Below are positions 1 through 64,000 of a stretch of 64,000 nt of DNA, piece by piece. The position numbers were made by a program, and so were the translations under genes. Origin of the DNA: Phycisphaerae bacterium (GTDB lineage: Bacteria; Planctomycetota; Phycisphaerae; Sedimentisphaerales; Anaerohalosphaeraceae); contig JACZKQ010000083.1 of the NCBI GenBank assembly GCA_014859965.1, positions 1 through 64,000 on the forward strand. Reading direction: 5' to 3'. The notes beneath the pieces are model-generated. The model was not told where the DNA came from. It did no database searches and worked only from the letters and a program-made list of their open reading frames with translations. How positions within the stretch are numbered: position 1 is the first letter of the stretch; every line of letters starts with the position of its first letter.

Positions 1-1
1 G

Positions 2-3000
2 AAGAAGGATTTTCCGTACATCCAGCCTGGGCCGGCGGATGTTTGGGCGGGGGGCAAGCGGCATTCGGTGACGATCCTGTTTGCGGTGAAGGGTCGGCCG
101 GCGGCAGGAACTGGTGAGCTCATTGTGGATTTTGTGGATACGCACAGTGGCCAGCCGCCGAGGCTGGAGATCAAGCTTAACGAGGCCGCGTCTGTGCACC
201 AGACGCCCAGGGGCGCCGGGGACGCGTCGGCGCATGGAGAGGTCGATAAGGGACGGGAGTACCTGATGCGGATTCCGTTCGACGCCGAGGTGCTGAGGGC
301 GGGGAATAATACGCTGACGATTACGTCGTTAGAGGGTAGTTGGGTCCTTTTTGACTACCTGCGGCTGACTGTGCCTGATGGAATTGAGGCGGCGGCAATC
401 GAGAAAATGACGACCGTGCAGGATGTCTTTACCCGGCCGTACCTTGTGCGGAGGGAGGGTAAGCTGTACCAGCCGGTGCTGGCTTCGGTGGTGCACGTGG
501 GCGATTCAGTGGAGGCGATGGTTGCGGTGGAGGGGGGCTTATCGCAGACGCATCGGCTGGTGTCGGGAACGCAGGTGATCGAGGGGCTCGCACCGGCGGT
601 GGAGAAGGCGGGAGAGGTTTCGGCGGCGGTGAAGGTTGGGGGCAAGACGCTGTTCGAGAAGAGGGTGGCGCTTGAGCCCGTTCGCAAGTGGGAAATTTAC
701 CTTCTGCACCAGACGCACCTGGACATCGGCTATACGCATGTGCAGACCGAAGTGGAAGAGATGCAGTGGCAGTTTTTGGATGAAGCCATTGAGTTGGGGG
801 AGAAGACGAAGGACTATCCGGCGGAGGCACGGTTCAAGTGGCTGCCGGAAGGACTTTGGGCGGTGGACAGCTATTTGAAGAATGCGTCGCCGGAGAAGGA
901 GGCGCGGTTTATCGATGCAGTAAAGAAGGGGTACATTGGGCTGGATGCTTTGTACGGCAATGAGCTGACGGCACTGTGCCGGCCGGAGGAATTGCTGGAA
1001 CTGACGGGGTATGCGCGCAGGCTCGCGAAGAAGCACGGGCTGACGATTGACTCGGCGATGATCACGGATGTGCCGGGGTATACGTGGGGGATCGTGCCGG
1101 TTTTGGCGCAGAGCGGGGTGAAGTATTTCTCGATAGGGCCGAATTTCGGGCACCGGATCGGGTATACGCTTTCGGAGTGGGGGGATAAGCCTTTCTACTG
1201 GGAGTCACCGTCGGGCAAAGAGCGGATTTTGTGCTGGATGGCGGGGATGGGATATTCGTGGTTTCATACGGGGCTGAACTATACGGAGATTACGCGGAAG
1301 CTGGAAGAGGGCCGGATTTTCGATTATCTCAAGCGGCTGGAGAACAGTGAGTTTGCGTTTGATATCGTGCAGGTGCGGTACAACATCGGGTCGGACAACG
1401 GGCCGCCGGACCCGCAGTTGCCGGATATGGTGAAGGCATGGAACGAAAAGTATGCCTATCCGCGGATGATGATTGCGTCGCCGTCGGAGATGTTTGCGGA
1501 GTTCGAGAAGCGCTACGCCGACAAGCTGCCGACGGTGCGGGGGGACTTTACGCCGTACTGGGAGGACGGGGCGGCCTCTTCGGCGCGGGAGACGGCGCTG
1601 ACGCGGGCGGCGGCCGAACGCCTGGTGCAGGCGCAGACAATGTTTGCGATGACCGGGGCGGAGTATCCGGCCGAAGCTTTTCATGCGGCGTGGCGCGAGG
1701 TGCTGCTCTATGACGAGCATACGTGGGGGTCGTGGAACAGCATTTCGGAGCCGGAGTGCGACTTCACAAAGCAGCAGTGGGCGATCAAACAAGCTTTTGC
1801 ACTGGAGGCGGACCAGCAGTCGGGGGCGCTCCTGGCAAAGGCGGTTGAGCCTATTGCCGACAATAGCATGCCCGTTCAAGCCGTGCAGGTATTCAATACG
1901 TGTTCATGGCCGCGGAAGGACCTGGTTGTCTTGCCGAAGGAGATGGCGACAGCGGGCGATCAGGTGCGGGTGGACGACAAAGTCGTGCCTTCGCAGCGTT
2001 TGACAAGCGGGGAGTTGGCATTCGTGGCGCAGGACGTCAGTGCATTCGGTTCGGCTTCGTTTGCCATTAATGAGGGCAAGGCATTGACGCGCGGGGCTGC
2101 GAAGGTCAGCGGCAACACGCTGTCCAACGGGATCATCACGCTGACGATTGACAAAGAGACGGGGGCGATTGCCAGCCTGCGGCGTAACGGGATTGATGGC
2201 GAACTGGTCGATGCGAAGGGCGGTGGGCTGAACAGCTACCTGTACGTTGAGGGACGCGATCCGAAGGACCCTAAGCCGAACGAAGCGGTGACGATTCGCG
2301 CTGTGGATAAGGGGCCGTTGGTGGCGTCGTTAGAGGTGACGTGCGATGCGCCGGGGTGCAACAAGCTTGTTCGGACATATCGTGTGGTGGATGGGCTTGA
2401 CCATGTTGAAGTGATTGACCTTATCGACAAGAAGGATGTGTATGCTCAGGAGGGGGTACATTTAGGCTTTGCGTTCAATGTGCCGGGCGGTGTCCTGCGG
2501 ATGGAGACGCCGTGGGCGGTGGTTCGGCCCGAAGCGGACCAGTTGGCCGGGGCGTGCAAGAACTACTTTACCGTGCAGCGGTGGGTGGATATTTCCAATG
2601 ACGATTATGGCGTGACATGGGCCACGTTGGATGCGCCGCTGATCGAGATCGGGCGGATCACAAACGATCCTCGGTCGCCGGTCGGATGGATCAAAGAGCT
2701 TGAGCCGTCGATGACGTTCTATTCCTACGTGATGAACAACTACTGGGAAACGAATTACAAGGCATCGCAGTCGGGGGAGCACGTGTTCCGGTATGCCGTT
2801 CGGCCGCACGGCGGGCACGATTCGGCGGCGGCGACGCGGTTTGGGATGGAGCGGAGTTGTCCGTTACTTGCGGTTCCAGCAAAGTCGAGTGCCAGAACAC
2901 CGGGAAAATGGGCAGTGCGGGGCGACGGCGTGGTATGCACGGCGCTCAAGCCTTCGGATGACGGCAAAGCGATGATCATGCGGTTGTACAATGTGTCGGG

Positions 3001-3145
3001 GCGGACGCAGACGGCAAACGTGGGTACGTGGCTTCGAGGGATGCGGGTGTGGAAGAGTAATCTTGATGAGGAACAGTTGAAGGAGGTGGGCGGCGTGGAG
3101 ATGGCGCCGTGGGAGATAGTCACGTTTAGGATATTAGCGCCGTAA
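2..3145 (+). CDS. GH38-like glycosidase with N-terminal PL4 domain III-like module (5' partial)
   Basis: The reading frame is open from base 2, so the true start lies outside the window. The first about 130 residues (FPYIQPGPADVWAG, then ...SWVLFDYLRL) resemble domain III of polysaccharide lyase family 4, a galactose-binding-like beta sandwich. After a linker comes a GH38-type catalytic domain with the metal-binding HxHxD variant HQTHLDIGYTH near base 707 and a conserved segment TDVPGYTWGIVPVL, whose Asp fits the nucleophile position. The C-terminal half is a beta-rich mannosidase-type domain. Family knowledge makes it a metal-dependent retaining glycosidase; the exact sugar is not readable. 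It is followed after 12 bases by a URO-D family gene and then a symporter, which fits a carbohydrate-use operon. Confidence 0.85.
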   Translation, partial: KKDFPYIQPGPADVWAGGKRHSVTILFAVKGRPAAGTGELIVDFVDTHSGQPPRLEIKLNEAASVHQTPRGAGDASAHGEVDKGREYLMRIPFDAEVLRAGNNTLTITSLEGSWVLFDYLRLTVPDGIEAAAIEKMTTVQDVFTRPYLVRREGKLYQPVLASVVHVGDSVEAMVAVEGGLSQTHRLVSGTQVIEGLAPAVEKAGEVSAAVKVGGKTLFEKRVALEPVRKWEIYLLHQTHLDIGYTHVQTEVEEMQWQFLDEAIELGEKTKDYPAEARFKWLPEGLWAVDSYLKNASPEKEARFIDAVKKGYIGLDALYGNELTALCRPEELLELTGYARRLAKKHGLTIDSAMITDVPGYTWGIVPVLAQSGVKYFSIGPNFGHRIGYTLSEWGDKPFYWESPSGKERILCWMAGMGYSWFHTGLNYTEITRKLEEGRIFDYLKRLENSEFAFDIVQVRYNIGSDNGPPDPQLPDMVKAWNEKYAYPRMMIASPSEMFAEFEKRYADKLPTVRGDFTPYWEDGAASSARETALTRAAAERLVQAQTMFAMTGAEYPAEAFHAAWREVLLYDEHTWGSWNSISEPECDFTKQQWAIKQAFALEADQQSGALLAKAVEPIADNSMPVQAVQVFNTCSWPRKDLVVLPKEMATAGDQVRVDDKVVPSQRLTSGELAFVAQDVSAFGSASFAINEGKALTRGAAKVSGNTLSNGIITLTIDKETGAIASLRRNGIDGELVDAKGGGLNSYLYVEGRDPKDPKPNEAVTIRAVDKGPLVASLEVTCDAPGCNKLVRTYRVVDGLDHVEVIDLIDKKDVYAQEGVHLGFAFNVPGGVLRMETPWAVVRPEADQLAGACKNYFTVQRWVDISNDDYGVTWATLDAPLIEIGRITNDPRSPVGWIKELEPSMTFYSYVMNNYWETNYKASQSGEHVFRYAVRPHGGHDSAAATRFGMERSCPLLAVPAKSSARTPGKWAVRGDGVVCTALKPSDDGKAMIMRLYNVSGRTQTANVGTWLRGMRVWKSNLDEEQLKEVGGVEMAPWEIVTFRILAP

Positions 3146-3157
3146 CAGGAGGTCTGC

Positions 3158-4393
3158 ATGAATTCCAGAGAGCGGGTGCTGACGGCTCTAAACCGTAAAC
3201 AGCCCGACAAGGTTGCTGTCGATTTTTCGGGGCATCGGTCGTCGGGCATTGCGGCGATTGCCTATGCGCGGCTGCGGAGGCATTTGGGTCTGCTTGAGCG
3301 GCCGATTCGGGTTTATGACATGGTGCAGCAGTTGGCGATCGTGGATGAGGACGTGCTGGACCTGTTCGGCGTAGACGTGGTTGAGATGGGTCGGGGGTTT
3401 CTGACAGAGGACAGGCAGTGGAAGGACTGGGTGCTGCCGGACGGGACGCCGTGTCAGGTGCCGTATTACATCAATTTGGAAAAACGCGGCGAGGACTGGT
3501 ACCTGCTGACGGACAGCGGGTTCGAGTTGGGGGTGCAGAAGAAGGGGGTGCTGTACTTCGAGCAGACGGCCTGGCCGCTGGCGGAGCGGGGGATTGCCGA
3601 CGATGATTTCAGCGATTTGGAAGAGGTGTTAGGGCGGACGATCTGGTCGGGGACGCCGCATCCGGGGGCGCATATTTCGCCGGACGATCCGGAGGGAGAG
3701 TTGGCCCTTGGGGCGCGGCGGCTTCGCGACCGGACAGACCGGGCGATTGTAGGGCTCTTTGGCGGCAACCTGTTCGAACTGCCGCAGTGGCTGTATCGCA
3801 TGGACAACTATTTAATGTACATGGGGCTGTATCCGAAGCAGGTGATTCGGCTGAGCGAGGCTTTATGTGCGATTTACATGAAGAACATGGAGAAATGGTT
3901 AGCCGCGGTGGGGCCGTACATCGATGTGATTCTCTTCGGGGACGACCTCGGCGGCCAGAACGGGCCGCTGATGAGCCCCGAGATGTACCGGCGGTATTAC
4001 AAGCCGTATCATCAGCGGATGTGGATGCGGGCGAAGGAACTGGCGGATGTGAAGGTGCAGCTGCATTGCTGCGGCGGAGTGCGCCAGTTGCTGCCGGATT
4101 TGATCGATGCGGGGCTGGATGCGATTAACCCGGTGCAGATTACGTGCAAGGGAATGGATGCCGCGGGGCTCAAGCGGGATTTCGGCGAGCAGATGACGTT
4201 CTGGGGCGGCGGGTGCGATACGCGAGAGGTGCTGGGTAACGGAACGCCGGCCCAGGTGCGCGAGCATGTAAAGCGGCAGGTCGAGATACTGGCGCCGGGC
4301 GGCGGGTTTGTTTTTCAGCAGGTGCATAATATCCTCGCCAACGTGCCGCCGGAAAATATTGTCGCGATGTTCAACGCGGCCACAGAAGCCTGA
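3158..4393 (+). CDS. Uroporphyrinogen decarboxylase/corrinoid methyltransferase family protein
   Basis: 411 residues, with AGGAGG nine bases before the ATG. It opens with NSRERVLTALNRKQPDKVAVDF, typical of the URO-D superfamily branch that includes MtaA/CmuA methyltransferases rather than true HemE. The His-x-Cys pair in LHCCGG (His303, Cys305) and the later GGGCDT (Cys353) match the zinc ligands of methylcobalamin-dependent methyltransferases. This is seen in sequence; activity is inferred. It sits between a glycosidase and a symporter with 12 and 17 base gaps, so it is probably co-transcribed, and a role in heme synthesis is unlikely. Such URO-D paralogs are common next to sugar genes in planctomycetes, but their reaction is unknown. 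Confidence 0.85.
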   Translation: MNSRERVLTALNRKQPDKVAVDFSGHRSSGIAAIAYARLRRHLGLLERPIRVYDMVQQLAIVDEDVLDLFGVDVVEMGRGFLTEDRQWKDWVLPDGTPCQVPYYINLEKRGEDWYLLTDSGFELGVQKKGVLYFEQTAWPLAERGIADDDFSDLEEVLGRTIWSGTPHPGAHISPDDPEGELALGARRLRDRTDRAIVGLFGGNLFELPQWLYRMDNYLMYMGLYPKQVIRLSEALCAIYMKNMEKWLAAVGPYIDVILFGDDLGGQNGPLMSPEMYRRYYKPYHQRMWMRAKELADVKVQLHCCGGVRQLLPDLIDAGLDAINPVQITCKGMDAAGLKRDFGEQMTFWGGGCDTREVLGNGTPAQVREHVKRQVEILAPGGGFVFQQVHNILANVPPENIVAMFNAATEA

Positions 4394-4410
4394 TCAGGAT
4401 AGGAAACCGC

Positions 4411-6195
4411 ATGGAAGTCATTGATTACGCTATCATTGGGATGTACTTCGTTGTTGTGATTGCACTGGGTTTCTGGTACCAGCGGCGGGCGGCACGGAGC
4501 CTGGATGCGTATTTCCTCGGCGGCAAGCAAATCCACTGGCTGGCCCTGGCGATGAGCGGGTCGGTTTCGAACTTCGACATCACGGGCACCATGTGGATCG
4601 TGTCGATTCTGTTTGTTCTGGGCTTCAAATCGATGTGGCACCACTGGATGTGGGGCTTCCTCATGGGGGCTTTTTTCCTGGCCTACATGGGCAAGTGGGT
4701 GCGACGATCCAACGTGATGACGGCCGCGGAATGGATGCTGACGCGGTTTGGACGCGGACCGGCGGGCATTTTTGCCAGGACCACGTACGCGCTCATGGCG
4801 GTCATTACGCTGACCAGCTTTATCGGGTATGCCTTTCAGGGCATTGGCAAGTTCGCTTCCGTGTACATTCCATTAGAGCGTGCGGCCGAGTACACCTCTG
4901 TCGAGTGGCTGCAGGTGCTATGCACGCGGCACGAGGGGCATGTTCTGGCGGCGGCGATTATGGCTGTGACGACGCTGTACGTTCTTGTCGGCGGGTTGTA
5001 CAGCGTGGTCGTTACAGATGTTGTGCAAACGGTGATTTTGACGGCGAGCAGCGTTCTCATTGCGTTCATCGCGTGGTCGAAGATGACGCCGGAGGCGTTG
5101 GCCGCCCTGCCGTCGGACTGGACCTCGCTGGCGGTTCCGTGGCACATTAAGGAATTCGCCGGCACTGACAATGCGGCTTTTGAACTGTTCGGGGCGATGG
5201 TGATCGTCTGGGTGCTCAAGGGGCTGCTGCTCAATGCCGGCGGGCCTGCGCAAATGTATGACTTTCAACGGTTTCTGGCCGCCCGCAACGCGCGCGACGC
5301 GGCCAAGGTGGGGGCGGCCTGGAGCCTTTTTCTGGTGGTCCGCTGGGCCATGGCGGTCGGGATCGTGCTGTTAGCCTTGACGGATGTCGCCGGCGTCAGC
5401 GATACGGAGAAGGTGATGCCCATGGTGCTGCGGGATTACCTGCCGGTGGGGGTTCGCGGGCTGGTGCTGGCGGGGCTGCTGGCGGCCTTTATGTCCACGT
5501 TTTCGTCGACGGTTAACAGTGCGGCTTCGTTTATCGTGCGGGATATCTGGCAGCCGCTTGAACGACACAAAGCGGACGAACGAGAGGCGGTGCACTTCAG
5601 CTATTTCGCCACAGTCTTTGTGGTGTTGTTAGGAGTCATCATCGGTTTTCAAGCCGAGTCCATCGCGAAAATCTGGAACTGGATTATGATGTCGCTGGGG
5701 GCGGCGGTGCTTGTGCCCAATGTGTTGCGGTGGTACTGGTGGCGGATGAACGGCTGGGGGTATTCGGCAGGCACGCTGGCCGGGATGCTGCTTTCGCTGG
5801 TCGTGCTGTTTCGGCCCGAAGTGCCGGCGTGGTACAGTTTCGGACTGATCTGTGCGGCGTCGCTGGGCATGTCGGTGGCTGGGTCGCTGCTTACCGCGCC
5901 GGTCGAGCAAGAGGTGCTTATGGCGTTCTACCGGTCGGTTCGGCCGTTCGGTTTCTGGCGGCCGGTGCAGGTTAAGGCGGGGCTTGGAACGGAGCAGGCA
6001 CGCGACAGATCAGAAAGTGCTTCCCTGGCGGTATTTAACGTCGTGTTAGGCATGCTCGCGATTGCCTGTGTTTATCTTGCACCCATGTACCTCGTGGGCC
6101 ACTGGTATGGGCGGGCAGGTGCGTGCAGCGCGGCTGCGGCGATTTCGGTGGGTGTTATGTACTTCACATGGTATAGAAACCTGCCGCCGGATTAG
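4411..6195 (+). CDS. Sodium:solute symporter (SSS family)
   Basis: 594 residues with about 13 to 14 hydrophobic segments and the SSS N-terminal signature (ALGFWYQRRAARSLDAYFLGGKQIHW, spanning residues 19-44). The central part contains FMSTFSSTVNSAASFIVRD, a conserved sodium-site region of the fold. It would sit in the inner membrane and import a substrate, probably a sugar or sugar acid released by the upstream glycosidase, driven by sodium. AGGATAGGAAAC lies just before the ATG. It is the third and apparently last gene of the operon; no clear terminator follows. Confidence 0.9.
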   Translation: MEVIDYAIIGMYFVVVIALGFWYQRRAARSLDAYFLGGKQIHWLALAMSGSVSNFDITGTMWIVSILFVLGFKSMWHHWMWGFLMGAFFLAYMGKWVRRSNVMTAAEWMLTRFGRGPAGIFARTTYALMAVITLTSFIGYAFQGIGKFASVYIPLERAAEYTSVEWLQVLCTRHEGHVLAAAIMAVTTLYVLVGGLYSVVVTDVVQTVILTASSVLIAFIAWSKMTPEALAALPSDWTSLAVPWHIKEFAGTDNAAFELFGAMVIVWVLKGLLLNAGGPAQMYDFQRFLAARNARDAAKVGAAWSLFLVVRWAMAVGIVLLALTDVAGVSDTEKVMPMVLRDYLPVGVRGLVLAGLLAAFMSTFSSTVNSAASFIVRDIWQPLERHKADEREAVHFSYFATVFVVLLGVIIGFQAESIAKIWNWIMMSLGAAVLVPNVLRWYWWRMNGWGYSAGTLAGMLLSLVVLFRPEVPAWYSFGLICAASLGMSVAGSLLTAPVEQEVLMAFYRSVRPFGFWRPVQVKAGLGTEQARDRSESASLAVFNVVLGMLAIACVYLAPMYLVGHWYGRAGACSAAAAISVGVMYFTWYRNLPPD

Positions 6196-6617
6196 CGGCT
6201 GTTGCGCCCTGTGTGCTTTCACCGGTAGGCGAATGGACTTTTAGCCGGTTACTGTCGTCGCGCACTCGACGGACTTGGGGCGGGTGTGCGATCTCCTCGT
6301 ATGGTCGGTAAATCATTCCTCGGAAAAGACTTATGTGTTCGTCGGCATGCCTTGTACGCAGCGGGAGGTACGCAAAATTGTTCAAACGACCTTTTGGGTT
6401 GTCAATGCGGCATTACTATAAGTTCGTCTAATTGTATTCGCAGTTTTATAGATCAATGTCCGTTTTGAGATGTTTGGTTCCAACAAAAGCTAAATTGTTG
6501 TAAGTGCATGTTTTTGAAGATTTTAGGCGTTCGCATGGAGCCTTGCGTGAGCAGGTGCCTACGGTTTATCGGATTGTGCTTGACTCTAACCGGTCTTTTG
6601 TGGTACATTATCGGCCT
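6196..6617. other. Intergenic region between symporter and folC
   Basis: About 420 bases with no convincing gene on either strand. Open frames here lack ribosome sites and conserved content. The right end holds a candidate folC promoter, listed separately. I see no U-tract terminator for the symporter operon. Confidence 0.5.
6580..6609 (+). promoter_or_regulatory. Candidate sigma70 promoter of folC
   Basis: TTGACT, an 18-base spacer, then TACATT. Transcription would begin near 6616, directly at the preferred ATG at 6618, so the message could be leaderless. This supports the 6618 start over the upstream in-frame start at 6504. Confidence 0.4.
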
Positions 6618-8045
6618 ATGGCTACAACAAAACGTAAGACTAAGAAACGCCCCGCGGCCGGGACGAGGGTGAAATCCGCATCGGTTGAAAGAGTCCGTTG
6701 CAAGACGGCTTTACGGACGTACGATCAGGGTTTGAAATACCTGTTTGAACGGACCGATTACGAGCGGCAGAATCGGCTGCGCTACAACGTGACGACATTC
6801 AACCTTGACCGGATGCACGCGCTTCTGAAGGGGCTTGCGAATCCTCATAAGAAACTGCAGACGATTCACATCGCCGGGACCAAGGGCAAAGGCTCCACCG
6901 CGACGATGCTTGCGCGGATGCTGGAGGCAAATGGTTATAAGACAGGGCTTTACACGTCGCCGCACGTGATGACACTTCACGAGCGGATCGCGATCAACGG
7001 GCTGCTGATTACCGAGCGGCAGATCTTGCGGCTGATCAATCGGGTGCACGCGGTCGTCGAGAAACTCGCAACGAATGGTGATGCGCCTACCTTTTTTGAG
7101 ATCATGACCGCAATGGCATTTATGCATTTCGCCGATCAAAAAGTGGATTTTGCGGTGATTGAGACCGGTTTGGGCGGGCGACTGGACAGTACGAACGTGA
7201 TCGAGCCGGCGGTGGTGGGGATTACCTCAATCAGTATCGACCATCAGAATCTATTAGGCAATACGATCGATTGTATCGCCAAAGAAAAAGCTGGGGTGAT
7301 CAAGACGGGCATTCCCGTGGTGACGGTGCAGCAAGATCCTAAGGCGATGCGCGTTATCAGGAAAGAAGCCTTGGCAATTAAGGCGCCGTTGAGCGTGACA
7401 GGGCGTGATATCGACTTTTCGTATCGCTTCGAGTCGTCGCGAGAGCACGGCCCGCATACGCGGGTTTGCGTGACGACGCCGACAAGTCGATTTGAGCATC
7501 TCAGGGTGCCGCTGCCGGGTGAACACCAGGCGATCAACTGCGGACTGGCTCTGGCGATTCTGGATAAGCTGAAGGGGCAGGGCTACGCAATCGACGATGA
7601 CAAGGCGATGATGGGTTTGAGCGGAACGACAATGATCGGGCGGATGGAGGTGATTTGCAGCGATCCGCGCATTATCGTGGATGCGGCCCACAACGCGGCG
7701 AGCATCAAAGCGCTGATTCAGGCGATCGGCCAGCACGTGCCTTACGATTCGATGATCATCATTTTTGGGTGCAACGGCGACAAGGATGTGCGTGGCATGC
7801 TGATGCAGCTTCAGTACGGGGCGGACAAAGTAATTTTCACGCGAAGCAATTCGCCGAAAGCGGTGTTGCCTCAGGATTTGGCGGAAATGTACACGGAAAT
7901 CTGCGGCAAGATGTGTCAGACGGCTTTGACTATCCGCGACGCCGTGCGAACCGCCAAGAGCGCTATTTCGCGGGAGGACTTGATCTGCATAACAGGGAGT
8001 TTTTATCTTGTGGGTCAGGCAAAAGAGCAGCTTGATAATTTCTAA
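6618..8045 (+). CDS. folC: Folylpolyglutamate synthase / dihydrofolate synthase
   Basis: About 475 residues from the ATG at 6618. It is a Mur-ligase fold enzyme that adds glutamate to folates in the cytoplasm. The ATP loop GTKGKGST lies near residues 87-94, followed by LYTSPHV, ETGLGGRLDSTN and, in the second domain, VDAAHNAASI. The N-terminal about 60 residues are Lys/Arg rich (MATTKRKTKKRP) and are an extension over typical FolC. The longer frame back to 6504 has no ribosome site, and a candidate promoter falls inside it, so I prefer 6618. The gene stands alone. Confidence 0.9.
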   Translation: MATTKRKTKKRPAAGTRVKSASVERVRCKTALRTYDQGLKYLFERTDYERQNRLRYNVTTFNLDRMHALLKGLANPHKKLQTIHIAGTKGKGSTATMLARMLEANGYKTGLYTSPHVMTLHERIAINGLLITERQILRLINRVHAVVEKLATNGDAPTFFEIMTAMAFMHFADQKVDFAVIETGLGGRLDSTNVIEPAVVGITSISIDHQNLLGNTIDCIAKEKAGVIKTGIPVVTVQQDPKAMRVIRKEALAIKAPLSVTGRDIDFSYRFESSREHGPHTRVCVTTPTSRFEHLRVPLPGEHQAINCGLALAILDKLKGQGYAIDDDKAMMGLSGTTMIGRMEVICSDPRIIVDAAHNAASIKALIQAIGQHVPYDSMIIIFGCNGDKDVRGMLMQLQYGADKVIFTRSNSPKAVLPQDLAEMYTEICGKMCQTALTIRDAVRTAKSAISREDLICITGSFYLVGQAKEQLDNF

Positions 8046-8118
8046 CAGGGTGCTGCTTTCTGTAACCGTCTGCCCGTGCGCAAGTTAGGCCGCATAAAAA
8101 GGCGCGTCATTTTCTAAA

Positions 8119-8147
8119 TTGCGGTCTAATGGCCCGTAGGACCGCAA
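8119..8147. other. Perfect inverted repeat downstream of folC
   Basis: TTGCGGTC and GACCGCAA form a perfect 8 bp stem around a 13-base loop, 74 bases after folC. No U-tract follows, so it is either a weak terminator or a protein-binding palindrome. Confidence 0.35.
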
Positions 8148-8277
8148 ATAATGCATTTCTCGCACGATTACTTTTTTCACAAAAACCTGTAAATCGCAAT
8201 TTTTTCGTTTGCGTTGCGGGCGCGGGGCGATAGAATTTTTTTTGATGGTTGAGAGGGAAGCAGTTCAAACAAAAACA

Positions 8278-8303
8278 GGGTGCCGTGTGTTCGGCAGCCT
8301 TTT
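8278..8303 (+). promoter_or_regulatory. Terminator-like hairpin in the leader of the outer-membrane gene
   Basis: GGGTGCCG, loop TGTGTT, CGGCAGCC, then TTTT. The stem is 8 bp with one G-G mismatch. It lies 58 bases before the start of the barrel protein gene, inside its probable leader, so it could act as an attenuator or as an upstream terminator. Confidence 0.4.
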
Positions 8304-8360
8304 GCGTTGTGCATGGAAAGCAAAGTCAAGGGAAGTGAACGAAGGTTTAAGGAGACGACA

Positions 8361-9170
8361 ATGAAAAAGGGAATGATTTTTACGACAGTGGTGATGGTTC
8401 TGGCCGTCTGTGGTGTAGGCCGGGCGCAAGGCGATCTGGGGGTTACGATTGATGGAACGTGGGTCAGCAAGTACATTTGGAGGGGCTTCGATCGGTTAGA
8501 CGATAAGGCTGCGTTTCAGCCGAGCGTTATGCTGGATTTGTTCAACACCGGCTTCAACGTTGGCGTGTGGGGTTCATGGGCGGGCGCCAGCGGCAGCCGC
8601 ATCAGTACGGTCGATGCCACTGAGTTGAATTACATCGCAGGTTACAACGGCTCTCTCTGCGGCGGCGATGCAATGCAGGTCGATTACGCCCTCACATATA
8701 TCTACTACGACTTTATCGATCAGCCGAGCAGGAATGCCGACACGCACGAGATCAGCCTGTCCATCGCACTGCCGCAGATCACCGGCATTGGCCTTGTGCC
8801 CCGCTACACCGCGGCGTACCTGTGGGATGCCAGGAGTGGCGGACCGGCCCGCGACGTAACAGGATGGATTCATGAGTTCGGGCTGGACTACAACCTGATA
8901 GTCGGCGAGATCATCCCCAACAATCCGGAACAGATTTTCACGTTCAGTTGGGACATTACGTACAACGACGGAGCGGGCGCCATAAACACGGCTCCGGGAC
9001 GCGGCAGAGTCGATCACGACTGGTCCCACATGACCTGGGGCGTTAAGACAGAGATTTGTCTGCCATGGGGCACGTTTACTCCTGGCCTCTACTATCAGAC
9101 ATCCATGGAAGACACGGTCAACACACAAGATGAGTTCTGGACGGGTCTGTCTTACACATTGAAGTTCTAA
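8361..9170 (+). CDS. Secreted outer-membrane beta-barrel protein (hypothetical)
   Basis: 269 residues. The start at 8361 is set by AAGGAGACGACA before the ATG and by the signal peptide MKKGMIFTTVVMVLAVCG with probable cleavage after GRA. The mature part alternates polar and hydrophobic residues, is rich in Tyr/Trp/Gly, and ends in the terminal aromatic strand GLSYTLKF, as in outer-membrane barrels recognised by BamA. The segment VSKYIWRGFDR resembles the start of TorF-like putative porins. Function is not known; passive transport is a guess. It is monocistronic, between a leader hairpin and a strong terminator. Confidence 0.7.
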   Translation: MKKGMIFTTVVMVLAVCGVGRAQGDLGVTIDGTWVSKYIWRGFDRLDDKAAFQPSVMLDLFNTGFNVGVWGSWAGASGSRISTVDATELNYIAGYNGSLCGGDAMQVDYALTYIYYDFIDQPSRNADTHEISLSIALPQITGIGLVPRYTAAYLWDARSGGPARDVTGWIHEFGLDYNLIVGEIIPNNPEQIFTFSWDITYNDGAGAINTAPGRGRVDHDWSHMTWGVKTEICLPWGTFTPGLYYQTSMEDTVNTQDEFWTGLSYTLKF

Positions 9171-9195
9171 GTCATCGACATAAAACTTTTTTTGG

Positions 9196-9226
9196 AAAGG
9201 CCGGTGTAACAGCCGGCCTTTTTTTT
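9196..9226 (+). terminator. Rho-independent terminator
   Basis: AAAGGCCGG and CCGGCCTTT form a 9 bp stem with an 8-base loop, followed by eight T. It ends the barrel-protein transcript and can also serve the convergent minus-strand gene because the A tract precedes the stem. Confidence 0.85.
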
Positions 9227-9299
9227 GCGCGCGGCAAGTGCGGACAAGTGGGCGAGGCGCGGTCTATGCGTGCAAGCAGTGATGCACTGCACCTGATGC

Positions 9300-10313
9300 T
9301 TAAGCGCAGCGTTCGGCGATGGAGTCGGCGATTGCGGCGAGGGGTGCGGTGGTGCGGGGTGTTTCGAGGCCGGCCAGGATGTTTGTGGCCTCATGACAGA
9401 ACCGCCGGGCGACGGACTGCGTGTATGTGATGGAATCCGCCTGCCGGAGCATGCCGGCGAATGTTTCGGGGTCGACGCCGCGGGGGGCTGAAAGGCGGGC
9501 GATAAAAGCCTGGCGCTGCGCCGCGTCGGCCGTGGCGAGCAGGTGAATGAGCGGCAGGGTCATTTTCCTGCCGGCCAGGTCGGTGCCGAGGGTCTTTCCC
9601 ACGCGAGCCTCATCCCCGACGATATCCAGCAGGTCGTCGGTAATTTGAAAAGCCATTCCGATCTTGAGCCCGAAATTACGGAAGCTTTCGTGACGGGCTT
9701 CGGGTCCGCCGGTAATCAAGGAACCCAGATAGCATGCCGCAGCGAACAGGGCCGCGGTCTTATCACCTACGATATCATAGTAGGCAGCTTCGCTCAACTC
9801 CCAGTTGTTCGATTCGACGTTCTGCCGCAGCTCACCGCGGCAGACGTCCACGGCCGTCTGTGACAGCAACTGGCCGACCAGGCGTGAATCAAGGGTTGTG
9901 CTCATATAAAACACCTTGCTGAGCACAAAATCGCCGAGCAGTACGGCCGAGGCGTTTCCCCAGAGTTTGTTGGCGGTGGGGGCATTGCGGCGGCTTTGGG
10001 CTTCGTCAATGACGTCATCGTGAAGCAGGGTTGCGACGTGGAGCAATTCGACAATTGCTGCGGCGCGGACGTGTGTCTCGGTGAGGTCTGCGCAACTTTG
10101 TCCGACGAGCAGGAGCATCGCCGGGCGAAGCATTTTTCCGGTGCGCGCGCCGACATAAGCCAGCATGTCGTCGATGGCGGCGTCGCATGTGATCAATTGC
10201 TCCGAGATGCACCGCCGCATAGCCGCGAGTTCACCGGCAATGCTTGCGGCAAAGTTGCCGACCGCCTCATGGGGCGGCTGTCTCGTCAGCTTCTGTCGGT
10301 CAGGCGCGGGCAT
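9300..10313 (-). CDS. Polyprenyl diphosphate synthase (trans, probably long chain)
   Basis: 337 residues from the ATG at 10313; a longer frame to 10385 would run deep into the upstream gene. It carries both Asp-rich motifs, DDVID near residues 99-103 and DDLLD near 226-230, plus GKMLRP and KTAALFAAA. It condenses isopentenyl diphosphate onto an allylic primer. The small Ala five residues before the first motif (HVATLLHDD) is typical of octaprenyl/solanesyl-type long-chain enzymes, which suggests a quinone side-chain role. The start overlaps the ilvE stop by 14 bases, so translation is probably coupled. Confidence 0.9.
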   Translation of the reverse strand: MPAPDRQKLTRQPPHEAVGNFAASIAGELAAMRRCISEQLITCDAAIDDMLAYVGARTGKMLRPAMLLLVGQSCADLTETHVRAAAIVELLHVATLLHDDVIDEAQSRRNAPTANKLWGNASAVLLGDFVLSKVFYMSTTLDSRLVGQLLSQTAVDVCRGELRQNVESNNWELSEAAYYDIVGDKTAALFAAACYLGSLITGGPEARHESFRNFGLKIGMAFQITDDLLDIVGDEARVGKTLGTDLAGRKMTLPLIHLLATADAAQRQAFIARLSAPRGVDPETFAGMLRQADSITYTQSVARRFCHEATNILAGLETPRTTAPLAAIADSIAERCA

Positions 10314-11157
10314 ATTCAAAGAACTTCTTCCTGAGCTGGGTGGTAATGGGGCCTGGTTTTCCTTCGCCGACGCGACGGCCGTCAATTTCGACGACGGCGA
10401 TCACCTCGGCCGCGGTGCCGGTGAGGAAGAATTCGTCACAGACATAAAGATCGAATCGCGTGAGATTCCTTTCCACGACCTGGAGGTTGTCCTGTCTGGC
10501 CAGCCGGATGACGACGCCGCGTGTGATGCCCTCAAGCGAACCCGCCTGAGCGGGCGGAACCATGACCACACCGTCCCGGACGATGAACACATTATCGCCG
10601 CTGGCCTCGGCAACGTATCCCTCGTGATTGTACATCACGACCTCACTGACGCCGCTGTCGACCGCTTCAATTTTGGCAAAGATATTGTTGAGATAATTAA
10701 GACTTTTAACCTGCGGCGGCAAGGACAGAGGATGGTTGCGAATGACCGAGGAACTGACGACCTTAAGACCCTGTTCGTACAACTCCCGGGGGTATAGCTG
10801 AATGGAGGCGGCGATAATGATCACGCAGGCCCGCTTGCACAGAAACGGATTGAGGCCGAGATCGCCCGTGCCGCGGGTGACAAGGAGACGAATGTAGCCG
10901 TCGGCTATGTCGTTGGCGGCGACCGTCTGGTGGACCGCATCGGCAAGGGCGCCCGAGTCCATGGGGATAACCAGCCGCATTACCTTGGCGGACTCGTACA
11001 GGCGTTTGAGATGCGCCTCGAATTCGAATATCCTGCCGTCGTAGACGCGTATGCCTTCAAAAACACCATCACCGTAGAGGAGGCCGTGGTCGAAGACGGA
11101 GACCTTTGCGTCTTCCTTGTCCACCAGTCTGTCGTCAAGCCAGATTTTCATCGCCAT
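10300..11157 (-). CDS. ilvE: Branched-chain amino acid aminotransferase (class IV)
   Basis: 285 residues, a PLP enzyme of fold type IV. GLLYGDGVFEGIRVYDGRIF near the N-terminus and KSLNYLNNIFAKIEA, with the PLP lysine at residue 151, are visible, followed by GYVAEASGDNVFIV and SLEGITRG. It transfers the amino group between glutamate and branched-chain keto acids. The short KSLN form resembles the archaeal/planctomycete IlvE branch, and D-amino acid transaminase is the main alternative. It lies 90 bases after lolD and overlaps the polyprenyl synthase. Confidence 0.88.
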   Translation of the reverse strand: MAMKIWLDDRLVDKEDAKVSVFDHGLLYGDGVFEGIRVYDGRIFEFEAHLKRLYESAKVMRLVIPMDSGALADAVHQTVAANDIADGYIRLLVTRGTGDLGLNPFLCKRACVIIIAASIQLYPRELYEQGLKVVSSSVIRNHPLSLPPQVKSLNYLNNIFAKIEAVDSGVSEVVMYNHEGYVAEASGDNVFIVRDGVVMVPPAQAGSLEGITRGVVIRLARQDNLQVVERNLTRFDLYVCDEFFLTGTAAEVIAVVEIDGRRVGEGKPGPITTQLRKKFFEYARA

Positions 11158-11247
11158 TGCTGCATCTCCACTTTGTTGTCAGTTGTTCCATGCCATGCCT
11201 TCCGAGGGCACCCGCCAGAGGCGCCCCTGGATCACGGCGCCGGCTTG

Positions 11248-11934
11248 TCAGACGATCCGGCCGTCGACCAGACGGATGAGCCGATTCGTTCGGGCGCCCA
11301 TGCGTTCGTCATGGGTGACCATCACGAGGGTCTGGCCGCCGCGGTTCAATGTTTCCAAAACCTCCAAGATACCATTTCCCGTCTTTGAGTCAAGGTTTCC
11401 TGTCGGCTCGTCGGCCAAAAGCAGTTCCGGATCATTCATGAGCGCCCGGGCGATGGCCACCCGCTGGCGTTCTCCGCCCGAAAGCTGGTACGGTTTGTGC
11501 CGGGTCCGTTCAGCCAGGCCGACCTGCTCGAGCAGATTGGCGGCCCGCCTTCGGGCGGATCGCCGCTTCGCCAGCCAGCCCAGGCTCCCGGTGCCGGCCA
11601 TGGCGGGCAGCATCACGTTGTCCAATACGTTTAATTCGTCCAAAAGGTGATAAAACTGAAAAACAAAACCGACCTTTTTGTTTCGGAAACGATTGAGCCG
11701 GCCCGCACCAAATCGGTCGATGCGCTCGCCGTCAAATTCAACGTACCCTGCGTCTGGTTTGTCGAGCCCCCCGAGAATATGCAGTAAGGTGCTCTTGCCG
11801 CTCCCCGAGGCGCCCACCACCGCGATAAACTCGCCCCGGGCGACGGTCAGATCAAGTCCTTTGAGGACGGTAAGTCGTGCCTGACCCATTTTATACAATT
11901 TGTGCAGGTTGCTGGCTTTGAGAATGTCGGTCAT
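11248..11934 (-). CDS. lolD: Lipoprotein-releasing system ATP-binding protein LolD
   Basis: 228-residue ABC ATPase of the MacB/LolD group. Walker A is GASGSGKST, the signature is LSGGERQRVAIARAL, Walker B is LLLADEPTGNLD, and the His switch lies in MVTHDERM. With the two permeases upstream (27-base gap) it should power release of lipoproteins from the inner membrane to the outer-membrane carrier. Several lipoproteins in this window (OmpA-like, S41 protease, GATase) are plausible clients. Confidence 0.92.
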   Translation of the reverse strand: MTDILKASNLHKLYKMGQARLTVLKGLDLTVARGEFIAVVGASGSGKSTLLHILGGLDKPDAGYVEFDGERIDRFGAGRLNRFRNKKVGFVFQFYHLLDELNVLDNVMLPAMAGTGSLGWLAKRRSARRRAANLLEQVGLAERTRHKPYQLSGGERQRVAIARALMNDPELLLADEPTGNLDSKTGNGILEVLETLNRGGQTLVMVTHDERMGARTNRLIRLVDGRIV

Positions 11935-11961
11935 ATTGTGTTTCTCCGGATCGGCGTATCC

Positions 11962-13317
11962 TTACAACTGATTGACCTGCAGTATTTCCACTGGACGTTT
12001 TCGGGCGGCCTGCACGGACGGCAGAAGGGCGCCGACAATGGAGGCGGCTATTGCCGACAATATAATGATAGTGACGACACGGGGCTCAATTCTGCTGGGA
12101 ATGTCGCCGATGGCGTACACGCTTCGGTCCCATACCTGGTAACCGTACTTTACGAAGAGCCAGTCCTCTATGGCGTTGATCTTCAGGAGCAGGGCCCAGG
12201 CGGCGGTGCCTCCTGTGGCAGCGCCGATGACGCCTACGAGGCCGGAGAAATAGACGAAGACCTGCACGACGCCCCATCTCGAAACGCCGATGCTGCGGAG
12301 AATGCCTATGTCCTTGCTCTTGTGGCTGATGACCATGTAGAAAACGACAAAGATGACGAACACGGTAATGAGGCCGAGCATCAAGAACAGCAGGATCAGC
12401 ATGGTTTGTTCTTTTTCCATGGGAGCGATATGGCTTCGGCGGTTTACGATCCAGCTTTCTACCCGAACGCCGTCGAGGAGGTTGGCATAGGGGGCGTCCT
12501 TCTTCTGTTCGGCAAAGCGGTCCCAAAGCGACCTTACCTTTCCGGTGTTCTGCTGCAATGCGTTTGCGTTCTTGAACCGCACATACATGGCGCTGGCGCG
12601 GGAGGGCGAGCCGTTCATACCGCACATCTGCTGCGCCGTTTCGAAGGGAATGTACACCATGTTGCCGTCGACCTTGACCAGACCGCTGTGGCTGTCGTCG
12701 CTGTAGAAGAAACTCAGCGTGTTGACCATGCCCATGTCGGCCCGCTCCATCGCCCCTTTGGCGGTGAGGGGAAAACAGCTTATCACGAGTTCGATTTCCT
12801 GAGGCCGGGGGCTGTGATAATACCCGCCCGACTGGCTTCGGCTCCGCGGCATCATGTCGATGCCGACGACACAACCCGGCGCGTCGGGGTTATACGCGGG
12901 CTTGAAGGCAGTCTCGGGCGTGTCGCGATGGTAATGAAGCGTCTGCCCGAAACCGGTGGCCCGGATGTGGTCGGCGGGATCGATGCCCATGACCTCGATG
13001 CCCATGTTCCAGTCGGCGCCGCGCTGGGTGAGCAGGCCATAACTGTGGATCACCGTGGAGACGGCTTCGACGTTCTCCTGGGCTCTCAGCTCGGCCGCGA
13101 ACTCCTCATAATAAGGGAAGCCTACCAGCGAATCGGTGCTGACAACGCAGTCGCCCACAAAGGCGTGGTTTTTGTTGCGGAACTCCCTGACGAGGCCGTT
13201 CATGATCGTCATGACGACCAGCACGATGAACACGCACAGGGCGACGGCGGTGACGGCCAAAATACTGATACGCCGCCCCAGAAGATAACGAATTGCCAGG
13301 TTCAGTTTATACATCAC
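11962..13317 (-). CDS. LolC/LolE-type FtsX permease
   Basis: 451 residues: one N-terminal membrane helix (LAIRYLLGRRISILAVTAVA), a large periplasmic domain, then three C-terminal helices with the FtsX/MacB pattern (KDIGILRSIGVSRWGVVQVF). It is one of two non-identical permeases separated by a single base, which fits a LolC-LolE heterodimer with LolD. Which of the two is LolC cannot be settled by eye. Confidence 0.88.
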   Translation of the reverse strand: MMYKLNLAIRYLLGRRISILAVTAVALCVFIVLVVMTIMNGLVREFRNKNHAFVGDCVVSTDSLVGFPYYEEFAAELRAQENVEAVSTVIHSYGLLTQRGADWNMGIEVMGIDPADHIRATGFGQTLHYHRDTPETAFKPAYNPDAPGCVVGIDMMPRSRSQSGGYYHSPRPQEIELVISCFPLTAKGAMERADMGMVNTLSFFYSDDSHSGLVKVDGNMVYIPFETAQQMCGMNGSPSRASAMYVRFKNANALQQNTGKVRSLWDRFAEQKKDAPYANLLDGVRVESWIVNRRSHIAPMEKEQTMLILLFLMLGLITVFVIFVVFYMVISHKSKDIGILRSIGVSRWGVVQVFVYFSGLVGVIGAATGGTAAWALLLKINAIEDWLFVKYGYQVWDRSVYAIGDIPSRIEPRVVTIIILSAIAASIVGALLPSVQAARKRPVEILQVNQL

Positions 13318-13318
13318 A

Positions 13319-14695
13319 TCACTCGTATCGCAGAATTCGCACGGGTCGGACCCTCGCGGCGGCCACAGCGGGTATGAGCGCGCCGACCCCGGCGGCCAGG
13401 ATAGCTGCCGCGGCGACCCATGCTACGGAAGGCCAGTCGACCTGGTTAGGTATTCGAGAGAACATATACGTGCTGCTCTTCCAGAGCTTAAGACCGAAGG
13501 CGACGCTGATCCAGTGCTCGATGACGTTGATGTTTCGGGTGAATATCCACCCGAGAGCGACGCCGAGTCCGCTGCCGGCGAGGCCGACCCCAAGGCCGAA
13601 CGTCAGGAACATGGTAGCGACGGCGCTGCTGGAGAGGCCGCAGCTCTTGACGATGGCGATATCCTTTCGCCGTGTCATCACGATAAGATAGAAAATGCAG
13701 AAGATCAGCAGCACTACGCCGAAACTCACCACGCCGAAGATGAGCATGAGCATACCCATCTGCTTGCGATATTCGGCGATGAGCTGGGCCTGCATTTGGC
13801 GGGCCGATTCGATCTGGGCGTACCGGGCCCATGAAAAACGTCCTTCGGCAAAGTCATTCCAAATCGTTTGAACGCGCTCCATCTGCGCGTTGGCGTCGAC
13901 GCCTTTCCGCAGGCGGATCTGGACGATGTCGGCGATCTTGCCCTGACCGGGATAGAGTTCTTCGGCAATCATGGCAATGGGAAGGTAGACGAAATTCTTG
14001 TCGAATTCGTGCATGCCGCTGAAGACAATGTTGGCGATTTTGAACCGGATGGTGCGCCGCTTGAAACGCTGGGCAGTCGAGCCGGAGCTCTCGGCGGCGT
14101 CCTCGAGGTTCTGGTTGCGGCCGGCATCGCTGATTGCGCCGGTGGTCAGCAGGACCCTTTTTCCGATGTACGCGCTGCGTACGGCGTCAAGGTTGTATTC
14201 GTCGGTAACTTCGTCAGGCTCGCCGAGGACGCCAATGCCCACGAAGCCGCCGAGTTCTTCGCTGTCTTCTTCGAGAGCGAACGTAGGCGGTGCGCCCTTC
14301 GGCATGGCTTTGACGAGAAACTCATCGACAGGCGTCACTTTGGTTCGCTCGGGCAGTTCTATGCCCCATATCTTAACGGCCCGAACATCGCCCTGGCTGA
14401 GCAGGAGCAGGCCCTGGCTGGTGAGGACGGCGGTGCCGCCGACGATGGCGTCCTCCTTCTCAAGTTCTTTGATGAGGACGTCGTAATCAGGAATCCGCAG
14501 ACCGGACGGAGGCAGTATCATGATGTCGCCCATGTGCTCGCCGGCGCCGTTTTCGACGGCGTTGATGAATCCGGTGAAGAGGCTTGCGACGGTGATCAGC
14601 AGCGCGCAGGACATGGCGACGGCGGCGACGCTGAGGAGTACAATCTTCCGCTTACGAAGATATTTCAGACACAGGAAAACACTTAGATATCGCAT
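13319..14695 (-). CDS. LolC/LolE-type FtsX permease
   Basis: 458 residues with the same topology as the next gene: a helix near the N-terminus (KRKIVLLSVAAVAMSCALL), a periplasmic domain, and three C-terminal helices with RRKDIAIVKSCGLSSSAVAT. The last helix is followed by the family ending RPVRILRYE. It is first of the three lol genes and begins 79 bases after lysS. No separate promoter is evident, so it is probably transcribed with lysS. Confidence 0.88.
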   Translation of the reverse strand: MRYLSVFLCLKYLRKRKIVLLSVAAVAMSCALLITVASLFTGFINAVENGAGEHMGDIMILPPSGLRIPDYDVLIKELEKEDAIVGGTAVLTSQGLLLLSQGDVRAVKIWGIELPERTKVTPVDEFLVKAMPKGAPPTFALEEDSEELGGFVGIGVLGEPDEVTDEYNLDAVRSAYIGKRVLLTTGAISDAGRNQNLEDAAESSGSTAQRFKRRTIRFKIANIVFSGMHEFDKNFVYLPIAMIAEELYPGQGKIADIVQIRLRKGVDANAQMERVQTIWNDFAEGRFSWARYAQIESARQMQAQLIAEYRKQMGMLMLIFGVVSFGVVLLIFCIFYLIVMTRRKDIAIVKSCGLSSSAVATMFLTFGLGVGLAGSGLGVALGWIFTRNINVIEHWISVAFGLKLWKSSTYMFSRIPNQVDWPSVAWVAAAAILAAGVGALIPAVAAARVRPVRILRYE

Positions 14696-14774
14696 AGCAG
14701 TCTCATTTTCGGCGTTTCATCACTGAAACACCCCCAGCGTGCATACGGCCCGGCATCAGGTCGGGTTCGGCGAC

Positions 14775-16220
14775 CTACAGGTTCTTCAGCAAGGGAAAGA
14801 GGATTACATCCCGGATGCTGGTCGCGCCGGTCAGGAGCATGACGAGTCTGTCGATACCGATACCGAGTCCGCCGGCGGGCGGCATGCCGTACTTGAGGGC
14901 CGTGATGAAATCTTCGTCCATGGTCGCCATGGTTTCGTCCTGGCCGCGAAGCTGAAGACGGAAGTTCTCTTCCTGCACGGCCGGATCATTCAGTTCGGTA
15001 TAGGCGTTGGCCAGTTCCATGGTCCCCACGAACAGCTCGAAGCGCTCGGCATAGCGCGGATCGGTCTTGCTCTTTCTGGTGAGCGGACACAGGGCGGCCG
15101 GATAGTCGATGACGAAGGTGGGATTGACGAGACGATCCTCCACGGTTGCCTCAAAGACTTCGTTTACGACGACGACGTCATCCATATTGGCCTGGTTGAG
15201 GCCCAACTGGGCGGCCTTTGCGCGGACCGAAGCGATGTCGTCGATGTTGCAGCCGCCATATTCGGCGAGCAGGTCGGCATAGGTGCTGCGCCGCCACGGG
15301 CGCTTGTAATCGACGGTCATGCTGCCGAACACGACCTGGGTGCTGTCGCAGTAGGTCTCGACCAGCGAGGCGATCAGTTCTTCAGTGATGTCCATCATCA
15401 CATTGTAATCGGCGTAGGCCTGGTACAGTTCGAGCATCGTGAACTCGGGATTATGTCGGGTGCTTAACCCCTCGTTCCGGAAGTTGCGGTTGATCTCGAA
15501 GACCTTTTCCATACCGCCGACGAGGAGGCGTTTGAGGAACAGTTCAGGGGCGATCCGCAGAAAGAGATCCATGTCCAGCGTGTTGTGATGGGTGATGAAC
15601 GGGCGCGCGGCGGCGCCGCCGGCGATGGTCTGCATCATAGGCGTCTCGACCTCGCAGAACCCGCGGTCCTGAAGGAAGCGGCGAACAGCGCCGATGATCG
15701 CACTGCGCTTCTGGAAGCACACCATCACGTCGGGGTTGGCCCAGAGGTCGACGTAGCGCTGGCGATAGCGCAGGTCGACATCCGCGAGACCGTGAAATTT
15801 TTCGGGCGGCGGCAGCAGCGCTTTGCCGAGCAGCGAAACTTTTGCGGTCCAGATGGTGATCTCACCGGTTTTGGTTCTGCCCAACTCACCTTCGGCGGCG
15901 ATCAGGTCGCCGAGGTCGAGCAGTTTGAGCATGTCCCACTGGTCACCGAGCAGTTTCTTGCTGAAACCGAGCTGGATCGTGCCGGAGGAGTCGCGCAGGG
16001 TGACGAACATCAGCTTGCCGATGTCCCGGAAAAGTACGATGCGTCCGCCACAGAAGGCCCTCTGGCCCTGCCGGTCATCGACGTAATGTGCCCTCACCTC
16101 GGCGGCGGGTTCCACGCCGTCGAGACGCTGACCATAGGGGTCAACTCCCATTTCGCGCAGGCGCGCAAGCTTTTCCACTCTCTGCTGCTGGAGTTTTGCG
16201 ATACCGCTTTCTTCCGTCAA
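14775..16220 (-). CDS. lysS: Lysyl-tRNA synthetase, class II
   Basis: 481 residues. The N-terminal OB fold begins around residue 45. The class II core has motif 2 FRNEGLSTRHNPEFTMLE and motif 3 GLGIGIDRLVMLLTG near the end, and FPLLKNL is the usual C-terminus. It charges tRNA-Lys in the cytoplasm. It starts 32 bases after the S41 protease stop and continues into the lol genes. Confidence 0.96.
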   Translation of the reverse strand: MTEESGIAKLQQQRVEKLARLREMGVDPYGQRLDGVEPAAEVRAHYVDDRQGQRAFCGGRIVLFRDIGKLMFVTLRDSSGTIQLGFSKKLLGDQWDMLKLLDLGDLIAAEGELGRTKTGEITIWTAKVSLLGKALLPPPEKFHGLADVDLRYRQRYVDLWANPDVMVCFQKRSAIIGAVRRFLQDRGFCEVETPMMQTIAGGAAARPFITHHNTLDMDLFLRIAPELFLKRLLVGGMEKVFEINRNFRNEGLSTRHNPEFTMLELYQAYADYNVMMDITEELIASLVETYCDSTQVVFGSMTVDYKRPWRRSTYADLLAEYGGCNIDDIASVRAKAAQLGLNQANMDDVVVVNEVFEATVEDRLVNPTFVIDYPAALCPLTRKSKTDPRYAERFELFVGTMELANAYTELNDPAVQEENFRLQLRGQDETMATMDEDFITALKYGMPPAGGLGIGIDRLVMLLTGATSIRDVILFPLLKNL

Positions 16221-16252
16221 TCGTCTTTCCTTCCGACCGCCCTGTCGCTCTT

Positions 16253-18496
16253 CTAATTTGTCGCGGCTGCAGTTTTCACAACGTCGGTGTTCCGAGTGTT
16301 GTTGAATTTGACTACTTTTCCGGATTGAATCATCTTGCTCTTGATTACGAGAATGGCCGTCGCCAACTGCTTGTCCGCATCGAGGGTCTCCTGGAGCGAG
16401 TGCCGCTTGATCGGCTTGGTGGCGTCGTGATCGGCTTTGGCGAGGACTTCGTTGGCCCGCTGAACGTCGATCATCTTTCGCATCTCGTTCATTCCGAGTT
16501 CGACCTCGACGTCGGGCTGAATGCCCCAGTTTTTGAGGCCCTGCCTTTCCATCTCGTAGCGATTCATGACCCGCTGACCGCTGGGCAGGTGATAATAGGC
16601 CATGGTGTATTTCAGTTGTGAATCGCCGCCTGTATAAGGAGTGACAACCTGAACACTGCCCTTGCCGTAAGTGCGTGTGCCGACGAGGGTAGCGCGCTGG
16701 AACTTGGGATCCTGGAGCGCACCGGCGACGATTTCCGAGGCACTGGCCGACTGTCCGTTGATCAGGACGACCAGGGGATAATTGGGATGTGTGCCTTCCT
16801 TGCGTGCGTTTTCGCGCGTGGCGAAGCCGAATTTGGGCTGGCTCTTGACGATCATGCCCTGCTCGACAAACATGTCGACGACGGCGGCGGCGGTGACGAG
16901 ATAGCCGCCGCTGTTGAACCGCAAATCCAGGATGAGGCCCTTGAGACCTTCCTTTTCCAGTTGCAGGAGCACCGCCTCCATATCGGGGGCGGTCGTCTCG
17001 GTGAACCCGGTTAGGCGAATGTAGCCGATGCCGTTGTCCCGATCTATCATGTACTGCCAGTGTCCATCTTCAGCCCGCTGCCATCCCCGGAGCGGGGGCA
17101 CGACAATGCGGTCGCGGACGATCATAATGTCCTCGACTTTGTCGCTGCCCGCATGACGGATCGACAGCTTGACCTTGGTGCCTCTGGGGCCGGTGATCTT
17201 GCTGACGGCGCACACGATGGTCATTTCCTCAGTGGACTCGCCGTCGACGGCGACAATCTCGTCGTCCGCGTCGAGTCCCGATGTATAGGCGGGCGTGTCG
17301 GGCAGAAGACTGACGACCTTCAGCTTGCCGGTGACCTTGCTGATTTCCACCCCTATGCCGATGAACTGCTGGGTCATGTTCTTCTGGAAATCCTTGACCT
17401 GCCAGGGCCACACAAGGGTGGTATAGGGGTCCAGGCTGGCAAAGGACGCCTCGGCGAACTGGGCGATCACCACCTCTTCGGGGATGTCGATAGTGACGCT
17501 GTTGAGGGCGAGGATTTCTCCGAAAATCAAGCGATACTTCTCGCTGGTCAGCGAACGGGGAGATTGCTTGAGTTCCTGTTCGATGGCGGCGATGCCGGCG
17601 AGCCACTTGTCGGCGGCTCGGGGGGTCACCTTGTATTCCAGTTTTTTGTTCGTGCGGGACAGGACGTCTCCGAGCAATCTGCACCGGCTGACGCCCTTTG
17701 CGGCCATGTCGCTGTAATCGACCGTGCTGACGTAGTTTGCCTCCAGCGCGTGGACGGCGCGGAGCACCATCTCTGCCTGGATGCCTTCGTGCCGTTGCGC
17801 GCTGGTCTGGCCGCAACTGTCGTCCTTCAAGGCCATCTCGATGAGGGCCTTCTCGCTCAGTTCGTCGGCGTACGCCTTGTATTGGCTGTTGTCCTCGTCG
17901 AGGCTCACCAGCCAGTACAGGCAATAGGCATAGGCGTCGATCCACTCGCCGCGGGAGTCCAGTTCCTTGCCTTTCTCAATGGCGGTGGCAATAACCTTCC
18001 TGACGAACGGCTCCTCGAGAATGGCGTCCTTGTGCTCTGGGCCGGCGGCCTCGCGGGCCCGGATAACAACAGACATGATTTCGCCGATTTCATTGGCGTC
18101 CACCACGTAATCGGGCTCGTGCTTCTGGCGGAGTTCCTCCAGTTTATTCATGTGTTCGGTAAGGGATTCGCGGCGGGCGACAAGATTGGTGATCTCGATG
18201 CGCCGGTAGTCGTCAATGACTCTCTGGAGCTGAGCCAGTCGAGCGTCCCCGGCGGCGTTCGTTGCGCCAATTACCGCGGCGGCGCCTTCAAAGTCGCCGC
18301 GAAGTATGCGCCGACAGACAAGGTCCACATGCGCCGCCTGGTTTGCATCCTGCCGAACGGCGACGGTCTGGGCGGCTTCTGCGCCGGAGGTCTTACGGTT
18401 CTTTTCCTCCGGCTCGCAGCCGACGGTCAGAAAAACCGTGACAAACAGCCAGACCGTCGCTGTTGCGATCAGTTTCTTACGCCCAACTATACTCAA
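16253..18496 (-). CDS. S41 C-terminal processing protease, PDZ-containing lipoprotein
   Basis: About 747 residues from a TTG at 18496. GGCGAGGT lies five bases upstream, and the start gives a clean lipoprotein signal, hydrophobic to LTVGC, so the protein should be periplasmic and lipid anchored. A long helical N-terminal region (about residues 30-370) precedes a PDZ domain (about 385-445) and the S41 peptidase. The catalytic Ser lies in GQSASASEIV near residue 582 and the Lys in GTRTYGKGSVQ. It cleaves proteins near their C-termini. The N-terminal region is longer than in CtpA-type enzymes and closer to Prc. A longer frame to 18589 exists without a ribosome site. Confidence 0.88.
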   Translation of the reverse strand: MSIVGRKKLIATATVWLFVTVFLTVGCEPEEKNRKTSGAEAAQTVAVRQDANQAAHVDLVCRRILRGDFEGAAAVIGATNAAGDARLAQLQRVIDDYRRIEITNLVARRESLTEHMNKLEELRQKHEPDYVVDANEIGEIMSVVIRAREAAGPEHKDAILEEPFVRKVIATAIEKGKELDSRGEWIDAYAYCLYWLVSLDEDNSQYKAYADELSEKALIEMALKDDSCGQTSAQRHEGIQAEMVLRAVHALEANYVSTVDYSDMAAKGVSRCRLLGDVLSRTNKKLEYKVTPRAADKWLAGIAAIEQELKQSPRSLTSEKYRLIFGEILALNSVTIDIPEEVVIAQFAEASFASLDPYTTLVWPWQVKDFQKNMTQQFIGIGVEISKVTGKLKVVSLLPDTPAYTSGLDADDEIVAVDGESTEEMTIVCAVSKITGPRGTKVKLSIRHAGSDKVEDIMIVRDRIVVPPLRGWQRAEDGHWQYMIDRDNGIGYIRLTGFTETTAPDMEAVLLQLEKEGLKGLILDLRFNSGGYLVTAAAVVDMFVEQGMIVKSQPKFGFATRENARKEGTHPNYPLVVLINGQSASASEIVAGALQDPKFQRATLVGTRTYGKGSVQVVTPYTGGDSQLKYTMAYYHLPSGQRVMNRYEMERQGLKNWGIQPDVEVELGMNEMRKMIDVQRANEVLAKADHDATKPIKRHSLQETLDADKQLATAILVIKSKMIQSGKVVKFNNTRNTDVVKTAAATN

Positions 18497-18601
18497 GATA
18501 ACCTCGCCTTCAACAATACGCGGGGCGGAGCCGACGACTCGGGCCGACCCTCGCTCCTTACCAGCAAACCGGCTCTCCGCCGGCCGCATTCGTCCGGGCG
18601 C

Positions 18602-19546
18602 CTACAGGCACTCGGCGGCCCTGCCCGCGCAACGCAGCACCTGGAGTTTGTGCTTCACCATCAGCCGGATTGCCTCGCGGCCGGGTCCCAGGTATTTACG
18701 CGGGTCGAACTCACTTGGTTTTTCGGCAAAAACCTGCCGTATCTTTGCCGTTAAAGCCATACGCAGGTCGGTATCAATGTTTACCTTGCAAATGGCCATC
18801 TGAGCGGCTTCGGTAATCGCATCTTCGGGCACGCCCATCGCGTCGGGCATGGCGCCGCCGTACTTGTTGATCAAATCCTTGAATTCCCGGAGCACGCTGC
18901 TGGAACCGTGCATTACGAGCGGGAATCCGGGCAGGCGAGCGCCGATTTTTTCGATGACGTCGATGGCGAGTTTCGGGGCCGTCTTGAATTTGTAGGCGCC
19001 GTGGCTGGTTCCGATAGCCACCGCCAGCGAATCGACTTTGGTGCGTTCGATAAACTCAATCGCCTGATCCGGGTCGGTCAGATGGGCGCTGACGTCTTCT
19101 ACGCCGATGACGTCTTCTTCGATGCCGCCGAGCTGGCCGAGTTCGGCTTCGACGACAACGCCGTGATCATGCGCGTAATCGACGACCTCTTTGGTGATCT
19201 TGATGTTGCCTTCGAACGAGTGATGCGAGCCGTCGATCATGACCGACGTGAACCCGTCGTCGACACACTGTTTGCAGCATTCGAATGTATCGCCGTGATC
19301 CAGGTGCATGGCAATCGGAATGTCCGGATTCTCATTAACGGCGACGTCAATGATCGCCCGCAGGTAGCTCATGCTGGCGTATTCGCGGGCCCCGCGGCTG
19401 ATCTGCAGGATCAAAGGCGCCTTTTCTTCGGCGATCGCTTCGATAATGCCCTGGGTAATTTCCATGTTGTTTACGTTGAAGGCCCCTACTGCATAACCAT
19501 TGTTGTAGGCCATCTTAAACATCTTTTTTGTGTCGACTAAAGCCAT
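18602..19546 (-). CDS. fba: Class II fructose-bisphosphate aldolase
   Basis: 314 residues from the ATG at 19546, with AAGGGA upstream. A frame reaching 19966 is non-coding leader. The zinc enzyme cleaves fructose 1,6-bisphosphate. AFNVNNMEITQGII, the metal ligand region AMHLDHGDTFE, the invariant EAELGQLGGIEED, and the second His segment LVMHGSSSV are visible, ending DPRKYLGPGREAI. Tagatose-bisphosphate aldolase is the alternative, but DPRKYLGPGR favours the glycolytic type. It heads the minus-strand run and has its own strong promoter. Confidence 0.93.
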   Translation of the reverse strand: MALVDTKKMFKMAYNNGYAVGAFNVNNMEITQGIIEAIAEEKAPLILQISRGAREYASMSYLRAIIDVAVNENPDIPIAMHLDHGDTFECCKQCVDDGFTSVMIDGSHHSFEGNIKITKEVVDYAHDHGVVVEAELGQLGGIEEDVIGVEDVSAHLTDPDQAIEFIERTKVDSLAVAIGTSHGAYKFKTAPKLAIDVIEKIGARLPGFPLVMHGSSSVLREFKDLINKYGGAMPDAMGVPEDAITEAAQMAICKVNIDTDLRMALTAKIRQVFAEKPSEFDPRKYLGPGREAIRLMVKHKLQVLRCAGRAAECL

Positions 19547-19950
19547 GCTGTGGGGTCCCTTTCCCATAAGGATTAAACAGAAACACACCGGGCTTGAAGC
19601 GTCCCTTAACACTTCCTTTTTGCAGTTCCACCCGCGATTTCGGCGGTATTGTACCGTTCTTACGCAGGCCTTGTCAAATTGTTTGTCGGCGAAATTATGG
19701 TTAACGCCGGTTCCCAAAGCTGGGCGCAGCGTGTTGGCGGCGATGGATATCGGCCTGCAAATCATTTCGATGTATGCGCGTATGCGGCGCCAGTGCAGGT
19801 CACCGGCCCAGGCAGCGGATCGCACACGCTTGTGAACCGGAACGGGCGCAAAATCTTCAAACATCAGACAGTATTGCCGCTGTTTTACCGATGCAGTTTG
19901 CAGGGTTTCAACATGGGAGGACTCAGCGGTAAAGAATAAGGAGCAGCGAT
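19547..19950. other. Divergent fba-ku intergenic region
   Basis: About 400 bases between two divergent genes, holding the fba promoter. Near the right end AAGGAG precedes the ku start. No clear plus-strand promoter was recognised. Confidence 0.5.
19648..19677 (-). promoter_or_regulatory. Promoter of fba
   Basis: On the minus strand, TTGACA, an 18-base spacer and TACAAT. The leader would be about 95 bases before the fba ATG. Confidence 0.65.
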
Positions 19951-20796
19951 ATGCCTCCAAAGGCAACGTGGAAAGGCAACCTGAAGATTTCGCTGATCAG
20001 CTTTCCGGTACGGATCTATTCGGCGATCAGTTCCACCAACAAGATCAGCTTCCATCAACTGCACAAGGGCTGCGGCAAACGGATCAACTACAAGAAGAGC
20101 TGTCCGACGCATGGGGAACTGGACAAGTCGGAGATCGCCCGTGGCTACGAGTTCGAGAAGGGCAGATACATCATTTTGGAGGAATCCGACTTCGATAAGG
20201 TCAAGCTTGAGACGACCAAGACGATCGAAATCCGTCAGTTCATTCCCGCCGACACGCTCAACTGCATATATACCGATAGTGCCTATTATGTGGCTCCGGA
20301 TGGTCCCGTTGCCGAGGAAGCCTTTCGGGTGATCCGGGAGGCGATGCGGGATACCCATAAGACAGGGGTCGGGCAGGTCGCGATGCGGGACAGGGAGTAT
20401 CTGCTGGCCCTGCAAGTCTACCAGAAGGGCTTTTTACTGACCACTCTGCACTACGCCGATGAGGTCCGCAATGCCGCCCCATACTTTGAGGACATCGAAG
20501 ACGCCCCGGTGCCGGAGGATCAACTGCAGCTGGCCGAGCACTTGGTTGAGAACAAGAGCGGCACATTTGATCCTTCGCAGTTCAAGGACAAGTACAACGA
20601 CGCGCTTCTGGCGGTCATCAAGGCGAAGATCAGCGGAGAAGAGCCGCCGGTGGTGCAGGAGCAGGAGGCCAGAGAAGTGGGCGGGCTGATGGATGCCCTC
20701 AAGCAGAGCATCTCCGAGACCGAGGCGGAGAGGGGCAAGACAAAACCTCCCGCCCGGAGCGTCAAAAAGAAGAAGACCGCCAAAAAGAAGGCCTGA
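19951..20796 (+). CDS. ku: Bacterial Ku, non-homologous end joining
   Basis: 281 residues. It is a homodimeric ring that binds broken DNA ends and recruits ligase. The N-terminus ATWKGNLKISLISFPVRIYSA and FHQLHKGCGKRINYKK are hallmarks of bacterial Ku. The C-terminal tail is very basic (KKKKTAKKKA), as in Ku proteins with DNA-sliding tails. AAGGAG lies seven bases before the ATG. The ligase begins six bases after the stop, so the two are co-translated. Confidence 0.96.
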   Translation: MPPKATWKGNLKISLISFPVRIYSAISSTNKISFHQLHKGCGKRINYKKSCPTHGELDKSEIARGYEFEKGRYIILEESDFDKVKLETTKTIEIRQFIPADTLNCIYTDSAYYVAPDGPVAEEAFRVIREAMRDTHKTGVGQVAMRDREYLLALQVYQKGFLLTTLHYADEVRNAAPYFEDIEDAPVPEDQLQLAEHLVENKSGTFDPSQFKDKYNDALLAVIKAKISGEEPPVVQEQEAREVGGLMDALKQSISETEAERGKTKPPARSVKKKKTAKKKA

Positions 20797-20802
20797 TCGG
20801 TT

Positions 20803-21732
20803 ATGTCCGGCAAAGGTCCACCGGTTGTGTCGCTTCCCCGCCGCGTCAGCCCCATGTTGGCATGGTCGGCCGAAGAGCCGTTCGATTCTGCTCATCATGT
20901 TTTCGAGATCAAGTGGGACGGCAGCCGCTGCCTGGCCTTCGTCGAGCCGAATCGGTTCTGCCTCCAGAACCGACGATTTATGGAGATGCGGCAGCGGTAT
21001 CCTGAACTGGCGGTGCTCAGGAATCTGCCGGCCGGGACACTGGTGGATGGAGAAATTGTGGTGCTCCAGGGCGGCAAACCTTCATTCGAGAGGCTCCAGC
21101 AGCGAGAGCACGTCCAGGAACCGGTCAAAATCGCCATCCTGAGCCAGCGGCTTCCGGCGACCCTGATGGCGTTTGATCTGCTCTATGACCATGGCGAAAA
21201 AATCACCGGCCAGCCGCTGATGGAGCGGCGGCGGCGATTAGTTGAGCTGATCCGAGGTCTCCAAAGTCCTCATGTGCTTCACTCCGACACCATTGCCGAG
21301 CACGGGATCGCCCTGTTCACGGAGGTCGTCAAAATGGGCATGGAGGGAATCATGGCAAAGCGGATTGACAGCCCCTACCTTGTCGGCAAACGCAGCGACC
21401 ACTGGCTCAAGATCAAGGTCGCCGACATAAGCATACTCGAGGTCATCGGCTATGTGCCTATTGCCGGGCGCCACGAGGTCGGAGCGCTGGCTCTCGCCCG
21501 GCGGGACCAGGGAACGCTTGTTTACGTTGCCAAGGTCGGAAGCGGCTTCACGGAGGCCCAGCGCAAAAGTCTTTATGAGCAGATGCAGCAAACAAGGGAT
21601 CTGGAATCCAGACCCGCGGGAATGCCAGAAGCCGCGGTGGGCAAGGCGTTTGGCAAAAATTGCCGGGTGCGGCACTTCGGTTTGACAACCGGCGGACAGC
21701 CCCGGGCGCCGGTTTTTGTCGGCTGGGCTTGA
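20803..21732 (+). CDS. ATP-dependent DNA ligase, LigD ligase-domain type
   Basis: 309 residues, the adenylation plus OB-fold domains only. The active lysine is Lys37 in EIKWDGSR. Further nucleotidyltransferase motifs are FDLLYD, MEGIMAKR and WLKIKV. No polymerase or 3'-phosphoesterase domain is fused, unlike mycobacterial or Pseudomonas LigD, so those activities must be elsewhere or absent. Placement six bases after ku identifies the NHEJ role: sealing ends held by Ku. Confidence 0.93.
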   Translation: MSGKGPPVVSLPRRVSPMLAWSAEEPFDSAHHVFEIKWDGSRCLAFVEPNRFCLQNRRFMEMRQRYPELAVLRNLPAGTLVDGEIVVLQGGKPSFERLQQREHVQEPVKIAILSQRLPATLMAFDLLYDHGEKITGQPLMERRRRLVELIRGLQSPHVLHSDTIAEHGIALFTEVVKMGMEGIMAKRIDSPYLVGKRSDHWLKIKVADISILEVIGYVPIAGRHEVGALALARRDQGTLVYVAKVGSGFTEAQRKSLYEQMQQTRDLESRPAGMPEAAVGKAFGKNCRVRHFGLTTGGQPRAPVFVGWA

Positions 21733-21763
21733 TTTTTCGGCCGCCGGAAGGTATCCTGCGGCA

Positions 21764-22654
21764 ATGAAAACCCTATCCAAAAAGTTTGAGCCTTCGAGCC
21801 CCTCTAAGAGCACGCATGTGCAGAGGCAGTATACCCCCCAGGAGGTCTGCGGAGCTCTCGGCATCGAAGAAAACACCCTTGAGCGGTGGATACGGCTCGG
21901 ACTGGTCCGCCCTCAGAACGGCCGCTATGATTTCCATGACCTCATCGCCATGCAGACGATTCAACGACTCATGCAGTCCGGTGTGGCGGTTGAGACGGTA
22001 GCCGCGAGCGTGCGCAAACTGGCGCGTGTGCTGCCGGACGTCGAACGCCCCCTCAGCAAGTACGTTTTTATTGCCGAATCAAAAGAGCGGATTCTGGTGG
22101 ACATAGGGCATGCAAAACTGACCCCGGACGGACAATTCGTATTTGATTTGGACCGGGCCGCAGGGTGCGTCGCCACGATTCGCCTGAGCGAACAGATAAG
22201 CCGGACCTCGGACGAATGGTTTCATTGCGGACAAGCGGCGGAGGATGAGGAGCAGTTTGTGCAGGCCTTGCACGCGTATCGGCAGGCGGTTCGGCTCTGT
22301 CCGCAATTTGCGGAGGCGCACTTCCACATCGCCAATGTGCTCTGCGGCATGGGCAGAATACAGGCTGCCGAGGAGCGGTACCGTGCCGCGGTCGAGCACG
22401 ACCCGGATATGGCCGAGGCCTGGTACAATCTGGCGCACGTGCAGGAGCAGCAGGGAGATCTGGCTGCCGCCGTGCAAAGCCTGGAGGAGGCGGTGAGCGT
22501 TGCGCCCGAATATGCGGATGCGCATTTTAACCTGGCCCTGCTGCTGGAGAGGAGCGGCCGGAAGATTGAAGCTGTTGCGCACTGGAAACTTTATCTGCGG
22601 CTTGACTCGGCCAGCGATTGGGCAAAGCTCGCCCGTTCTTACCTTGCAGGATAG
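21764..22654 (+). CDS. MerR-type HTH protein with TPR repeats, NHEJ-linked
   Basis: 296 residues from the ATG at 21764. Residues about 20-90 form a MerR-like winged helix (YTPQEVCGALGIEENTLERW, then YDFHDLIAMQTIQRL). Residues about 180-290 form roughly three TPR units (AEAHFHIANVLCGMGRIQAA; AEAWYNLAHVQEQQGDLAAA; ADAHFNLALLLERSGRKIEA). A MerR DNA-binding domain joined to TPRs suggests a regulator or a protein that links DNA to partners. It follows the ligase by 31 bases in the same direction, so a part in end joining or its control is likely but inferred. Confidence 0.8.
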   Translation: MKTLSKKFEPSSPSKSTHVQRQYTPQEVCGALGIEENTLERWIRLGLVRPQNGRYDFHDLIAMQTIQRLMQSGVAVETVAASVRKLARVLPDVERPLSKYVFIAESKERILVDIGHAKLTPDGQFVFDLDRAAGCVATIRLSEQISRTSDEWFHCGQAAEDEEQFVQALHAYRQAVRLCPQFAEAHFHIANVLCGMGRIQAAEERYRAAVEHDPDMAEAWYNLAHVQEQQGDLAAAVQSLEEAVSVAPEYADAHFNLALLLERSGRKIEAVAHWKLYLRLDSASDWAKLARSYLAG

Positions 22655-22734
22655 TAACGACATCCAAGGGGCATGCCCCACAAGGGGCTCAGCTCTGCCA
22701 TTCACTGGCTTTGCCTGCCGGGCTTCGATGTGTA

Positions 22735-25700
22735 TCAATCGTCAATAATCGGACCGGCGAGAGCCGTGTACTTGCGGCGGCCGAGCGCCAACTCATCCAC
22801 GCCTTGCGGGAACAAACTGAACACCAGCGATTGCCGGTCCAGCGACTCGTCGGCGGCAAATGTCAAACCGTAGTACAGCCGATGGTATCGCCGCAAAAGA
22901 GTGACTTCGCTGCGAACGCTCTTGCCGTAATCAAAGTTGTACTCCTGCGAGAACGAGACGGTGTATCGCGGGGTCAAGGCATAGGTCAGGGCCGCGACAA
23001 CAGAATTGGAGCCTTTCTCGAGAACATTGCCGTCCGGATCGGTGATAATCACGGGACGGAGATAGCGATTGCCCAGGTAAAAGCTGATATCAGGGTAAAT
23101 GTACCTCGCCACGCCGACGTTAAACTGCTGGACAACGCCGGAGCGGATATCGTAGTTCAGATCGCTCAGGATCGAGGTGGTATCGCTGATGCGCCACGCG
23201 TAGTCGGCATTGATGGAATCGCGAACCAGTCCAAAGAAACGTGAATCACGGCGGATGCCGACAGGAATTTGGGGGTTGTTCCAGATATACTCGGCGGGCC
23301 CGTAAGTGTTGGCCGGCCCCTGCGAACTGGGCGCGTTCTCCTTAACCCATGTGGCGTTCACATCCAGCCGCATCCAGTTAAAGCTGCGGAGGTTCTGGGG
23401 CGTGCCGCGCCGCGATTGCCACCGCTGCGACAAGCCCAGATTGTATGTGTCCCGCATGTCAAAACTGTTGTCAGTGGCGTTATACAGGGCGGCCTCAAAG
23501 TGCGGCTTGATGATGTGCCGCATGCCGTTGAGGTCCCAGAATTCAGACTTGTAGAACGGGTCTTCTTTCCAGAGCATCGTCGCCATGCGCACGCCGACTT
23601 CACCCAGGCCCACGCTGTCGTCGCCGGGGTGGATGGCTCGACCGTCCAGAGTTCTGGTAAAGCCGGCCTGATCCTCGAAGGCGTAGGTTCCCGCCACGTA
23701 GGGCACGACCTTGACGGCGTTGAGCAGCAGAGGCAGGTCCACCTCGTTTCGGGTAAACGCAAAGGTGTAGAAATCCTGGCTCATGCTGCTTGAGGCCCCC
23801 GAACCCTGCCGGTCACGCTGACGGCCGATCTGGGTGTCGCTGTAGAAGGTCAGCTTATGGTCCCACAGGGACTGACCTTTCAAGTGATATTCGAGCGTCG
23901 GCAGTTCCTCAGTGACGGTTTCAAAGTCATTGATGCGCGGCTTGGCAAGAAATGAGAACGCCCAGTTATCTTTGAGACGCTTCAGATAGACCAGGGTTTC
24001 CTGAGGCTTTCCGTTATTGAACTCGGAGCGATAGAAGGATTCCAAAAAGTTCTCGTCGGACAAGTAGCTGACTTCGGTCGTCAGCTGCCAGTCATAGGGG
24101 AGGTACTGGCGGTGGCGGAAGCCAAAACGTCCGCGGGTCTCGTCCGGGGGTTCGAGGTTTCTGCGGGAGCTGATGCGGCCGAGCCTGTCTTCGCCGCTGT
24201 CATGAATGATATAGCCTAACATCTCTCCGTAATAATCGTCCCTGACATATTCGACGGATGCGCCGACGCCGGGACCGCGCTCGCTGAAATAGTCCAGCGC
24301 CAGCGTGCTGTCAACGCCCGCCGGTTCCTCGCGCCCGAGCAGACGGGCCAGATACCACTCGGTCTGAATCAACGCGCCATTATTGGAATCGTGACCGGCG
24401 GTGATTCGCTTAATGGGCAGGTCCGGCCGTTCGAAATTGGTTCGGAGCTTCGGCCACTTGAAGAGGGTCGTGCCGTCATATTTGATCGCCACGCCGCGGA
24501 GGGTTGCGTCATAGCTGCCTTCGTCGAGTCTCTTGCCCGTGCGTGCGTCGATGCTGGTGGTGTCCGTGAGGACCATTTGCGAGGCATGCAGCGACACCTG
24601 GGGCATATAGAACTCGCTGGTGGTGAGGGTAATGTCCTCAGCCTGAAATACCTCCTCGGAAACCGCGCGGAGTTTGGCGGCCCTGATGTAGATGGGAATG
24701 CCGCGGACGGGATCGAAGTTGCGCATTTCCGCGTTGACGGCTAAGGCGCTGCGGGTCTGAAAATTGTAGAAAAGCTCGTCGGCCCGAAGAGTCCGCGGGC
24801 CTTCGGTCATGACGATGTTGCCTTTGAAGTAGATCGACTGCACGGCGCCGGCAGGTATGGATGTTTCGGCGGTTGCGCCTTCGGCCAGCGCGACGTCGTT
24901 TCCGCCATAGTAGATTACGGCGCTGTCGGCCATGAACTCAATGAGATTGCCCTGGTCGTCGCGTTTCTGCCAAAGATAGAAGCGGCCGGTCACAGTGGCG
25001 ACGCTCAGCCCATCCTGCGCAGTGGTCTTCTCGAGAACCGGGGCCGGTTCCCAGAGTGCGGCGATATTCACGGGGTATTCCAATTTGGGCTGCTCTTGCA
25101 CGAGTTCAATGGTTTTGGGGGCGGCAGCTTTTTCACGGGCGATTTCGGGGGCGAACTCGCGGACGACTTCTACGACGTCCGGCACCTCCGCGCTGCGTGC
25201 AATGGCGGGACGGGTCTTAACCGGAGCCATTACCGCCAGGGCGTTCTGGTACAGAGGCACATTGGAAAGGTCGCCGGGCGCTCCCATGCGGTGGTCTTCG
25301 GCTGTGGCGAAGACCTGCCCAGTCACCTGGAAACGCGCCACAAGGGCTTCTCCACGGTCGATGACGACCTGGCTGAGATCGGTGGTGCGGGCGGCCTTGC
25401 CCGCGGCGATGGATACATTGTGTTCAAGATACACCCGCGCATCATGCTGGATATGCGAGACCTGCCGAAATTCGGTCGCAAGCGTGCGAAGAAAAACGAC
25501 CGCCCTGTCGCTCGAAAGGCGATGATCGCCGATTGTCATGGAAAAACCGTTGTCGAACACGAGCACATGCGTGTCTTTGAGTTCCGGGCCTTTGTAGATG
25601 GAAAGCGTCTGACCCTGAATGTGCAGGTCCTGCCCCGCGAAATATTCGCCCGGCTTGACCGGGTCGTCGACGGCCCATGTCGCCGCTGAAAGGGCCAGCA

Positions 25701-25767
25701 CCGTAAATATTGCAGTCAAAAGGCTCTTATGCATTACTCGTCGCCCCATACAACCAAGCGTCTCCAT
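22735..25767 (-). CDS. lptD: LPS-assembly outer membrane protein LptD (OstA)
   Basis: Up to 1010 residues. Possible starts are 25767, 25749 and 25734; the signal peptide MHKSLLTAIFTVLALSAATWA begins at the last, but ribosome signals do not decide. Two OstA/LptA-like beta-jellyroll stretches occupy the N-terminal half (for example FKGNIVMTEGPRTLRADEL), followed by a large barrel ending NYDIRSG...SFSQEYNFDYG. It inserts lipopolysaccharide into the outer leaflet with LptE. The length and an extended jellyroll region are larger than in enterobacteria. Its presence supports an LPS-bearing outer membrane. Confidence 0.85.
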   Translation of the reverse strand: METLGCMGRRVMHKSLLTAIFTVLALSAATWAVDDPVKPGEYFAGQDLHIQGQTLSIYKGPELKDTHVLVFDNGFSMTIGDHRLSSDRAVVFLRTLATEFRQVSHIQHDARVYLEHNVSIAAGKAARTTDLSQVVIDRGEALVARFQVTGQVFATAEDHRMGAPGDLSNVPLYQNALAVMAPVKTRPAIARSAEVPDVVEVVREFAPEIAREKAAAPKTIELVQEQPKLEYPVNIAALWEPAPVLEKTTAQDGLSVATVTGRFYLWQKRDDQGNLIEFMADSAVIYYGGNDVALAEGATAETSIPAGAVQSIYFKGNIVMTEGPRTLRADELFYNFQTRSALAVNAEMRNFDPVRGIPIYIRAAKLRAVSEEVFQAEDITLTTSEFYMPQVSLHASQMVLTDTTSIDARTGKRLDEGSYDATLRGVAIKYDGTTLFKWPKLRTNFERPDLPIKRITAGHDSNNGALIQTEWYLARLLGREEPAGVDSTLALDYFSERGPGVGASVEYVRDDYYGEMLGYIIHDSGEDRLGRISSRRNLEPPDETRGRFGFRHRQYLPYDWQLTTEVSYLSDENFLESFYRSEFNNGKPQETLVYLKRLKDNWAFSFLAKPRINDFETVTEELPTLEYHLKGQSLWDHKLTFYSDTQIGRQRDRQGSGASSSMSQDFYTFAFTRNEVDLPLLLNAVKVVPYVAGTYAFEDQAGFTRTLDGRAIHPGDDSVGLGEVGVRMATMLWKEDPFYKSEFWDLNGMRHIIKPHFEAALYNATDNSFDMRDTYNLGLSQRWQSRRGTPQNLRSFNWMRLDVNATWVKENAPSSQGPANTYGPAEYIWNNPQIPVGIRRDSRFFGLVRDSINADYAWRISDTTSILSDLNYDIRSGVVQQFNVGVARYIYPDISFYLGNRYLRPVIITDPDGNVLEKGSNSVVAALTYALTPRYTVSFSQEYNFDYGKSVRSEVTLLRRYHRLYYGLTFAADESLDRQSLVFSLFPQGVDELALGRRKYTALAGPIIDD

Positions 25768-25910
25768 ACTCGGCCCGAATTCCTTAACGGGTCGCGGGTG
25801 CGATTATAACCGGTTGCGGCGGTAAATCCAGCCAAAAGCCGAAGAATAATAAGATCGTGGGGGCTTTCTGCCGGGGCGAAAAAGCGAGCCGGTGGCGATC
25901 CTGCGCGCAG

Positions 25911-25950
25911 AAAAAAGCCGCCGCGACACCCATAGGGATCGGCCGGCGGC
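25911..25950 (-). terminator. Rho-independent terminator after the XRE-S24 gene
   Basis: Read on the minus strand, GCCGCCG and CGGCGGC form a 7 bp stem with a 20-base loop followed by six T, starting 19 bases after the stop codon. Confidence 0.65.
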
Positions 25951-25968
25951 GCTGTTTCAGTGCTGGCA

Positions 25969-26745
25969 TCACAGGTTTTCGTAGCGGATGACGGCTCGGT
26001 ACATGCCGCTGATTCGATCGCCCTCGATGATAGTGGGTGCGTAATTCTGGTTTCTGGGCTGAAGACGCAGGCGGCCGTCGGCCTCGAAGAATACCCGCTT
26101 GAAAGTGGTTTCGTGCGGGTGGCTGAAGCGAATAAAACAGTCGTCGCCGTTCCGCACGTCCGTGGAGGGCGAGAAGATGACAATTTCACCTTCGCGGAAT
26201 TTAGGCTCCATGGAATCCCCGACGACGCGAACGGCGAAGGCGTTGGGATCATGAATACCGGGGCAGCGGACGTAATCGTCGGCGTAACCCACGGGGTAAC
26301 CCAGGTCGTCAAAGTCGACAGGGTAGCCGGCCGCGACCCTATTAATGACGGGGACGAGCATGCCCGCCTTCACTTCGTGCTCGACGGGCTGAGTATTTAA
26401 GTCCTCTTCCGACAGGATGTTAGAGAGTTGGGAAACATCGGTGTTCTTCTGGATAACGTCCTGGAGGATTTGCCGCAGCCTGCGGTTCTGGGCATCAGCT
26501 TTTTCATAGTTTTCGCGGATGTCGGCGGGCATGCGTTCGAGATGGCCTATGTTCAGCAGCAGCCCGGTCTCAAAACCCAGAGCCGTTTCCAGACGGCGGA
26601 GCAGGATGTCGCTCGGAGGATTTCTGACTCTGCCCGTTTCTATGGTGGACAGGTAAGGTTTCGAAAAACCCGTCTTGGCGGCGACTTCGTCCAGGGTGTA
26701 GTGGAGTTCTTCACGTCGTTTCCTAAGGATCTGGCCTAAGGACAT
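25969..26745 (-). CDS. LexA-like XRE/S24 transcriptional regulator
   Basis: 258 residues. An XRE helix-turn-helix (residues about 5-60: YTLDEVAAKTGFSKPYLSTI) is joined to an S24 peptidase domain. The self-cleavage bond Ala139-Gly140 lies in NRVAAGYPVDF, the catalytic Ser178 in VVGDSMEP, and the Lys216 in TTFKRV. Spacings of 38 and 38 residues are close to those in LexA and phage CI, so RecA-stimulated self-cleavage is plausible. Its own upstream region has a strong promoter flanked by an inverted repeat, which suggests autorepression. It does not look like the canonical LexA because the DNA-binding domain is XRE, not winged helix. Confidence 0.88.
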   Translation of the reverse strand: MSLGQILRKRREELHYTLDEVAAKTGFSKPYLSTIETGRVRNPPSDILLRRLETALGFETGLLLNIGHLERMPADIRENYEKADAQNRRLRQILQDVIQKNTDVSQLSNILSEEDLNTQPVEHEVKAGMLVPVINRVAAGYPVDFDDLGYPVGYADDYVRCPGIHDPNAFAVRVVGDSMEPKFREGEIVIFSPSTDVRNGDDCFIRFSHPHETTFKRVFFEADGRLRLQPRNQNYAPTIIEGDRISGMYRAVIRYENL

Positions 26746-26788
26746 GGCAATACTCCTAAAGAAATATTTTCGGTAATCGAGCCGTGCT

Positions 26789-26826
26789 CTTTTAGTAAAT
26801 TATAACACGATCCACTATAAAAGCAA
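26789..26826 (-). promoter_or_regulatory. Promoter and candidate operator of the XRE-S24 gene
   Basis: On the minus strand, TTGCTT (26821-26826), 16 bases, TATAAT (26799-26804). The -10 region and spacer are bracketed by CTTTTAGT at 26789-26796 and ACTATAAAAG at 26814-26823, an imperfect inverted repeat, well placed for repressor binding. AGGAG precedes the start codon. Confidence 0.6.
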
Positions 26827-27039
26827 GGTTTTTGATAAATAAAAAACAATCATATTGCATGTCACAGCCTCTGAGATAGCGAAATTTGCGTCTACAGCAC
26901 AAAAGCTTGGTTTTTATCGGCCATACCAATCAAGCCAATGTCGGCAGAAACTGAAGAAATACTTTAGCAATCCAAACCATTGTCAATTGTGTGTGACTGG
27001 TTGACGAGCGGCCTTTTTGTGGAGTTCACTTCAGTCGGG

Positions 27040-28254
27040 TTATCCTTTAACGAAGGTTTCCCCTTCGAATCGAGCGATAACTGCCGCCCCGCAGGCGTCG
27101 CCCCAGACGTTGACGGCGGTTCGGAACATGTCCAGGATGCGGTCGACGGCGAAGATGACCGCGATGCCCTCGGCGGGCAGTCGCACGGCATGGAGGACGA
27201 TGACCATGGTGACCAGGCCCGCCGACGGAATAGCGGCCGCTCCGATGGAAGCCAGGGTCGCGGTGAGCATGATGATGAGCTGGTGGCCGACAGTCATCTC
27301 CGCGGCGTAGGCCTGGGCGATGAACATCGCGGCGACGGCTTCATAGAGTGCGGTGCCGTCCATGTTGACGGTTGCCCCGAGCGGGATAACAAAGCTGGTA
27401 ACTCTGTTGGAAACGCCCGCGTTGACTTCCAGACAGTCCATGGTCACAGGCAAAGTGGCGGCCGAACTGGCCGTACTGAAAGCGGTGGCGACGGCGGTGA
27501 ACATGTGTCGAAAGAACCGCAGCGGCGAATAGCGGGCAAAGACGAGCAGCAGCAGCGGCAGTATGACACAGGCATGGAGGGTCAGGCCGAGCAGAACGGT
27601 CGCCATGTACCGGCCAAGGTGGACGATGACCCCCCAGCCAAGCGTGCCGACAACATAGGCCATGAGGGCGAAGACACCGATGGGGGCCAGGCACATGATC
27701 CAGCCCGTGATCTTGAGCATGACGGCGTTGAGGGCGTTGAAGAAGTCGGCCAGCGGCCTGGCCTTTTCGCCTGTGAGACTGATGGCGACGCCGAGTACGA
27801 GCGAAAAGAAGATGATGGACAGGAACTTCGAGCCGGCCGCGGCGTTGACGATGTTGTCGGGTACAATGTCATTGAGGATCGAGGTGACGGTGGGCGGTTC
27901 ATGCTCGGCGATCGACCGGACGGCCTCATCGGCGGCGGGCATTTGAAAGCCGTCGCCGGGACGCAGCGCATTGACAAGAACAAGGCCGATCGTGACGGCG
28001 ATCAGCGTCGTGGCAAGATAGTACGCGAACGTTCGCAGGCCGATGCGGCCCAGCGCACGCACGTTTCCAATACTGATAACGCCGGAAACCATCGACGCCG
28101 TGATCAGCGGAATGATAATCATCTTCAGCAGGCGAATGAACATATCGCCGACAATCTTGACGTGGACGGCGCGTTCCTGAAGAACGAGACCTGCGGCGAC
28201 TCCGGCGACCAGGGCGATCAGTATTTGAGTATGAATCTTAATCTTCAGTTTCAA
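27040..28254 (-). CDS. Dicarboxylate/glutamate:cation symporter (DAACS family)
   Basis: 404 residues from a TTG; an in-frame stop lies five codons upstream, so no longer start is possible. Eight helices and the family re-entrant loops are visible: the Ser-rich FSTASSAATLP, the NMDGTALYE sodium/substrate motif, and DRILDMFRTAVNVWGDA near the end. It imports glutamate, aspartate or C4-dicarboxylates with sodium or protons. The gene is single. The next minus-strand gene (XRE-S24) has its own promoter about 210 bases on. Confidence 0.92.
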   Translation of the reverse strand: MKLKIKIHTQILIALVAGVAAGLVLQERAVHVKIVGDMFIRLLKMIIIPLITASMVSGVISIGNVRALGRIGLRTFAYYLATTLIAVTIGLVLVNALRPGDGFQMPAADEAVRSIAEHEPPTVTSILNDIVPDNIVNAAAGSKFLSIIFFSLVLGVAISLTGEKARPLADFFNALNAVMLKITGWIMCLAPIGVFALMAYVVGTLGWGVIVHLGRYMATVLLGLTLHACVILPLLLLVFARYSPLRFFRHMFTAVATAFSTASSAATLPVTMDCLEVNAGVSNRVTSFVIPLGATVNMDGTALYEAVAAMFIAQAYAAEMTVGHQLIIMLTATLASIGAAAIPSAGLVTMVIVLHAVRLPAEGIAVIFAVDRILDMFRTAVNVWGDACGAAVIARFEGETFVKG

Positions 28255-28669
28255 TCGTCGGGTCCGTCACTATGGTGCAAACGGTTTATTTTGGATAGAT
28301 GGCGCTGCTCACGTGTTGAATACTCTGCCAAACATTCCGCCCCTTTCTTCGCCCGCGGCGAATTCTATAAAAAGCCCCCGTCCGGACACCGCCAATAAAC
28401 TACCATCAATATCCACGGGCCGCAAGAAGAAAATGACGATGGCGGGCCTCGTATCCCTTAAGGCGGCGCGGGCAGCGGGCAGCCCGTTTTGGGCCATAAC
28501 AAGAGTGGCTGGGTACTTTTAGAGAGAAAAAAGAACTTGCAAGATAATCCTGCCGATGTATAATGATTGATTGCGGCGCGAGGTACATTGTCCGCGCCTG
28601 TGGCGATGGAAAAAGCCTTCTGTTCTCCGGACCTAAACTGTCAGATTTGTAAGTATTAGGAAGATCGTC
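28255..28669. other. Divergent intergenic region
   Basis: About 415 bases between divergent genes. The right part contains the promoter of the HTH-membrane gene. No convincing gene or promoter for the symporter was recognised. Confidence 0.5.
28537..28564 (+). promoter_or_regulatory. Promoter of HTH-membrane protein gene
   Basis: TTGCAA, 16-base spacer, TATAAT. The leader would be about 100 bases, ending in AGGAAG before the ATG at 28670. Confidence 0.65.
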
Positions 28670-29659
28670 ATGGCTGGAATGTATTACAGTTTGCAGGACG
28701 TTATGAAGAAGCTCGGCAAGAGCGAAGCCGTGATCAGGGAGATGGTCAAGGGGGGTAAGCTGCACGAGTATCGAGATGGCGCGAAGGTCGTGTTCAAGAT
28801 GGATGAAATCGACACGATTGCTGCGCAGCATGCTGAAATGGACATTTCAGGGTCGGAGATCGAACTGGTTCTGGATGAGACAGGCGAAATCTCGCTGGAC
28901 AGCGGCGCGGGCACGCCGCCCCAGAAGGGGGCGGACATGAGCGCCGGCTTCGGGCTCAGCGGCATGGGCGATTTGACCAATGCCGACACAAACGTGGGCA
29001 GCGCGGGGATCAATGTTCTGGGAGAAACAGACGACGAATACAAGTTGACCGAAGACACCAAGGCTGAGACGCAGGCCCTCGGCGGCTTTGACGAGGATGA
29101 ACTGGGTGACCTCGGCGATCTCGGCGATCTGGACGCCGACAGCAATCTGGAAAGCGTCGGCAGCGGTTCGGGTCTTTTGGACCTGTCGCTGCAGGCCGAC
29201 GACACCTCTCTGGGTGCGGTGTTGGATGACATTCTGCCGGCCGCGGTGGATGGGGCTCCTGAAGGAATGGATCTCCAGGACGACGTTGCGGAGGAAGCCG
29301 ATAAGATCTTCGAAGAGAGCCAAAGCTCTGTGGACGGTGTGGCGCCGGTGGCGGCCGAACCCCTGCCGCAGGCACCCGTGGTTTCGGCGCAGGCGTACCA
29401 GGCAACCGTCGCGACGGACGATGGCGCTGGCGCTTACGGCGCAGCGATGTTCCTGCCGTTGATAACGGTGATTTATGCCGCGATCGTTGTGTTTGCGGGA
29501 TCGCGAAACGTGGTCCCCGGCATTTTAAAGGGAGTCGCGGCCAAAGAGTTTTACGGCATTGGACTGATCTGGTACATCGTTATTGTGCTGTCGGTGCTGA
29601 CGCTGCTGGTGGTCGCCGTGTCGGGCATGTCGGGCGGCAAGAAGGCAAAAAAGAAGTGA
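28670..29659 (+). CDS. Excisionase-type HTH protein with acidic linker and membrane tail
   Basis: 329 residues. The N-terminus MYYSLQDVMKKLGKSEAVIR is a MerR/excisionase-like HTH (HTH_17). A long acidic, Asp/Glu/Gly-rich region (about residues 60-245, containing DELGDLGDLGDLDADSNLES) follows. Two hydrophobic helices close the protein (about 258-280 and 298-320), with a Lys-rich tail KKAKKK. The HTH would face the cytoplasm from a membrane anchor. Such proteins recur in planctomycetes; function is unknown. AGGAAG lies seven bases upstream. Confidence 0.75.
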   Translation: MAGMYYSLQDVMKKLGKSEAVIREMVKGGKLHEYRDGAKVVFKMDEIDTIAAQHAEMDISGSEIELVLDETGEISLDSGAGTPPQKGADMSAGFGLSGMGDLTNADTNVGSAGINVLGETDDEYKLTEDTKAETQALGGFDEDELGDLGDLGDLDADSNLESVGSGSGLLDLSLQADDTSLGAVLDDILPAAVDGAPEGMDLQDDVAEEADKIFEESQSSVDGVAPVAAEPLPQAPVVSAQAYQATVATDDGAGAYGAAMFLPLITVIYAAIVVFAGSRNVVPGILKGVAAKEFYGIGLIWYIVIVLSVLTLLVVAVSGMSGGKKAKKK

Positions 29660-29788
29660 GTCCGGCGCAACGGCGTCGGCTATTTATTTACGTGAAAAAC
29701 GAGCAATAGCCGACATTATCCGAGAGAGCGAAAAACCCGGTGGAGTTCGCTCTCTGGCAGGGAATGTCATACATGGAAAGGAATGGCA

Positions 29789-30571
29789 ATGAAGTACGCA
29801 CGCATTTCACTCATCGCGTTATTATCGGTCGTGATCATGGCAGGCTCGGGCTGCGTGTCTCAGGAGCAGTTTGAGGATCTGAAGGCTCAGAATCGATTCC
29901 AGCAGAAAACGATTTCCGACTTGCAGGCCGAGTTGAACGCCGCGCAGGTTTCTCTGGATCAGTGTACAAAACAACTGACGACGCTGAAGAGCCAAAGCAA
30001 TGTGAACATCGGCTCCAAGGCCGAGGAGATCGCGGCGCTTGAGGCGATGATTGCCGAGAAGAATGCACTCGTTGCGAAGCTTCAGGGTCAACTGCTTAAA
30101 ACCGGCGTGAAGCTGCCGATGGAGCTGAGCGTGATGCTCCAGGACTTCGCAAAGGACAGCCCTCTGGTCACATTCGATGAAGAGACGGGAATGCTCAAAT
30201 TCAAGAGCGACCTGCTGTTTGAATTGGGCAGCGACAAGGTGGCCGCGGGCGCCGTCTCGTCGATCCAGGCGCTGGCCAATATTATGAAGAGCACGCAGGC
30301 AAAAGAGTTCGATGCGATCATCGCGGGGCATACCGATGACGTGCCGATCGGCAAACCGGAGACGCGGGCCGCGCATCCGACGAACTGGCATCTGTCGGTT
30401 CACCGGGCGATTTCGGTTCTGAACCTGATGTCGCAAAATGGCGTGGAGTCGACGCGGGTCAGCGTGCGGGGTTTTGGAGAATACCGGCCGGTGGCGCCGA
30501 ATGCGGCGAACAACAAGGGCAATGCGGCCAATCGCCGCGTCGAGATTTTCATTGTGCCCAAGGGCGCATAG
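29789..30571 (+). CDS. OmpA/MotB-domain lipoprotein
   Basis: 260 residues. The ATG at 29789 has AAAGGA six bases upstream, while the ATG at 29783 abuts it and is less likely. A lipobox (VIMAGSGC) gives a lipid-anchored protein. A coiled coil spans about residues 25-100. An OmpA-like peptidoglycan-binding domain fills the C-terminal half (ELGSDKV, IIAGHTDDVPIG, VSVRGFGEYRPVAPN, NRRVEIFIV). It ties outer membrane to peptidoglycan, or could be a MotB-like plug domain. It forms a short unit ending at a strong terminator. Confidence 0.87.
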   Translation: MKYARISLIALLSVVIMAGSGCVSQEQFEDLKAQNRFQQKTISDLQAELNAAQVSLDQCTKQLTTLKSQSNVNIGSKAEEIAALEAMIAEKNALVAKLQGQLLKTGVKLPMELSVMLQDFAKDSPLVTFDEETGMLKFKSDLLFELGSDKVAAGAVSSIQALANIMKSTQAKEFDAIIAGHTDDVPIGKPETRAAHPTNWHLSVHRAISVLNLMSQNGVESTRVSVRGFGEYRPVAPNAANNKGNAANRRVEIFIVPKGA

Positions 30572-30591
30572 TCAGTTATAAACGAAAACTG

Positions 30592-30630
30592 TGCCGGACA
30601 TGAGACGCGCTCTCATGTCCGGCATTTTTT
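30592..30630 (+). terminator. Strong rho-independent terminator
   Basis: TGCCGGACATGAGA and TCTCATGTCCGGCA form a perfect 14 bp stem around CGCGC, followed by six T. It separates the OmpA-like gene from ndk, which starts 33 bases later. Confidence 0.92.
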
Positions 30631-30662
30631 ACAGGCAAACAGGCGCATATGCGAGGGAGCCG

Positions 30663-31124
30663 ATGGCGGAACGCACATTGATCATTATAAAGCCGGACGG
30701 CGTGCAAAGGCACATGATGGGCGAGATTATCTCGCGGTTCGAGCGCAAGGGCTTCAAGCTGGCGGCCGCGAAGTTTCTGCAGGTCAGCGAAGCGACGGCC
30801 CGCCGGCACTACGCAGTGCATGAGGGCAAGCCGTTTTTCGAGGGAGTAGTAAAATACCTGGCCTCTTCGCCGGTTCTGGCGATGGTATGGGAGGCCGACG
30901 GCGTGATCGACATGGCCCGAAAGATGATGGGGGCGACGTTCGGCTACAACGCAGAGCCGGGCACCATTCGCGGGGACTTCAGTTGTTCGCGGGGATACAA
31001 TTTGATCCACGGGTCGGATTCGCCGGAATCGGCGGCCTATGAAATACCGCTGTACTTTGCCGACGAGGAGCTTGTGAATTACGGGCTCGTCGATGCCGAT
31101 TGGCTGTACGGCAAAAACGATTGA
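30663..31124 (+). CDS. ndk: Nucleoside diphosphate kinase
   Basis: 153 residues from the ATG at 30663, with GAGGGAG upstream. The phospho-accepting His116 lies in NLIHGSDSPESA. ERTLIIIKPDGVQR is the family N-terminus. It balances nucleoside triphosphates in the cytoplasm. The length matches the family. A longer frame back to 30591 runs through the terminator and is not coding. Because a terminator precedes it so closely, it may depend on readthrough or on a promoter inside the stem region. Confidence 0.96.
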   Translation: MAERTLIIIKPDGVQRHMMGEIISRFERKGFKLAAAKFLQVSEATARRHYAVHEGKPFFEGVVKYLASSPVLAMVWEADGVIDMARKMMGATFGYNAEPGTIRGDFSCSRGYNLIHGSDSPESAAYEIPLYFADEELVNYGLVDADWLYGKND

Positions 31125-31166
31125 AGCGGCGCTGCGGTGGTGCGCTGCACCCGCCACCGGGACTTG

Positions 31167-32480
31167 TCAGCCTGGGTCGGAAGCTGTCTTTACAGAGCGG
31201 TTGAGCTGCCGACCGAGGTCTTTGATTTGGTTTGACCTTTCGAAGCCGAGGAAGGCGGTGGGGAAGGCGGTCTTGTTGTGGTTGAGCGGCTCGTCGAGGT
31301 CGACCCAGCGGCGGCAGGCTTCGCCGTCAGGCGTGCCGGGGATGGGAGAAAAGTCCGAGAGAGCAATACAAATCCCCAGTTTATTGACATAGTGCATGGA
31401 CTCGACGAGTTGGTCGAGGTCCGAGCGGGGGTGTCCGAGAATGAGATAAGCGGTTATGCCGCGGCGGTGGGCCCCGGCATCCAGCAGCGAGCGCACGGCG
31501 GATTCGAGTTGTCGGCTGACGACCTTTGCGCCGGTCTTCTTGTGGAAATCCTCCGAGGTGCTTTCAAAACCAATGTAGAAGGTTTTAAAGCCCGCGGCGA
31601 CCATGAGACCAGCTATCTCGGGGGTTATGTAGCGCGCATGGAGGGCATTGGGCGTGTGGAAATTGACACGCAGGCCGCTGTCGATGACGTGGCGGAGGAA
31701 GGGGACAAACACCTCGTCCGGCCGGCACAACAGCGCATCGTCATAGAAGGCGATGTCGCGGACGCCTCGGGCCAGCAGCAGGTCGAGATCGGCAATGCAG
31801 TGTTCCAGCGGCCGGGCAACAAAAGGCGGGCCGTGTTGGCCGGCCCAGCAATAGGTGCATTTCAGCGGACAGCCCACTGTCAGTTTCATCGCCGCCGTCT
31901 CCAGTCGGTCATAGGCCGACCAGAGAGGCGGGTGGTAGACCGTCTGATCGGGGTAAATCCGCAGCGTGTCATACAGCGGGGCCGGATCGGGGGCGGACAC
32001 CACCAGATCGGCGCCCAGAGAGCCGGCATGCTCGGGGCACGCCTGGGCATAGAAACCGCCAAGAACAATTTGCGTGTTCGGGTTGCGGCGGCGGAGGTCT
32101 TCGATGACTTCCGCGACGCCGGGATACCAATAGGTCATCACCGTCTGGATAAGGGCGACGTCGAAAGGTGGGTTGGCCCGGAGAAAATCCTCAAACATCG
32201 GCCGAGGCAGACCGAATCTGCGCCAGATGCGGGGAATGTGGGCGAACTGTGGAGGCCTGGGCATTTTCTGCGAAAGAAAGTGGCCTCTGCCCCAACGGTC
32301 CGCGGACGGTTTAACGGTTGCAGCCGCGGGATGGAGCCGGTCGAGGTAGTCAAACAGGGTCACGTCGGCATGGGGCGACAGCGGCCCGGCAACGCCAAGC
32401 AGCCCGAGTGGCTTCAGCCAGAAATCGTATGCCGAGAAGTCGTAAATCGGCGGGTTTACCAGTAGAATGCGTGGTCTCAT
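31167..32480 (-). CDS. B12-binding radical SAM protein
   Basis: 437 residues. A cobalamin-binding Rossmann-like domain occupies about residues 1-175 (ILLVNPPIYDFS ... DVALIQTVMTYWYPGV). The radical SAM core follows, with CxxxCxxC as Cys204, Cys208 and Cys211 (GCPLKCTYC) binding the 4Fe-4S cluster. The usual DxHxxG cobalamin motif is not evident, so B12 may not be bound through a lower His. The substrate is unknown. It converges on ndk with a 42-base gap. Confidence 0.82.
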   Translation of the reverse strand: MRPRILLVNPPIYDFSAYDFWLKPLGLLGVAGPLSPHADVTLFDYLDRLHPAAATVKPSADRWGRGHFLSQKMPRPPQFAHIPRIWRRFGLPRPMFEDFLRANPPFDVALIQTVMTYWYPGVAEVIEDLRRRNPNTQIVLGGFYAQACPEHAGSLGADLVVSAPDPAPLYDTLRIYPDQTVYHPPLWSAYDRLETAAMKLTVGCPLKCTYCWAGQHGPPFVARPLEHCIADLDLLLARGVRDIAFYDDALLCRPDEVFVPFLRHVIDSGLRVNFHTPNALHARYITPEIAGLMVAAGFKTFYIGFESTSEDFHKKTGAKVVSRQLESAVRSLLDAGAHRRGITAYLILGHPRSDLDQLVESMHYVNKLGICIALSDFSPIPGTPDGEACRRWVDLDEPLNHNKTAFPTAFLGFERSNQIKDLGRQLNRSVKTASDPG

Positions 32481-32585
32481 GCAGAGATTATAGCCTGCCG
32501 AGGTGCGCCCTTCAACGGCCAGTCAGCGGGGCCTGCGAAATGGTGCATGCGGGAGGATCAATCCGCCCGTCCGGAAGATCGTCGG

Positions 32586-33215
32586 CTAATCCTCGATGAG
32601 CCCCTTATCAATGAGCTGCATTCGAAGGTCTGCAGGGCCTTTGAAGACGATGGACTGCATGCCGGCGGCGGCGGCGCCCGCAGCGTTTGCGGGCAGGTCG
32701 TCAATATAAAGGCAAGCCTCGGGCAGCGTGTCCGCGTTGCGGGCGGCGGCTCGAAAGATCGCCGGATCGGGTTTGGTAAGGCCGATTTGGAAACTGAGGG
32801 TGGGGCGTTTGAACGCCTCCAGGATGGGGTTGTTCTTTCGCAGATAATTCCAGTGAAGCGGATCGGTATCGGACAGCAGGCCCAGATTGAAGCGGCCCTG
32901 GAGCCGGCGGATGAGTTCGGGCATTCCGGAAATCGGCGAGAAGATGCCGCACCAAAGGGTGGCGAACTCGTCGAATGTGAGAGTGAGATCGAAGCGCCGG
33001 ATGATGCCGCGGTGGAATTCCTCGGGGCCGACTTTGCCCGTGTTGAATTGCAGCATCAGTTCGTCACCGAGGACGTCCATGATGACCTGATCAATGTCGG
33101 CCTGAGACGGAGTCGCAGAGACGAAGGACGCGAGCTTGCCGACGTCGACATCGACGATGACGCGTCCGAGGTCGAAAATCACCGCCTTGATTTCATGCGT
33201 ATTCGCCATCAGCAC
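32586..33215 (-). CDS. HAD-superfamily hydrolase (subclass IA)
   Basis: 209 residues. Motif I is VIFDLGRVIVDVD: the nucleophile Asp is present, but the usual second Asp is Gly, as in the YihX-like sugar phosphatase branch (FDLGNV). Motif II is LLSDTD and the later IGLTKPDPAIF plus LYIDDLPANAAGA gives the Lys and acidic residues. It probably removes phosphate from a small metabolite. It is divergent from the diadenylate cyclase gene. Confidence 0.82.
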   Translation of the reverse strand: MLMANTHEIKAVIFDLGRVIVDVDVGKLASFVSATPSQADIDQVIMDVLGDELMLQFNTGKVGPEEFHRGIIRRFDLTLTFDEFATLWCGIFSPISGMPELIRRLQGRFNLGLLSDTDPLHWNYLRKNNPILEAFKRPTLSFQIGLTKPDPAIFRAAARNADTLPEACLYIDDLPANAAGAAAAGMQSIVFKGPADLRMQLIDKGLIED

Positions 33216-33399
33216 ACCATCCCATCATAGTCATTGTGCCGCGCCCGGCAGGGCCCATGGAAAACTGTTGTCTTTAGTCCGCCGACGCCAAAACGCTTTA
33301 TACCACACGGTGCAGAAACTTTCAATCAAATCACCCGAAGCCAGGTTAAAGGATACATGTGTGCGTCGCCGACGTATAGGTGAAGCGGAAGGAACTTAT

Positions 33400-34374
33400 A
33401 TGGACAACGAACAGAACATTGAAAGCCGCACGGATAAGGGCCAGGCGCGGGCGCGAGGCGTCACCCAAAGCCTGCTGGCACACGTCGAGGCCATTGCCGG
33501 GTCATGCCAGGCTGCGGCGATCTTCGTTTACGCCGATGCGATCGATGCGGCGGGACTGCCGGTCGGACCCGAGTTCGAATCGAAGGTGCACTATATCACC
33601 AAGACGGCGGAAGAAGACGAGGCGCAGAATGCGATGGGTCGCCGGGTGCTTCACGTTCCTAATGTGCCGCTGACGCGCATGGGCCAGGTCAAGGTCGCGC
33701 TGTTTCTGGCGTTGTCGCGGGGAATCGTCGACCGCGGGGACACCGTGGTCTTTCTTTCGGGCATCGCGGCCAGCAAGAGCCTCGATACGCTTATTGTCAC
33801 CGAGATCGGCCGGGAGCACGAGATGTACATGAGCGGCAATACCGAGCCGGAACTGCCGGCGGAAATTCGCGCCGAAGTCGTCGAACGCCTGGTTGAGATC
33901 GCTTCGGAACTTGGGCAGGAGGGCCGCGAGGGACGGCACGTGGGCGCGCTTTTTGTCGTTGGCGATACCGAACGCGTGCGGCCCTTGACACGCCAACTGA
34001 TTCTCAATCCTTTTCGCGGCTATTCCGACGAAGAACGGAACATCCTCGATCCCCAGCTCGAGGAGACCGTCAAGGAAATGTCGACGCTGGACGGCGCATT
34101 CATTATCTCCGGCAAAGGCGTGATCGAAACATGCGGGGCCTACCTGAAGACGGCGAGTCAGCAGGAATACGATTTGCCTCGCGGTTTGGGGGCCCGACAT
34201 CATGCGGCGGCGGCGATCACAGCGGTGACCGATTCGATCGCCATTACCGTCAGCGCATCGACTGGGACAGTGACGGTTTTCCGCCACGGCGGAATTGTTA
34301 CGGAAATCGAAAAACCGGGGGCGGTGGATCTGCGGCCGCGTACCGGGTCACGGCCGAGCAGAGCGGACGCATGA
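33400..34374 (+). CDS. Diadenylate cyclase, DacZ-like
   Basis: 324 residues from the ATG at 33400, with GGAAGGA upstream. The C-terminal half is a DAC (DisA_N) domain with both catalytic signatures, DGA at residue 232 and RHH at residue 266, about 34 residues apart as in DisA. It makes c-di-AMP from two ATP. The N-terminal half (MGQVKVALFLALSRGIVDRGDTVVFLSG) resembles a pyruvate-kinase C-terminal-like fold, the arrangement known for archaeal DacZ rather than for CdaA (membrane) or DisA (helix-hairpin-helix). No membrane helix is present, so it is cytoplasmic. The longer frame to 33136 runs into the HAD gene. Confidence 0.88.
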   Translation: MDNEQNIESRTDKGQARARGVTQSLLAHVEAIAGSCQAAAIFVYADAIDAAGLPVGPEFESKVHYITKTAEEDEAQNAMGRRVLHVPNVPLTRMGQVKVALFLALSRGIVDRGDTVVFLSGIAASKSLDTLIVTEIGREHEMYMSGNTEPELPAEIRAEVVERLVEIASELGQEGREGRHVGALFVVGDTERVRPLTRQLILNPFRGYSDEERNILDPQLEETVKEMSTLDGAFIISGKGVIETCGAYLKTASQQEYDLPRGLGARHHAAAAITAVTDSIAITVSASTGTVTVFRHGGIVTEIEKPGAVDLRPRTGSRPSRADA

Positions 34375-34385
34375 GGCTGACATTG

Positions 34386-35396
34386 CTATAGACACCGCGG
34401 GTCCAGTACGTCGCCGCAAAGGAGCCATTCGCTCGCCAGCAGCGCCAGATCTCGAAGGTCGACATAACAGTCGCCGTTCAGGTCGAAGTTCAGCAGGCAG
34501 CGGAAAATACGGAATGGGGCGTCACTGATATCGAACACCTGCGGATGGATAAGGTTGCTTGCCCGGACGAGGCAGTCCAGCGAATTGGCGTCGGGGATCT
34601 CCCATCCGTAATGTCCGCCGATGTTGGGGACAGTAGCGATTTGGGCCCACTGGGCGCCGCCATCGAGCGAATACTCCAGCTTAACCTGGACTACTGTTCC
34701 GGTGGTTTGCCACTGAATATCGAAGATGTTGCCGGTCATAAGATTTTCGCCGCCGTTCGGCCACAGCAAAGCGATAGAACCGGGGATCGGGGCGCCGGTC
34801 AATTCCACGTTATCGATCTTGAAATCACCTCCCGACTCGTCGCCAGCCGAAAGATCACTCAACCGGAACTGTACGAAAGGATTGTTTTCGATCTGGTTAA
34901 GCAATACAGTGTTCGTATATGCAAAGCTGTGCCAAAGGCCGTCCCGTATGAACGGCTCATTGTTAAGCAGTCTGACCCAAGTGCCTGTCGGCCCAATTCT
35001 ATAGTGCAGGTCAAAGCTGGCCGGGCCGAGGTCGCCAATAGTATTTTCAGAGGAGTAATCCCATCGCAGAATCATGTCGCGCCACCCGGAGGTATTGACG
35101 GTGATAATCAGTTCGGATTCCGAGTTGACGTTGTCCCATGCCGCGGCCTTGCCCGCGAGATGACTGCCGCCGTCGGCGTCGATGTAGGAAACGCCGTTCT
35201 TTCCGTCGAAGTCTTTCACGCCTCCCTGGAGGAGGATCGTGGCCCCGCCGGTGTGATCGATAAGGGGCTCTTCGGTGTACACGGTTTCAGAGCCGAAATC
35301 CCAGAACGCCATGACTGCCGCAGCGGCCCTGTTTGTTGAGGCAAGCGTGAACGCCACCGACAAAAGAACATATGAAGCACATGGTCTGATTTTCAT
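34386..35396 (-). CDS. Secreted protein with C-terminal dockerin-like repeat
   Basis: 336 residues from the ATG at 35396, with AGGAGA eight bases upstream. The signal peptide is VLLSVAFTLASTNRAAA. A beta-sandwich/exosortase-substrate-like middle (MAFWDFGSETVYTEEP ... FDLHYRIGPTGTWV ... FKIDNVEL) is followed by a Ser/Thr-type immunoglobulin-like module (GGENLMTGNIFDIQW). One dockerin-like EF hand closes it (DLNGDCYVDLRDLALLASEW), typical of planctomycete cell-surface proteins. The ligand is unknown. It converges on the cyclase gene with a 12-base gap. Confidence 0.75.
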   Translation of the reverse strand: MKIRPCASYVLLSVAFTLASTNRAAAAVMAFWDFGSETVYTEEPLIDHTGGATILLQGGVKDFDGKNGVSYIDADGGSHLAGKAAAWDNVNSESELIITVNTSGWRDMILRWDYSSENTIGDLGPASFDLHYRIGPTGTWVRLLNNEPFIRDGLWHSFAYTNTVLLNQIENNPFVQFRLSDLSAGDESGGDFKIDNVELTGAPIPGSIALLWPNGGENLMTGNIFDIQWQTTGTVVQVKLEYSLDGGAQWAQIATVPNIGGHYGWEIPDANSLDCLVRASNLIHPQVFDISDAPFRIFRCLLNFDLNGDCYVDLRDLALLASEWLLCGDVLDPRCL

Positions 35397-35493
35397 CCTG
35401 CCGTCTCCTGAAACCGGTAGCGTTTTGGAAACACATATTGTACCCTTGAGGGTCTCGAATTTCAAGAGAAAAGCCGTTGTTGCCAGGGCGCCT

Positions 35494-35678
35494 GCATTCT
35501 CCTGATGTCCGCTTCCTAAAACCCAACCTGCGGCGACAATGGAGAGCAAAACCGGTTGGGCAGAAGCTAAAATCGGGAGCATCTTTTTCGCCGGGGGGGG
35601 ATTTTGGCATCTGAGGCCCCGACCGGTTTTGCTCGGTCCTGGCGGCGCCGCCTGCCCAGCGAGTTATGAGGAGAATGC
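35494..35678. repeat. Hairpin-forming intergenic repeat, copy 1
   Basis: 185 bp bounded by perfect inverted repeats GCATTCTCC (35494-35502) and GGAGAATGC (35670-35678). Inside, a 17 bp stem pairs 35544-35560 with 35618-35634 (one G-T pair) around a loop with eight consecutive G (35593-35600). Copies 2 and 3 are at 48016 and 50772. No transposase is encoded. Confidence 0.8.
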
Positions 35679-35813
35679 GTTTGCCCTGCCGCGGACAATC
35701 CGCTCCTTGCCTTTTGCAGGCAAGTGCAGTATTTTCTTGGAGAACACCGTCCAGACTGTAGTTATACTATCCTTTTTCAGGTGCAGTCACGACAGCACTT
35801 TCGGGAGGCAAAT

Positions 35814-37076
35814 ATGATGAACTTGCAGGCATTGGCGATCCTCCTGACGGCCTTTTGTGCGAGTGCCGCCGGACAGGGGCATTTTTTCAAGGAGTACTGG
35901 GCCGACTTCGACAAGGCGGTCAGCAATCACACCGACGGCCGGTGGCGAGTGAACGACCCCGAACTGAGCCTGCACCCGACTTTCGGCAAGCGGCCCGAGG
36001 CGCGCGCCAACGGCCTCATGCTCATTCACGTCGACGATGACTTGTTTTCCATCACCGAGGCCTGCCTGTACCTCGAAATGTGGGGCGGACATCCCCACAC
36101 GACGAACAAGCAATTCTTCCTCAACGGCAGAGGTCCGTACCCGGTGAATGCCTTCGGCACCGACCAGAACCACTGCACCTATTCCTACCCGGCCGTCGAT
36201 CTGAAAATCTCGCATCTCGTCCGGGGCGTCAACGCCTTTCAATTCGCCTGCGACCGGGGCGAGAGCTTCTGGGGTCACTTCATCATCGACAACGCCGCCG
36301 TACGGTGCCGACTGGCGCCGGAACACCCTCAAATCGCCGCCCGCAACCTCGGCACATTTGCACCCGCGGTCAGATTATCGTCAGCCCCCGGCGCCATCGC
36401 CGATCAAACAGCACTGTCCCTGGAGGGCATACCAAAACCCGCCGCCGGCGTCGTCCGCGTCGACTACATCGCTCGCTATGAAGGGTTCGACGACGATGGC
36501 GACCTCATCGAGAACGACTGGCACGGCTTTACCTTCGACAGACAGCCCGTCAACCATGTCGGCACGGCCGTTACGCCGCCGTACCGGGTCACGTGGGATA
36601 CAAGCATGATTCCCTCGCAAACAATCCCCATGGCGGTCAAGGCCATAGTGACGCTGCAAGACGGATTGCACTATGAGACCGCAACCGTCGACGGCCTGAC
36701 ATTTCCGTCGAGCCGCCCGCTCGTGAAAATGTTCAAGTGTGACCCCCTGCCCGCCCCCTTCTGGTCGCGGGCGTCCCAGCAGAAAACCGCCGTCATCAAA
36801 CTGCCCGCCGACATCTCCAATGTAGCCAGCGCCCGACTGCAGGTGAAGGTCTGGGACGGCGGCGCGGGCAAGGTTTCCCGGCCGTTCCAAATCAACGGCC
36901 ATCCCTGCAGCATCCTCTCCGGGCGGAGCATTCACGACGTGGTATATACGGACATTCAAATCGCCCCCGCCACCCTGCAGGGTAGCAACAACGTGCTTAC
37001 CGTCCTCTCGGATACCGAGCATCACGGCATCGAGATCCTCCTGCCGGGACCCTGCCTGACGCTCAGGTTCAAGTAG
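35814..37076 (+). CDS. Secreted hypothetical protein
   Basis: 420 residues from the ATG at 35814 (a second ATG follows at 35817), with GGGAGG six bases upstream. The signal peptide is MNLQALAILLTAFCASAAG. The mature protein is beta-rich with repeated jellyroll-like patterns (LMLIHVDDDLFSITEACLYL, YIARYEGFDDDGDLIENDWHG, YRVTWDTSMIP). It looks like a surface carbohydrate- or ligand-binding protein. I do not recognise the family. It is single, just downstream of repeat copy 1. Confidence 0.65.
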   Translation: MMNLQALAILLTAFCASAAGQGHFFKEYWADFDKAVSNHTDGRWRVNDPELSLHPTFGKRPEARANGLMLIHVDDDLFSITEACLYLEMWGGHPHTTNKQFFLNGRGPYPVNAFGTDQNHCTYSYPAVDLKISHLVRGVNAFQFACDRGESFWGHFIIDNAAVRCRLAPEHPQIAARNLGTFAPAVRLSSAPGAIADQTALSLEGIPKPAAGVVRVDYIARYEGFDDDGDLIENDWHGFTFDRQPVNHVGTAVTPPYRVTWDTSMIPSQTIPMAVKAIVTLQDGLHYETATVDGLTFPSSRPLVKMFKCDPLPAPFWSRASQQKTAVIKLPADISNVASARLQVKVWDGGAGKVSRPFQINGHPCSILSGRSIHDVVYTDIQIAPATLQGSNNVLTVLSDTEHHGIEILLPGPCLTLRFK

Positions 37077-37138
37077 GCCGAACGGTCGGCCGAAACACGA
37101 GGGGCACGCGTTGCCGCCCGGTCGCCGCTGGAATAAAC

Positions 37139-37166
37139 TTGCCAGACCGGTCCAAACGCGTATAAT
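37139..37166 (+). promoter_or_regulatory. Promoter of the DEAD-box helicase
   Basis: TTGCCA, 16-base spacer, TATAAT. Transcription should begin near 37173, which excludes a start at 37111 and supports the GTG at 37189. Confidence 0.65.
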
Positions 37167-37188
37167 TCATTGTTTTGGAAGGAAGCAT

Positions 37189-38427
37189 GTGAATGCAGAG
37201 GCAGAGCAATCCGGCCCGATGAAGTTTGCGGACCTGAATCTCAAACCCGAATTGTTAGCCGGTCTAAAGGAGATCGGGTATACGGAATTGACCCCGATCC
37301 AGCAGCAGACGTTCGCTTACATCCTGAGCGGGCGCGACATGATCGCCATGGCGGAAACCGGCTCCGGCAAAACGGCCGCGTGCGGCGTGCCGCTCGTTCA
37401 AAACGTCGATCCGGCGCTCAGGGAGATACAGGTGCTCGTGCTGGTGCCGACGCGGGAGCTTGCCCTCCAGTACGTCCGCGAAATAGCAAGTATCGCCCGC
37501 AAGACGGAGATCGCCGCGTTTGCCGTCTACGGCGGCTACTCCATGGACATCCAGAAGAGCAAGCTGGCGCACGGCGTCCACATCCTCGTGGCCACGCCCG
37601 GCCGGCTCATCGACATGCTGTACAATACCCCCCTGCGGCTTTCGGAGGTGCGCACGTTCGTCCTCGACGAAGCCGACGAGATGCTCAACATGGGATTCAT
37701 CGACGACGTGGAATTCGTCATCTCGTGTCTGGTGCACGAGCACCAGACGCTGCTGTTCTCGGCGACGATGCCGCCCGAGATCAAGAGGCTGGCCGCCAGG
37801 CACCTCAAGGACCCCGTCACGATCGAACTCAACCTCAGCCAGGTCGCCCCGCAGAGCCTGGAACATCAGTTCCAGTTGGTCAAGGGGCATCAGCGATTCG
37901 AAGCGCTCGTCGACTACCTGCGGGAAGATGAAGTCAAGCAGGCGATCATCTTCTGCAACTCGCGGCGCAATGTCGAAAAGCTAAACGACCAGTTGCGCAA
38001 GGAGTTCAAATCGGTCGAGAGTATTCACGGCGGCCTCGAACAATCGCGCCGCACCAGCCTGTTCAACCGCTTCCGCAAAATGGACATTCGGCTCATGGTC
38101 GCAACCGACGTCGCCAGCCGCGGCCTCGATTTCAGCCATGTCACCCACGTAATCAATTACGATTTTCCCACGCACGCCGAGGCCTATACCCACCGCACGG
38201 GCCGCACCGCCCGCATGGGCCGCAAAGGATTTGCGATGACGTTTCTCACGTCCGGCAACCTCCGCGAACTCAAGCACATTCTGAAAGTCAACCACGTGGA
38301 GCCGGTCTGGCGCGGCCAGCCTCCGGACTTCGACCGAAGCTCCGGCAGATCCGCGCCGCAGCAAGGCCGATCTGCGAGAAAGGGCCCGCCCAGACGCCGC
38401 CGGCGCGGCCCCTCAAGAGCGACATAA
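37189..38427 (+). CDS. DEAD-box RNA helicase
   Basis: About 412 residues from a GTG at 37189 that has GGAAGGA just upstream; an ATG at 37219 is the alternative. All helicase motifs are visible: AETGSGKTA, PTRELALQ, TPGRLID, DEAD, SATMPPEIK, ATDVASRGLD and HRTGRTARMG. The C-terminus is basic (PPRRRRRGPSR), typical of RNA-binding tails of RhlE/CsdA-type enzymes. It remodels RNA, for example in ribosome assembly. It is followed by gmhA after 29 bases. Confidence 0.93.
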   Translation: MNAEAEQSGPMKFADLNLKPELLAGLKEIGYTELTPIQQQTFAYILSGRDMIAMAETGSGKTAACGVPLVQNVDPALREIQVLVLVPTRELALQYVREIASIARKTEIAAFAVYGGYSMDIQKSKLAHGVHILVATPGRLIDMLYNTPLRLSEVRTFVLDEADEMLNMGFIDDVEFVISCLVHEHQTLLFSATMPPEIKRLAARHLKDPVTIELNLSQVAPQSLEHQFQLVKGHQRFEALVDYLREDEVKQAIIFCNSRRNVEKLNDQLRKEFKSVESIHGGLEQSRRTSLFNRFRKMDIRLMVATDVASRGLDFSHVTHVINYDFPTHAEAYTHRTGRTARMGRKGFAMTFLTSGNLRELKHILKVNHVEPVWRGQPPDFDRSSGRSAPQQGRSARKGPPRRRRRGPSRAT

Positions 38428-38456
38428 GACCCCGGGCAAAACAGGAAAACGCCGAC

Positions 38457-39020
38457 ATGCGGGAAAGAATAGAAAAGATCATATCCGTCCATCAGCGCCT
38501 TGTCTCGGAGTTCAACGAACATGGCATCCAGACCGTGATAGACGCCGCCCGACTGATCGGCGAGTGTTTTAAAAGCGGGGCATGCGTGTTTCTCTGCGGC
38601 AACGGCGGTTCCGCGGCCGACGCCCAGCACCTCGCCGGCGAGTTCGTCGGCCGCTTCCGAAAAAACCGTCGGCCCCTGCCCGCTGTCGCCCTTACCGCCG
38701 ACACCAGCGTGCTGACGTGCATCGGCAATGATTTCACGTTCGAGGAGGTGTTCGCAAGGCAGGTCGAGGCGCTCGCCGGGTCCGGCGATCTCCTGTGGGC
38801 GTTTTCCACGAGCGGCACGTCGAAGAACGTCCTTGCCGCCGCACGTGCCGCCAGGCGCAAGGGCGCCAGGGTGCTGGCCTTCACGGGACGTGCAGGTACA
38901 CCGCTGGAGGAAATGGCGGATGTGTGCCTCGCCGTGGACGCCCCCACGACGGCCGCGGCCCAGGAGATACACGTCCTGGCCTATCACATCATCTGCGAAC
39001 TGATTGACGAGTCGCTGTAA
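38457..39020 (+). CDS. gmhA: Sedoheptulose 7-phosphate isomerase (SIS domain)
   Basis: 187 residues, the SIS-fold enzyme that makes D-glycero-D-manno-heptose 7-phosphate for LPS core. FLCGNGGSAADAQHLAGEFVGRF contains the sugar-phosphate loop, and FTFEEVFARQVEALA and AAQEIHVLAYHIICELI match GmhA. DiaA-type SIS proteins are similar, but these segments favour GmhA. It fits the LPS machinery (LptD) in the same window. Confidence 0.9.
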   Translation: MRERIEKIISVHQRLVSEFNEHGIQTVIDAARLIGECFKSGACVFLCGNGGSAADAQHLAGEFVGRFRKNRRPLPAVALTADTSVLTCIGNDFTFEEVFARQVEALAGSGDLLWAFSTSGTSKNVLAAARAARRKGARVLAFTGRAGTPLEEMADVCLAVDAPTTAAAQEIHVLAYHIICELIDESL

Positions 39021-39056
39021 GGCGCCCCCTGCCGCGCCGCACGAGGGCCGCCCTGT

Positions 39057-39572
39057 TCACAAATTTCGCCGAATCACCGCCGCCGAGGAGACCGTCTGCG
39101 CATGATTGCCAACGGTAACCGTCATGGATACCCGCACGTTCCGGGCCTTGCCCGTCGCGGGCACGCGAGTAAACGTCAGCGCCGTGACATTACGGCACAG
39201 CACGTGGGATTCGGCTGCACCGTCGGGATCAATAATCAAATTCAGCGTGTTGGTCGCATCGTCCAGTTGATAGGCGATATCCCAGCCGGCAACGGCCTCA
39301 TCATCATCGGGATCGCCGTCCAGATCGATGGTGCACCGCCCCGCGGGGTCGGACGACAAGGTAGCCGAACAGGTCCGCAGGTCCGTCGTTATCCGCATCA
39401 GGGCCTGCCGCCCCGTGCTGATCGCTTTGAACATCTCGTCATTTTCGCGAAAGTTCATCATCGAGGCATGCACCGCCGCCCCGACGGCCGCCATCAGTAT
39501 AGCCAGCAGGACCATCGCAATCATGATCTCGACCAGTGTAAAGCCGCTGCATTTGCATCGTATGCCACGCAT
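39057..39572 (-). CDS. Type IV prepilin-like protein (PilW-like)
   Basis: 171 residues with a prepilin peptidase site and hydrophobic helix (CSGFTLVEIMIAMVLLAILM). The rest is short and Ala/Thr/Asp rich with beta segments. As a minor prepilin it would sit at the pilus or pseudopilus tip. It is the last gene of the pilus operon, 20 bases after another prepilin. Confidence 0.85.
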   Translation of the reverse strand: MRGIRCKCSGFTLVEIMIAMVLLAILMAAVGAAVHASMMNFRENDEMFKAISTGRQALMRITTDLRTCSATLSSDPAGRCTIDLDGDPDDDEAVAGWDIAYQLDDATNTLNLIIDPDGAAESHVLCRNVTALTFTRVPATGKARNVRVSMTVTVGNHAQTVSSAAVIRRNL

Positions 39573-39592
39573 TTTTATCCCTCCCTGGGCGC

Positions 39593-40102
39593 TCAGTACC
39601 GCGCCCGGATCCAGCTTGCTGAACTGATCGCCGTATTGTTCTGAAGGATCGTCACCGTGATCCGCACGAAGTCGCTGCCGTGATCGGCCACCACCGTGTC
39701 CAGACTGGCGGCACTGACGTTTTCCACCCTGACCTGCTGCGTAAACGAAGCAAACTCCGTCAGCGGTGTGCGCGACACGTCCACCGGCGGACAGATCGCC
39801 GCATTGTCGAAGTCGTCCAGATCGTCCCAGGCGGCCAGCGTCGTTTCCCCCGACTCCGGCCCAAACGTGGTCTTACCGGTCTGCGGATCGACCACAGGCA
39901 GCATGGCGGTCATTTCCCGGAACTGTTCGATCAGAAACTCCGCCGTCGACAGATCGATGCCCGCACCGTTGACCTGCGTGAAGGCCCCGTTGGCCGCCAG
40001 CAGCGAGGTGATCGCGATGCCCACAATCACCACCGCCACAAGCACCTCAATCAGGCTGAAACCCGCCCGGCCGCCGTCCTGTTTTCCGCATTGCATTATC
40101 AT
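39593..40102 (-). CDS. Type IV prepilin-like protein (PilV/GspI-like)
   Basis: 169 residues from the ATG at 40102, with GGGGG upstream; a longer frame starts at 40114. The cleavage site and helix are RAGFSLIEVLVAVVIVGIAI. The Glu at position 5 of the mature form is present. The short leader and the globular tail fit a minor pseudopilin. It starts 15 bases after pilC. Confidence 0.83.
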   Translation of the reverse strand: MIMQCGKQDGGRAGFSLIEVLVAVVIVGIAITSLLAANGAFTQVNGAGIDLSTAEFLIEQFREMTAMLPVVDPQTGKTTFGPESGETTLAAWDDLDDFDNAAICPPVDVSRTPLTEFASFTQQVRVENVSAASLDTVVADHGSDFVRITVTILQNNTAISSASWIRARY

Positions 40103-40117
40103 AGGATCCCCCACAGG

Positions 40118-41281
40118 TTACGACGTGACGAGCGAAGACATTCTGAAGATGGGCAGAATCACGCTCATGGCGATGAAACCGACCATGATACCCATCAGAA
40201 CAATCATAATAGGCTCGATCATCGACGTCACCATCTTGATCACCGTCTTCAATTCCCGTTCATAAAACGCGCTGATGTCGCGCAGCACCTCGCTCAGCGT
40301 GCCCGATTCCTCGCCGCTCTGAATCATCTGCACGGCGCTGCCGGGCATCAGGTCGTAGGAATACAGGCTGGAGGCGATCTTCTTGCCCTGCCGCACCGCT
40401 TCGTGCACGCCCTTCCACATGTTCTCGAACAGCACGTTGCCGCTGATCTGCGAGGTAATCATGATCGTGTCCAGGATCGGCACGCCCGCATTGGTCAACA
40501 CGCCCATCGTATGCATGCTGCGGGTGATATACAGACTGCGGCAAAGCGTGCTCAGCAGCGGAATCCGCAGTTTGGTCTTGTGCCACCAAAGCTGCCCGGC
40601 GCCGCTGCGCGTAAGAAACCAGGCCAGCCACGCCAGCCCCACGACCGCCGGCAGCAGGATGAACCAGTAGCCGCGCATAAACGCACTGAGCGCCATAATC
40701 ATCTTGGTGGGACCCGGCAGCAGGTGTTCCTTGCCGGCAAAGATCGCCAGAAAACGGGGCAGCACGAAGACCAGCAGAAACAAGGTCGTCGTCACCGCCA
40801 TGAGCATAATGATCGCCGGGTACACCATCGCACCGACCACCTGAGAACGCGTCTCGGCCTCCTGGTCCAGGTAGCCGGCCAACTGGTTCAGCATGCCGCT
40901 CAGCGAACCGGAAATCTCCGCCGCCGCCACCATGTTGATATACAGATTGCTGAATATGTCGCGGTGCTCGCCGAGCGCCTGCGAAAAACTCTCACCCGCT
41001 TCGATCCGCGTCTTGAGGTCGAGAATGATCGTGCGGAATTTCTCCTTCTTCACGTTCATCGCGATCGATTCAAGCGAATCCTGAAGGCTGATGCCCGCCT
41101 TGATCATGACCGCAAGCTGATTGGTGAAGTGCAGAATGTCCTTACGGCTCGGGCCGGCCTCGAAACGCAGATTCAATACGCTTTGCGCCTGACCCTGGCC
41201 CGCTTCTACCCCCGTGGACGACCTGAATCGCGAGGCGCCGCCGGCGCGATCCGTTGCTTGTTCGAACATTTTTGCCATCAT
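40118..41281 (-). CDS. pilC: Pilus/type II secretion inner-membrane platform protein
   Basis: 387 residues of the GspF/PilC family with two GspF domains (about residues 60-185 and 265-385) and three helices. FTNQLAVMIKAGISLQDSL and its repeat MHTMGVLTNAGVPILDTI are the hallmark repeats, with FYERELKTVIKMVTSMIEP at the end. It is the membrane platform for the assembly ATPases encoded just upstream. A second ATG lies at 41278. Confidence 0.9.
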   Translation of the reverse strand: MMAKMFEQATDRAGGASRFRSSTGVEAGQGQAQSVLNLRFEAGPSRKDILHFTNQLAVMIKAGISLQDSLESIAMNVKKEKFRTIILDLKTRIEAGESFSQALGEHRDIFSNLYINMVAAAEISGSLSGMLNQLAGYLDQEAETRSQVVGAMVYPAIIMLMAVTTTLFLLVFVLPRFLAIFAGKEHLLPGPTKMIMALSAFMRGYWFILLPAVVGLAWLAWFLTRSGAGQLWWHKTKLRIPLLSTLCRSLYITRSMHTMGVLTNAGVPILDTIMITSQISGNVLFENMWKGVHEAVRQGKKIASSLYSYDLMPGSAVQMIQSGEESGTLSEVLRDISAFYERELKTVIKMVTSMIEPIMIVLMGIMVGFIAMSVILPIFRMSSLVTS

Positions 41282-41291
41282 TACCTCGGAT

Positions 41292-42398
41292 TTAACTGAC
41301 CAATGACGCCTGCGGTTTGGCTTTCACTTTCGCCTTGTTCTCAGGCGTGAGCATCTTGTCCATCTTTGCCGGATTGCTGGACCGCATGATCGCCTCGTCG
41401 CGCTCGATGAACCCCTGGAAGTACATGTCGGCGATGCTGTGGTCCATGCTCTGCATGCCCATCCGACGCGAGGTCTCGATCACGTTAGGAATCTCGTACA
41501 CCCGGTTTTCACGAATGCAGTTTCGCACCGCCGACGTACACAGCAGGATCTCCGTGCAAGGCACCATGCCCGGCTTGTCCACCCGGCGAAACAGCGTCTG
41601 CGAGATCACCGCCTGCAGCGTGTTCGACAGCATGGCGCGGATCTGATTCTGCTGCGTCGCGGGATAAATATCGATGATACGCTCGACCGTCTGGGATGCA
41701 TTGACCGTGTGCAGGGTCGACAGCACCAGGTGACCGGTCTCGGCCGCGGTGATCGTCGAACTGGTCGTTTCCAGATCGCGCATTTCACCCACCAGGATAA
41801 TATCCGGGTCCTGACGCAGCACGTGTTTGAGGCCCGACGCGAAATTACTGCAGTCGGCCCCGATCTCCCGCTGTTCGATCATGCACATATTGTTTTCCAG
41901 CGCATACTCGACGGGATCTTCCAGCGTAATGATACGCTTTTTATATGTCTGATTGATCGCCCCGATCATCGACGCCAGGGTCGTGCTCTTGCCCGAGCCC
42001 GTATGCCCAGTCACCAGCACCAGGCCGCGCGGCAGATCGGTCAGTTCCTTGACGATCGGCGGAAGGTGCAGGTTCGCCAGTTCCGGAATCTGGTTGGAGA
42101 TCACGCGAAAGCTGATCGCGATCGAATCACGCTGATAATGGGCGTTGACGCGAAAACGGCTGCCGTCGTCGATACGCGTCGAGAAATCGATGTCACGGTC
42201 CGCCTCGAACCGCTTCAGTTTCTCTTCGCCGATCATGCTCAGAACCATCTGCTTGCCGTCTTCGTTGTTGACGGGCGGCAGGTCCATCACGATCAGCTCC
42301 GTATTGATGCGCATGATCGGCGGCATGGCGACGTTGATGTGTACGTCGCTGGCCCCATGTTCGATGGCCGCAGCCAGCATCTTCTTCACATTGATCAT
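41292..42398 (-). CDS. pilT: Retraction ATPase PilT
   Basis: 368 residues. It is a secretion ATPase powering pilus retraction in the cytoplasm. Walker A is GHTGSGKST, the Asp box is IITLEDPVEY, Walker B is IILVGEMRD, and the His box is LVLSTLHT. The PilT C-terminal signature appears as MQSMDHSIADMYFQGFI. Presence of PilT favours a true type IV pilus over a type II secretion system. Confidence 0.92.
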   Translation of the reverse strand: MINVKKMLAAAIEHGASDVHINVAMPPIMRINTELIVMDLPPVNNEDGKQMVLSMIGEEKLKRFEADRDIDFSTRIDDGSRFRVNAHYQRDSIAISFRVISNQIPELANLHLPPIVKELTDLPRGLVLVTGHTGSGKSTTLASMIGAINQTYKKRIITLEDPVEYALENNMCMIEQREIGADCSNFASGLKHVLRQDPDIILVGEMRDLETTSSTITAAETGHLVLSTLHTVNASQTVERIIDIYPATQQNQIRAMLSNTLQAVISQTLFRRVDKPGMVPCTEILLCTSAVRNCIRENRVYEIPNVIETSRRMGMQSMDHSIADMYFQGFIERDEAIMRSSNPAKMDKMLTPENKAKVKAKPQASLVS

Positions 42399-42468
42399 AA
42401 ATCCACCTGAACCTGTCCACTTAATCTGTTCTTGGGTTTCGCCCGCCTCGCGTCGGGATAGTTAACGA

Positions 42469-44499
42469 TCAGCTCGCATCTTCGTCGAGCACCAGTATCA
42501 GGCTCTTGGCGTCGTCCGGCGCGGCGGCGTCGCTCCGGCAAGCCGCCCGGGCGCTCGTCGACCGCGCGGCCCGCGATCCGGATGCATTCTCCTTGCTCTT
42601 GGCCCGCGTCTTGCCGCGCCCTGCCGCCGCCGGTTTGACCGTCGCCTGAAACGCGCTGACGTTTTCATCGAAGGCTTCATCTTCGTTCTGACCGTACACC
42701 TGGGTCACACGCAGGACCTCTTCGATGGTGGTCACGCCGCGCTGCACCTTCTTCATGCCGTCGTCGAACAGCATCGCCCGCCCGCTCCTGGCGAAGGCCG
42801 CCCGCATGCTGTTGACCGAGGTATCCTTGTTGATGATGTCGCGGAATTCATCGTCGATGATCAGCAGCTCGAAAATGCCCGCCCGGCCCGCATAGCCGCT
42901 GCCCCGGCACTGATCGCATCCGGCGCCGTGCACCAGTTCTTTCGGAGCAATGCCCGCATGCTGCACGTATTTGCGCATGTTCTCGGGCACTTTGAACGGC
43001 TCTTTGCAGTTGTCGCAGATGCGCCGCACCAGCCGCTGAGCCAGAATCCCGTTCAGCGACGCCGCGATCAAATAGGGTTCGATCCCGATGTTGACCAGCC
43101 GCGAGACGCTGCTGGGTGCGTCGTTGGTATGCAGGGTGCTCAGCACCAGGTGCCCCGTCAGGGCCGCCTGCACGGCGATACGCGCGGTCTCGTTGTCGCG
43201 GATTTCGCCGACCATGATAATGTCGGGGTCCTGCCGCAGCAGACTCCGCAGCGCCGCGGCGAACGTCAGTCCGATGCGCTCGTTGGCCTGGACCTGGTTG
43301 CACTTCTCCAGGTTGTATTCCACCGGATCCTCCACCGTCGAGATGTTCAGCGTCTCGCCGTCCATCTGACCCAGCGCCGAATAAAGCGTGGTGCTCTTGC
43401 CGCTGCCCGTGGGACCCGTCACCAGAAGAATGCCGTGCGGCAGCGCAATCTGGTCCTCGAACGCCTTGAGCACGTCCGGCTCCATTCCGCTGTTTTCCAG
43501 CCCGATCATAATAGACCGGCTGTCCAAAATTCGAATCACCACCTTTTCACCGTGGCTCGTCGGCAGGATCGACACGCGCAAATCGACGCCGCGGCCGCCC
43601 ATGATCGCCGAAATCTTGCCGTCCTGCGGAAGCCGACGCTCCGAGATGTCTAGGTTGGCCATGATCTTCAGACGCGACACCACGGCCGGATGCATCTTGG
43701 CGGGCGCCTGCATGGTGTCGAACAGCACCCCGTCGATGCGGTAGCGGATCTTGGTGTGCTTTTCTTTAGGTTCGATATGAATGTCGCTGGCGCCTTCGCG
43801 CAGCGCATTGGTCAGCAGGTAATTGACATACTTGATCACCGGCGACTCGGCGGCGCTCCGCTCCAGGTCGCCGAGGTCCTCCTCGACATCCTTGACAACC
43901 TCCACGTCGGCCATGTCGTTCATGATGTCGTCGACATTGTAGCCCACGGTCTTGTCGTCGAATTCCTCGCAGACCGCCAGGATGTCGCTCTCAGGACAGA
44001 CCACCACCTGCACCGGCATACGGGTCTGCCGCTTGACGTCGTCGATGGCGAAGACGTTCGTCGGTTCGCTCGTCGCCGCCACCAGCACGTCGTTGACCAC
44101 GTCGACGGGCATGATATGGTTGCCGCGGATATAACCGGCGTCCAGCTTGTCGAAGGCGTGCCGGTTCACGGCGTCGACGGTGATCCGCCGAAACTCGAAA
44201 CCGCACAGCGTCGCCCTGGCCTCCAGCATGTCCTCGTCGGTGGCCCCGGCTTTCTTCAGCAATCCTTCGACGCCGCCGCCGGCCTTCGTCGTCTCCTGAC
44301 GGCGAATCTGCTCGGCCTGCTGCGCCGTGATTTTCTCCATCTCCACGAGCACGTCGACCATGTCGCGCACGTGGGTTATGTCCGACATCTGCGGCGAATA
44401 CAGGTTGCACAGCCCCGGCGCCAGGGGGATTTCACCCTTCATATCCACGCCGCCGCCGCCGGCCGTGTCGGATTTCTTGCTTGCAAACAGTCGTTTCAT
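42469..44499 (-). CDS. pilB: Assembly ATPase PilB/GspE
   Basis: 676 residues from the ATG at 44499, which overlaps the upstream stop in an ATGA. An N-terminal GspE_N/MshEN domain (about residues 60-160) precedes the ATPase with Walker A GPTGSGKST, Asp box STVEDPVEY, Walker B IIMVGEIRD and His box LVLSTLHT. Four Cys of the zinc-binding knuckle lie in CDNCKEPF and GCDQCRGSGY. A basic Ala/Lys/Arg-rich tail ends the protein. It drives pilus extension. Confidence 0.92.
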   Translation of the reverse strand: MKRLFASKKSDTAGGGGVDMKGEIPLAPGLCNLYSPQMSDITHVRDMVDVLVEMEKITAQQAEQIRRQETTKAGGGVEGLLKKAGATDEDMLEARATLCGFEFRRITVDAVNRHAFDKLDAGYIRGNHIMPVDVVNDVLVAATSEPTNVFAIDDVKRQTRMPVQVVVCPESDILAVCEEFDDKTVGYNVDDIMNDMADVEVVKDVEEDLGDLERSAAESPVIKYVNYLLTNALREGASDIHIEPKEKHTKIRYRIDGVLFDTMQAPAKMHPAVVSRLKIMANLDISERRLPQDGKISAIMGGRGVDLRVSILPTSHGEKVVIRILDSRSIMIGLENSGMEPDVLKAFEDQIALPHGILLVTGPTGSGKSTTLYSALGQMDGETLNISTVEDPVEYNLEKCNQVQANERIGLTFAAALRSLLRQDPDIIMVGEIRDNETARIAVQAALTGHLVLSTLHTNDAPSSVSRLVNIGIEPYLIAASLNGILAQRLVRRICDNCKEPFKVPENMRKYVQHAGIAPKELVHGAGCDQCRGSGYAGRAGIFELLIIDDEFRDIINKDTSVNSMRAAFARSGRAMLFDDGMKKVQRGVTTIEEVLRVTQVYGQNEDEAFDENVSAFQATVKPAAAGRGKTRAKSKENASGSRAARSTSARAACRSDAAAPDDAKSLILVLDEDAS

Positions 44500-45152
44500 T
44501 CTGACATCTTCAATATAACGCCAATTCCATCGCATTTGAGTTCCACGAACCGTGGCGTGATCTGCGTCACCGTAAAACCGTTAATGCTGTCGCCCACGTA
44601 CAGCACCTTGTCGTTGATCATGCAGCATCCGTTCTTCTCAGACGCCATGATGCTCCACAACTCGAGCCCCCGCGACTTGCGGTTGACTTCCTCGCGGGCC
44701 ATCAGCTCATGACCCGGATCCATGTTGCTCAGATCGCCGATGCTCAGTTGATGCGCAAACGGATTCTTCTTCAGTTCCCCGACCCCGATCTGGTCGATTT
44801 CCGAGAATTCGTAGAACCGCTCGACGATTTCACCCATGTGCGTGTCCATCTCCGTCTTGATGCCCGTCAACTGCGCGATGGCGCTTTCGAGTTTCGCCTC
44901 CTCGGCGCTGCTGGCGGCGCTGGCGGCCGACGGCGTCGTCTTCTTGATCATGAACCACACGCACAACGCGCCCACCGTGAAAAGTATCGCAAGCGTGATC
45001 GTACTGTGTTTGAGGTTCTTGCCGTGATGCGCCGTCGTCAGGAATTCCTGGTCGCCGCCCGCCGCGGGCGACTCGCCGCTGCGTGCGTCACCGGCGGCCT
45101 GCATGCCGCTCTGTTTCGATTCGTTCTGCCCGTCTTTCATAAATGACAGCAT
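44496..45152 (-). CDS. PilP/GspC-like pilus protein
   Basis: 218 residues from the ATG at 45152, with GGAG upstream. A polar N-terminus precedes one membrane helix (STITLAILFTVGALCVWFMI, about residues 60-80), then a linker, coiled stretch and a C-terminal beta module (LYVGDSINGFTVTQITPRFV, then LKCDG) that resembles the homology region of GspC and PilP. Classical PilP is a lipoprotein; here the anchor is a helix. It lies between pilO and pilB. Confidence 0.7.
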   Translation of the reverse strand: MLSFMKDGQNESKQSGMQAAGDARSGESPAAGGDQEFLTTAHHGKNLKHSTITLAILFTVGALCVWFMIKKTTPSAASAASSAEEAKLESAIAQLTGIKTEMDTHMGEIVERFYEFSEIDQIGVGELKKNPFAHQLSIGDLSNMDPGHELMAREEVNRKSRGLELWSIMASEKNGCCMINDKVLYVGDSINGFTVTQITPRFVELKCDGIGVILKMSE

Positions 45153-45189
45153 GGTGGTGCTCCGTTCATGTATTCGATTTGAGAATTGT

Positions 45190-45726
45190 TCAGGCACTGA
45201 TGTTCTGGAAGAAGATGCTCACGATAAACGTCGCTTCCGTCTGACCTTCCGTTTTGCTCTGCTTCTTCAGCGAAAGTTCCCGTATCTTCGTGATGCGGTC
45301 CAGCTTTTCCATTTCCAGAAGAAACGCATAATAGCTGTTGAAGTTGCCGTGCAGCTCCATCTTCAGAGGCTGCTCGACATAACCCCGGTTGTTCTTGGCG
45401 TCCAGGGCCCGGATCGTCTTGGGCATCAGCCCGTGCTTCTGCGCGATCTTCGTCACATCCTCCAGGATCTTGTGAATGTCGCTGGCCGGGGGCAATTTGC
45501 TCTCGAATACCGTGATCGCCTCCTCCACCTTATCCAACTGATTCTGAAGGTCGCTCGCCGCCGCCGTCGCCTTGTTCAGCTCCAGCAGTTTGGTCCGCTT
45601 CTGCTCCACCTTGACCTTTTCCTGCGCCAGGTGTTGATTCGCCGGCTTGATCATGTACGCGTATGACACATACACCAGCGCCAGCAGCAATATGAAGAAG
45701 ATGACTTTTCGTGAACCGCTTGTCAT
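45190..45726 (-). CDS. pilO: Pilus assembly protein PilO-like
   Basis: 178 residues from the ATG at 45726, with AAAGG upstream. One N-terminal membrane helix (KVIFFILLLALVYVSYAYMI) is followed by a coiled coil (about residues 35-75) and a ferredoxin-like periplasmic domain (LKMELHGNFNSYYAFLLEME). It forms the inner-membrane alignment complex with PilM and PilN. A longer frame to 45777 lacks a ribosome site. Confidence 0.82.
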   Translation of the reverse strand: MTSGSRKVIFFILLLALVYVSYAYMIKPANQHLAQEKVKVEQKRTKLLELNKATAAASDLQNQLDKVEEAITVFESKLPPASDIHKILEDVTKIAQKHGLMPKTIRALDAKNNRGYVEQPLKMELHGNFNSYYAFLLEMEKLDRITKIRELSLKKQSKTEGQTEATFIVSIFFQNISA

Positions 45727-45809
45727 GATCACGCCTTTCAGTTCGAATGAATTCGCCTGTTGCGAATGTGTTTGCAAAACCGGCCGCTGCCGCCGGTCGC
45801 CGACCGTTC

Positions 45810-46508
45810 TTACAGAACCTGCTCGCGCGCTTGGCGAACGTTCCGGATGTCCTCCTTAGAAAGGACCATGCCCCGCTTGAGCCGGGTCTGAAGCTTGAAT
45901 TCACGAAAACGCGTCTCCTCGATCTTGTGCTCTTTCGACTCGACAAGACTGACGCTGTCCAGCAAAAGCGAGCCGCCCAACTGCGCGATATACGTGGCCA
46001 CCTCGATGTCGCTCGGCGCGATGCCCTTGATCTCGATATTCGTATCCACTTCCTTCCGGGGCGCCTCGGGCGCCGCGGGCGTCTTGGACGCGGCGGGTTT
46101 GTAGCGCGTGCCGCCCGTTGAGGCCGCCGCAGCCGCCTGCATCTCCTTCTCCGCGACGCTGACCTCCAGAAGACTCACGCCCGCCGGCAGATTGTTCGTC
46201 AGCGAGGCGAGGATCACGCTGCGGGGCACCGGCTCCAGAAGCTCCGCCGTCATCACCATCGTCTTCATCATCGTCTTGCTCTTGGTCTTCAGCTCCTCCA
46301 ACTGGGCGATCTGCTCCTGCGCCGCGCTCATTTGCCGCGTCAGCGCCAGCAATTCGCCGCGCACCGCACGCTGACGCATCTTGAGAATCGAAAACGTCAC
46401 TGCGATCGCGCCCATCAGCACCGCAAACAGAACCAGGTACATGAAATTCGCACGATTCGACTCGCGCTGCTGAATGTAATCGTTCGGTACAAAATCGATG
46501 TTCGCCAT
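45810..46508 (-). CDS. pilN: Pilus assembly protein PilN-like
   Basis: 232 residues. The start IDFVPNDYIQQR is the PilN cytoplasmic tag that binds PilM. One helix follows (YLVLFAVLMGAIAVTFSIL), then a coiled coil, and a periplasmic region with an Ala/Pro-rich insert (TRYKPAASKTPAAPEAPRK). It is partner of PilO, and gene order M-N-O supports this. Confidence 0.82.
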   Translation of the reverse strand: MANIDFVPNDYIQQRESNRANFMYLVLFAVLMGAIAVTFSILKMRQRAVRGELLALTRQMSAAQEQIAQLEELKTKSKTMMKTMVMTAELLEPVPRSVILASLTNNLPAGVSLLEVSVAEKEMQAAAAASTGGTRYKPAASKTPAAPEAPRKEVDTNIEIKGIAPSDIEVATYIAQLGGSLLLDSVSLVESKEHKIEETRFREFKLQTRLKRGMVLSKEDIRNVRQAREQVL

Positions 46509-46543
46509 GATTTACCTGCCTTAATTTACGCCTCGGTTAACCG

Positions 46544-47518
46544 TCACCGGTTCAGCCCCGACAAACTCAGGCCGAACGCTATCGACCAGTCGATCTGACT
46601 GTCGCGCCGCTCAATAAAGGACGCGCACGCCGGCCTCACTTCCACCGCACCCAGCACGTCGCCGATCTGCGCCGGAATCTGCATGCGCCGCGCCATCTCC
46701 GCCAGTTTTTCGCACAGCCGCGGGTCCGTATGCTGTCCCGACAAAAACACCAGCCGCCCGATGCGTGCCCCGCCGCACGTCGACTCGAAATAACGGCTGC
46801 ACGCGTCGATCTCCGAGATCAGCCGCCCAATCGCTTCGTCACCGGTCAAATGGTGGAAACCCATGGGAATGACGCGTGCAAAAAGAAGATCGCGGTTCCT
46901 GCAGATGACGATGTTGGTGTTGTCGGTCGCCACGTCCATCAGCATCGCGACCTTATCCTGTTCGTCCCGGCGACGGCTGAAAAACTCCACGAAACTGTTG
47001 GCCATCGCGAACGGCCACACGCTGATGACCTGGATGTCGAGCGCCGCCTTTTCGTAAATCGCCAGGTGCCGGTCGACCTTCAAACGCGCCGCCGCCATCA
47101 CCAGCACGTCCACCTCGCCGTTTTTCGATCCCGCCGGCTCTACCGTCACGTGCTTGACCATCGCATCGGCGCCGTCGAAAGGAAGCCGCTGCCGCACCTT
47201 GGCCATCACCGCTTCGCCTGTCTTGTCCTCGCTCATCCGGGCCATCCGGACCTCGTCGATAAAAACGTCCTGCGAAGGAAGCGCCGTCACGATCCGCCGG
47301 CCCTTGAACCCGCACTTCTTCGCCAGGTCCCGCGTCGCCTTCGCCGCCCAGCGCTGCCAGTCGGCGCTGCCGCTCTCTATGTCATCCGGCTTCTTCTCGC
47401 AGCCCACCGCGTAAAGATAGACACTCTTGGCGGTCCAACCGAGTTGCGCCATCCGCAGATACGTGCCTCCCAGATCGACCCCGATCGGGCATAGCTTCGT
47501 TGTCATTGCACCAAACAT
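46544..47518 (-). CDS. pilM: Pilus assembly ATPase-fold protein PilM-like
   Basis: 324 residues with an actin-like fold: CPIGVDLGGTYLRMAQLG at the N-terminus and MLMDVATDNTNIVICRNRDL in the middle match PilM nucleotide-binding blocks. It sits in the cytoplasm and links PilN to the rest of the machine. An alternative start is the ATG at 47506. It is first of the operon, about 160 bases after a candidate promoter. Confidence 0.8.
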   Translation of the reverse strand: MFGAMTTKLCPIGVDLGGTYLRMAQLGWTAKSVYLYAVGCEKKPDDIESGSADWQRWAAKATRDLAKKCGFKGRRIVTALPSQDVFIDEVRMARMSEDKTGEAVMAKVRQRLPFDGADAMVKHVTVEPAGSKNGEVDVLVMAAARLKVDRHLAIYEKAALDIQVISVWPFAMANSFVEFFSRRRDEQDKVAMLMDVATDNTNIVICRNRDLLFARVIPMGFHHLTGDEAIGRLISEIDACSRYFESTCGGARIGRLVFLSGQHTDPRLCEKLAEMARRMQIPAQIGDVLGAVEVRPACASFIERRDSQIDWSIAFGLSLSGLNR

Positions 47519-47683
47519 GTGTTAATACATCTCCAGCCGCCACATTCAGGCGATTCTTGTCTCACTCTGGACCCAATCACACGATTGCTCTTTTCCTTAT
47601 CCCTGTCGTCGACAGGAAAACACCCGGGCATTAGTGCATACCCTACTCGGCCGCCGGCGCAGCCAACGGATGAGTGTACGTAA

Positions 47684-47712
47684 AACATAAGAAAAGAAGA
47701 TTATCCGGTCAA
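47684..47712 (-). promoter_or_regulatory. Candidate promoter of the pilus operon
   Basis: On the minus strand, TTGACC, 17-base spacer, TATGTT. It would give a leader of about 160 bases before pilM. It is the best match in the region but only fair. Confidence 0.4.
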
Positions 47713-48015
47713 ACCGCCGCCACGAATGCCCCTGCTCCGATGCGCCCGTCCGAAAATAAACCGCGACTCCGGGCAACTTGCCCGATGCCCCCCTCCGCGC
47801 AGCGCCGGCGCCTCAGCACAATTCAAAAGTGCCGATCTCCGTCGCAACGCCTAAAGCGCGCCGAAGCGCATGCTGATTCGCCGCTTTCATTAATAAGACG
47901 TACCGGCGGACACCCCCTCGTCCCATAATGTTTAAGCGGTGACAATTGCGAATTGAACAGGCATGAAAAAGTGCGCCGCGCGCCACCCCGGCCAGCGCCC
48001 GTCGCCCAGGACGGT

Positions 48016-48269
48016 CGCATTCTCCGGACGTCCGCAGCCCAAACGCGCACCTGCGGCGACTTTGGAGAGCAAAACCGTTTGGGCAGAGGCCAAAATTGGG
48101 AGCATCTTTTCGCCGGGGGGGGAATTTTTGCACTCTGCTCTGAAAATAGCATGCGGTACGCACTTTTCATTATTCCGGGTGTCCAGTTATGGACATGATT
48201 GACTGGGGCCCCGAACGGTTTTGCTCGGCCTTCCGGCCTGCCTGCGCAGCAAGCTATGAGGAGAATGCG
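48016..48269. repeat. Hairpin-forming intergenic repeat, copy 2
   Basis: 254 bp, same termini as copy 1 (CGCATTCTCC at 48016-48025 and GGAGAATGCG at 48260-48269). Relative to copy 1 it has an extra segment of about 70 bp in the right arm, adjacent to a CTCTG direct duplication, and eight G in the loop. Confidence 0.8.
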
Positions 48270-48314
48270 TTTGCCCTGCCCCCCCTGTTACGAAAAAAAA
48301 TCCGCTCGCCGCGG

Positions 48315-49310
48315 CTACTCCGCCTTGAGCTGTCTCGACATGAGGTTTTCGATGGCTTCCTGCACGTTCTTTCTGCCGGACAAAATTTCGCCGATCGCGC
48401 TGGAAATAGGCATCTCCACACGATGCCTTTCGGCCAGCGCGATGACCCCCTGGCACGTCGCCGCCCCCTCCACGACGCTTCGTGTCGCCGCCGCGGCTTC
48501 GGCGGCGCCCATGCCCCGCCCGATGCGTTCACCGAACGAACGGTTGCGCCCCTTGGGCGAAATGCACGTCGTCACCAGATCGCCCAGACCGCTGAGCCCC
48601 GCGAACGTCTGCTCGTGAGCCCCCATCGCAAGCCCCAGACGCTGGATCTCCGCAAGCCCTCGGGCCAGCAGGGCCGCCTTGGCGTTGTCTCCCAGACCCA
48701 TGCCGTCAATGATGCCCGCGGCGATGGCGATAACGTTCTTCAGCGCACCGCACAACTCGACCCCCACGATATCGCTGTTGGTGTACACCCGAAACGTCGG
48801 CGCATTGAACGTAACCTGAATCTCCCTGGCAAGGTCCTCGTCGGCGCTGGCCGCTATCGCCGTCGCCGGCATCCCCTGCGCCAGCTCATCGGCAATGGTC
48901 GGCCCTGAAAGCGCCGCATACCCGCGTTCGACGCCCACCACCGCCGCAAGAATCTCGCACGGCCGAAGCAGCGTCCCGTGTTCGATGCCCTTGGCCACGC
49001 TGACAATCGGCACGCCGTCGGGCACGTACTCCTTCAAACGCCCCCACACACGCCGCATGAACTGGCACGGAACCGCCGACACCAGAAGTTGGGCCCCCCG
49101 CATCGCCTTGCCGTCGTCACAGTCGAATCGCAGCGACGCCGGCAGCGCATAGCCGGGCAGGAACTTGACATTCTCCCTCCGGGCCTCCATCTCGGCCAGT
49201 TGCCCGGCGTCATGCCCCCACAAAGTGACGTCGAGCCCTTTTTCGCAGAGCATCATTGCACACACGCTGCCCATCGCGCCGTCGCCGATAATAGTAATCT
49301 TCTCGAACAT
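48315..49310 (-). CDS. gpsA: Glycerol-3-phosphate dehydrogenase [NAD(P)+]
   Basis: 331 residues from the ATG at 49310. The Rossmann loop is GDGAMGSVCAMML (usual GNGxxG/GAGxxG has Asp here). VSVAKGIEH, LSGPTIADEL and ELCGALKNVIAIAAGIIDGM, with the catalytic Lys, and GLSGLGDLVTTC are family blocks. It makes glycerol 3-phosphate for phospholipids. A frame to 49394 adds residues without a ribosome site. Confidence 0.93.
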   Translation of the reverse strand: MFEKITIIGDGAMGSVCAMMLCEKGLDVTLWGHDAGQLAEMEARRENVKFLPGYALPASLRFDCDDGKAMRGAQLLVSAVPCQFMRRVWGRLKEYVPDGVPIVSVAKGIEHGTLLRPCEILAAVVGVERGYAALSGPTIADELAQGMPATAIAASADEDLAREIQVTFNAPTFRVYTNSDIVGVELCGALKNVIAIAAGIIDGMGLGDNAKAALLARGLAEIQRLGLAMGAHEQTFAGLSGLGDLVTTCISPKGRNRSFGERIGRGMGAAEAAAATRSVVEGAATCQGVIALAERHRVEMPISSAIGEILSGRKNVQEAIENLMSRQLKAE

Positions 49311-49480
49311 GGCCGTATTAAAGCCGAAAACTCCGCGATTGCAACGCCCAAGCCGCGTTTTTCCGCTATCTTCCGCCGGACCGGCCGAAAACACCCCTGG
49401 ATCACCTCAAAACCCGCCTCTCAGATGTGAAATATCACGCCGATTTTCAGACTCCGCCGCACCTCCACCGACCCGGGCCC

Positions 49481-50632
49481 TCATTCCCCGGCCGACGCCG
49501 CCCTGTCCAGCTCCGCGCGGAATTTCGGCAGCGACTCCGGATAAGTGTCGCGAATGAACGCCACCAGCTTCTCGCGAATCTCGCACCGCAGCTCCCAGGC
49601 CGTCGACGCGTCGGCCGTGCTCATCAGGGCCCGCAATTCCACCGTCCGCTCCGTCGTGTTCGTCACCTGTAAAACGCACACCTTGCGGTCCCAGTGCTCC
49701 GAAAGCTCCAGCAGCCGCCGCAGCTCCGCACGAACCGCATCAACAGGTATCGTGTGATCGGCATAGATAAACACCGTCGCAAGAATGTCTGCGCACGTCC
49801 GCGTCCAGTTCTGGAAAGGCTGCTCGATGAAATACGTGATCGGCACGATGAGACGCCTCAAATCCCAGATACGCACCACCACGTAGGTGAGCGTGATTTC
49901 CTCGATCCGCCCCCATTCACCTTCCACGATGACCACGTCATCCACGCGGATAGGCTGCGTAAAAGCGATCTGCAGGCCGGCGATCAGATTGCTCAGCGTC
50001 TTCTGCGCCGCCATGCCCACGACAAGCCCCAACAAGCCCGCCGACGCAAGAATCGTTGTGCCGAGCTGACGGACCTTGTCAAACGTCATCAGCGCAGTCC
50101 CCAGCGCAATAATCAGAACGGCGATCGCCACCACGCGCCGCAGCACCTTGAGCTGCGTGTGCACCTTGCGGGCCCTGAGATTGTCCCTGGCCCCAATGTC
50201 GAAACGCTCCAGCACAAAATCATCCAGCACCCGCATGGCCCGGATGATCAGCCACGAAACCAGCGCGATCATCGCCAGCGCAAAGAGATGCTTGAACGTA
50301 TCCAGAAATGCAGGCGGCAGCATCGTCAGCGGCGCCGCCAGACGAACCGCCGCAATCACAAGGATCCATCGCATCGGCGCCCGCAGGTGTACGACGAACG
50401 ACTCGTCCGTGCGGCCCTCGGTCCGCCGCGCCAGCAGGCCCAGAATCTTAAACAAAAGATAATGGACCACCAGCGTAAGAACAACGACCGCCAGAAGACT
50501 GATCGACGTCCAGACAAGCAGCTCGTAATTCGCGACGATCCGATCCATCAGCTCCGTCCCTACAAACGGACGCTTCGCCTCCGCCCCGGCCGCCCCCAGC
50601 GCCCAAAATGATAATGCACCGCAAAAACCCAT
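49481..50632 (-). CDS. MscS-family mechanosensitive channel
   Basis: 383 residues. An N-terminal signal-like stretch, then about four helices, followed by the MscS pore region (ILASAGLLGLVVGMAAQKTL and then SNLIAGLQIAFTQPIRVDD) with the Gly-rich TM3 and the beta domain VVIVEGEWGRIEEITLTYVV, ending in the alpha/beta domain. It releases solutes on osmotic downshock. It lies 170 bases before gpsA and is probably its own unit. Confidence 0.9.
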   Translation of the reverse strand: MGFCGALSFWALGAAGAEAKRPFVGTELMDRIVANYELLVWTSISLLAVVVLTLVVHYLLFKILGLLARRTEGRTDESFVVHLRAPMRWILVIAAVRLAAPLTMLPPAFLDTFKHLFALAMIALVSWLIIRAMRVLDDFVLERFDIGARDNLRARKVHTQLKVLRRVVAIAVLIIALGTALMTFDKVRQLGTTILASAGLLGLVVGMAAQKTLSNLIAGLQIAFTQPIRVDDVVIVEGEWGRIEEITLTYVVVRIWDLRRLIVPITYFIEQPFQNWTRTCADILATVFIYADHTIPVDAVRAELRRLLELSEHWDRKVCVLQVTNTTERTVELRALMSTADASTAWELRCEIREKLVAFIRDTYPESLPKFRAELDRAASAGE

Positions 50633-50771
50633 ACCCCAAACATACCCCCATCAAAATGGTTGTCAACCATTTATTATCGGCCCGATCTCCCCACGACAAC
50701 AACGCAAATCACGTATCCCTGCCCTTGTGCCCGCGGGAACTACAAATTTTCTCCAAACTACTCAGGGCTGT

Positions 50772-50901
50772 CGCATTCTCCGGATGTCGCATGCCAAACC
50801 CCGGCCTGCAACGACTTTGGAGAGCAGAACCTTGGGCAGAGGCCAAAATAGGGAGCATTTGTTCGCCGGGGGGGGGATTTTGGCCTCTGGGGCCCCGACC
50901 C
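50772..50901. repeat. Hairpin-forming intergenic repeat, copy 3, right end truncated
   Basis: 130 bp starting CGCATTCTCC, with a perfect 13 bp stem CAGAGGCCAAAAT / ATTTTGGCCTCTG around a loop with nine G. The homology stops in GGGGCCCCGACC, so the right terminal repeat is missing. Confidence 0.75.
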
Positions 50902-51295
50902 GTGCGCTACCCAACTACAAAAACTCACCTTTGACTGGCATCGCGGCCAAATCCGCCCAATCGCCTGAAAGTACCGTCCTGGCCGTAGTCGGGCAGCGCA
51001 CGCTCTCTTAAAAGTTCATAGCCATTGAAAAAGGGGACTTGCTTTATCCCGTTCCAATTCGCCATGGTCACTGCAAATAAAATACCCAACCAGAGGGACT
51101 TACGGTTGGGCGCTGCTATAAACGCGGTAAAGGATTACGCATAAACACAAGCACCCTGCCGAGATAATCTTTGCATGGTAGCCCCAACATCATCCCGCTT
51201 TTCTACAGTTACCAAGAAGTGTCTTTTTGCTGCTAAACCCTTCACTTTTCACAACTACGAAGTCGGGGTGCATTACAGATATTGACCGTTCTTAG
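50902..51295. other. Intergenic region downstream of the MscS gene's 5' side
   Basis: About 390 bases with no gene I can support. A short hairpin CCCAACC...GGTTGGG lies near 51080-51107. It precedes the end of the minus-strand Rhs array. Confidence 0.45.
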
Positions 51296-51556
51296 TTACT
51301 CCCGCCTGTTGAAAAGCTTGTAACCTTCATCCAATCTTCCATCCTCGGGAACCTCGAGAAGCAAACCAAACGCTTTCTTGGGTTCCGATTCTTCGATAAG
51401 CACTCCGCCTGTTTCCCAGCAATTATAATCTCTGGAACCTTCAGTACCCGGTGCGAATACATCCTGGACCGTTCCGTAGATAACACCCAATTCTCTCCAT
51501 GCCAACGCAACTGTATCACCTTTGAGTATCTCTTGACCATCTGCATAGAAGAACAT
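51296..51556 (-). CDS. Small cytoplasmic protein, candidate immunity protein
   Basis: 86 residues; AAAGGA lies eight bases before the ATG. It starts FYADGQEILKGDTVALAW and contains GVIYGTVQDV and EVPEDGRLDEGYKLF, an SH3-like beta pattern. There is no signal or membrane helix. It begins 25 bases after the stop of the secreted Rhs tip, the usual place for the cognate immunity gene. Immunity function is inferred from position only. Confidence 0.6.
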   Translation of the reverse strand: MFFYADGQEILKGDTVALAWRELGVIYGTVQDVFAPGTEGSRDYNCWETGGVLIEESEPKKAFGLLLEVPEDGRLDEGYKLFNRRE

Positions 51557-51581
51557 GACTTTTCCTTTGAGGCTTGGCTTA

Positions 51582-52298
51582 TCAAGGCGCTATCCCACCA
51601 CCGGCCGGTTCTGTTATGGGCACACCACCCCAAGGTATAGGGCCACCACTTACCCCAACCAGGTGCCAGAAGCACTGGCAGCCAAGCGGAGGCGGGCTCT
51701 GATTCATATTGTAGTAGTGAACGTGACTTCCCTCATACGGATAGTGCGAGTGATCGAGGTCAATTCTAAAGGCCAGCGTGCCGACTGGAGGAATACAGGG
51801 CAAACACTTCTTGGGCGGGTTTGGGCGATGGCATGTCTTTGACGGGTTATCGATAGGAATCTCAATTGGATGAACTATGGGCTGTGTAATAGGCTCCGTA
51901 ATGGGTTGCACAATAGGCTCCGTTATCGGAACAGGCACAGGCTCTGCGATGGGAACTGTTCCCGGTGGCGCTATTGTCACAGGTGGAACCACTACTGGCG
52001 GAGGCATTATCGGTATGGGTGTGACGACTGGTTTTGGTGTAACAATTGGGCTGACAATCGGGTTAAGAATTGGCCGCGGGAGAACACAAGTTTCCACGCC
52101 GATAATTATACAAGTCCCAGAGGGGTCTGTATGACTTGCCGGCGCGCTTCTCGCATATTCGTACATACTGAGACCATCTTTGTATCCAAGAGGATCATGT
52201 TGGAGGAATCTCCCTGTCTTTGTGTCGTACATTCCGTAGGATGACGCCGAGAGCGTGACGAGAAAAATCAGTAATACGGTCATTCTTGCGTGTCGCAT
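51582..52298 (-). CDS. Secreted short Rhs tip with Pro-rich linker and C-terminal effector-like domain
   Basis: 238 residues from the ATG at 52298 (AAAGGA nine bases upstream; ATG at 52307 abuts it). A signal peptide (MTVLLIFLVTLSASSYG) is fused to the end of an Rhs core (YDTKTGRFLQHDPLGYKDGL ... THTDPSGT-like closing SHTDPSGT). Then comes a Pro/Ile/Glu repeat region (PITEPIVQPITEPITQPI) and a C-terminal domain with CLPCIPPVGTLAFRIDL, HYPYEGSHVHYYNMNQ and CQCFWHLVG. The last domain has paired Cys and His and occurs at Rhs C-termini in my recollection; its activity is not known to me. Confidence 0.7.
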   Translation of the reverse strand: MRHARMTVLLIFLVTLSASSYGMYDTKTGRFLQHDPLGYKDGLSMYEYARSAPASHTDPSGTCIIIGVETCVLPRPILNPIVSPIVTPKPVVTPIPIMPPPVVVPPVTIAPPGTVPIAEPVPVPITEPIVQPITEPITQPIVHPIEIPIDNPSKTCHRPNPPKKCLPCIPPVGTLAFRIDLDHSHYPYEGSHVHYYNMNQSPPPLGCQCFWHLVGVSGGPIPWGGVPITEPAGGGIAP

Positions 52299-52315
52299 GG
52301 TCAACATTCCTTTCT

Positions 52316-52621
52316 TTATTCAGCATTTACCTCTTGCTTTAGCTTTCTATGTTGGGCTCGCAGTGCCACGTCCATGTGGGCGAGTCTGACTTGTGCAGGC
52401 ATCAGCCTGTAGGCATGGGCATACATAATCTGTGCTTCAGGGATGCGGTCGGCATCGTAGAGACAGTGTCCTCGCGTTTCGATGAAGAGGCCCAGTTCCT
52501 CGGAGGCCGTAAGCGATTGCAACAGGTGATTTAGCTCTACTTCTTCATCGTCGATCTTCTGCGGCCAATTTTTGTAATACTCGTCCGGATGGGTGTCACA
52601 GCCAGGGCAACAGGCTTCCAT
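52316..52621 (-). CDS. Small cassette protein, TPR-like helical
   Basis: 101 residues from the ATG at 52621, with AGGAAG nine bases upstream. The start MEACCPGCDTHP carries three Cys, followed by a helical stretch (ELNHLLQSLTASEELGLFIE, then YDADRIPEAQIMYAHAYRL) like one TPR. The frame is open upstream into Rhs fragment E, but that part is the repeat, not gene sequence. It stops 17 bases before the secreted tip and is probably co-transcribed. Function unknown. Confidence 0.5.
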   Translation of the reverse strand: MEACCPGCDTHPDEYYKNWPQKIDDEEVELNHLLQSLTASEELGLFIETRGHCLYDADRIPEAQIMYAHAYRLMPAQVRLAHMDVALRAQHRKLKQEVNAE

Positions 52622-52653
52622 GTTGAAGACTTCCTTGCCATCGTCCCACCGAG

Positions 52654-52972
52654 AATAATTAAAAGGGTCAGACCCCGTATTCCGCCTCTCCGCCTTCGCC
52701 ACGTAACTCTCCTGATCGTACAAACCTGCACTTGTCCCTCAATTTGCCGACGTCATCACGCGTGACCGGACTGCCCGCGATGGCCGTGTGCCGGTTCGTG
52801 ACCAACTCGACACTGAAGCTGACTGTGTCGTCGCTCAAGGTCTGCCTGCCTGTCCTGTTGCCGAGGCCGTCCATCACAAAAGAATCCTCCCGCCCCGGCC
52901 TGCCGCCACCCACAAGCTAATCGGCATCCGTCAAACGGTCCACATCGTCATAGGTGTACTCATTATACGGAG
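52654..52972 (-). pseudogene. Rhs/YD-repeat fragment E
   Basis: About 320 bp. Read on the minus strand it begins at CCGTATAATGAGTACACC (coding PYNEYTYDD) and ends at the palindrome. It has an in-frame TAG after TDAD. It matches fragments C and D closely and cannot make a full Rhs protein. Its upstream neighbour is the 214-residue membrane protein and its downstream neighbour the small TPR-like gene. Confidence 0.8.
52657..52676. repeat. Junction palindrome, copy E
   Basis: Contains AAAAGGGTCAGACCCC: AGGGTC-A-GACCCC is a near-perfect palindrome. It marks the border between Rhs fragment E and the cassette gene; identical copies border fragments D and C. Confidence 0.75.
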
Positions 52973-52987
52973 ACCGCGAACAGTAGA

Positions 52988-53632
52988 CTATGGTTTATCG
53001 ACTTTGGTTAGGGGCATTGCATCCACGACGTTGCCATTCTTATCGATTAAGACGATATCGCCGTCGCCAAAAACTATGGCGTCGAACAAGGCATCTGGCA
53101 AGCGAAGGTAGTACGGTTCGTCTGTCGCGTGACGTGTCAACTCAGGTTGGCTTAATTCTGCTCCTTTTTCAAGAGGATGCCGCAACAGACAAATGCCCAC
53201 ATGTCTCTTCTCCACTTTGCCATACGTGCGTAGCGCTTGGAACTCGCCATCCGACCCGCTTGCTTCAGAAGACGGACGAAATCCAAGTTGTGCCACTATT
53301 GCACATTCGTCAACAAAACGTATCTCTATTCTCGGGCCATAGACGGGATGCTGGTAGATAATGCAGTGATACAGTACGACTCCGCAATCATAACCAGGAC
53401 GGCTCAATAGCTCAATTGCACGCTCATAACGTGCTTGATCTACGTCCGCCCATGCACGTCCCGTGGCCAAGGCTTCTCTTAGAGATACTGCTGCCTCCTG
53501 GCGCATTTTCTCCCATTGCCCTTCTATCCTGTCAATAGCAGTCTCGGGTGTCTGTCGAAAATACTGCCATGAAACCAGTCCTCCGATTACAGCTATGACA
53601 GCCAAAACAATGCTGACGTATTTTCTGTTCAT
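52988..53632 (-). CDS. Cassette protein with N-terminal membrane anchor
   Basis: 214 residues from the ATG at 53632, with GGAGGCTCA directly before it. One helix (YVSIVLAVIAVIGGLVSWQY) anchors an outward-facing domain of mixed alpha/beta pattern (EGQWEKMRQEAAVSLREAL; YGPRIEIRFVDECAIVAQL; DGDIVLIDKNGNVVDAM). No catalytic motif is recognised. It sits between Rhs fragments D and E, starting 16 bases after the palindrome, so it is one array cassette. An immunity role is possible but inferred. Confidence 0.6.
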   Translation of the reverse strand: MNRKYVSIVLAVIAVIGGLVSWQYFRQTPETAIDRIEGQWEKMRQEAAVSLREALATGRAWADVDQARYERAIELLSRPGYDCGVVLYHCIIYQHPVYGPRIEIRFVDECAIVAQLGFRPSSEASGSDGEFQALRTYGKVEKRHVGICLLRHPLEKGAELSQPELTRHATDEPYYLRLPDALFDAIVFGDGDIVLIDKNGNVVDAMPLTKVDKP

Positions 53633-53645
53633 TGAGCCTCCGGGG

Positions 53646-53910
53646 AATAATTAAAAGGGTCAGACCCCGTATTCCGCCTCTCCGCCTTCGCCACGTAACT
53701 CTCCTGATCGTACAAACCTGCACTTGTCCCTCAATTTGCCGACGTCATCATGCGTGGCCGGACTGCCCGCGATGGCCGTGTGCCGGTTCGTGAGCGATTC
53801 GACACTGAAGCTGACTGCGTCGTCGCTCAAGGTCTGCCTGCCTGTTCCCAGATTGCCGTAAGCGTACTCATTATATGGGCGATGAAAGGTACCACGTATG
53901 ATTAGTCTAA
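53646..53910 (-). pseudogene. Rhs/YD-repeat fragment D
   Basis: About 265 bp, starting at CCATATAATGAGTACGC on the minus strand and ending at the palindrome. Upstream it carries ACTAATCATACGTGGTACC, the same flank as fragment B. It encodes part of a YD core (SDDAVSFSVESLTNRHTAIA) and has no start. Confidence 0.78.
53649..53668. repeat. Junction palindrome, copy D
   Basis: Same AAAAGGGTCAGACCCC block as at 52657, at the end of fragment D. Confidence 0.75.
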
Positions 53911-53915
53911 GCGAG

Positions 53916-54237
53916 AATAATTAAAAGGGTCAGACCCCGTATTCCGCCTCTCCGCCTTCGCCACGTAACTCTCCTGATCGTACAAACCTGCACTTGTCCC
54001 TCAATTTGCCGACGTCATCATGCGTGACCGGACTGCCCGCGATGGCCGTGTGCCGGTTCGTCAGCGACTCGACAGTGAAGCTGACCACGTCGTCGCTCAA
54101 GGTCTGGCTGCCTGTCCTGTCACCGAGGCCGTCCATCACAAAAGAATCCTCCCGGTCCGGCGTGCCGCCATCGACGAGATAATCGGCATCAGTCAAACGC
54201 TCCAGATCGTCGTAAGTGTACTCGTTATACGGGCCCT
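53916..54237 (-). pseudogene. Rhs/YD-repeat fragment C
   Basis: About 320 bp from CCCGTATAACGAGTACAC to the palindrome, encoding PYNEYTYDDLERLTDADYLV and onward without stop until the border. Unlike the others it has no cassette gene after the palindrome: fragment D follows at once. Confidence 0.78.
53919..53938. repeat. Junction palindrome, copy C (no cassette)
   Basis: Same block as copies D and E. On the minus strand it is followed directly by CGCTTAGACTAATCATACG, the coding tail of another cassette. Confidence 0.75.
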
Positions 54238-54255
54238 AAAAGCTACCGCGTACCT

Positions 54256-54987
54256 TTAATTCTGGCCGAATACCGACCAATCATGGCTCATATTTGCATA
54301 TTCCCATTTTGCAAGAAAGTACTCATATTGGAGAATTGCTATCTTTGGGCCCGAAAATGCGCACTTAAAATAAGTGACAGCCGCAGTCTCGTCGCCTTGT
54401 TCCAAACATTTCATGCCTGCCCAGAAATTTGCTCGGCATAGTCGTCGATCTTCAATAGACCCCCTTTCCTCATCCTTCCAATCATACAAGAATACATCAT
54501 CAGGCACTTTGTCCAGCAAAAAACCAGCTATCGTTGCGGTCCCTCGCCAACCACTGAATTCTCTATAGTCTTCTACCTTCCAATAACGCTTTAATTTCTT
54601 CAACGATTGTTTAACAAGTTTTTCATCACCAAGCCGCTGCCCCGCATACCATAAAATCAATGGAGTATCGGGTGCCCCCGGACAAGCAGCAAACTGTGTA
54701 TTAATAGACTCCTTCCAGAACTTTATCGCAGATGAAGTATTTTCAAGAAACCATTCTATCATTCCCAAATTGATAAAATCATCTTCGATTGTGTGTTCAG
54801 ATTTTTCGATGATCATTTCACAATTAACCTTTGCTATTTGCCATTCACCGATGTCCATTAGCACCATATTATGATTGCGCAAATCTCCTAATTCACCGCT
54901 TTGTTTATACTCACTTTCAAATAGGTCAAGACATTCAATGCTTGGTGTTTTCATAAAGCGTTCCCACATGCCACCGTTTGTTACCAC
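54256..54987 (-). CDS. Cassette protein, TPR-like, candidate immunity
   Basis: About 243 residues from a GTG at 54987 (GGAG seven bases upstream; ATG at 54969 possible). All-helical with repeat-like units (DFINLGMIEWFLENTSSAIK; FWAGMKCLEQGDETAAVTYF). No signal or membrane segment, so it is cytoplasmic. It resembles the TPR-type immunity proteins found after polymorphic toxin tips, without a toxin partner here. The frame is open through fragment B upstream, which gives a false 307-residue product. AT content is visibly higher than in flanking core genes. Confidence 0.6.
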   Translation of the reverse strand: MVTNGGMWERFMKTPSIECLDLFESEYKQSGELGDLRNHNMVLMDIGEWQIAKVNCEMIIEKSEHTIEDDFINLGMIEWFLENTSSAIKFWKESINTQFAACPGAPDTPLILWYAGQRLGDEKLVKQSLKKLKRYWKVEDYREFSGWRGTATIAGFLLDKVPDDVFLYDWKDEERGSIEDRRLCRANFWAGMKCLEQGDETAAVTYFKCAFSGPKIAILQYEYFLAKWEYANMSHDWSVFGQN

Positions 54988-55002
54988 AACAGTCTCCGGA
55001 TT

Positions 55003-55022
55003 AACTAAAGGGGTCAGCCCCC
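55003..55022. repeat. Junction palindrome, copy B (variant)
   Basis: AACTAAAGGGGTCAGCCCCC: the GGGGTCAG core is kept but the right arm is changed to CCCCC. It marks the end of fragment B. Confidence 0.6.
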
Positions 55023-55356
55023 GTTTCCACGGCTCGCCCGACTCGTCGACCATGCGAATCCGCCGGCCTAAGGCGTCGCAGGCATACTCGGCCACGTCAT
55101 TGCTCGACGAATCCTCGATCTTCACCACGCGGTTCTCATAGTCATAGGAGTACTTGGAGCCGTCCTTGTCGACAGTCAAATTCCCCGCATGTCATGCGTG
55201 ACCGAACTGCCCCCGATGGCCGTATACCGGTTCGTGACCGACTCGACAGCAAAGCTGACTGTGTCGTCGCTCAAAGTCTGGCTGCCTGTTCCCAGATTGC
55301 CGTAAGCGTACTCATTACATGGGCCCTCAAAGGTGCCACGTATGATTAGTCTAAGC
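55003..55356 (-). pseudogene. Rhs/YD-repeat fragment B
   Basis: About 350 bp. It begins with CGCTTAGACTAATCATACG and ATGTAATGAGTACGC on the minus strand, has a frame break near 55180-55195, and then encodes KYSYDYENRVVKIEDSSSND and ALGRRIRMVDESGEPWKRG. It extends further into the core than C-E. Confidence 0.78.
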
Positions 55357-55858
55357 GTGATTTTCCTATCGCGGCCAGCATTTCATCTGCAATCCTTAAG
55401 GTCTCTTCGTTCGTTTCAGCCATGAACCCATAATACGTTGATGCAAGTCTGTTCTGGAGTGCGTCTAGCTTGGCCTGCTGCCCATTGTAAACAACGAAAA
55501 ACACTCCTTCGTTATAGTCGTAAGTGATAGCCAGAAATTCTCTGTTCGTACCATCAATGTCCGTCCAAGTAACACCAGTATAATAATAATCCTGTTCCCA
55601 CAGAATTCGATCAAGTTCTTCATTCAGCTTGACCTTCTTGCATTCAAAAGCTCCATACTTCCAGGTATCCTCTCCGAATCGGTGCCCACAGAACTCCCAA
55701 TCATCTTTGACCTCCCGTATCCCAAGCTCCTTTCGAACTTCATTGGTCTTGGCAACATCCGACACAGGTTCCTTCTTGTATGGCGGTTCCTTCACGCACC
55801 CGTGGCCCACCAAAACGCCGAGACTCAGGACAGAAACCAAAATGTAATGTCTTCCCAT
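55346..55858 (-). CDS. Cassette lipoprotein
   Basis: 170 residues from the ATG at 55858 (AAGGAG six bases upstream; the ATG at 55864 abuts it). The lipobox is LVGHGCVKEP. The mature part is soluble, mixed alpha/beta (GHRFGEDTWKYGAFECKKVK; FLAITYDYNEGVFFVVYNGQ). It would be an envelope protein. Its last codons (CGC TTA GAC TAA) lie in the border block shared with fragment D. Family not recognised; periplasmic immunity is one possibility. Confidence 0.65.
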   Translation of the reverse strand: MGRHYILVSVLSLGVLVGHGCVKEPPYKKEPVSDVAKTNEVRKELGIREVKDDWEFCGHRFGEDTWKYGAFECKKVKLNEELDRILWEQDYYYTGVTWTDIDGTNREFLAITYDYNEGVFFVVYNGQQAKLDALQNRLASTYYGFMAETNEETLRIADEMLAAIGKSRLD

Positions 55859-55910
55859 TCGCATCTCCTTACAGCAGTTTTGGACCGGGTCTCATTATTT
55901 ATAGATCTTT

Positions 55911-56051
55911 CCACAAGCCAATCGGCATCCGTCAAACAGTTCAGATCATCGTAAGTGTACTCATTATACGGAGCCCCGGCCTGATGTGCAAACGTTTTCC
56001 GATGGATATTGTTCCCATTAAGCCCGTACCCATACCGGAACTTCGCCACGG
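55911..56051 (-). pseudogene. Rhs/YD-repeat fragment A
   Basis: About 140 bp encoding VAKFRYGYGLNGNNIHRKTF and PYNEYTYDDLNCLTDADWLV. It is about 90% like part of fragment F on the opposite strand. Its end is followed by ATAATGAGACCCGGTCC (minus strand), a junction block also seen after fragment F. At its other side, CTGACCCCTATTC borders the hflX end. Confidence 0.78.
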
Positions 56052-56182
56052 CCCCAGGGATTGAATAGGGGTCAGTGAAGGCATGTGATGAATGTAAGAT
56101 GCACAGAAGAGGCGATCGCTAAGTACGCGGCGGCGTACTTGGCGGTTGGCGCAAGTGTATTTAACGTTGCGCGCAGGCTCAT

Positions 56183-57505
56183 TCAGTCTTCCATGACTTC
56201 GACGGCCCCCGGGGCGAGTTTCTTCAGCGCGGTGAACTCGTCGGCGGTGAGCTGCGCCTCGAGCAAAACGTTGCTGTCGGTATATTCCTCACGCACGATC
56301 CGGCCGTGCGAACGCAAAAAGCTTTGCAGCCGGCCGTCGCCGGCGCTGCCCTCGACCCGCACATGGATCTCCTTGCCGCGGTACAGGGCCAAAACACGCT
56401 TCGCCACGATGTCCAGGTTCATCCCCGTCCGCGCGGAGATGCAGATCGCTTCCGGATGAATCGTCTGGGCCGATTCGACCATGGCCTGGCTGCGGATCAC
56501 GTCGGCCTTATTGAGAAGCACCAGCGTTTCCTTTCTGCCGCAGCCGATCTGCTGGAGAACCGCCTTCACGCTGGCCATCTGCTCGAACAGGTTTTCACTG
56601 GACGCATCGACGACGTGCAGCAGCAGGTCGGCGTTGGTTGTCTCTTCCAGGGTCGCCTTGAACGACGCCACAAGGTGGTGCGGCAGGTGATTAACAAAAC
56701 CTACCGTATCGCTCAGGAGCACGTCGTCGCCCGTCTCGATCGTCCATTTTCGCGTCCGTGTATCGAGCGTAGCAAACAGCCGGTCCTCGACAAACACGCC
56801 CGCGTCGGTCAGTGCATTCATGAGGGTGCTCTTGCCGGCGTTCGTGTAGCCTACCAGGCAGATTTTAAACATATCCTTGCGGCTGGCGATCTCCCGCTTC
56901 TTGCGATCGTCGATCTCGACGAGTTCGCGCTTCAGTTCGGTGATCCGCTTGCTGACCAGCCGCCGGTCGATTTCAAGCTGCTTTTCACCGGTACCGCGTG
57001 TGCCGATGCCGCCGGTGGCCCCTGCAGCGCCTGCGCCCGCCGCGCCGGTGACGGTATCAAGGTGAGACCACATCCGCGCCAGACGCGGATAGGTATACTG
57101 AAGCTGCGCCAGTTCGACCTGAAGCTTCGCTTGTCGGGTTTGAGCCCGTGTGGCGAATATATCGAGGATCAGTTCGCTGCGGTCGAGCACTTTGGCGTTA
57201 AGGATCTTCTCCAGTTCGCGTATCTGCCCCGGCGAAAGATCGTTGTCGAAGATCGCCACGTCTGCGTTGAAATGCACAATCCGATCCCGCAGCATCTCTG
57301 CCTTGCCGCTGCCGATATAAGTACCCGGCGTGGGCCGGACCATCTTCTGAATGAAACGATCGACGACAGTCGCACCAGCCGTCTCGGCGAGGGCCGCCAA
57401 TTCCGCCAGGTTGTCCCCCTTGCGACCTTCGTTTTTCTTAAGAACCACCCCCACCAGCACGGCCCGTTCCTTCCGGACCTGCAACTGCTCTCTGATTTTT
57501 TCCAA
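56183..57505 (-). CDS. hflX: Ribosome-associated GTPase HflX
   Basis: 440 residues. The N-terminal HflX domain (LAALAETAGATVVDRFIQ; YIGSGKAEML) and linker (GPGEKQLE-type segment GTGEKQLEIDRR) precede the G domain with G1 GYTNAGKST, G3 DTVGF and G4 NKAD. It splits or rescues ribosomes under stress. The Gly/Ala-rich insert (GAAGAGAAGATGGIGTRG) is longer than usual. It is core sequence between the two Rhs arrays. Confidence 0.93.
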   Translation of the reverse strand: MEKIREQLQVRKERAVLVGVVLKKNEGRKGDNLAELAALAETAGATVVDRFIQKMVRPTPGTYIGSGKAEMLRDRIVHFNADVAIFDNDLSPGQIRELEKILNAKVLDRSELILDIFATRAQTRQAKLQVELAQLQYTYPRLARMWSHLDTVTGAAGAGAAGATGGIGTRGTGEKQLEIDRRLVSKRITELKRELVEIDDRKKREIASRKDMFKICLVGYTNAGKSTLMNALTDAGVFVEDRLFATLDTRTRKWTIETGDDVLLSDTVGFVNHLPHHLVASFKATLEETTNADLLLHVVDASSENLFEQMASVKAVLQQIGCGRKETLVLLNKADVIRSQAMVESAQTIHPEAICISARTGMNLDIVAKRVLALYRGKEIHVRVEGSAGDGRLQSFLRSHGRIVREEYTDSNVLLEAQLTADEFTALKKLAPGAVEVMED

Positions 57506-57632
57506 GTGAGTAACTACCTCCTGAACACTGTCATACTTAATACGAACAAAGAATTATACGATACCGACCGAAATTGTTCAAGCCTCGTAAATGCAGCGGA
57601 TTTCCGACGCGTCGGATATCCACCCGACCCGA

Positions 57633-58433
57633 TCAGCGAGCGGCGGATTTGCAGGCGTCGACCAGAGCGCCGTAGATGGCGTCGCGGTGAGCCGTTTCGG
57701 CCATCGCCTCGGGGTGCCATTGCACAAACAGGCCGAAGGGCCCATCGGTGCGTTCGGCGGCCTCGGCGACGCCGTCGGGGCTCCGGGCCACGATCTTCAG
57801 ATTTTTCCCCACCTCGTCTGCGGCCTGATGGTGGTGCGAGTAGACATTGGCGGTGTGGGCGCCGAGGATCAGGGCGAGATGGCTTTCGGGATCAATGTTT
57901 ACGCGGTGATGAGCGCCTTTGCCGCGATGATTGACGGACGCGCCGATCTGGGACGGGATGTCCTGAATGAGCGTTCCGCCGGAGACGACGTTGGTGAACT
58001 GCATGCCGAGGCAGATGCCGAGCGTGGGTTTGCCGGTGGCGAGCCATGCGGCGATGAGTTTGCTCTCGAAATCGTACCGCTGCTGCGGCATGATTTTGGT
58101 GGTCGGATGGGGCTCTTGGCCGTAAACTTGAGGGGGAATGTCGTCACCGCCGATCAGGACGAGGCCGTCGAGGATTTGAACGTATTGGCGAATGATTTCG
58201 TCGTCTAAACAGGTTGGCAGAATGACGGGCGTTCCGCCGTTTTCGGCGATTGCGGCGACGTAGGTGAAAGTGCACGAAATCGCGGCGGAAGCCCCGTTTT
58301 CGGCGGTTTTGTAGACGCTGGTGAGGCCGATGAGGGGGCGGGCGGGCGCAGATGGCGGCGGTTTTGTCGGGGTTTTGCAGCCTGATAAGGCGGTCAGGAG
58401 GATCAGGGCGACGAGTGTTCTTCGCGTGGTCAT
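57633..58433 (-). CDS. Class I glutamine-amidotransferase-like hydrolase (peptidase C26) lipoprotein
   Basis: 266 residues from the ATG at 58433, with GGAG eight bases upstream. The lipobox LILLTALSGC makes it an envelope lipoprotein, unusual for this family. The Cys nucleophile is in LGICLGMQF and the His/Glu in VQWHPEAM. Closest known relatives hydrolyse gamma-glutamyl-GABA (PuuD) in the cytoplasm; here the substrate would be a periplasmic gamma-glutamyl compound. It lies 128 bases before hflX. Confidence 0.85.
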   Translation of the reverse strand: MTTRRTLVALILLTALSGCKTPTKPPPSAPARPLIGLTSVYKTAENGASAAISCTFTYVAAIAENGGTPVILPTCLDDEIIRQYVQILDGLVLIGGDDIPPQVYGQEPHPTTKIMPQQRYDFESKLIAAWLATGKPTLGICLGMQFTNVVSGGTLIQDIPSQIGASVNHRGKGAHHRVNIDPESHLALILGAHTANVYSHHHQAADEVGKNLKIVARSPDGVAEAAERTDGPFGLFVQWHPEAMAETAHRDAIYGALVDACKSAAR

Positions 58434-58626
58434 TTGTGTGTCTCCGCATCCTTTTTCTGCATTTTGGTTGTGAAACTCGTCAAATACGATACGGTGGGGG
58501 GCGGTGAAAAGCAACGGGTGATGCACGGCTTTTGCGGTGCTCGGATTGGCTTGGGATTGGGTTTGATTGGCTTTTATTTGGGTTTGTTTTTCGACGCCTT
58601 TTTTGCCGAAACAACGTAAGTTTTTG

Positions 58627-58758
58627 TTATATCACTACTTGCGAAATAGCGGCATTGCTAAAATTGGCTTTGTTTTTCCAAATGCCCTTATTCGCACCTT
58701 GCGCCGGCCTTGAGCAGATTTTATGCGGAGGCAAGGCGATACTGGAAACTGATCTCAT
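58627..58758 (-). CDS. Possible 43-residue small ORF or leader peptide
   Basis: Starts MRSVSSIALPPHKICSRP. GGGAGGAG lies eight bases upstream and a consensus promoter about 35 bases before the ATG. It precedes the GATase lipoprotein by about 190 bases. Its sequence has no recognised family and may be non-coding repeat-like DNA. Confidence 0.35.
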   Translation of the reverse strand: MRSVSSIALPPHKICSRPAQGANKGIWKNKANFSNAAISQVVI

Positions 58759-58792
58759 TTTTTGGCTCCTCCCTTGGGTTTTCCTTTGATAT

Positions 58793-58820
58793 ATTATACC
58801 CTGTGTTTTGCGAATGTCAA
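58793..58820 (-). promoter_or_regulatory. Consensus sigma70 promoter
   Basis: On the minus strand, TTGACA, 16-base spacer, TATAAT, the best promoter match in the window. It drives the small ORF and probably the GATase lipoprotein through a leader of about 350 bases. Confidence 0.75.
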
Positions 58821-59177
58821 ATTTTTGGCGGGTATTTTTTAGAAAAAAGTGGTTTTGAGCGGGCGTGAAATTGGGTTGTTATTGGGTTGTTTCCGGGTGT
58901 TGGGCGACATAAAACGCGCAAAAACGCTCAAAAGCGGCTTAAAACGGCTTGAAAAGTGACGTAAATTGCAGATTTGGGGCGAAAAGGGGGGTGGAAAATG
59001 ACAGAAACAGCAAGAAACAGCGCGAAAAGTACGCTTGTGAGACGTGTTTTGGGTGCGCCGGGCGCGCTGTTTGTTGCAGTTTTGGCGTGTGTTATGTTAC
59101 TGTAAAGGCCGCAGCGTGCAGGAGTGCTTTTTATAATGCCGGACGGCAAAGTTCCGTCAGAAAGAGTGGTCTACTTC
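58821..59177. other. Upstream region of the PQQ-propeller gene
   Basis: About 350 bases, partly T/G rich on the plus strand, with no gene I can support. AGGAG at 59118-59122 could serve an alternative start at 59136. Confidence 0.45.
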
Positions 59178-60419
59178 ATGGGACGGTATTCTGTATTATT
59201 GTTAGTGGTCGGCAGTCTGCTGGTAAACATTGTGGGTGAGGTTGGAGCTGAGGCGTGGCCGGGGTGGCGCGGGCCGCGGGGGGATGGAACGTGTGTGGAG
59301 CAGGACGTGGTTACGGAATGGGATCCGGCGGGGGCGCTTTGGAAGACAGAACTGCCCGGCCAGGGGCATGCGTCGCCTATCGTGTGGGGCGATCGGGTGT
59401 TCACTGTCACCGCCCTGCCTGAGACGCAGGAGCGTGTGCTTCTGTGTCTGGACCGCAGAACGGGAAGCATTGTCTGGCAGCGGACTGTCGTGCAGGGGCC
59501 GCTGGAGAAGATCCACAGGGAGAACAGTTATGCCTCGGGCACGCCGGCCACCGATGGGGAACGGGTCTATGTCGTGTTCCGCGTCGGCGACGATATCGTT
59601 GCGGCCGCGCATGACTTTGTCAGCGGGCGGCAGCTCTGGCTGGTGCGGCCGGGGACGCATACGGGCGAGTGGGGATTCAGCAATGAACCGGTGCTCTACA
59701 AAGATAAGGTCATTGTCGACGGCGACAGCAAGGGCGACTCCTTTCTGATCGCCTTAGGGCGCGACGACGGCAAGACACATTGGCGCGTTGACCGCGGCAA
59801 TAAGGGAATCAGCTACAGCGCACCGCTGATCCGCGAGTTGGCGGGCCGCACGCAAATGATCCAGTGCGGCGATCGGTGCGTGGCGGGCTTTGATCCCGAT
59901 ACGGGGCGGGAGATCTGGCGGGTTGACGGGCCTTCGCAGGAGTTTGCCTCCACGCCGGTTTACAGCGAACGGGCCGGGCTGGTTTTTGCGAGCAGCAGTT
60001 GGCCCAAGCAGATTCTTCTGGCGATACGGCCGGACGGCCGGGGCGACGTTACGGAGACCCACGTGGTCTGGCGGGACACAAAGGGGGCGCCTTATGTTCC
60101 CTCCATGATCGTGGCGGACGATTTCCTGCTGACCATTAGCAATTCCGGCGTGGCGTTCTGCTATGAGGCGGCTACCGGCAAGGTACACTGGCAGGAGAAG
60201 CTCGGACGCCACCATGCCTCGCCCGTTCTGGTGAATGGGCTGGTTTTCTTCATCAACGACGACGGCGAGGTGAACGTGATCAGGCCGGGTGCGGAGTTCG
60301 AGCGCGTGGCGACGTATGACCTGGGTGAGTCGTGCTATGCGTCGCCGGCTGTCAGCGACGGCCTTGTGTTCGTGCGAGGCTTTAGGCATCTGTTCTGTTT
60401 CGGCCGGAAAGTGAATTAA
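59178..60419 (+). CDS. Secreted PQQ-like beta-propeller protein
   Basis: 413 residues if started at the ATG at 59178, which gives the best signal peptide (YSVLLLVVGSLLVNIVG, cut after GAEA). Starts at 59136 or 59124 are possible. WPGWRGPRGDG is the planctomycete hallmark of this family, followed by repeated propeller blades with an Asp-x-x-Thr-Gly pattern (CLDRRTGSIVW; GFDPDTGREIW; CYEAATGKVHW). It is a periplasmic scaffold or binding protein; no enzyme residues are evident. Confidence 0.85.
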   Translation: MGRYSVLLLVVGSLLVNIVGEVGAEAWPGWRGPRGDGTCVEQDVVTEWDPAGALWKTELPGQGHASPIVWGDRVFTVTALPETQERVLLCLDRRTGSIVWQRTVVQGPLEKIHRENSYASGTPATDGERVYVVFRVGDDIVAAAHDFVSGRQLWLVRPGTHTGEWGFSNEPVLYKDKVIVDGDSKGDSFLIALGRDDGKTHWRVDRGNKGISYSAPLIRELAGRTQMIQCGDRCVAGFDPDTGREIWRVDGPSQEFASTPVYSERAGLVFASSSWPKQILLAIRPDGRGDVTETHVVWRDTKGAPYVPSMIVADDFLLTISNSGVAFCYEAATGKVHWQEKLGRHHASPVLVNGLVFFINDDGEVNVIRPGAEFERVATYDLGESCYASPAVSDGLVFVRGFRHLFCFGRKVN

Positions 60420-60461
60420 GCGGTTCCGGTACGGCGCGGGTGGGTACCAGGAGCTTTAATC

Positions 60462-60899
60462 ACCTCCGAGCAGTTCGGGTTCCTGAAATCCACGACCTGC
60501 CCGGACGGCGGGACTTGGATTGAGCGGACAAACGACTGGAGAGGCCGTGTCGCCACTCTGACCCGGGGCCAGGACGAACTGGTCGCCTATGACTACATCG
60601 GAGCGCGGGTGGCGAGGCGGTCATTCAGCGTGCCTGGGGTGGCGGCCGGGTTTGAGTATGACAATCTGGGCCGGGTTGAGGAGATCGATTATGGGGTTTC
60701 CGTGGCGAAGTTCGGGTATGGGTACTGGCTTAATAAGAACAATATCCATCGGAAAACGTTTGCACATCGGGCCGGCTCTCCGTATAATGAGTACACTTAC
60801 GACGATCCGGACCGTTTGACGGATGCCGACTATCTCGTCGATGGCGGCACGCCGGGGCGCGAGGCGGCCGCTGATGCGGGCGATTTGACGTGTGGATAA
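60462..60899 (+). pseudogene. Rhs/YD-repeat fragment F
   Basis: About 440 bp in one frame after a TAA near 60459: TCPDGGTWIERTNDWRGRVA, FEYDNLGRVEEIDYGVSVAK, PYNEYTYDDPDRLTDADYLV, ending in a stop after GDLTCG. There is no start signal. It lies 40 bases after the PQQ gene and is the longest fragment without a tip. Confidence 0.8.
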
Positions 60900-60942
60900 G
60901 GACAGTTGCAGACGTTTGAGCGGGACAGTCGCGCGCGGAGGG

Positions 60943-60980
60943 GAGAGGCAACATGGGGTTTGAGCCCTGTGGTTGCTCTC
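60943..60980. other. Hairpin between fragment F and its cassette
   Basis: GAGAGGCAACATGGGG and CCCTGTGGTTGCTCTC form an imperfect stem with a short TTTGAG loop. It is followed 21 bases later by a junction block at 61001-61034 containing TATATAATGAGACCCGG and CCCTTTAATTA. Confidence 0.4.
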
Positions 60981-61201
60981 TTCATAGTACGAGTGGAAAG
61001 GTCTATATATAATGAGACCCGGTCCCTTTAATTATGCCGGCATATGTTATAACTCCAGGTTAGCAATGAAGCTATGGTGCTACCCCGATGCTGTTGGGAA
61101 ACATGACCATGGCCAGGCACTGCACGAGGCCCAAAAGAACTTCTTGGAGTGCCAAGCATTGGTGGCGGCAAACCCCTAAAGTGATTATTCATGGTGACCA
61201 G

Positions 61202-61789
61202 ATGAATCAAGAGAATGAGGCGGTGAGTCGCCTTGATGAGAGAATACGTGAGGCATTTAAGGATGTTACGTATCCTGGAGACGACAAGATCGTTACTGGC
61301 ACCACGATGGAGGACGAGGAGGTTGCGAAGGCTTTAACAGGTAAGACATGGCGAGATATCGACGCAAAGTTTCTAAACGCGAATTGTATCCAAAGCATTT
61401 TCTTTTTGGATTTTCAGGCTTATAGGTTCTTCTTGCCTGCGTTCCTACTCGCCACAGTCCAAGACTATGGCAAGGTGCCTGAGATCGTGCACAATTTGGT
61501 ATCCACACTACTTGATCCTGTTACTGAGCAGAGACTGCGTTCCCCACGGTTGTACGAAGGAAAGGAGGCTGTTGACACGTATACTTTTTTGTGCCGTATG
61601 AATCCTCTAACCTATAGGCAAGTAGAGGTTGTGGTGGACGTTCTCAAGTTTCTGTGCGATTATCATATGAGAGATTTCCGTCATAATGAGCCGCATTTCG
61701 CATTACAAGGATATTGGCTGAAGAGGCTGGAACTGGAGAAAAGCAATAGGCGACAGGAAAATTTGAGGGGTCAGGAGCCGTTGTTTTGA
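61202..61789 (+). CDS. Cassette protein, helical, DUF6714-like candidate immunity
   Basis: 195 residues from the ATG at 61202; no good ribosome site is visible and upstream ATG starts are non-coding. Cytoplasmic, helical (FLDFQAYRFFLPAFLLATVQ; LTYRQVEVVVDVLKFLCDYH). The central block resembles DUF6714-type proteins often found near polymorphic toxins; this is from memory and not verified. It ends a few bases before fragment G and is bordered by AGGGGTCAGGAGCC. Confidence 0.6.
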   Translation: MNQENEAVSRLDERIREAFKDVTYPGDDKIVTGTTMEDEEVAKALTGKTWRDIDAKFLNANCIQSIFFLDFQAYRFFLPAFLLATVQDYGKVPEIVHNLVSTLLDPVTEQRLRSPRLYEGKEAVDTYTFLCRMNPLTYRQVEVVVDVLKFLCDYHMRDFRHNEPHFALQGYWLKRLELEKSNRRQENLRGQEPLF

Positions 61790-61796
61790 TCGCCCT

Positions 61797-63203
61797 GGCG
61801 CAGGCGAACCCTATAATGAGTATACCTGTGACGATCTGGATCGCCTGACGGATGTCACCTACCAAAGCGCTGAGACGGAAATGTTCAATATGGACAATCT
61901 GGGCAATCGAACGAGTGTCACCAAGCGCGATACGGCCACCGATACCTATGCGCTCGACAGCGCGACGAACCGTTACGACGCATCCACGGGCGGGCCGTAT
62001 GAGGTGACGTGTGCCTACGATGCGGCCGGAAACACGACACAGGACAAGGACAACTACGCATACTGGTACGACTACGAGAATCGCGTCGTCAAGATTGAGG
62101 ACTCCAGCGAGGTCACTGTGGCACTCTATGATTATGACGCCCTGGGCAGGAGAATCAGGGAGAAGAAAGACTTCGTCGACTCCGTGCCCTCTGTGGTTAC
62201 GTTGTTCTACTACAACCCCGACTGGCAGGTCCTGGCCGAGTACGACGCCACAGGCCCGCAGGCGGTGCAGTTGCGATACTTCGTCTACGGCAACTACATC
62301 GACGAGCCTTTGGTCATGCACCGCCAAAGCGACGGCGAAGACTACTACTACGGCCACGACCACCTGTACTCCACGGTCGTCCTGATCGACGACACCGGCA
62401 ACGTAGTCGAACGCTGCGAATACGACGCTTACGGCACGGTCCACATCATGGACGCCTCGTATAATCCACGAACCGTGAGCGCCTATGGTAACCCCTACTC
62501 CTTCACCGGCCGACGGCTGGATGTGCTCGATGGGGGTGCCCTCGTTAGAATGCATTACCGGCACAGAGACTATGACAGTTATGCGGGGAGATTTGGGCAG
62601 CAGGATCCTTTGGGGCTTGCTCTGGACCGATTACGGGAAACTCCATTCACACCATGTATACAGTACAACGATGGCATGAATCTGCATCAGTATTGTGAAT
62701 CACAACCGATAGACCGCTCAGATCCGTCGGGGACGAGTTCTTGGGGTATGTATCCGATCCAACCTCCAGATGAAGTGCGGATTTATGAATACCAGAACCC
62801 CGAACCCTTTGGTCATGCAGGTTTTGTGATAAACAGCATCGAATGGGATATCGATTTTGGGCCGAGCGATCTTCCCAGTGATGGTTACTTCGAAGGATAT
62901 GTCGGGCGATGTCCCTATGATACTCTAGGGGGTGGTGTCCCTTCTACAAACGCGCACAAAGTTGAACTAAGAATCGGCCGTGGAAGGATGCGGCTGGGTC
63001 CCAAGAGAGGGCAGCCATGCTGCAAGGTGAGTATTTCCGACGCCCTTGCATGTGTAATTGAATCGTGCAGCCAATGGAACCATACGCCATACATCTTCCC
63101 CTTCAGAAACTGTCGAACGTTTGTGCGCAACACAAAAATTAACTGTTGTCTAGAGGCCGAACGTGATGCGCTTGACAATATAGACGACATATGGCTGCCT
63201 TAG
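61797..63203 (+). CDS. Rhs core fragment G with C-terminal papain-like candidate toxin
   Basis: Open for 469 codons, first ATG at 61881 (440 residues) without a good ribosome site, so it may be a silent tip. YD repeats (TYALDSATNRYD; YWYDYENRVVKIED; FVYGNYIDEPLVMHRQ) lead to the core end (FGQQDPLGLALDRL ... YCESQPIDRSDPSGT). The last about 165 residues are a toxin-like domain with FGHAGFVI (His) and a later RNCRTFVR (Cys). This His-first, Cys-last order matches permuted papain-like folds, suggesting an amidase or peptidase. Cys-rich ending KINCCLE. The immunity candidate follows after 13 bases. Confidence 0.75.
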   Translation, partial: GAGEPYNEYTCDDLDRLTDVTYQSAETEMFNMDNLGNRTSVTKRDTATDTYALDSATNRYDASTGGPYEVTCAYDAAGNTTQDKDNYAYWYDYENRVVKIEDSSEVTVALYDYDALGRRIREKKDFVDSVPSVVTLFYYNPDWQVLAEYDATGPQAVQLRYFVYGNYIDEPLVMHRQSDGEDYYYGHDHLYSTVVLIDDTGNVVERCEYDAYGTVHIMDASYNPRTVSAYGNPYSFTGRRLDVLDGGALVRMHYRHRDYDSYAGRFGQQDPLGLALDRLRETPFTPCIQYNDGMNLHQYCESQPIDRSDPSGTSSWGMYPIQPPDEVRIYEYQNPEPFGHAGFVINSIEWDIDFGPSDLPSDGYFEGYVGRCPYDTLGGGVPSTNAHKVELRIGRGRMRLGPKRGQPCCKVSISDALACVIESCSQWNHTPYIFPFRNCRTFVRNTKINCCLEAERDALDNIDDIWLP

Positions 63204-63216
63204 GGAGGAGCTTTGG

Positions 63217-63510
63217 GTGAGATACGCGACGCGATTCTTATTGTGGTTGTCAATCATATGCTATTTGAGCGGCTGGGTTACGGGAGTGGTCTGGACCATG
63301 CTGGGAAACGTGGAGCACCCGACCTATTTTGTCTTTACCGTTGGGTTGATGTGGTTTTTCTCTGGCATTCTAAGTGCGTCTGCAGTAGTCCATGAGCGGT
63401 TGACCTCTGGGAGGTTTGCATTTTTGCCACTGCTAATAGCACTTGTGTTCTGCTTTTCGTTTGCATTGTTTCTGGCGATCCCGGCATTGAATAGGCTGAC
63501 GTGTGGTTGA
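63217..63510 (+). CDS. Small three-helix membrane protein, candidate immunity protein
   Basis: 97 residues from a GTG with GGGAGGAG eight bases upstream. Three membrane helices (FLLWLSIICYLSGWVTGVVW; YFVFTVGLMWFFSGILSA; FLPLLIALVFCFSFALFLAI). It starts 13 bases after the Rhs-toxin stop. Small membrane proteins in that position often protect against toxins acting at the membrane or periplasm; here it is inferred from position. Confidence 0.65.
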   Translation: MRYATRFLLWLSIICYLSGWVTGVVWTMLGNVEHPTYFVFTVGLMWFFSGILSASAVVHERLTSGRFAFLPLLIALVFCFSFALFLAIPALNRLTCG

Positions 63511-63574
63511 GCTGTCCTGGTTGCAGCGATATTTATGCATTGGACCGTTTGACGAATGTTACGGGAAAGCCCTG

Positions 63575-63966
63575 ACGCAGGCGAACCCTATAATGAGTAT
63601 ACCTACGATGATTTGGATCGCCTGACGGATGTCACCTACCATAGCGCTGAGACGGAAATGTTCAACATGGACAACCTGGGCAATCGAACGAGTGTGGTCA
63701 AGCGCGATACGGCCGTCGACACTTATGCGCTCGACAGCGCGACGAACCGTTACGACTTATCCGCGGGCGGGCCGTATGAGGTGACGTGTGCCTACGATGC
63801 GGCCGGAAACACGACACGGGACAAGGACAACTACGCATACTGGTACGACTACGAGAATCGCGTCGTGAAGATTGAGGATTCGTCGAGCAATGACGTGGCG
63901 GAGTATGGCCGTTATGAGCGGGTGCGGGCGTTGGCATGCGGGGCACGCGGCTGTTGTGGGGGTTGA
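63575..63966 (+). pseudogene. Rhs/YD-repeat fragment H
   Basis: About 330 bp nearly identical to the start of fragment G (from GCAGGCGAACCCTATAATGAG), ending abruptly after DSSSNDVAEY; the remaining codons to the stop at 63966 are unrelated. With G it forms a direct repeat around the toxin-immunity pair. The last bases of the window (TTCGCTGCGCTCGCAATGAC) look like another dispersed repeat. Confidence 0.8.
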
Positions 63967-64000
63967 GATTGCTTCGCTGCGCTCGCAATGACATTGTTGC

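What the first reader, a model, noticed from the sequence alone, without database searches (positions are those of the whole stretch)
51296..52621. Secreted mini-Rhs: signal peptide fused directly to an Rhs tip
The 238-residue protein has its own signal peptide, about 40 residues of Rhs core end, a Pro-Ile-Glu repeat linker and a Cys/His-rich C-terminal domain. This bypasses the large Rhs shell and could be a free secreted effector. It has its own ribosome site and an immunity-like gene after it, so unlike the other fragments it looks expressed.
Basis: partly seen in the sequence, partly recalled or inferred. Interest (0 to 1): 0.7.

Follow-up and report, generated by a model that had tools for sequence, protein, structure and literature searches.

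The report
Secreted shell-less Rhs toxin cassette
A small secreted protein built from a signal peptide, only the last ~40 residues of an Rhs toxin shell and a toxin-type tail is one (partly broken) copy of a gene module that recurs in dozens of Planctomycetota and Verrucomicrobiota genomes beside a membrane transglutaminase-like gene, which suggests bacteria have a shell-free way of exporting Rhs toxins.

Summary
The 238-aa protein (window 52298-51582, minus strand) has a signal peptide joined directly to the Rhs core end (TIGR03696, E 6e-10), a Pro/Ile/Glu linker and a Cys/His C-terminal domain. An 86-aa gene follows 25 bp later. It is not a frameshift of a longer rhs: the gene upstream is unrelated and an in-frame stop lies before the start.

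It is also not a one-off. The upstream ORF is the 3' remnant of a gene for a membrane-anchored transglutaminase-like protein (PF13369, "TG"). A TG-only search found that 41 of 47 distinct TG loci have an Rhs tip within 1 kb downstream, mostly with a signal peptide, against 0 of 20 loci of a related housekeeping gene. Both catalytic aspartates of the Rhs autoprotease are invariant in 26 of 26 tips, while 37 C-terminal domains fall into 32 groups, some of them known toxin domains. The window's C-terminal domain and its follower gene recur together, also behind full-length Rhs genes.

I read this as an undescribed three-gene polymorphic-toxin module, TG / mini-Rhs / immunity. The window copy is an orphan cassette, because its TG is truncated and the genome has no other. 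That TG processes or handles the toxin is inferred, not shown.

The parts
51582..52298 (-). mini-Rhs CDS (238 aa, ATG 52298; alternative in-frame ATG 52307)
   Evidence: TIGR03696 hit
52308..52313 (-). ribosome-site-like AAAGGA, 9 nt before ATG 52298
   Evidence: sequence
52233..52298 (-). signal peptide, residues 1-22
   Evidence: sequence; helix predicted at residues 2-23 (low-confidence model overall); same position in relatives
52116..52232 (-). Rhs tip: core end with DPLG-X19-DPSG (the aspartyl autoprotease motif of Rhs)
   Evidence: TIGR03696 match; D35 and D58 invariant in 26 mini-Rhs; motif from PMC10684867
51858..52079 (-). Pro/Ile/Glu-rich linker
   Evidence: sequence
51585..51857 (-). 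C-terminal toxin-type domain, KCLPCIPPVGTxxYRxD...HxH...MxQSPPxxCxCFW family
   Evidence: homologues, four of them at the ends of full-length Rhs
51296..51556 (-). putative cognate immunity gene (86 aa)
   Evidence: homologous small gene directly behind the same toxin domain in five other genomes
52316..52657 (-). 3' remnant of the partner gene TG (Transglut_core2/TPR protein), lacking the membrane helix and catalytic Cys and His
52643..52942 (-). duplicated Rhs-core DNA fragment fused to the TG remnant (repeat family D1; further copies 53635-53934, 53905-54204)
52653..52684 (-). exact 32-bp repeat at the break point of TG (also 53645-53676, 53915-53946)

Best explanation
The gene is the toxin gene of a three-gene polymorphic-toxin module: TG (membrane-anchored transglutaminase-like/TPR protein), mini-Rhs (signal peptide + Rhs tip + exchangeable toxin domain), and an immunity gene. 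Proposed working: Sec exports the mini-Rhs; signal peptidase cuts at the tip, so the mature protein begins with the Rhs autoprotease segment. TG, held in the inner membrane with its catalytic and TPR domain in the periplasm, binds this tip and processes or hands over the toxin, taking over the job of the missing Rhs shell. The released tail acts on competitors while the often exported immunity protein protects the producer. New tails arrive by recombination of tip-plus-tail-plus-immunity cassettes shared with full-length Rhs genes. In the window the TG gene has been cut by recombination with Rhs repeats, so this copy is an orphan toxin/immunity cassette. Shown by sequence: architecture, gene order, polymorphism, conserved catalytic residues, cassette sharing, truncation. 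Inferred: export, TG-tip interaction, processing, toxicity, delivery.
For: A TG-only search of 161 genomes of the order gave a clear subfamily in 7 genomes including the window, each next to a signal peptide-tip gene. A scan of 85,000 species and of 397 genomes of the class gave further TG loci. A tip profile built only from longer Rhs genes finds a tip downstream in 41 of 47 distinct TG loci, and in 0 of 20 loci of the housekeeping paralogue. Gap usually -4 to +70 bp, 9 exactly -4. A hydrophobic stretch precedes 35 of 42 tips. TG keeps Cys184, His210 and Glu/Asp225 in 30 of 30; mini-Rhs keep both autoprotease Asp in 26 of 26. Tails: 32 clusters among 37, with M35 peptidase, TNT and Ntox44 domains. 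Tails shared with longer Rhs genes. 22 of 26 follower genes have a lipobox or hydrophobic N-terminus.
Against: No experiment of any kind. The window's own TG is broken and no intact copy was found in its genome, so function of this copy is doubtful. Mini-Rhs without TG exist (G010; extra copies in the G043 array), so TG may be dispensable. Six of 47 TG loci lack a tip downstream. The window's toxin domain is only distantly like Ntox24, below threshold and not in the window protein itself. Nearly all loci are metagenome bins.
Confidence: 0.66

Rival explanations
1. Silent cassette store: mini-Rhs genes are donors for recombination. The 40-residue tip and the 3' end of TG are homology arms through which toxin/immunity pairs move into full-length rhs genes; the signal peptide is incidental.
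For: Toxin domains are shared with longer Rhs genes. The G043 array has extra mini-Rhs copies, at least two preceded by a TG 3'-end fragment. In G043 mini and longer Rhs share the unusual LDY-TGRWLS tip. The window copy sits among Rhs-core fragments.
Against: Signal peptide, both autoprotease Asp and the TG catalytic residues are conserved at protein level across two phyla, and TG-mini-Rhs overlaps of -4 bp point to co-translation; a pure DNA store would not need these.
Confidence: 0.2
2. Decayed remnant: in the window, deletion between Rhs repeats left a fortuitously open, non-functional ORF in a graveyard of rhs fragments.
For: TG is truncated at a 32-bp repeat present three times; surrounding Rhs pieces are broken; no intact TG found in the genome.
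Against: The ORF itself is intact over 238 codons with ribosome site, signal peptide and both Asp, followed at 25 bp by an intact putative immunity gene of the type expected for this toxin domain. The signal peptide-tip design is shared with other genomes, not created here.
Confidence: 0.2
3. The exported protein is not a toxin but a substrate that TG attaches to the cell surface or wall (surface decoration or adhesion).
For: TG family name; both are predicted exported; function of PF13369 is unknown (PMC10318531).
Against: Hypervariable tails including M35 peptidase, TNT and Ntox44 domains, and specific small follower genes, are hallmarks of polymorphic toxins.
Confidence: 0.1

Closest known systems
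Full-length Rhs polymorphic toxins (T6SS RhsA, Tse5, Rhs1)
   Same: Core end with the DPXG-X18/19-DPXG autoprotease motif, variable C-terminal toxin, adjacent immunity gene (PMC10684867, PMC8765631)
   Different: No YD-repeat shell, no N-terminal plug, PAAR or T6SS domain; a signal peptide lies directly before the tip
Sec-exported Rhs/WapA-type proteins
   Same: Signal peptide plus Rhs core end plus polymorphic tail
   Different: WapA has the full large repeat region (own knowledge; of PMC12704120 only the abstract was seen); here only ~40 residues remain and a TG gene precedes
Orphan Rhs-CT modules of Salmonella (PMC7043789)
   Same: Toxin tail plus immunity without the shell, kept beside full-length rhs
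   Different: Described as intracellular toxin-antitoxin; no signal peptide or TG partner seen in the passages read
Polymorphic toxins with N-terminal inactive transglutaminase (Zhang 2012, PMC3482391 section 19)
   Same: Transglutaminase-like domain after a membrane helix combined with Rhs toxin parts
   Different: There in one polypeptide, followed by an RHS array, catalytic residues lost; here a separate protein with Cys, His and Glu/Asp intact, and no RHS array
Menin fold (PF05053), for TG
   Same: Predicted TG structure aligns with menin at Z 15.5, 4.5 A over 246 residues; next best other entry Z 9.4
   Different: 10% identity; TG is bacterial, membrane-anchored and keeps the catalytic Cys that human menin lacks (PMC10318531)

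Membership tests
Rhs polymorphic toxin | Rhs-associated core end (TIGR03696) with DPXG-X18/19-DPXG | tested here: met
   39.4 bits vs cut-off 32.5; DPLG-X19-DPSG
Rhs polymorphic toxin | YD/RHS repeat shell that encloses the toxin | tested here: not met
   Signal peptide lies directly before the tip; no Rhs reading frame in the gene upstream of it
Rhs polymorphic toxin | Variable C-terminal toxin domain with cognate immunity gene | tested here: met
   By sequence association: domain/follower pair recurs at five other loci; 32 tail clusters among 37 relatives. Toxicity and protection not tested.
Rhs polymorphic toxin | Self-cleavage at the tip | not testable with these tools
   Catalytic Asp conserved 26/26, activity unknown
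WapA-type Sec-exported Rhs toxin | Sec signal peptide | tested here: met
   Sequence and comparison with relatives; 35 of 42 relatives have a hydrophobic stretch before the tip; no SignalP available
WapA-type Sec-exported Rhs toxin | Large repeat region between signal peptide and tip | tested here: not met
   None
Inactive-transglutaminase RHS toxins (Zhang 2012) | Transglutaminase domain fused to RHS with catalytic residues lost | tested here: not met
   Separate gene; Cys184/His210/Glu-Asp225 kept in 30/30
Transglut_core2 (PF13369), for TG | Profile match above gathering score | tested here: met
   33.3 and 24.6 bits vs 23.5 for two of three intact TG tested; the third below at 16.1; the window remnant lacks most of the core
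Ntox24 (PF15529), for the window tail | Profile match above gathering score | tested here: not met
   No match for the window tail; three of eight relatives match below threshold, best 22.4 bits vs 24

The most novel reading that the evidence does not exclude
TG plus mini-Rhs is a distinct toxin-delivery principle: a catalytically intact menin-like transglutaminase-fold protein in the inner membrane recognises the bare Rhs autoprotease tip as a sorting tag, and does in trans what the 100-kDa Rhs shell does in cis (holding, processing and releasing any toxin fused to the tip). The system would be widespread in Planctomycetota and Verrucomicrobiota and sometimes carried by prophages.
Probability: 0.3. 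Interest if true: 0.85.

Novelty: new variant of a known kind. Interest (0 to 1): 0.7.

Why it matters
Rhs toxins are thought to need their large shell to cage and deliver the toxin. A recurrent, shell-less version with a signal peptide that keeps exactly the autoprotease tip, nearly always next to a transglutaminase-fold membrane protein of unknown function, makes the question of what the Rhs tip itself does directly testable. It also gives the uncharacterised PF13369 family a genetic context and adds a toxin arsenal for phyla where secreted antagonism is little studied.

Tried and rejected
Frameshift of a longer rhs: rejected (in-frame stop, unrelated upstream gene, same junction in other genomes). 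Curated-family naming of the window tail: no significant Pfam, NCBIfam (beyond the Rhs tip) or PADLOC hit, no PDB sequence relative, no match in phage or plasmid collections. The AlphaFold model of the window mini-Rhs is poor (pLDDT 54, pTM 0.20), so no fold search was made with it. Widening the TG and tail searches to Verrucomicrobiota by a locus handle was not accepted. No conserved gene upstream of TG was seen. One of the 38 'mini-Rhs' (L141) is a false pick without a tip, so 37 are real and the tail-cluster and gap counts are each over by at most one. The paralogue control had too short flanks and was repeated. Literature searches found no description of a TG/mini-Rhs pair, but the library lacks most subscription journals.

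Full report
Observation. The core end is a significant match to TIGR03696 (E 6e-10; residues 20-61 counted from ATG 52298). Its sequence DPLG-X19-DPSG has the spacing of the Rhs aspartyl autoprotease motif, described as DPXG-X18-DPXG and, in Tse5, as DPXG-X19-DPXG (PMC10684867). The frameshift alternative fails: an in-frame TGA lies 12 nt before the first ATG, and the ORF upstream is not Rhs.

The upstream gene is the key. ORF 52316-52723 ends 17 nt before ATG 52298. Its segment from about 52657 onward is 50% identical to the C-terminal part of a ~360-aa protein from a relative. Intact relatives have a membrane helix, a Transglut_core2 domain (PF13369) and TPR-like helices. In 161 genomes of the order this subfamily (E <= 2e-17) occurs in seven, the window included, separated from a housekeeping paralogue found in most genomes. 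In all seven a signal peptide-Rhs tip gene lies next to it, in six directly downstream and in one (G491) upstream; in one (G012) the tip is degenerate.

Wider survey. A scan of the GTDB species collection with the TG alignment gave 41 loci, mostly Planctomycetota and Verrucomicrobiota bins and one isolate, Verrucomicrobium sp. BvORR106. A search of 397 genomes of the class gave 45 with TG at E <= 1e-25. To score the neighbourhood without circularity I built a tip profile from 46 Rhs core ends that have at least 75 residues of Rhs upstream, and searched six frames of the kilobase downstream of each distinct TG. 41 of 47 have a tip; in a second count with a looser threshold 42 of 48 do. None of 20 regions beside the housekeeping paralogue has one; two of these regions are short. 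Start of the mini-Rhs relative to the TG stop clusters at -4 to +70 bp, with nine exact 4-bp overlaps. A hydrophobic stretch lies within 45 residues before 35 of 42 tips, usually ending in an A-x-A-like site immediately before the Y-x-P/Y-D-x-x-x-GRF start of the tip.

Conserved and variable parts. In 30 TG sequences Cys184, His210 and Asn223 are invariant and position 225 is Glu or Asp, so the catalytic set appears intact. This is unlike the inactive transglutaminase domains fused to RHS repeats described by Zhang et al. (PMC3482391 section 19). In 26 mini-Rhs the only invariant columns are D35, Y46, D58 and G61; D35 and D58 are the two autoprotease aspartates by motif. By contrast 37 tails fall into 32 BLAST clusters (one of the 38 ORFs listed there is a false pick). 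Among 26 members, two carry M35 peptidase, one TNT and one Ntox44 domains. Of 26 follower genes, 22 have a lipobox or hydrophobic N-terminus by a simple rule, as expected if protection is needed outside the cytoplasm; the window's follower gene is an exception.

Cassette exchange. Tails of mini-Rhs are homologous to tails of longer Rhs genes: L091 and L064 (39%, E 6e-29), L132 and the window genome's own C102 Rhs (38%, E 1e-15), L126 and L034 (40%, E 1e-34), L126 and the Rhs gene near the end of this window (28%, E 2e-11). The window's tail family was found with good scores in seven further genomes, at the end of a longer Rhs frame in four. In five of these loci it is followed by a small gene like the window's 86-aa ORF; the similarity is low (about 30%) but spans the length. 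This ties the tail and the follower gene together as a toxin/immunity pair by association. Three of the eight tails give sub-threshold hits to Ntox24, a predicted metal-independent RNase. This is only a hint.

State of the window copy. TG lacks its membrane helix and catalytic Cys and His, and no intact TG was found elsewhere in the genome. The break lies at a 32-bp repeat present three times and next to duplicated Rhs-core DNA. In G043, by comparison, an intact TG and mini-Rhs are followed by three further mini-Rhs, at least two of them preceded by a TG 3'-end fragment. So orphaning by duplication or recombination at the TG 3' end has happened more than once. Whether the window gene is still expressed or exported is unknown.

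Structure. The TG model (pLDDT 84.7, pTM 0.76) aligns best with menin: VIA-align Z 15.5, 4.5 A over 246 residues, against 9.4 for the best other entry. Foldseek alone gave E 4e-3. Menin binds peptides in a pocket (own knowledge), which makes recognition of the mini-Rhs tip a testable idea, no more. Fold similarity does not show function.

Mechanism and status. Shown by sequence: architecture, adjacency with control, conserved catalytic positions, tail polymorphism, tail/immunity pairing, truncation in the window. Inferred: Sec export, periplasmic orientation of TG (Lys-rich N-terminus before the helix), tip recognition or processing by TG, toxicity, and how the toxin crosses the outer membrane and enters targets. 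Nothing here addresses delivery. I file it as a new variant of polymorphic toxin systems rather than as an Rhs toxin in the strict sense, because the shell, a defining feature, was looked for and is absent.

Noticed in passing
L090 (G029:C103) 515-1981 and 3495-4517; L126 (G012:C16) 4670-8138: Two TG/mini-Rhs modules of the window's own family sit among phage portal, head protease and major head genes (PHROGs hits), so the module can be carried by prophages.
   Followed up: partly
L129 6001-7077 (TG), model m5f66f75cd94d: The bacterial TG protein is predicted to have a menin-like fold (Z 15.5, next other entry 9.4) with the catalytic Cys that human menin lacks.
   Followed up: partly
window 52643-55976 (-): Rhs-core fragments alternate with non-Rhs ORFs that look like exported orphan immunity genes (52988-53632 with hydrophobic N-terminus, 55346-55864 lipoprotein-like, 54256-55179 Rhs piece fused to an unrelated ORF).
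   Followed up: no
window 52653-52684, 53645-53676, 53915-53946: Exact 32-bp repeat CGGAATACGGGGTCTGACCCTTTTAATTATTC, three copies (none expected by chance), with a GGGGTCTGACCC core that resembles REP-type mobile elements (from memory).
   Followed up: partly
window 61881-63203 (+): A longer Rhs gene end whose tail is homologous to the tail of a prophage-borne mini-Rhs in G012 (28%, E 2e-11).
   Followed up: partly
L058/L091 (G043:C12): Array of one TG and four mini-Rhs with different tails, at least two of the extra copies preceded by a TG 3'-end fragment; looks like cassette duplication using the TG 3' end as homology arm.
   Followed up: partly

What the first reader, a model, noticed from the sequence alone, without database searches (positions are those of the whole stretch)
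52657..55022. Recurrent palindrome at Rhs fragment/cassette borders
Fragments C, D and E all end at the same block AAAAGGGTCAGACCCC (53919, 53649, 52657), a GGGGTC-W-GACCCC palindrome followed on the cassette side by TTTTAATTATTC. Fragment B ends at a variant (GGGGTCAGCCCCC), and shortened forms lie at 56064-56075 and 61766-61779. Cassettes start within about 30-50 bases of it. A fixed border argues for a specific process, for example hairpin recognition by a Y1/HUH (REP-associated or IS200/IS605-like) transposase, rather than random recombination.
Basis: partly seen in the sequence, partly recalled or inferred. Interest (0 to 1): 0.9.

Follow-up and report, generated by a model that had tools for sequence, protein, structure and literature searches.

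The report
Transposase hairpin ends border Rhs fragments
The hairpin that closes off several broken Rhs toxin-gene fragments in this planctomycete is the end sequence of a small single-strand DNA transposase found in the same genome, and copied Rhs fragments stop exactly at that end, which suggests the transposase helps rearrange these toxin loci.

Summary
The palindrome is real and is not ancestral rhs sequence. It is one end (24 bp hairpin plus tail, GGGGTCTGACCCCTTTAATTATTC) of a RAYT/TIRYT-type Y1 HUH transposase family in Planctomycetota. The one gene in this genome that passes the Pfam Y1 cut-off (contig C81, cut by the contig end) has its stop codon inside the same hairpin; two relatives carry the gene between inverted copies of it. 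Sister families with other hairpins and the tail CCTTTAATT also sit at rhs borders.

Fragments C, D and E are copies of one junction, not three events; B shares its junction with a second contig. In eight of nine copy families sequence is 71-100% identical up to the outer end of the tail and random beyond it. In rhs contigs 38 homology breakpoints fall within 8 bp of tail ends (shift control mean 1.7, maximum 11 in 1000). In four related genomes the transposase gene lies in or beside an Rhs cassette array, in one exactly at the rhs fragment end. Most rhs arrays of relatives lack such hairpins.

Best reading: the transposase cuts and joins at this end, so rhs fragments carrying it are copied or spliced to new cassettes there. 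Activity is inferred, not shown.

The parts
52653..52676 (-). REP1/TIR unit at 3' end of rhs fragment E (GGGGTCTGACCCTTTTAATTATTC)
53645..53668 (-). REP1/TIR unit at 3' end of rhs fragment D
53915..53938 (-). REP1/TIR unit at 3' end of rhs fragment C
54999..55022 (-). REP1/TIR variant at 3' end of rhs fragment B (GGGGGCTGACCCCTTTAGTTAATC); same junction as contig C58:49668
54242..54264 (+). REP2 (GCTACCGCGTACC + TTTAATTCTG) at the 5' border of rhs fragment C, tail pointing away from the fragment
53888..53909 (+). degenerate REP2-like sequence at the 5' border of rhs fragment D
   Evidence: read directly; matches 55332-55351
55332..55353 (+). degenerate REP2-like sequence at the 5' border of the rhs fragment at 55192-55331
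61012..61037 (+). REP4 (GAGACCCGGTCCCTTTAATTATGC) between rhs remnant and cassette; second copy at contig position 64338
61767..61779 (+).
52677..52970 (-). rhs fragment E with 3' module N
53669..53887 (-). rhs fragment D (internal deletion) with 3' module N
53939..54236 (-). rhs fragment C with 3' module N
54256..55179 (-). ORF that runs from rhs fragment B in frame through REP1 (RGLTPLV) into cassette B (307 aa, no confident family)
52988..53632 (-). cassette D (214 aa, signal-anchor-like N terminus), start codon 13 bp after the REP tail
52316..52723 (-). cassette E ORF (135 aa), reads through REP1 as TGSDPFNYS

Best explanation
The palindrome plus its tail (about 24-30 bp) is the recognition end of a RAYT/TIRYT-type Y1 HUH single-strand transposase family resident in this planctomycete. 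The autonomous unit is TIR-transposase-TIR, with tails pointing outward and the gene's stop codon inside the right-hand hairpin. Solo copies are REP-like repeats. The enzyme most likely binds the hairpin and cuts just beyond the tail (after TTTAATTATTC). When such an end lies next to an rhs fragment, rhs sequence linked to it can be copied or excised with a fixed right end and joined to other DNA. The outer end of an existing copy also serves as a joining site. That gives rhs fragment, hairpin, tail, then a different cassette each time. Shown by sequence: the gene, its inverted ends, the dispersed copies, and homology stopping at the tail end. Inferred: the cut position, that the transposase made these joins, and that rhs DNA moves as cargo.
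For: Own Y1_Tnp/REP_Tyr_transpos gene ends ...GRPRNGV* inside GGGGTCTGACCCCTTTAGTTC. Relatives G011 and G019: GAATAACTAAAGGGGTC...gene...GACCCCTTTA(A/G)TTATTC. Unrelated sites in relatives share only the ~30 bp unit. A second gene family in this genome (C198, internally deleted) ends in a sister hairpin found at rhs 5' borders. 38 same-side homology breakpoints lie within 8 bp of tail ends against mean 1.7, maximum 11 in 1000 shifts, and 4 on the opposite side. Eight of nine copy families: inner identity 71-100%, outer identity equal to shuffled. The family is in 93 of 298 genomes of the class, and 20 of the first 30 loci show clear flanking inverted repeats, often over the stop codon. G221: rhs ORF ends at the left TIR of an element with this same hairpin, with a non-rhs ORF beyond the right TIR. 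G006: element directly after an rhs C-terminal region, with a 29-bp rhs piece caught between two hairpins. G229 and G283: element a few genes downstream of rhs. Only solved relative by sequence is E. coli TnpA_REP, 4er8.
Against: No excision or insertion event was observed and no empty site was available. C/D/E are one junction copied, so independent REP1 events at rhs borders number about four (C/D/E, B with C58:49668, C58:63361, C179:4034). Rhs arrays of most relatives (G032, G012, G001, G009, G020, G391) have no such hairpins at their borders, so ordinary recombination suffices there. The own-genome gene is cut by the contig end, so its activity is unknown. The rhs contigs are repeat-rich and come from a draft assembly.
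Confidence: 0.65

Rival explanations
1. Passive marker: solo hairpins were inserted by the transposase into decaying rhs DNA because it is dispensable; later segmental duplication and homologous recombination in the rhs array spread one junction.
For: C/D/E and B/C58 are copies of older junctions. The same hairpins lie in other genes and gaps (C8, C53, C75, C82, C116, C58:71503). Rhs orphan modules are known to recombine by homology (PMC3967940).
Against: Homologous recombination does not explain why copies share rhs plus hairpin and then differ from the first bases beyond the tail, repeatedly and for several hairpin families. In G221 the element separates rhs from non-rhs rather than interrupting continuous rhs.
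Confidence: 0.25
2. The hairpin is a transcription terminator or mRNA-stability element between rhs remnants and cassettes.
For: The three C/D/E copies match a simple terminator pattern.
Against: Terminator-like hits in the region are no more frequent than in shuffles (8 against 5.8). Several copies are read through in open frames (RGLTPL, GSDPFN). It does not explain identical ends on transposase genes. No Rfam match.
Confidence: 0.05
3. Cassette-specific integration: the hairpin tail is an attachment site at which cassettes themselves insert, integron-like, with the transposase as the integrase.
For: Cassettes differ, each starts shortly after the tail, and cassette B lies between hairpins with tails pointing inward.
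Against: No common sequence was seen at the far end of cassettes. The gene-bearing elements have the opposite geometry, tails outward. No cassette was found at two sites with the same hairpin border.
Confidence: 0.05

Closest known systems
[quoted passage not shown]
   Same: Y1 HUH gene flanked by inverted repeats, some self-complementary, sharing motif GGGGWSAS (here GGGGTCAG), overlapping the gene 3' end, with dispersed repeat families.
   Different: Here the repeats mark borders of Rhs fragments and of copied segments; no such role was found described there. Transposase subclass membership not tested.
REPtron / RAYT with REP and REPIN elements (PMC2817692, PMC3116915, PMC6006769)
   Same: REP-associated tyrosine transposase gene between two inverted hairpins; dispersed solo hairpins; closest solved relative TnpA_REP of E. 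coli.
   Different: No GT[AG]G foot beside the hairpin; low copy number (about 14 of this family, not hundreds); conserved 3' tail TTTAATT.
IS200/IS605 insertion sequences
   Same: Y1 HUH fold and subterminal hairpins.
   Different: Ends here are symmetric inverted repeats; protein matches the IS200 NCBIfam model only weakly (18.9 of 55 bits).
Rhs orphan C-terminal modules (e.g. Salmonella LT2, PMC3967940)
   Same: Array of rhs fragments each followed by a cassette.
   Different: Fragments here stop well before the core end and join cassettes through a transposase hairpin instead of the DPxG region.

Membership tests
RAYT / TIRYT Y1 transposase | Y1_Tnp (PF01797) domain | tested here: met
   1e-14 in L057, 2e-7 in own C81 gene, both over the cut-off
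RAYT / TIRYT Y1 transposase | HUH and tyrosine motifs | tested here: met
   HWH and YYLTLMRYVESN read in the translations; aligned to 4er8
RAYT / TIRYT Y1 transposase | NCBIfam NF047646 REP_Tyr_transpos over its cut-off | tested here: not met
   59 bits against cut-off 80, though it is the best model; so related, not an equivalog
TIRtron | gene flanked by inverted repeats | tested here: met
   G011, G019, G221 and about 20 of 30 class members; own C81 copy lacks its left end because of the contig end
TIRtron | GGGGWSAS motif in the repeats | tested here: met
   GGGGTCAG on the complementary strand of the hairpin
TIRYT subclass 2.1 | C-terminal DnaA-like HTH domain / subclass placement | not tested
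   No reference alignment at hand; protein is only 227 aa
REP (GTAG/GTGG class) | GT[AG]G tetranucleotide at hairpin foot | tested here: not met
   Foot is GAAAWT/GGAA in most copies; GTAG or GTGG is not conserved at the hairpin foot
Active transposon | excision or insertion in vivo, cleavage in vitro | not testable with these tools
   sequence only

The most novel reading that the evidence does not exclude
A RAYT/TIRYT transposase family actively diversifies polymorphic-toxin (Rhs) loci: it copies rhs segments that carry its end and splices them to new cassettes at a fixed point, a homology-independent route to cassette exchange.
Probability: 0.4. Interest if true: 0.82.

Novelty: new variant of a known kind. 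Interest (0 to 1): 0.62.

Why it matters
How Rhs tips and orphan cassettes are exchanged is usually put down to homologous recombination. A domesticated-looking single-strand transposase whose ends coincide with rhs/cassette joins would give a testable, homology-independent mechanism, and a cellular consequence for RAYTs, whose function is an open question. No paper in the searched library that links the two was recognised.

Tried and rejected
Ancestral rhs sequence: rejected, the palindrome is in non-rhs genes and on transposase genes. Known RNA element: no Rfam match. Anti-phage defence genes among cassettes: no PADLOC match. Three independent C/D/E insertions: rejected, one copied junction. 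The X repeat of G011/G019, first suspected to be rhs, has no rhs match and only about half of its copies end at the hairpin. General Rhs feature: rejected, most rhs arrays of relatives lack the hairpins. No exact empty site was found.

Full report
Observation. On the minus strand, the sense strand of the rhs fragments, it reads GGGGTCTGACCCTTTTAATTATTC from 52676, 53668 and 53938, and GGGGGCTGACCCCTTTAGTTAATC from 55022. Genome-wide GGGTCWGACCC occurs 11 times against none for the reversed pattern.

Copies in this genome. Counting near variants with the tail there are 14: seven at rhs borders (window x4, C58:49668, C58:63361, C179:4034), one at a transposase gene (C81), six elsewhere (C8, C53, C58:71503, C75, C82, C116), among them in-frame insertions in what look like ordinary genes. 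C142 has the core without the tail and is probably chance.

The transposase. One gene passes the Pfam Y1_Tnp cut-off in this genome, C81:2459-3052 minus. It ends RGRPRNGV*, and GGG GTC TGA is the first part of the hairpin. A second, internally deleted relative in C198 ends KGRPKKVPDTFS* over a sister hairpin GTACCGGACACCTTTAGTTAAC. In same-family relatives G011 and G019 (Planctomycetota MAGs QNBS01 and JAGHBX01) the intact gene has inverted copies at both ends: GAATAACTAAAGGGGTC ... GACCCCTTTA(A/G)TTATTC. Unrelated sites in these relatives share only about 30 bp, so the solo unit is REP-like. Across the class 93 of 298 genomes have the gene. Of the first 30 loci about two thirds show flanking inverted repeats of varying hairpin sequence, often over the stop codon.

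Sister hairpins. CCTTTAATT is enriched in this genome, 52 against 13 for the reversed pattern, and clusters in rhs contigs C6, C40, C58, C152 and C179. At least four hairpin types use this tail. Where polarity is clear, the tails at rhs fragments point outward: REP1 or REP4 at 3' borders, REP2 or REP3 at 5' borders. That is the geometry of the ends around the transposase gene itself.

Breakpoints. All-against-all alignment of rhs-bearing contigs gave 578 homology ends. 38 lie within 8 bp of a tail end on the expected side. Circular shifts gave a mean of 1.7 and a maximum of 11 in 1000; the opposite side gave 4; 21 of 41 tails are involved. The alignment ends are not all independent because copies are related, so the ratio matters more than the count. 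Pair by pair, eight of nine copy families are 71-100% identical in the 56 bp before the unit and no more alike than shuffled sequence in the 60 bp after it. The ninth (REP2) shares only the hairpin itself. The families include two from relatives that have nothing to do with rhs, so the behaviour belongs to the element.

Elements inside Rhs loci of other genera. In G221 an rhs ORF ends at the left inverted repeat of a complete element with this very hairpin, and a different ORF follows the right repeat and a short run of repeated tails. In G006 the element follows an rhs C-terminal region, and 29 bp of rhs lie between two hairpins beyond it. In G229 and G283 it is a few genes downstream of rhs. 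That is four of 22 order-level transposase loci within about 2.5 kb of rhs. A rough expectation from rhs density is below one (estimate, not a controlled test). Repeated tails at outer ends (C58:71503, C179:4034, contig C152:64819-64846, G221, G260) fit repeated joining at that point.

Limits. Independent REP1 events at rhs borders in this genome number about four. Most rhs arrays in relatives have no such hairpins. No event was observed, and the assembly is draft. The step from 'ends coincide with joins' to 'the transposase made the joins' is inference.

Comparison. By gene and repeats this matches TIRtrons/TIRYTs and REPtrons/RAYTs (PMC3733652, PMC2817692, PMC6006769). It lacks the GT[AG]G foot of canonical REPs, and the protein falls below the NCBIfam equivalog cut-off. 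What is new, as far as the searched papers show, is the coincidence with Rhs fragment borders.

Noticed in passing
window 63959-63998: The last rhs fragment ends in another repeat, GAGATTGCTTCGCTGCGCTCGCAATGAC, also in C40 and three times in C29.
   Followed up: no
window 53939-54000, 60893-60950: Module N, about 70 bp, lies between different rhs remnants and hairpins here and in C58 (x4), C179, C184 and C152:64161; origin unknown.
   Followed up: partly
window 50762-50903: Multi-copy repeat of about 140 bp, 83-90% identical in C6, C29, C30, C53, C58.
   Followed up: no
window 58755-59041: Multi-copy repeat of about 290 bp, 84-85% identical in C30 and C184.
   Followed up: no
L053 8345 (C53), L126 4586 (C75), L055 3106 (C116): The hairpin sits inside long ORFs in frame (KGSDPF / KGSGPFN), for example at the N terminus of a predicted membrane protein.
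   Followed up: partly
L301 7467-7510: 29 bp of rhs coding sequence lie alone between two hairpins beside the transposase in G006.
   Followed up: partly
L328 5330-5520: G260 has a long run of hairpins and tails in tandem near its transposase, as if ends were joined repeatedly.
   Followed up: no
L059, L060, L061, L068, L232: Unidentified repeat X in G011/G019; some copies end exactly at the hairpin tail with ragged left ends.
   Followed up: partly
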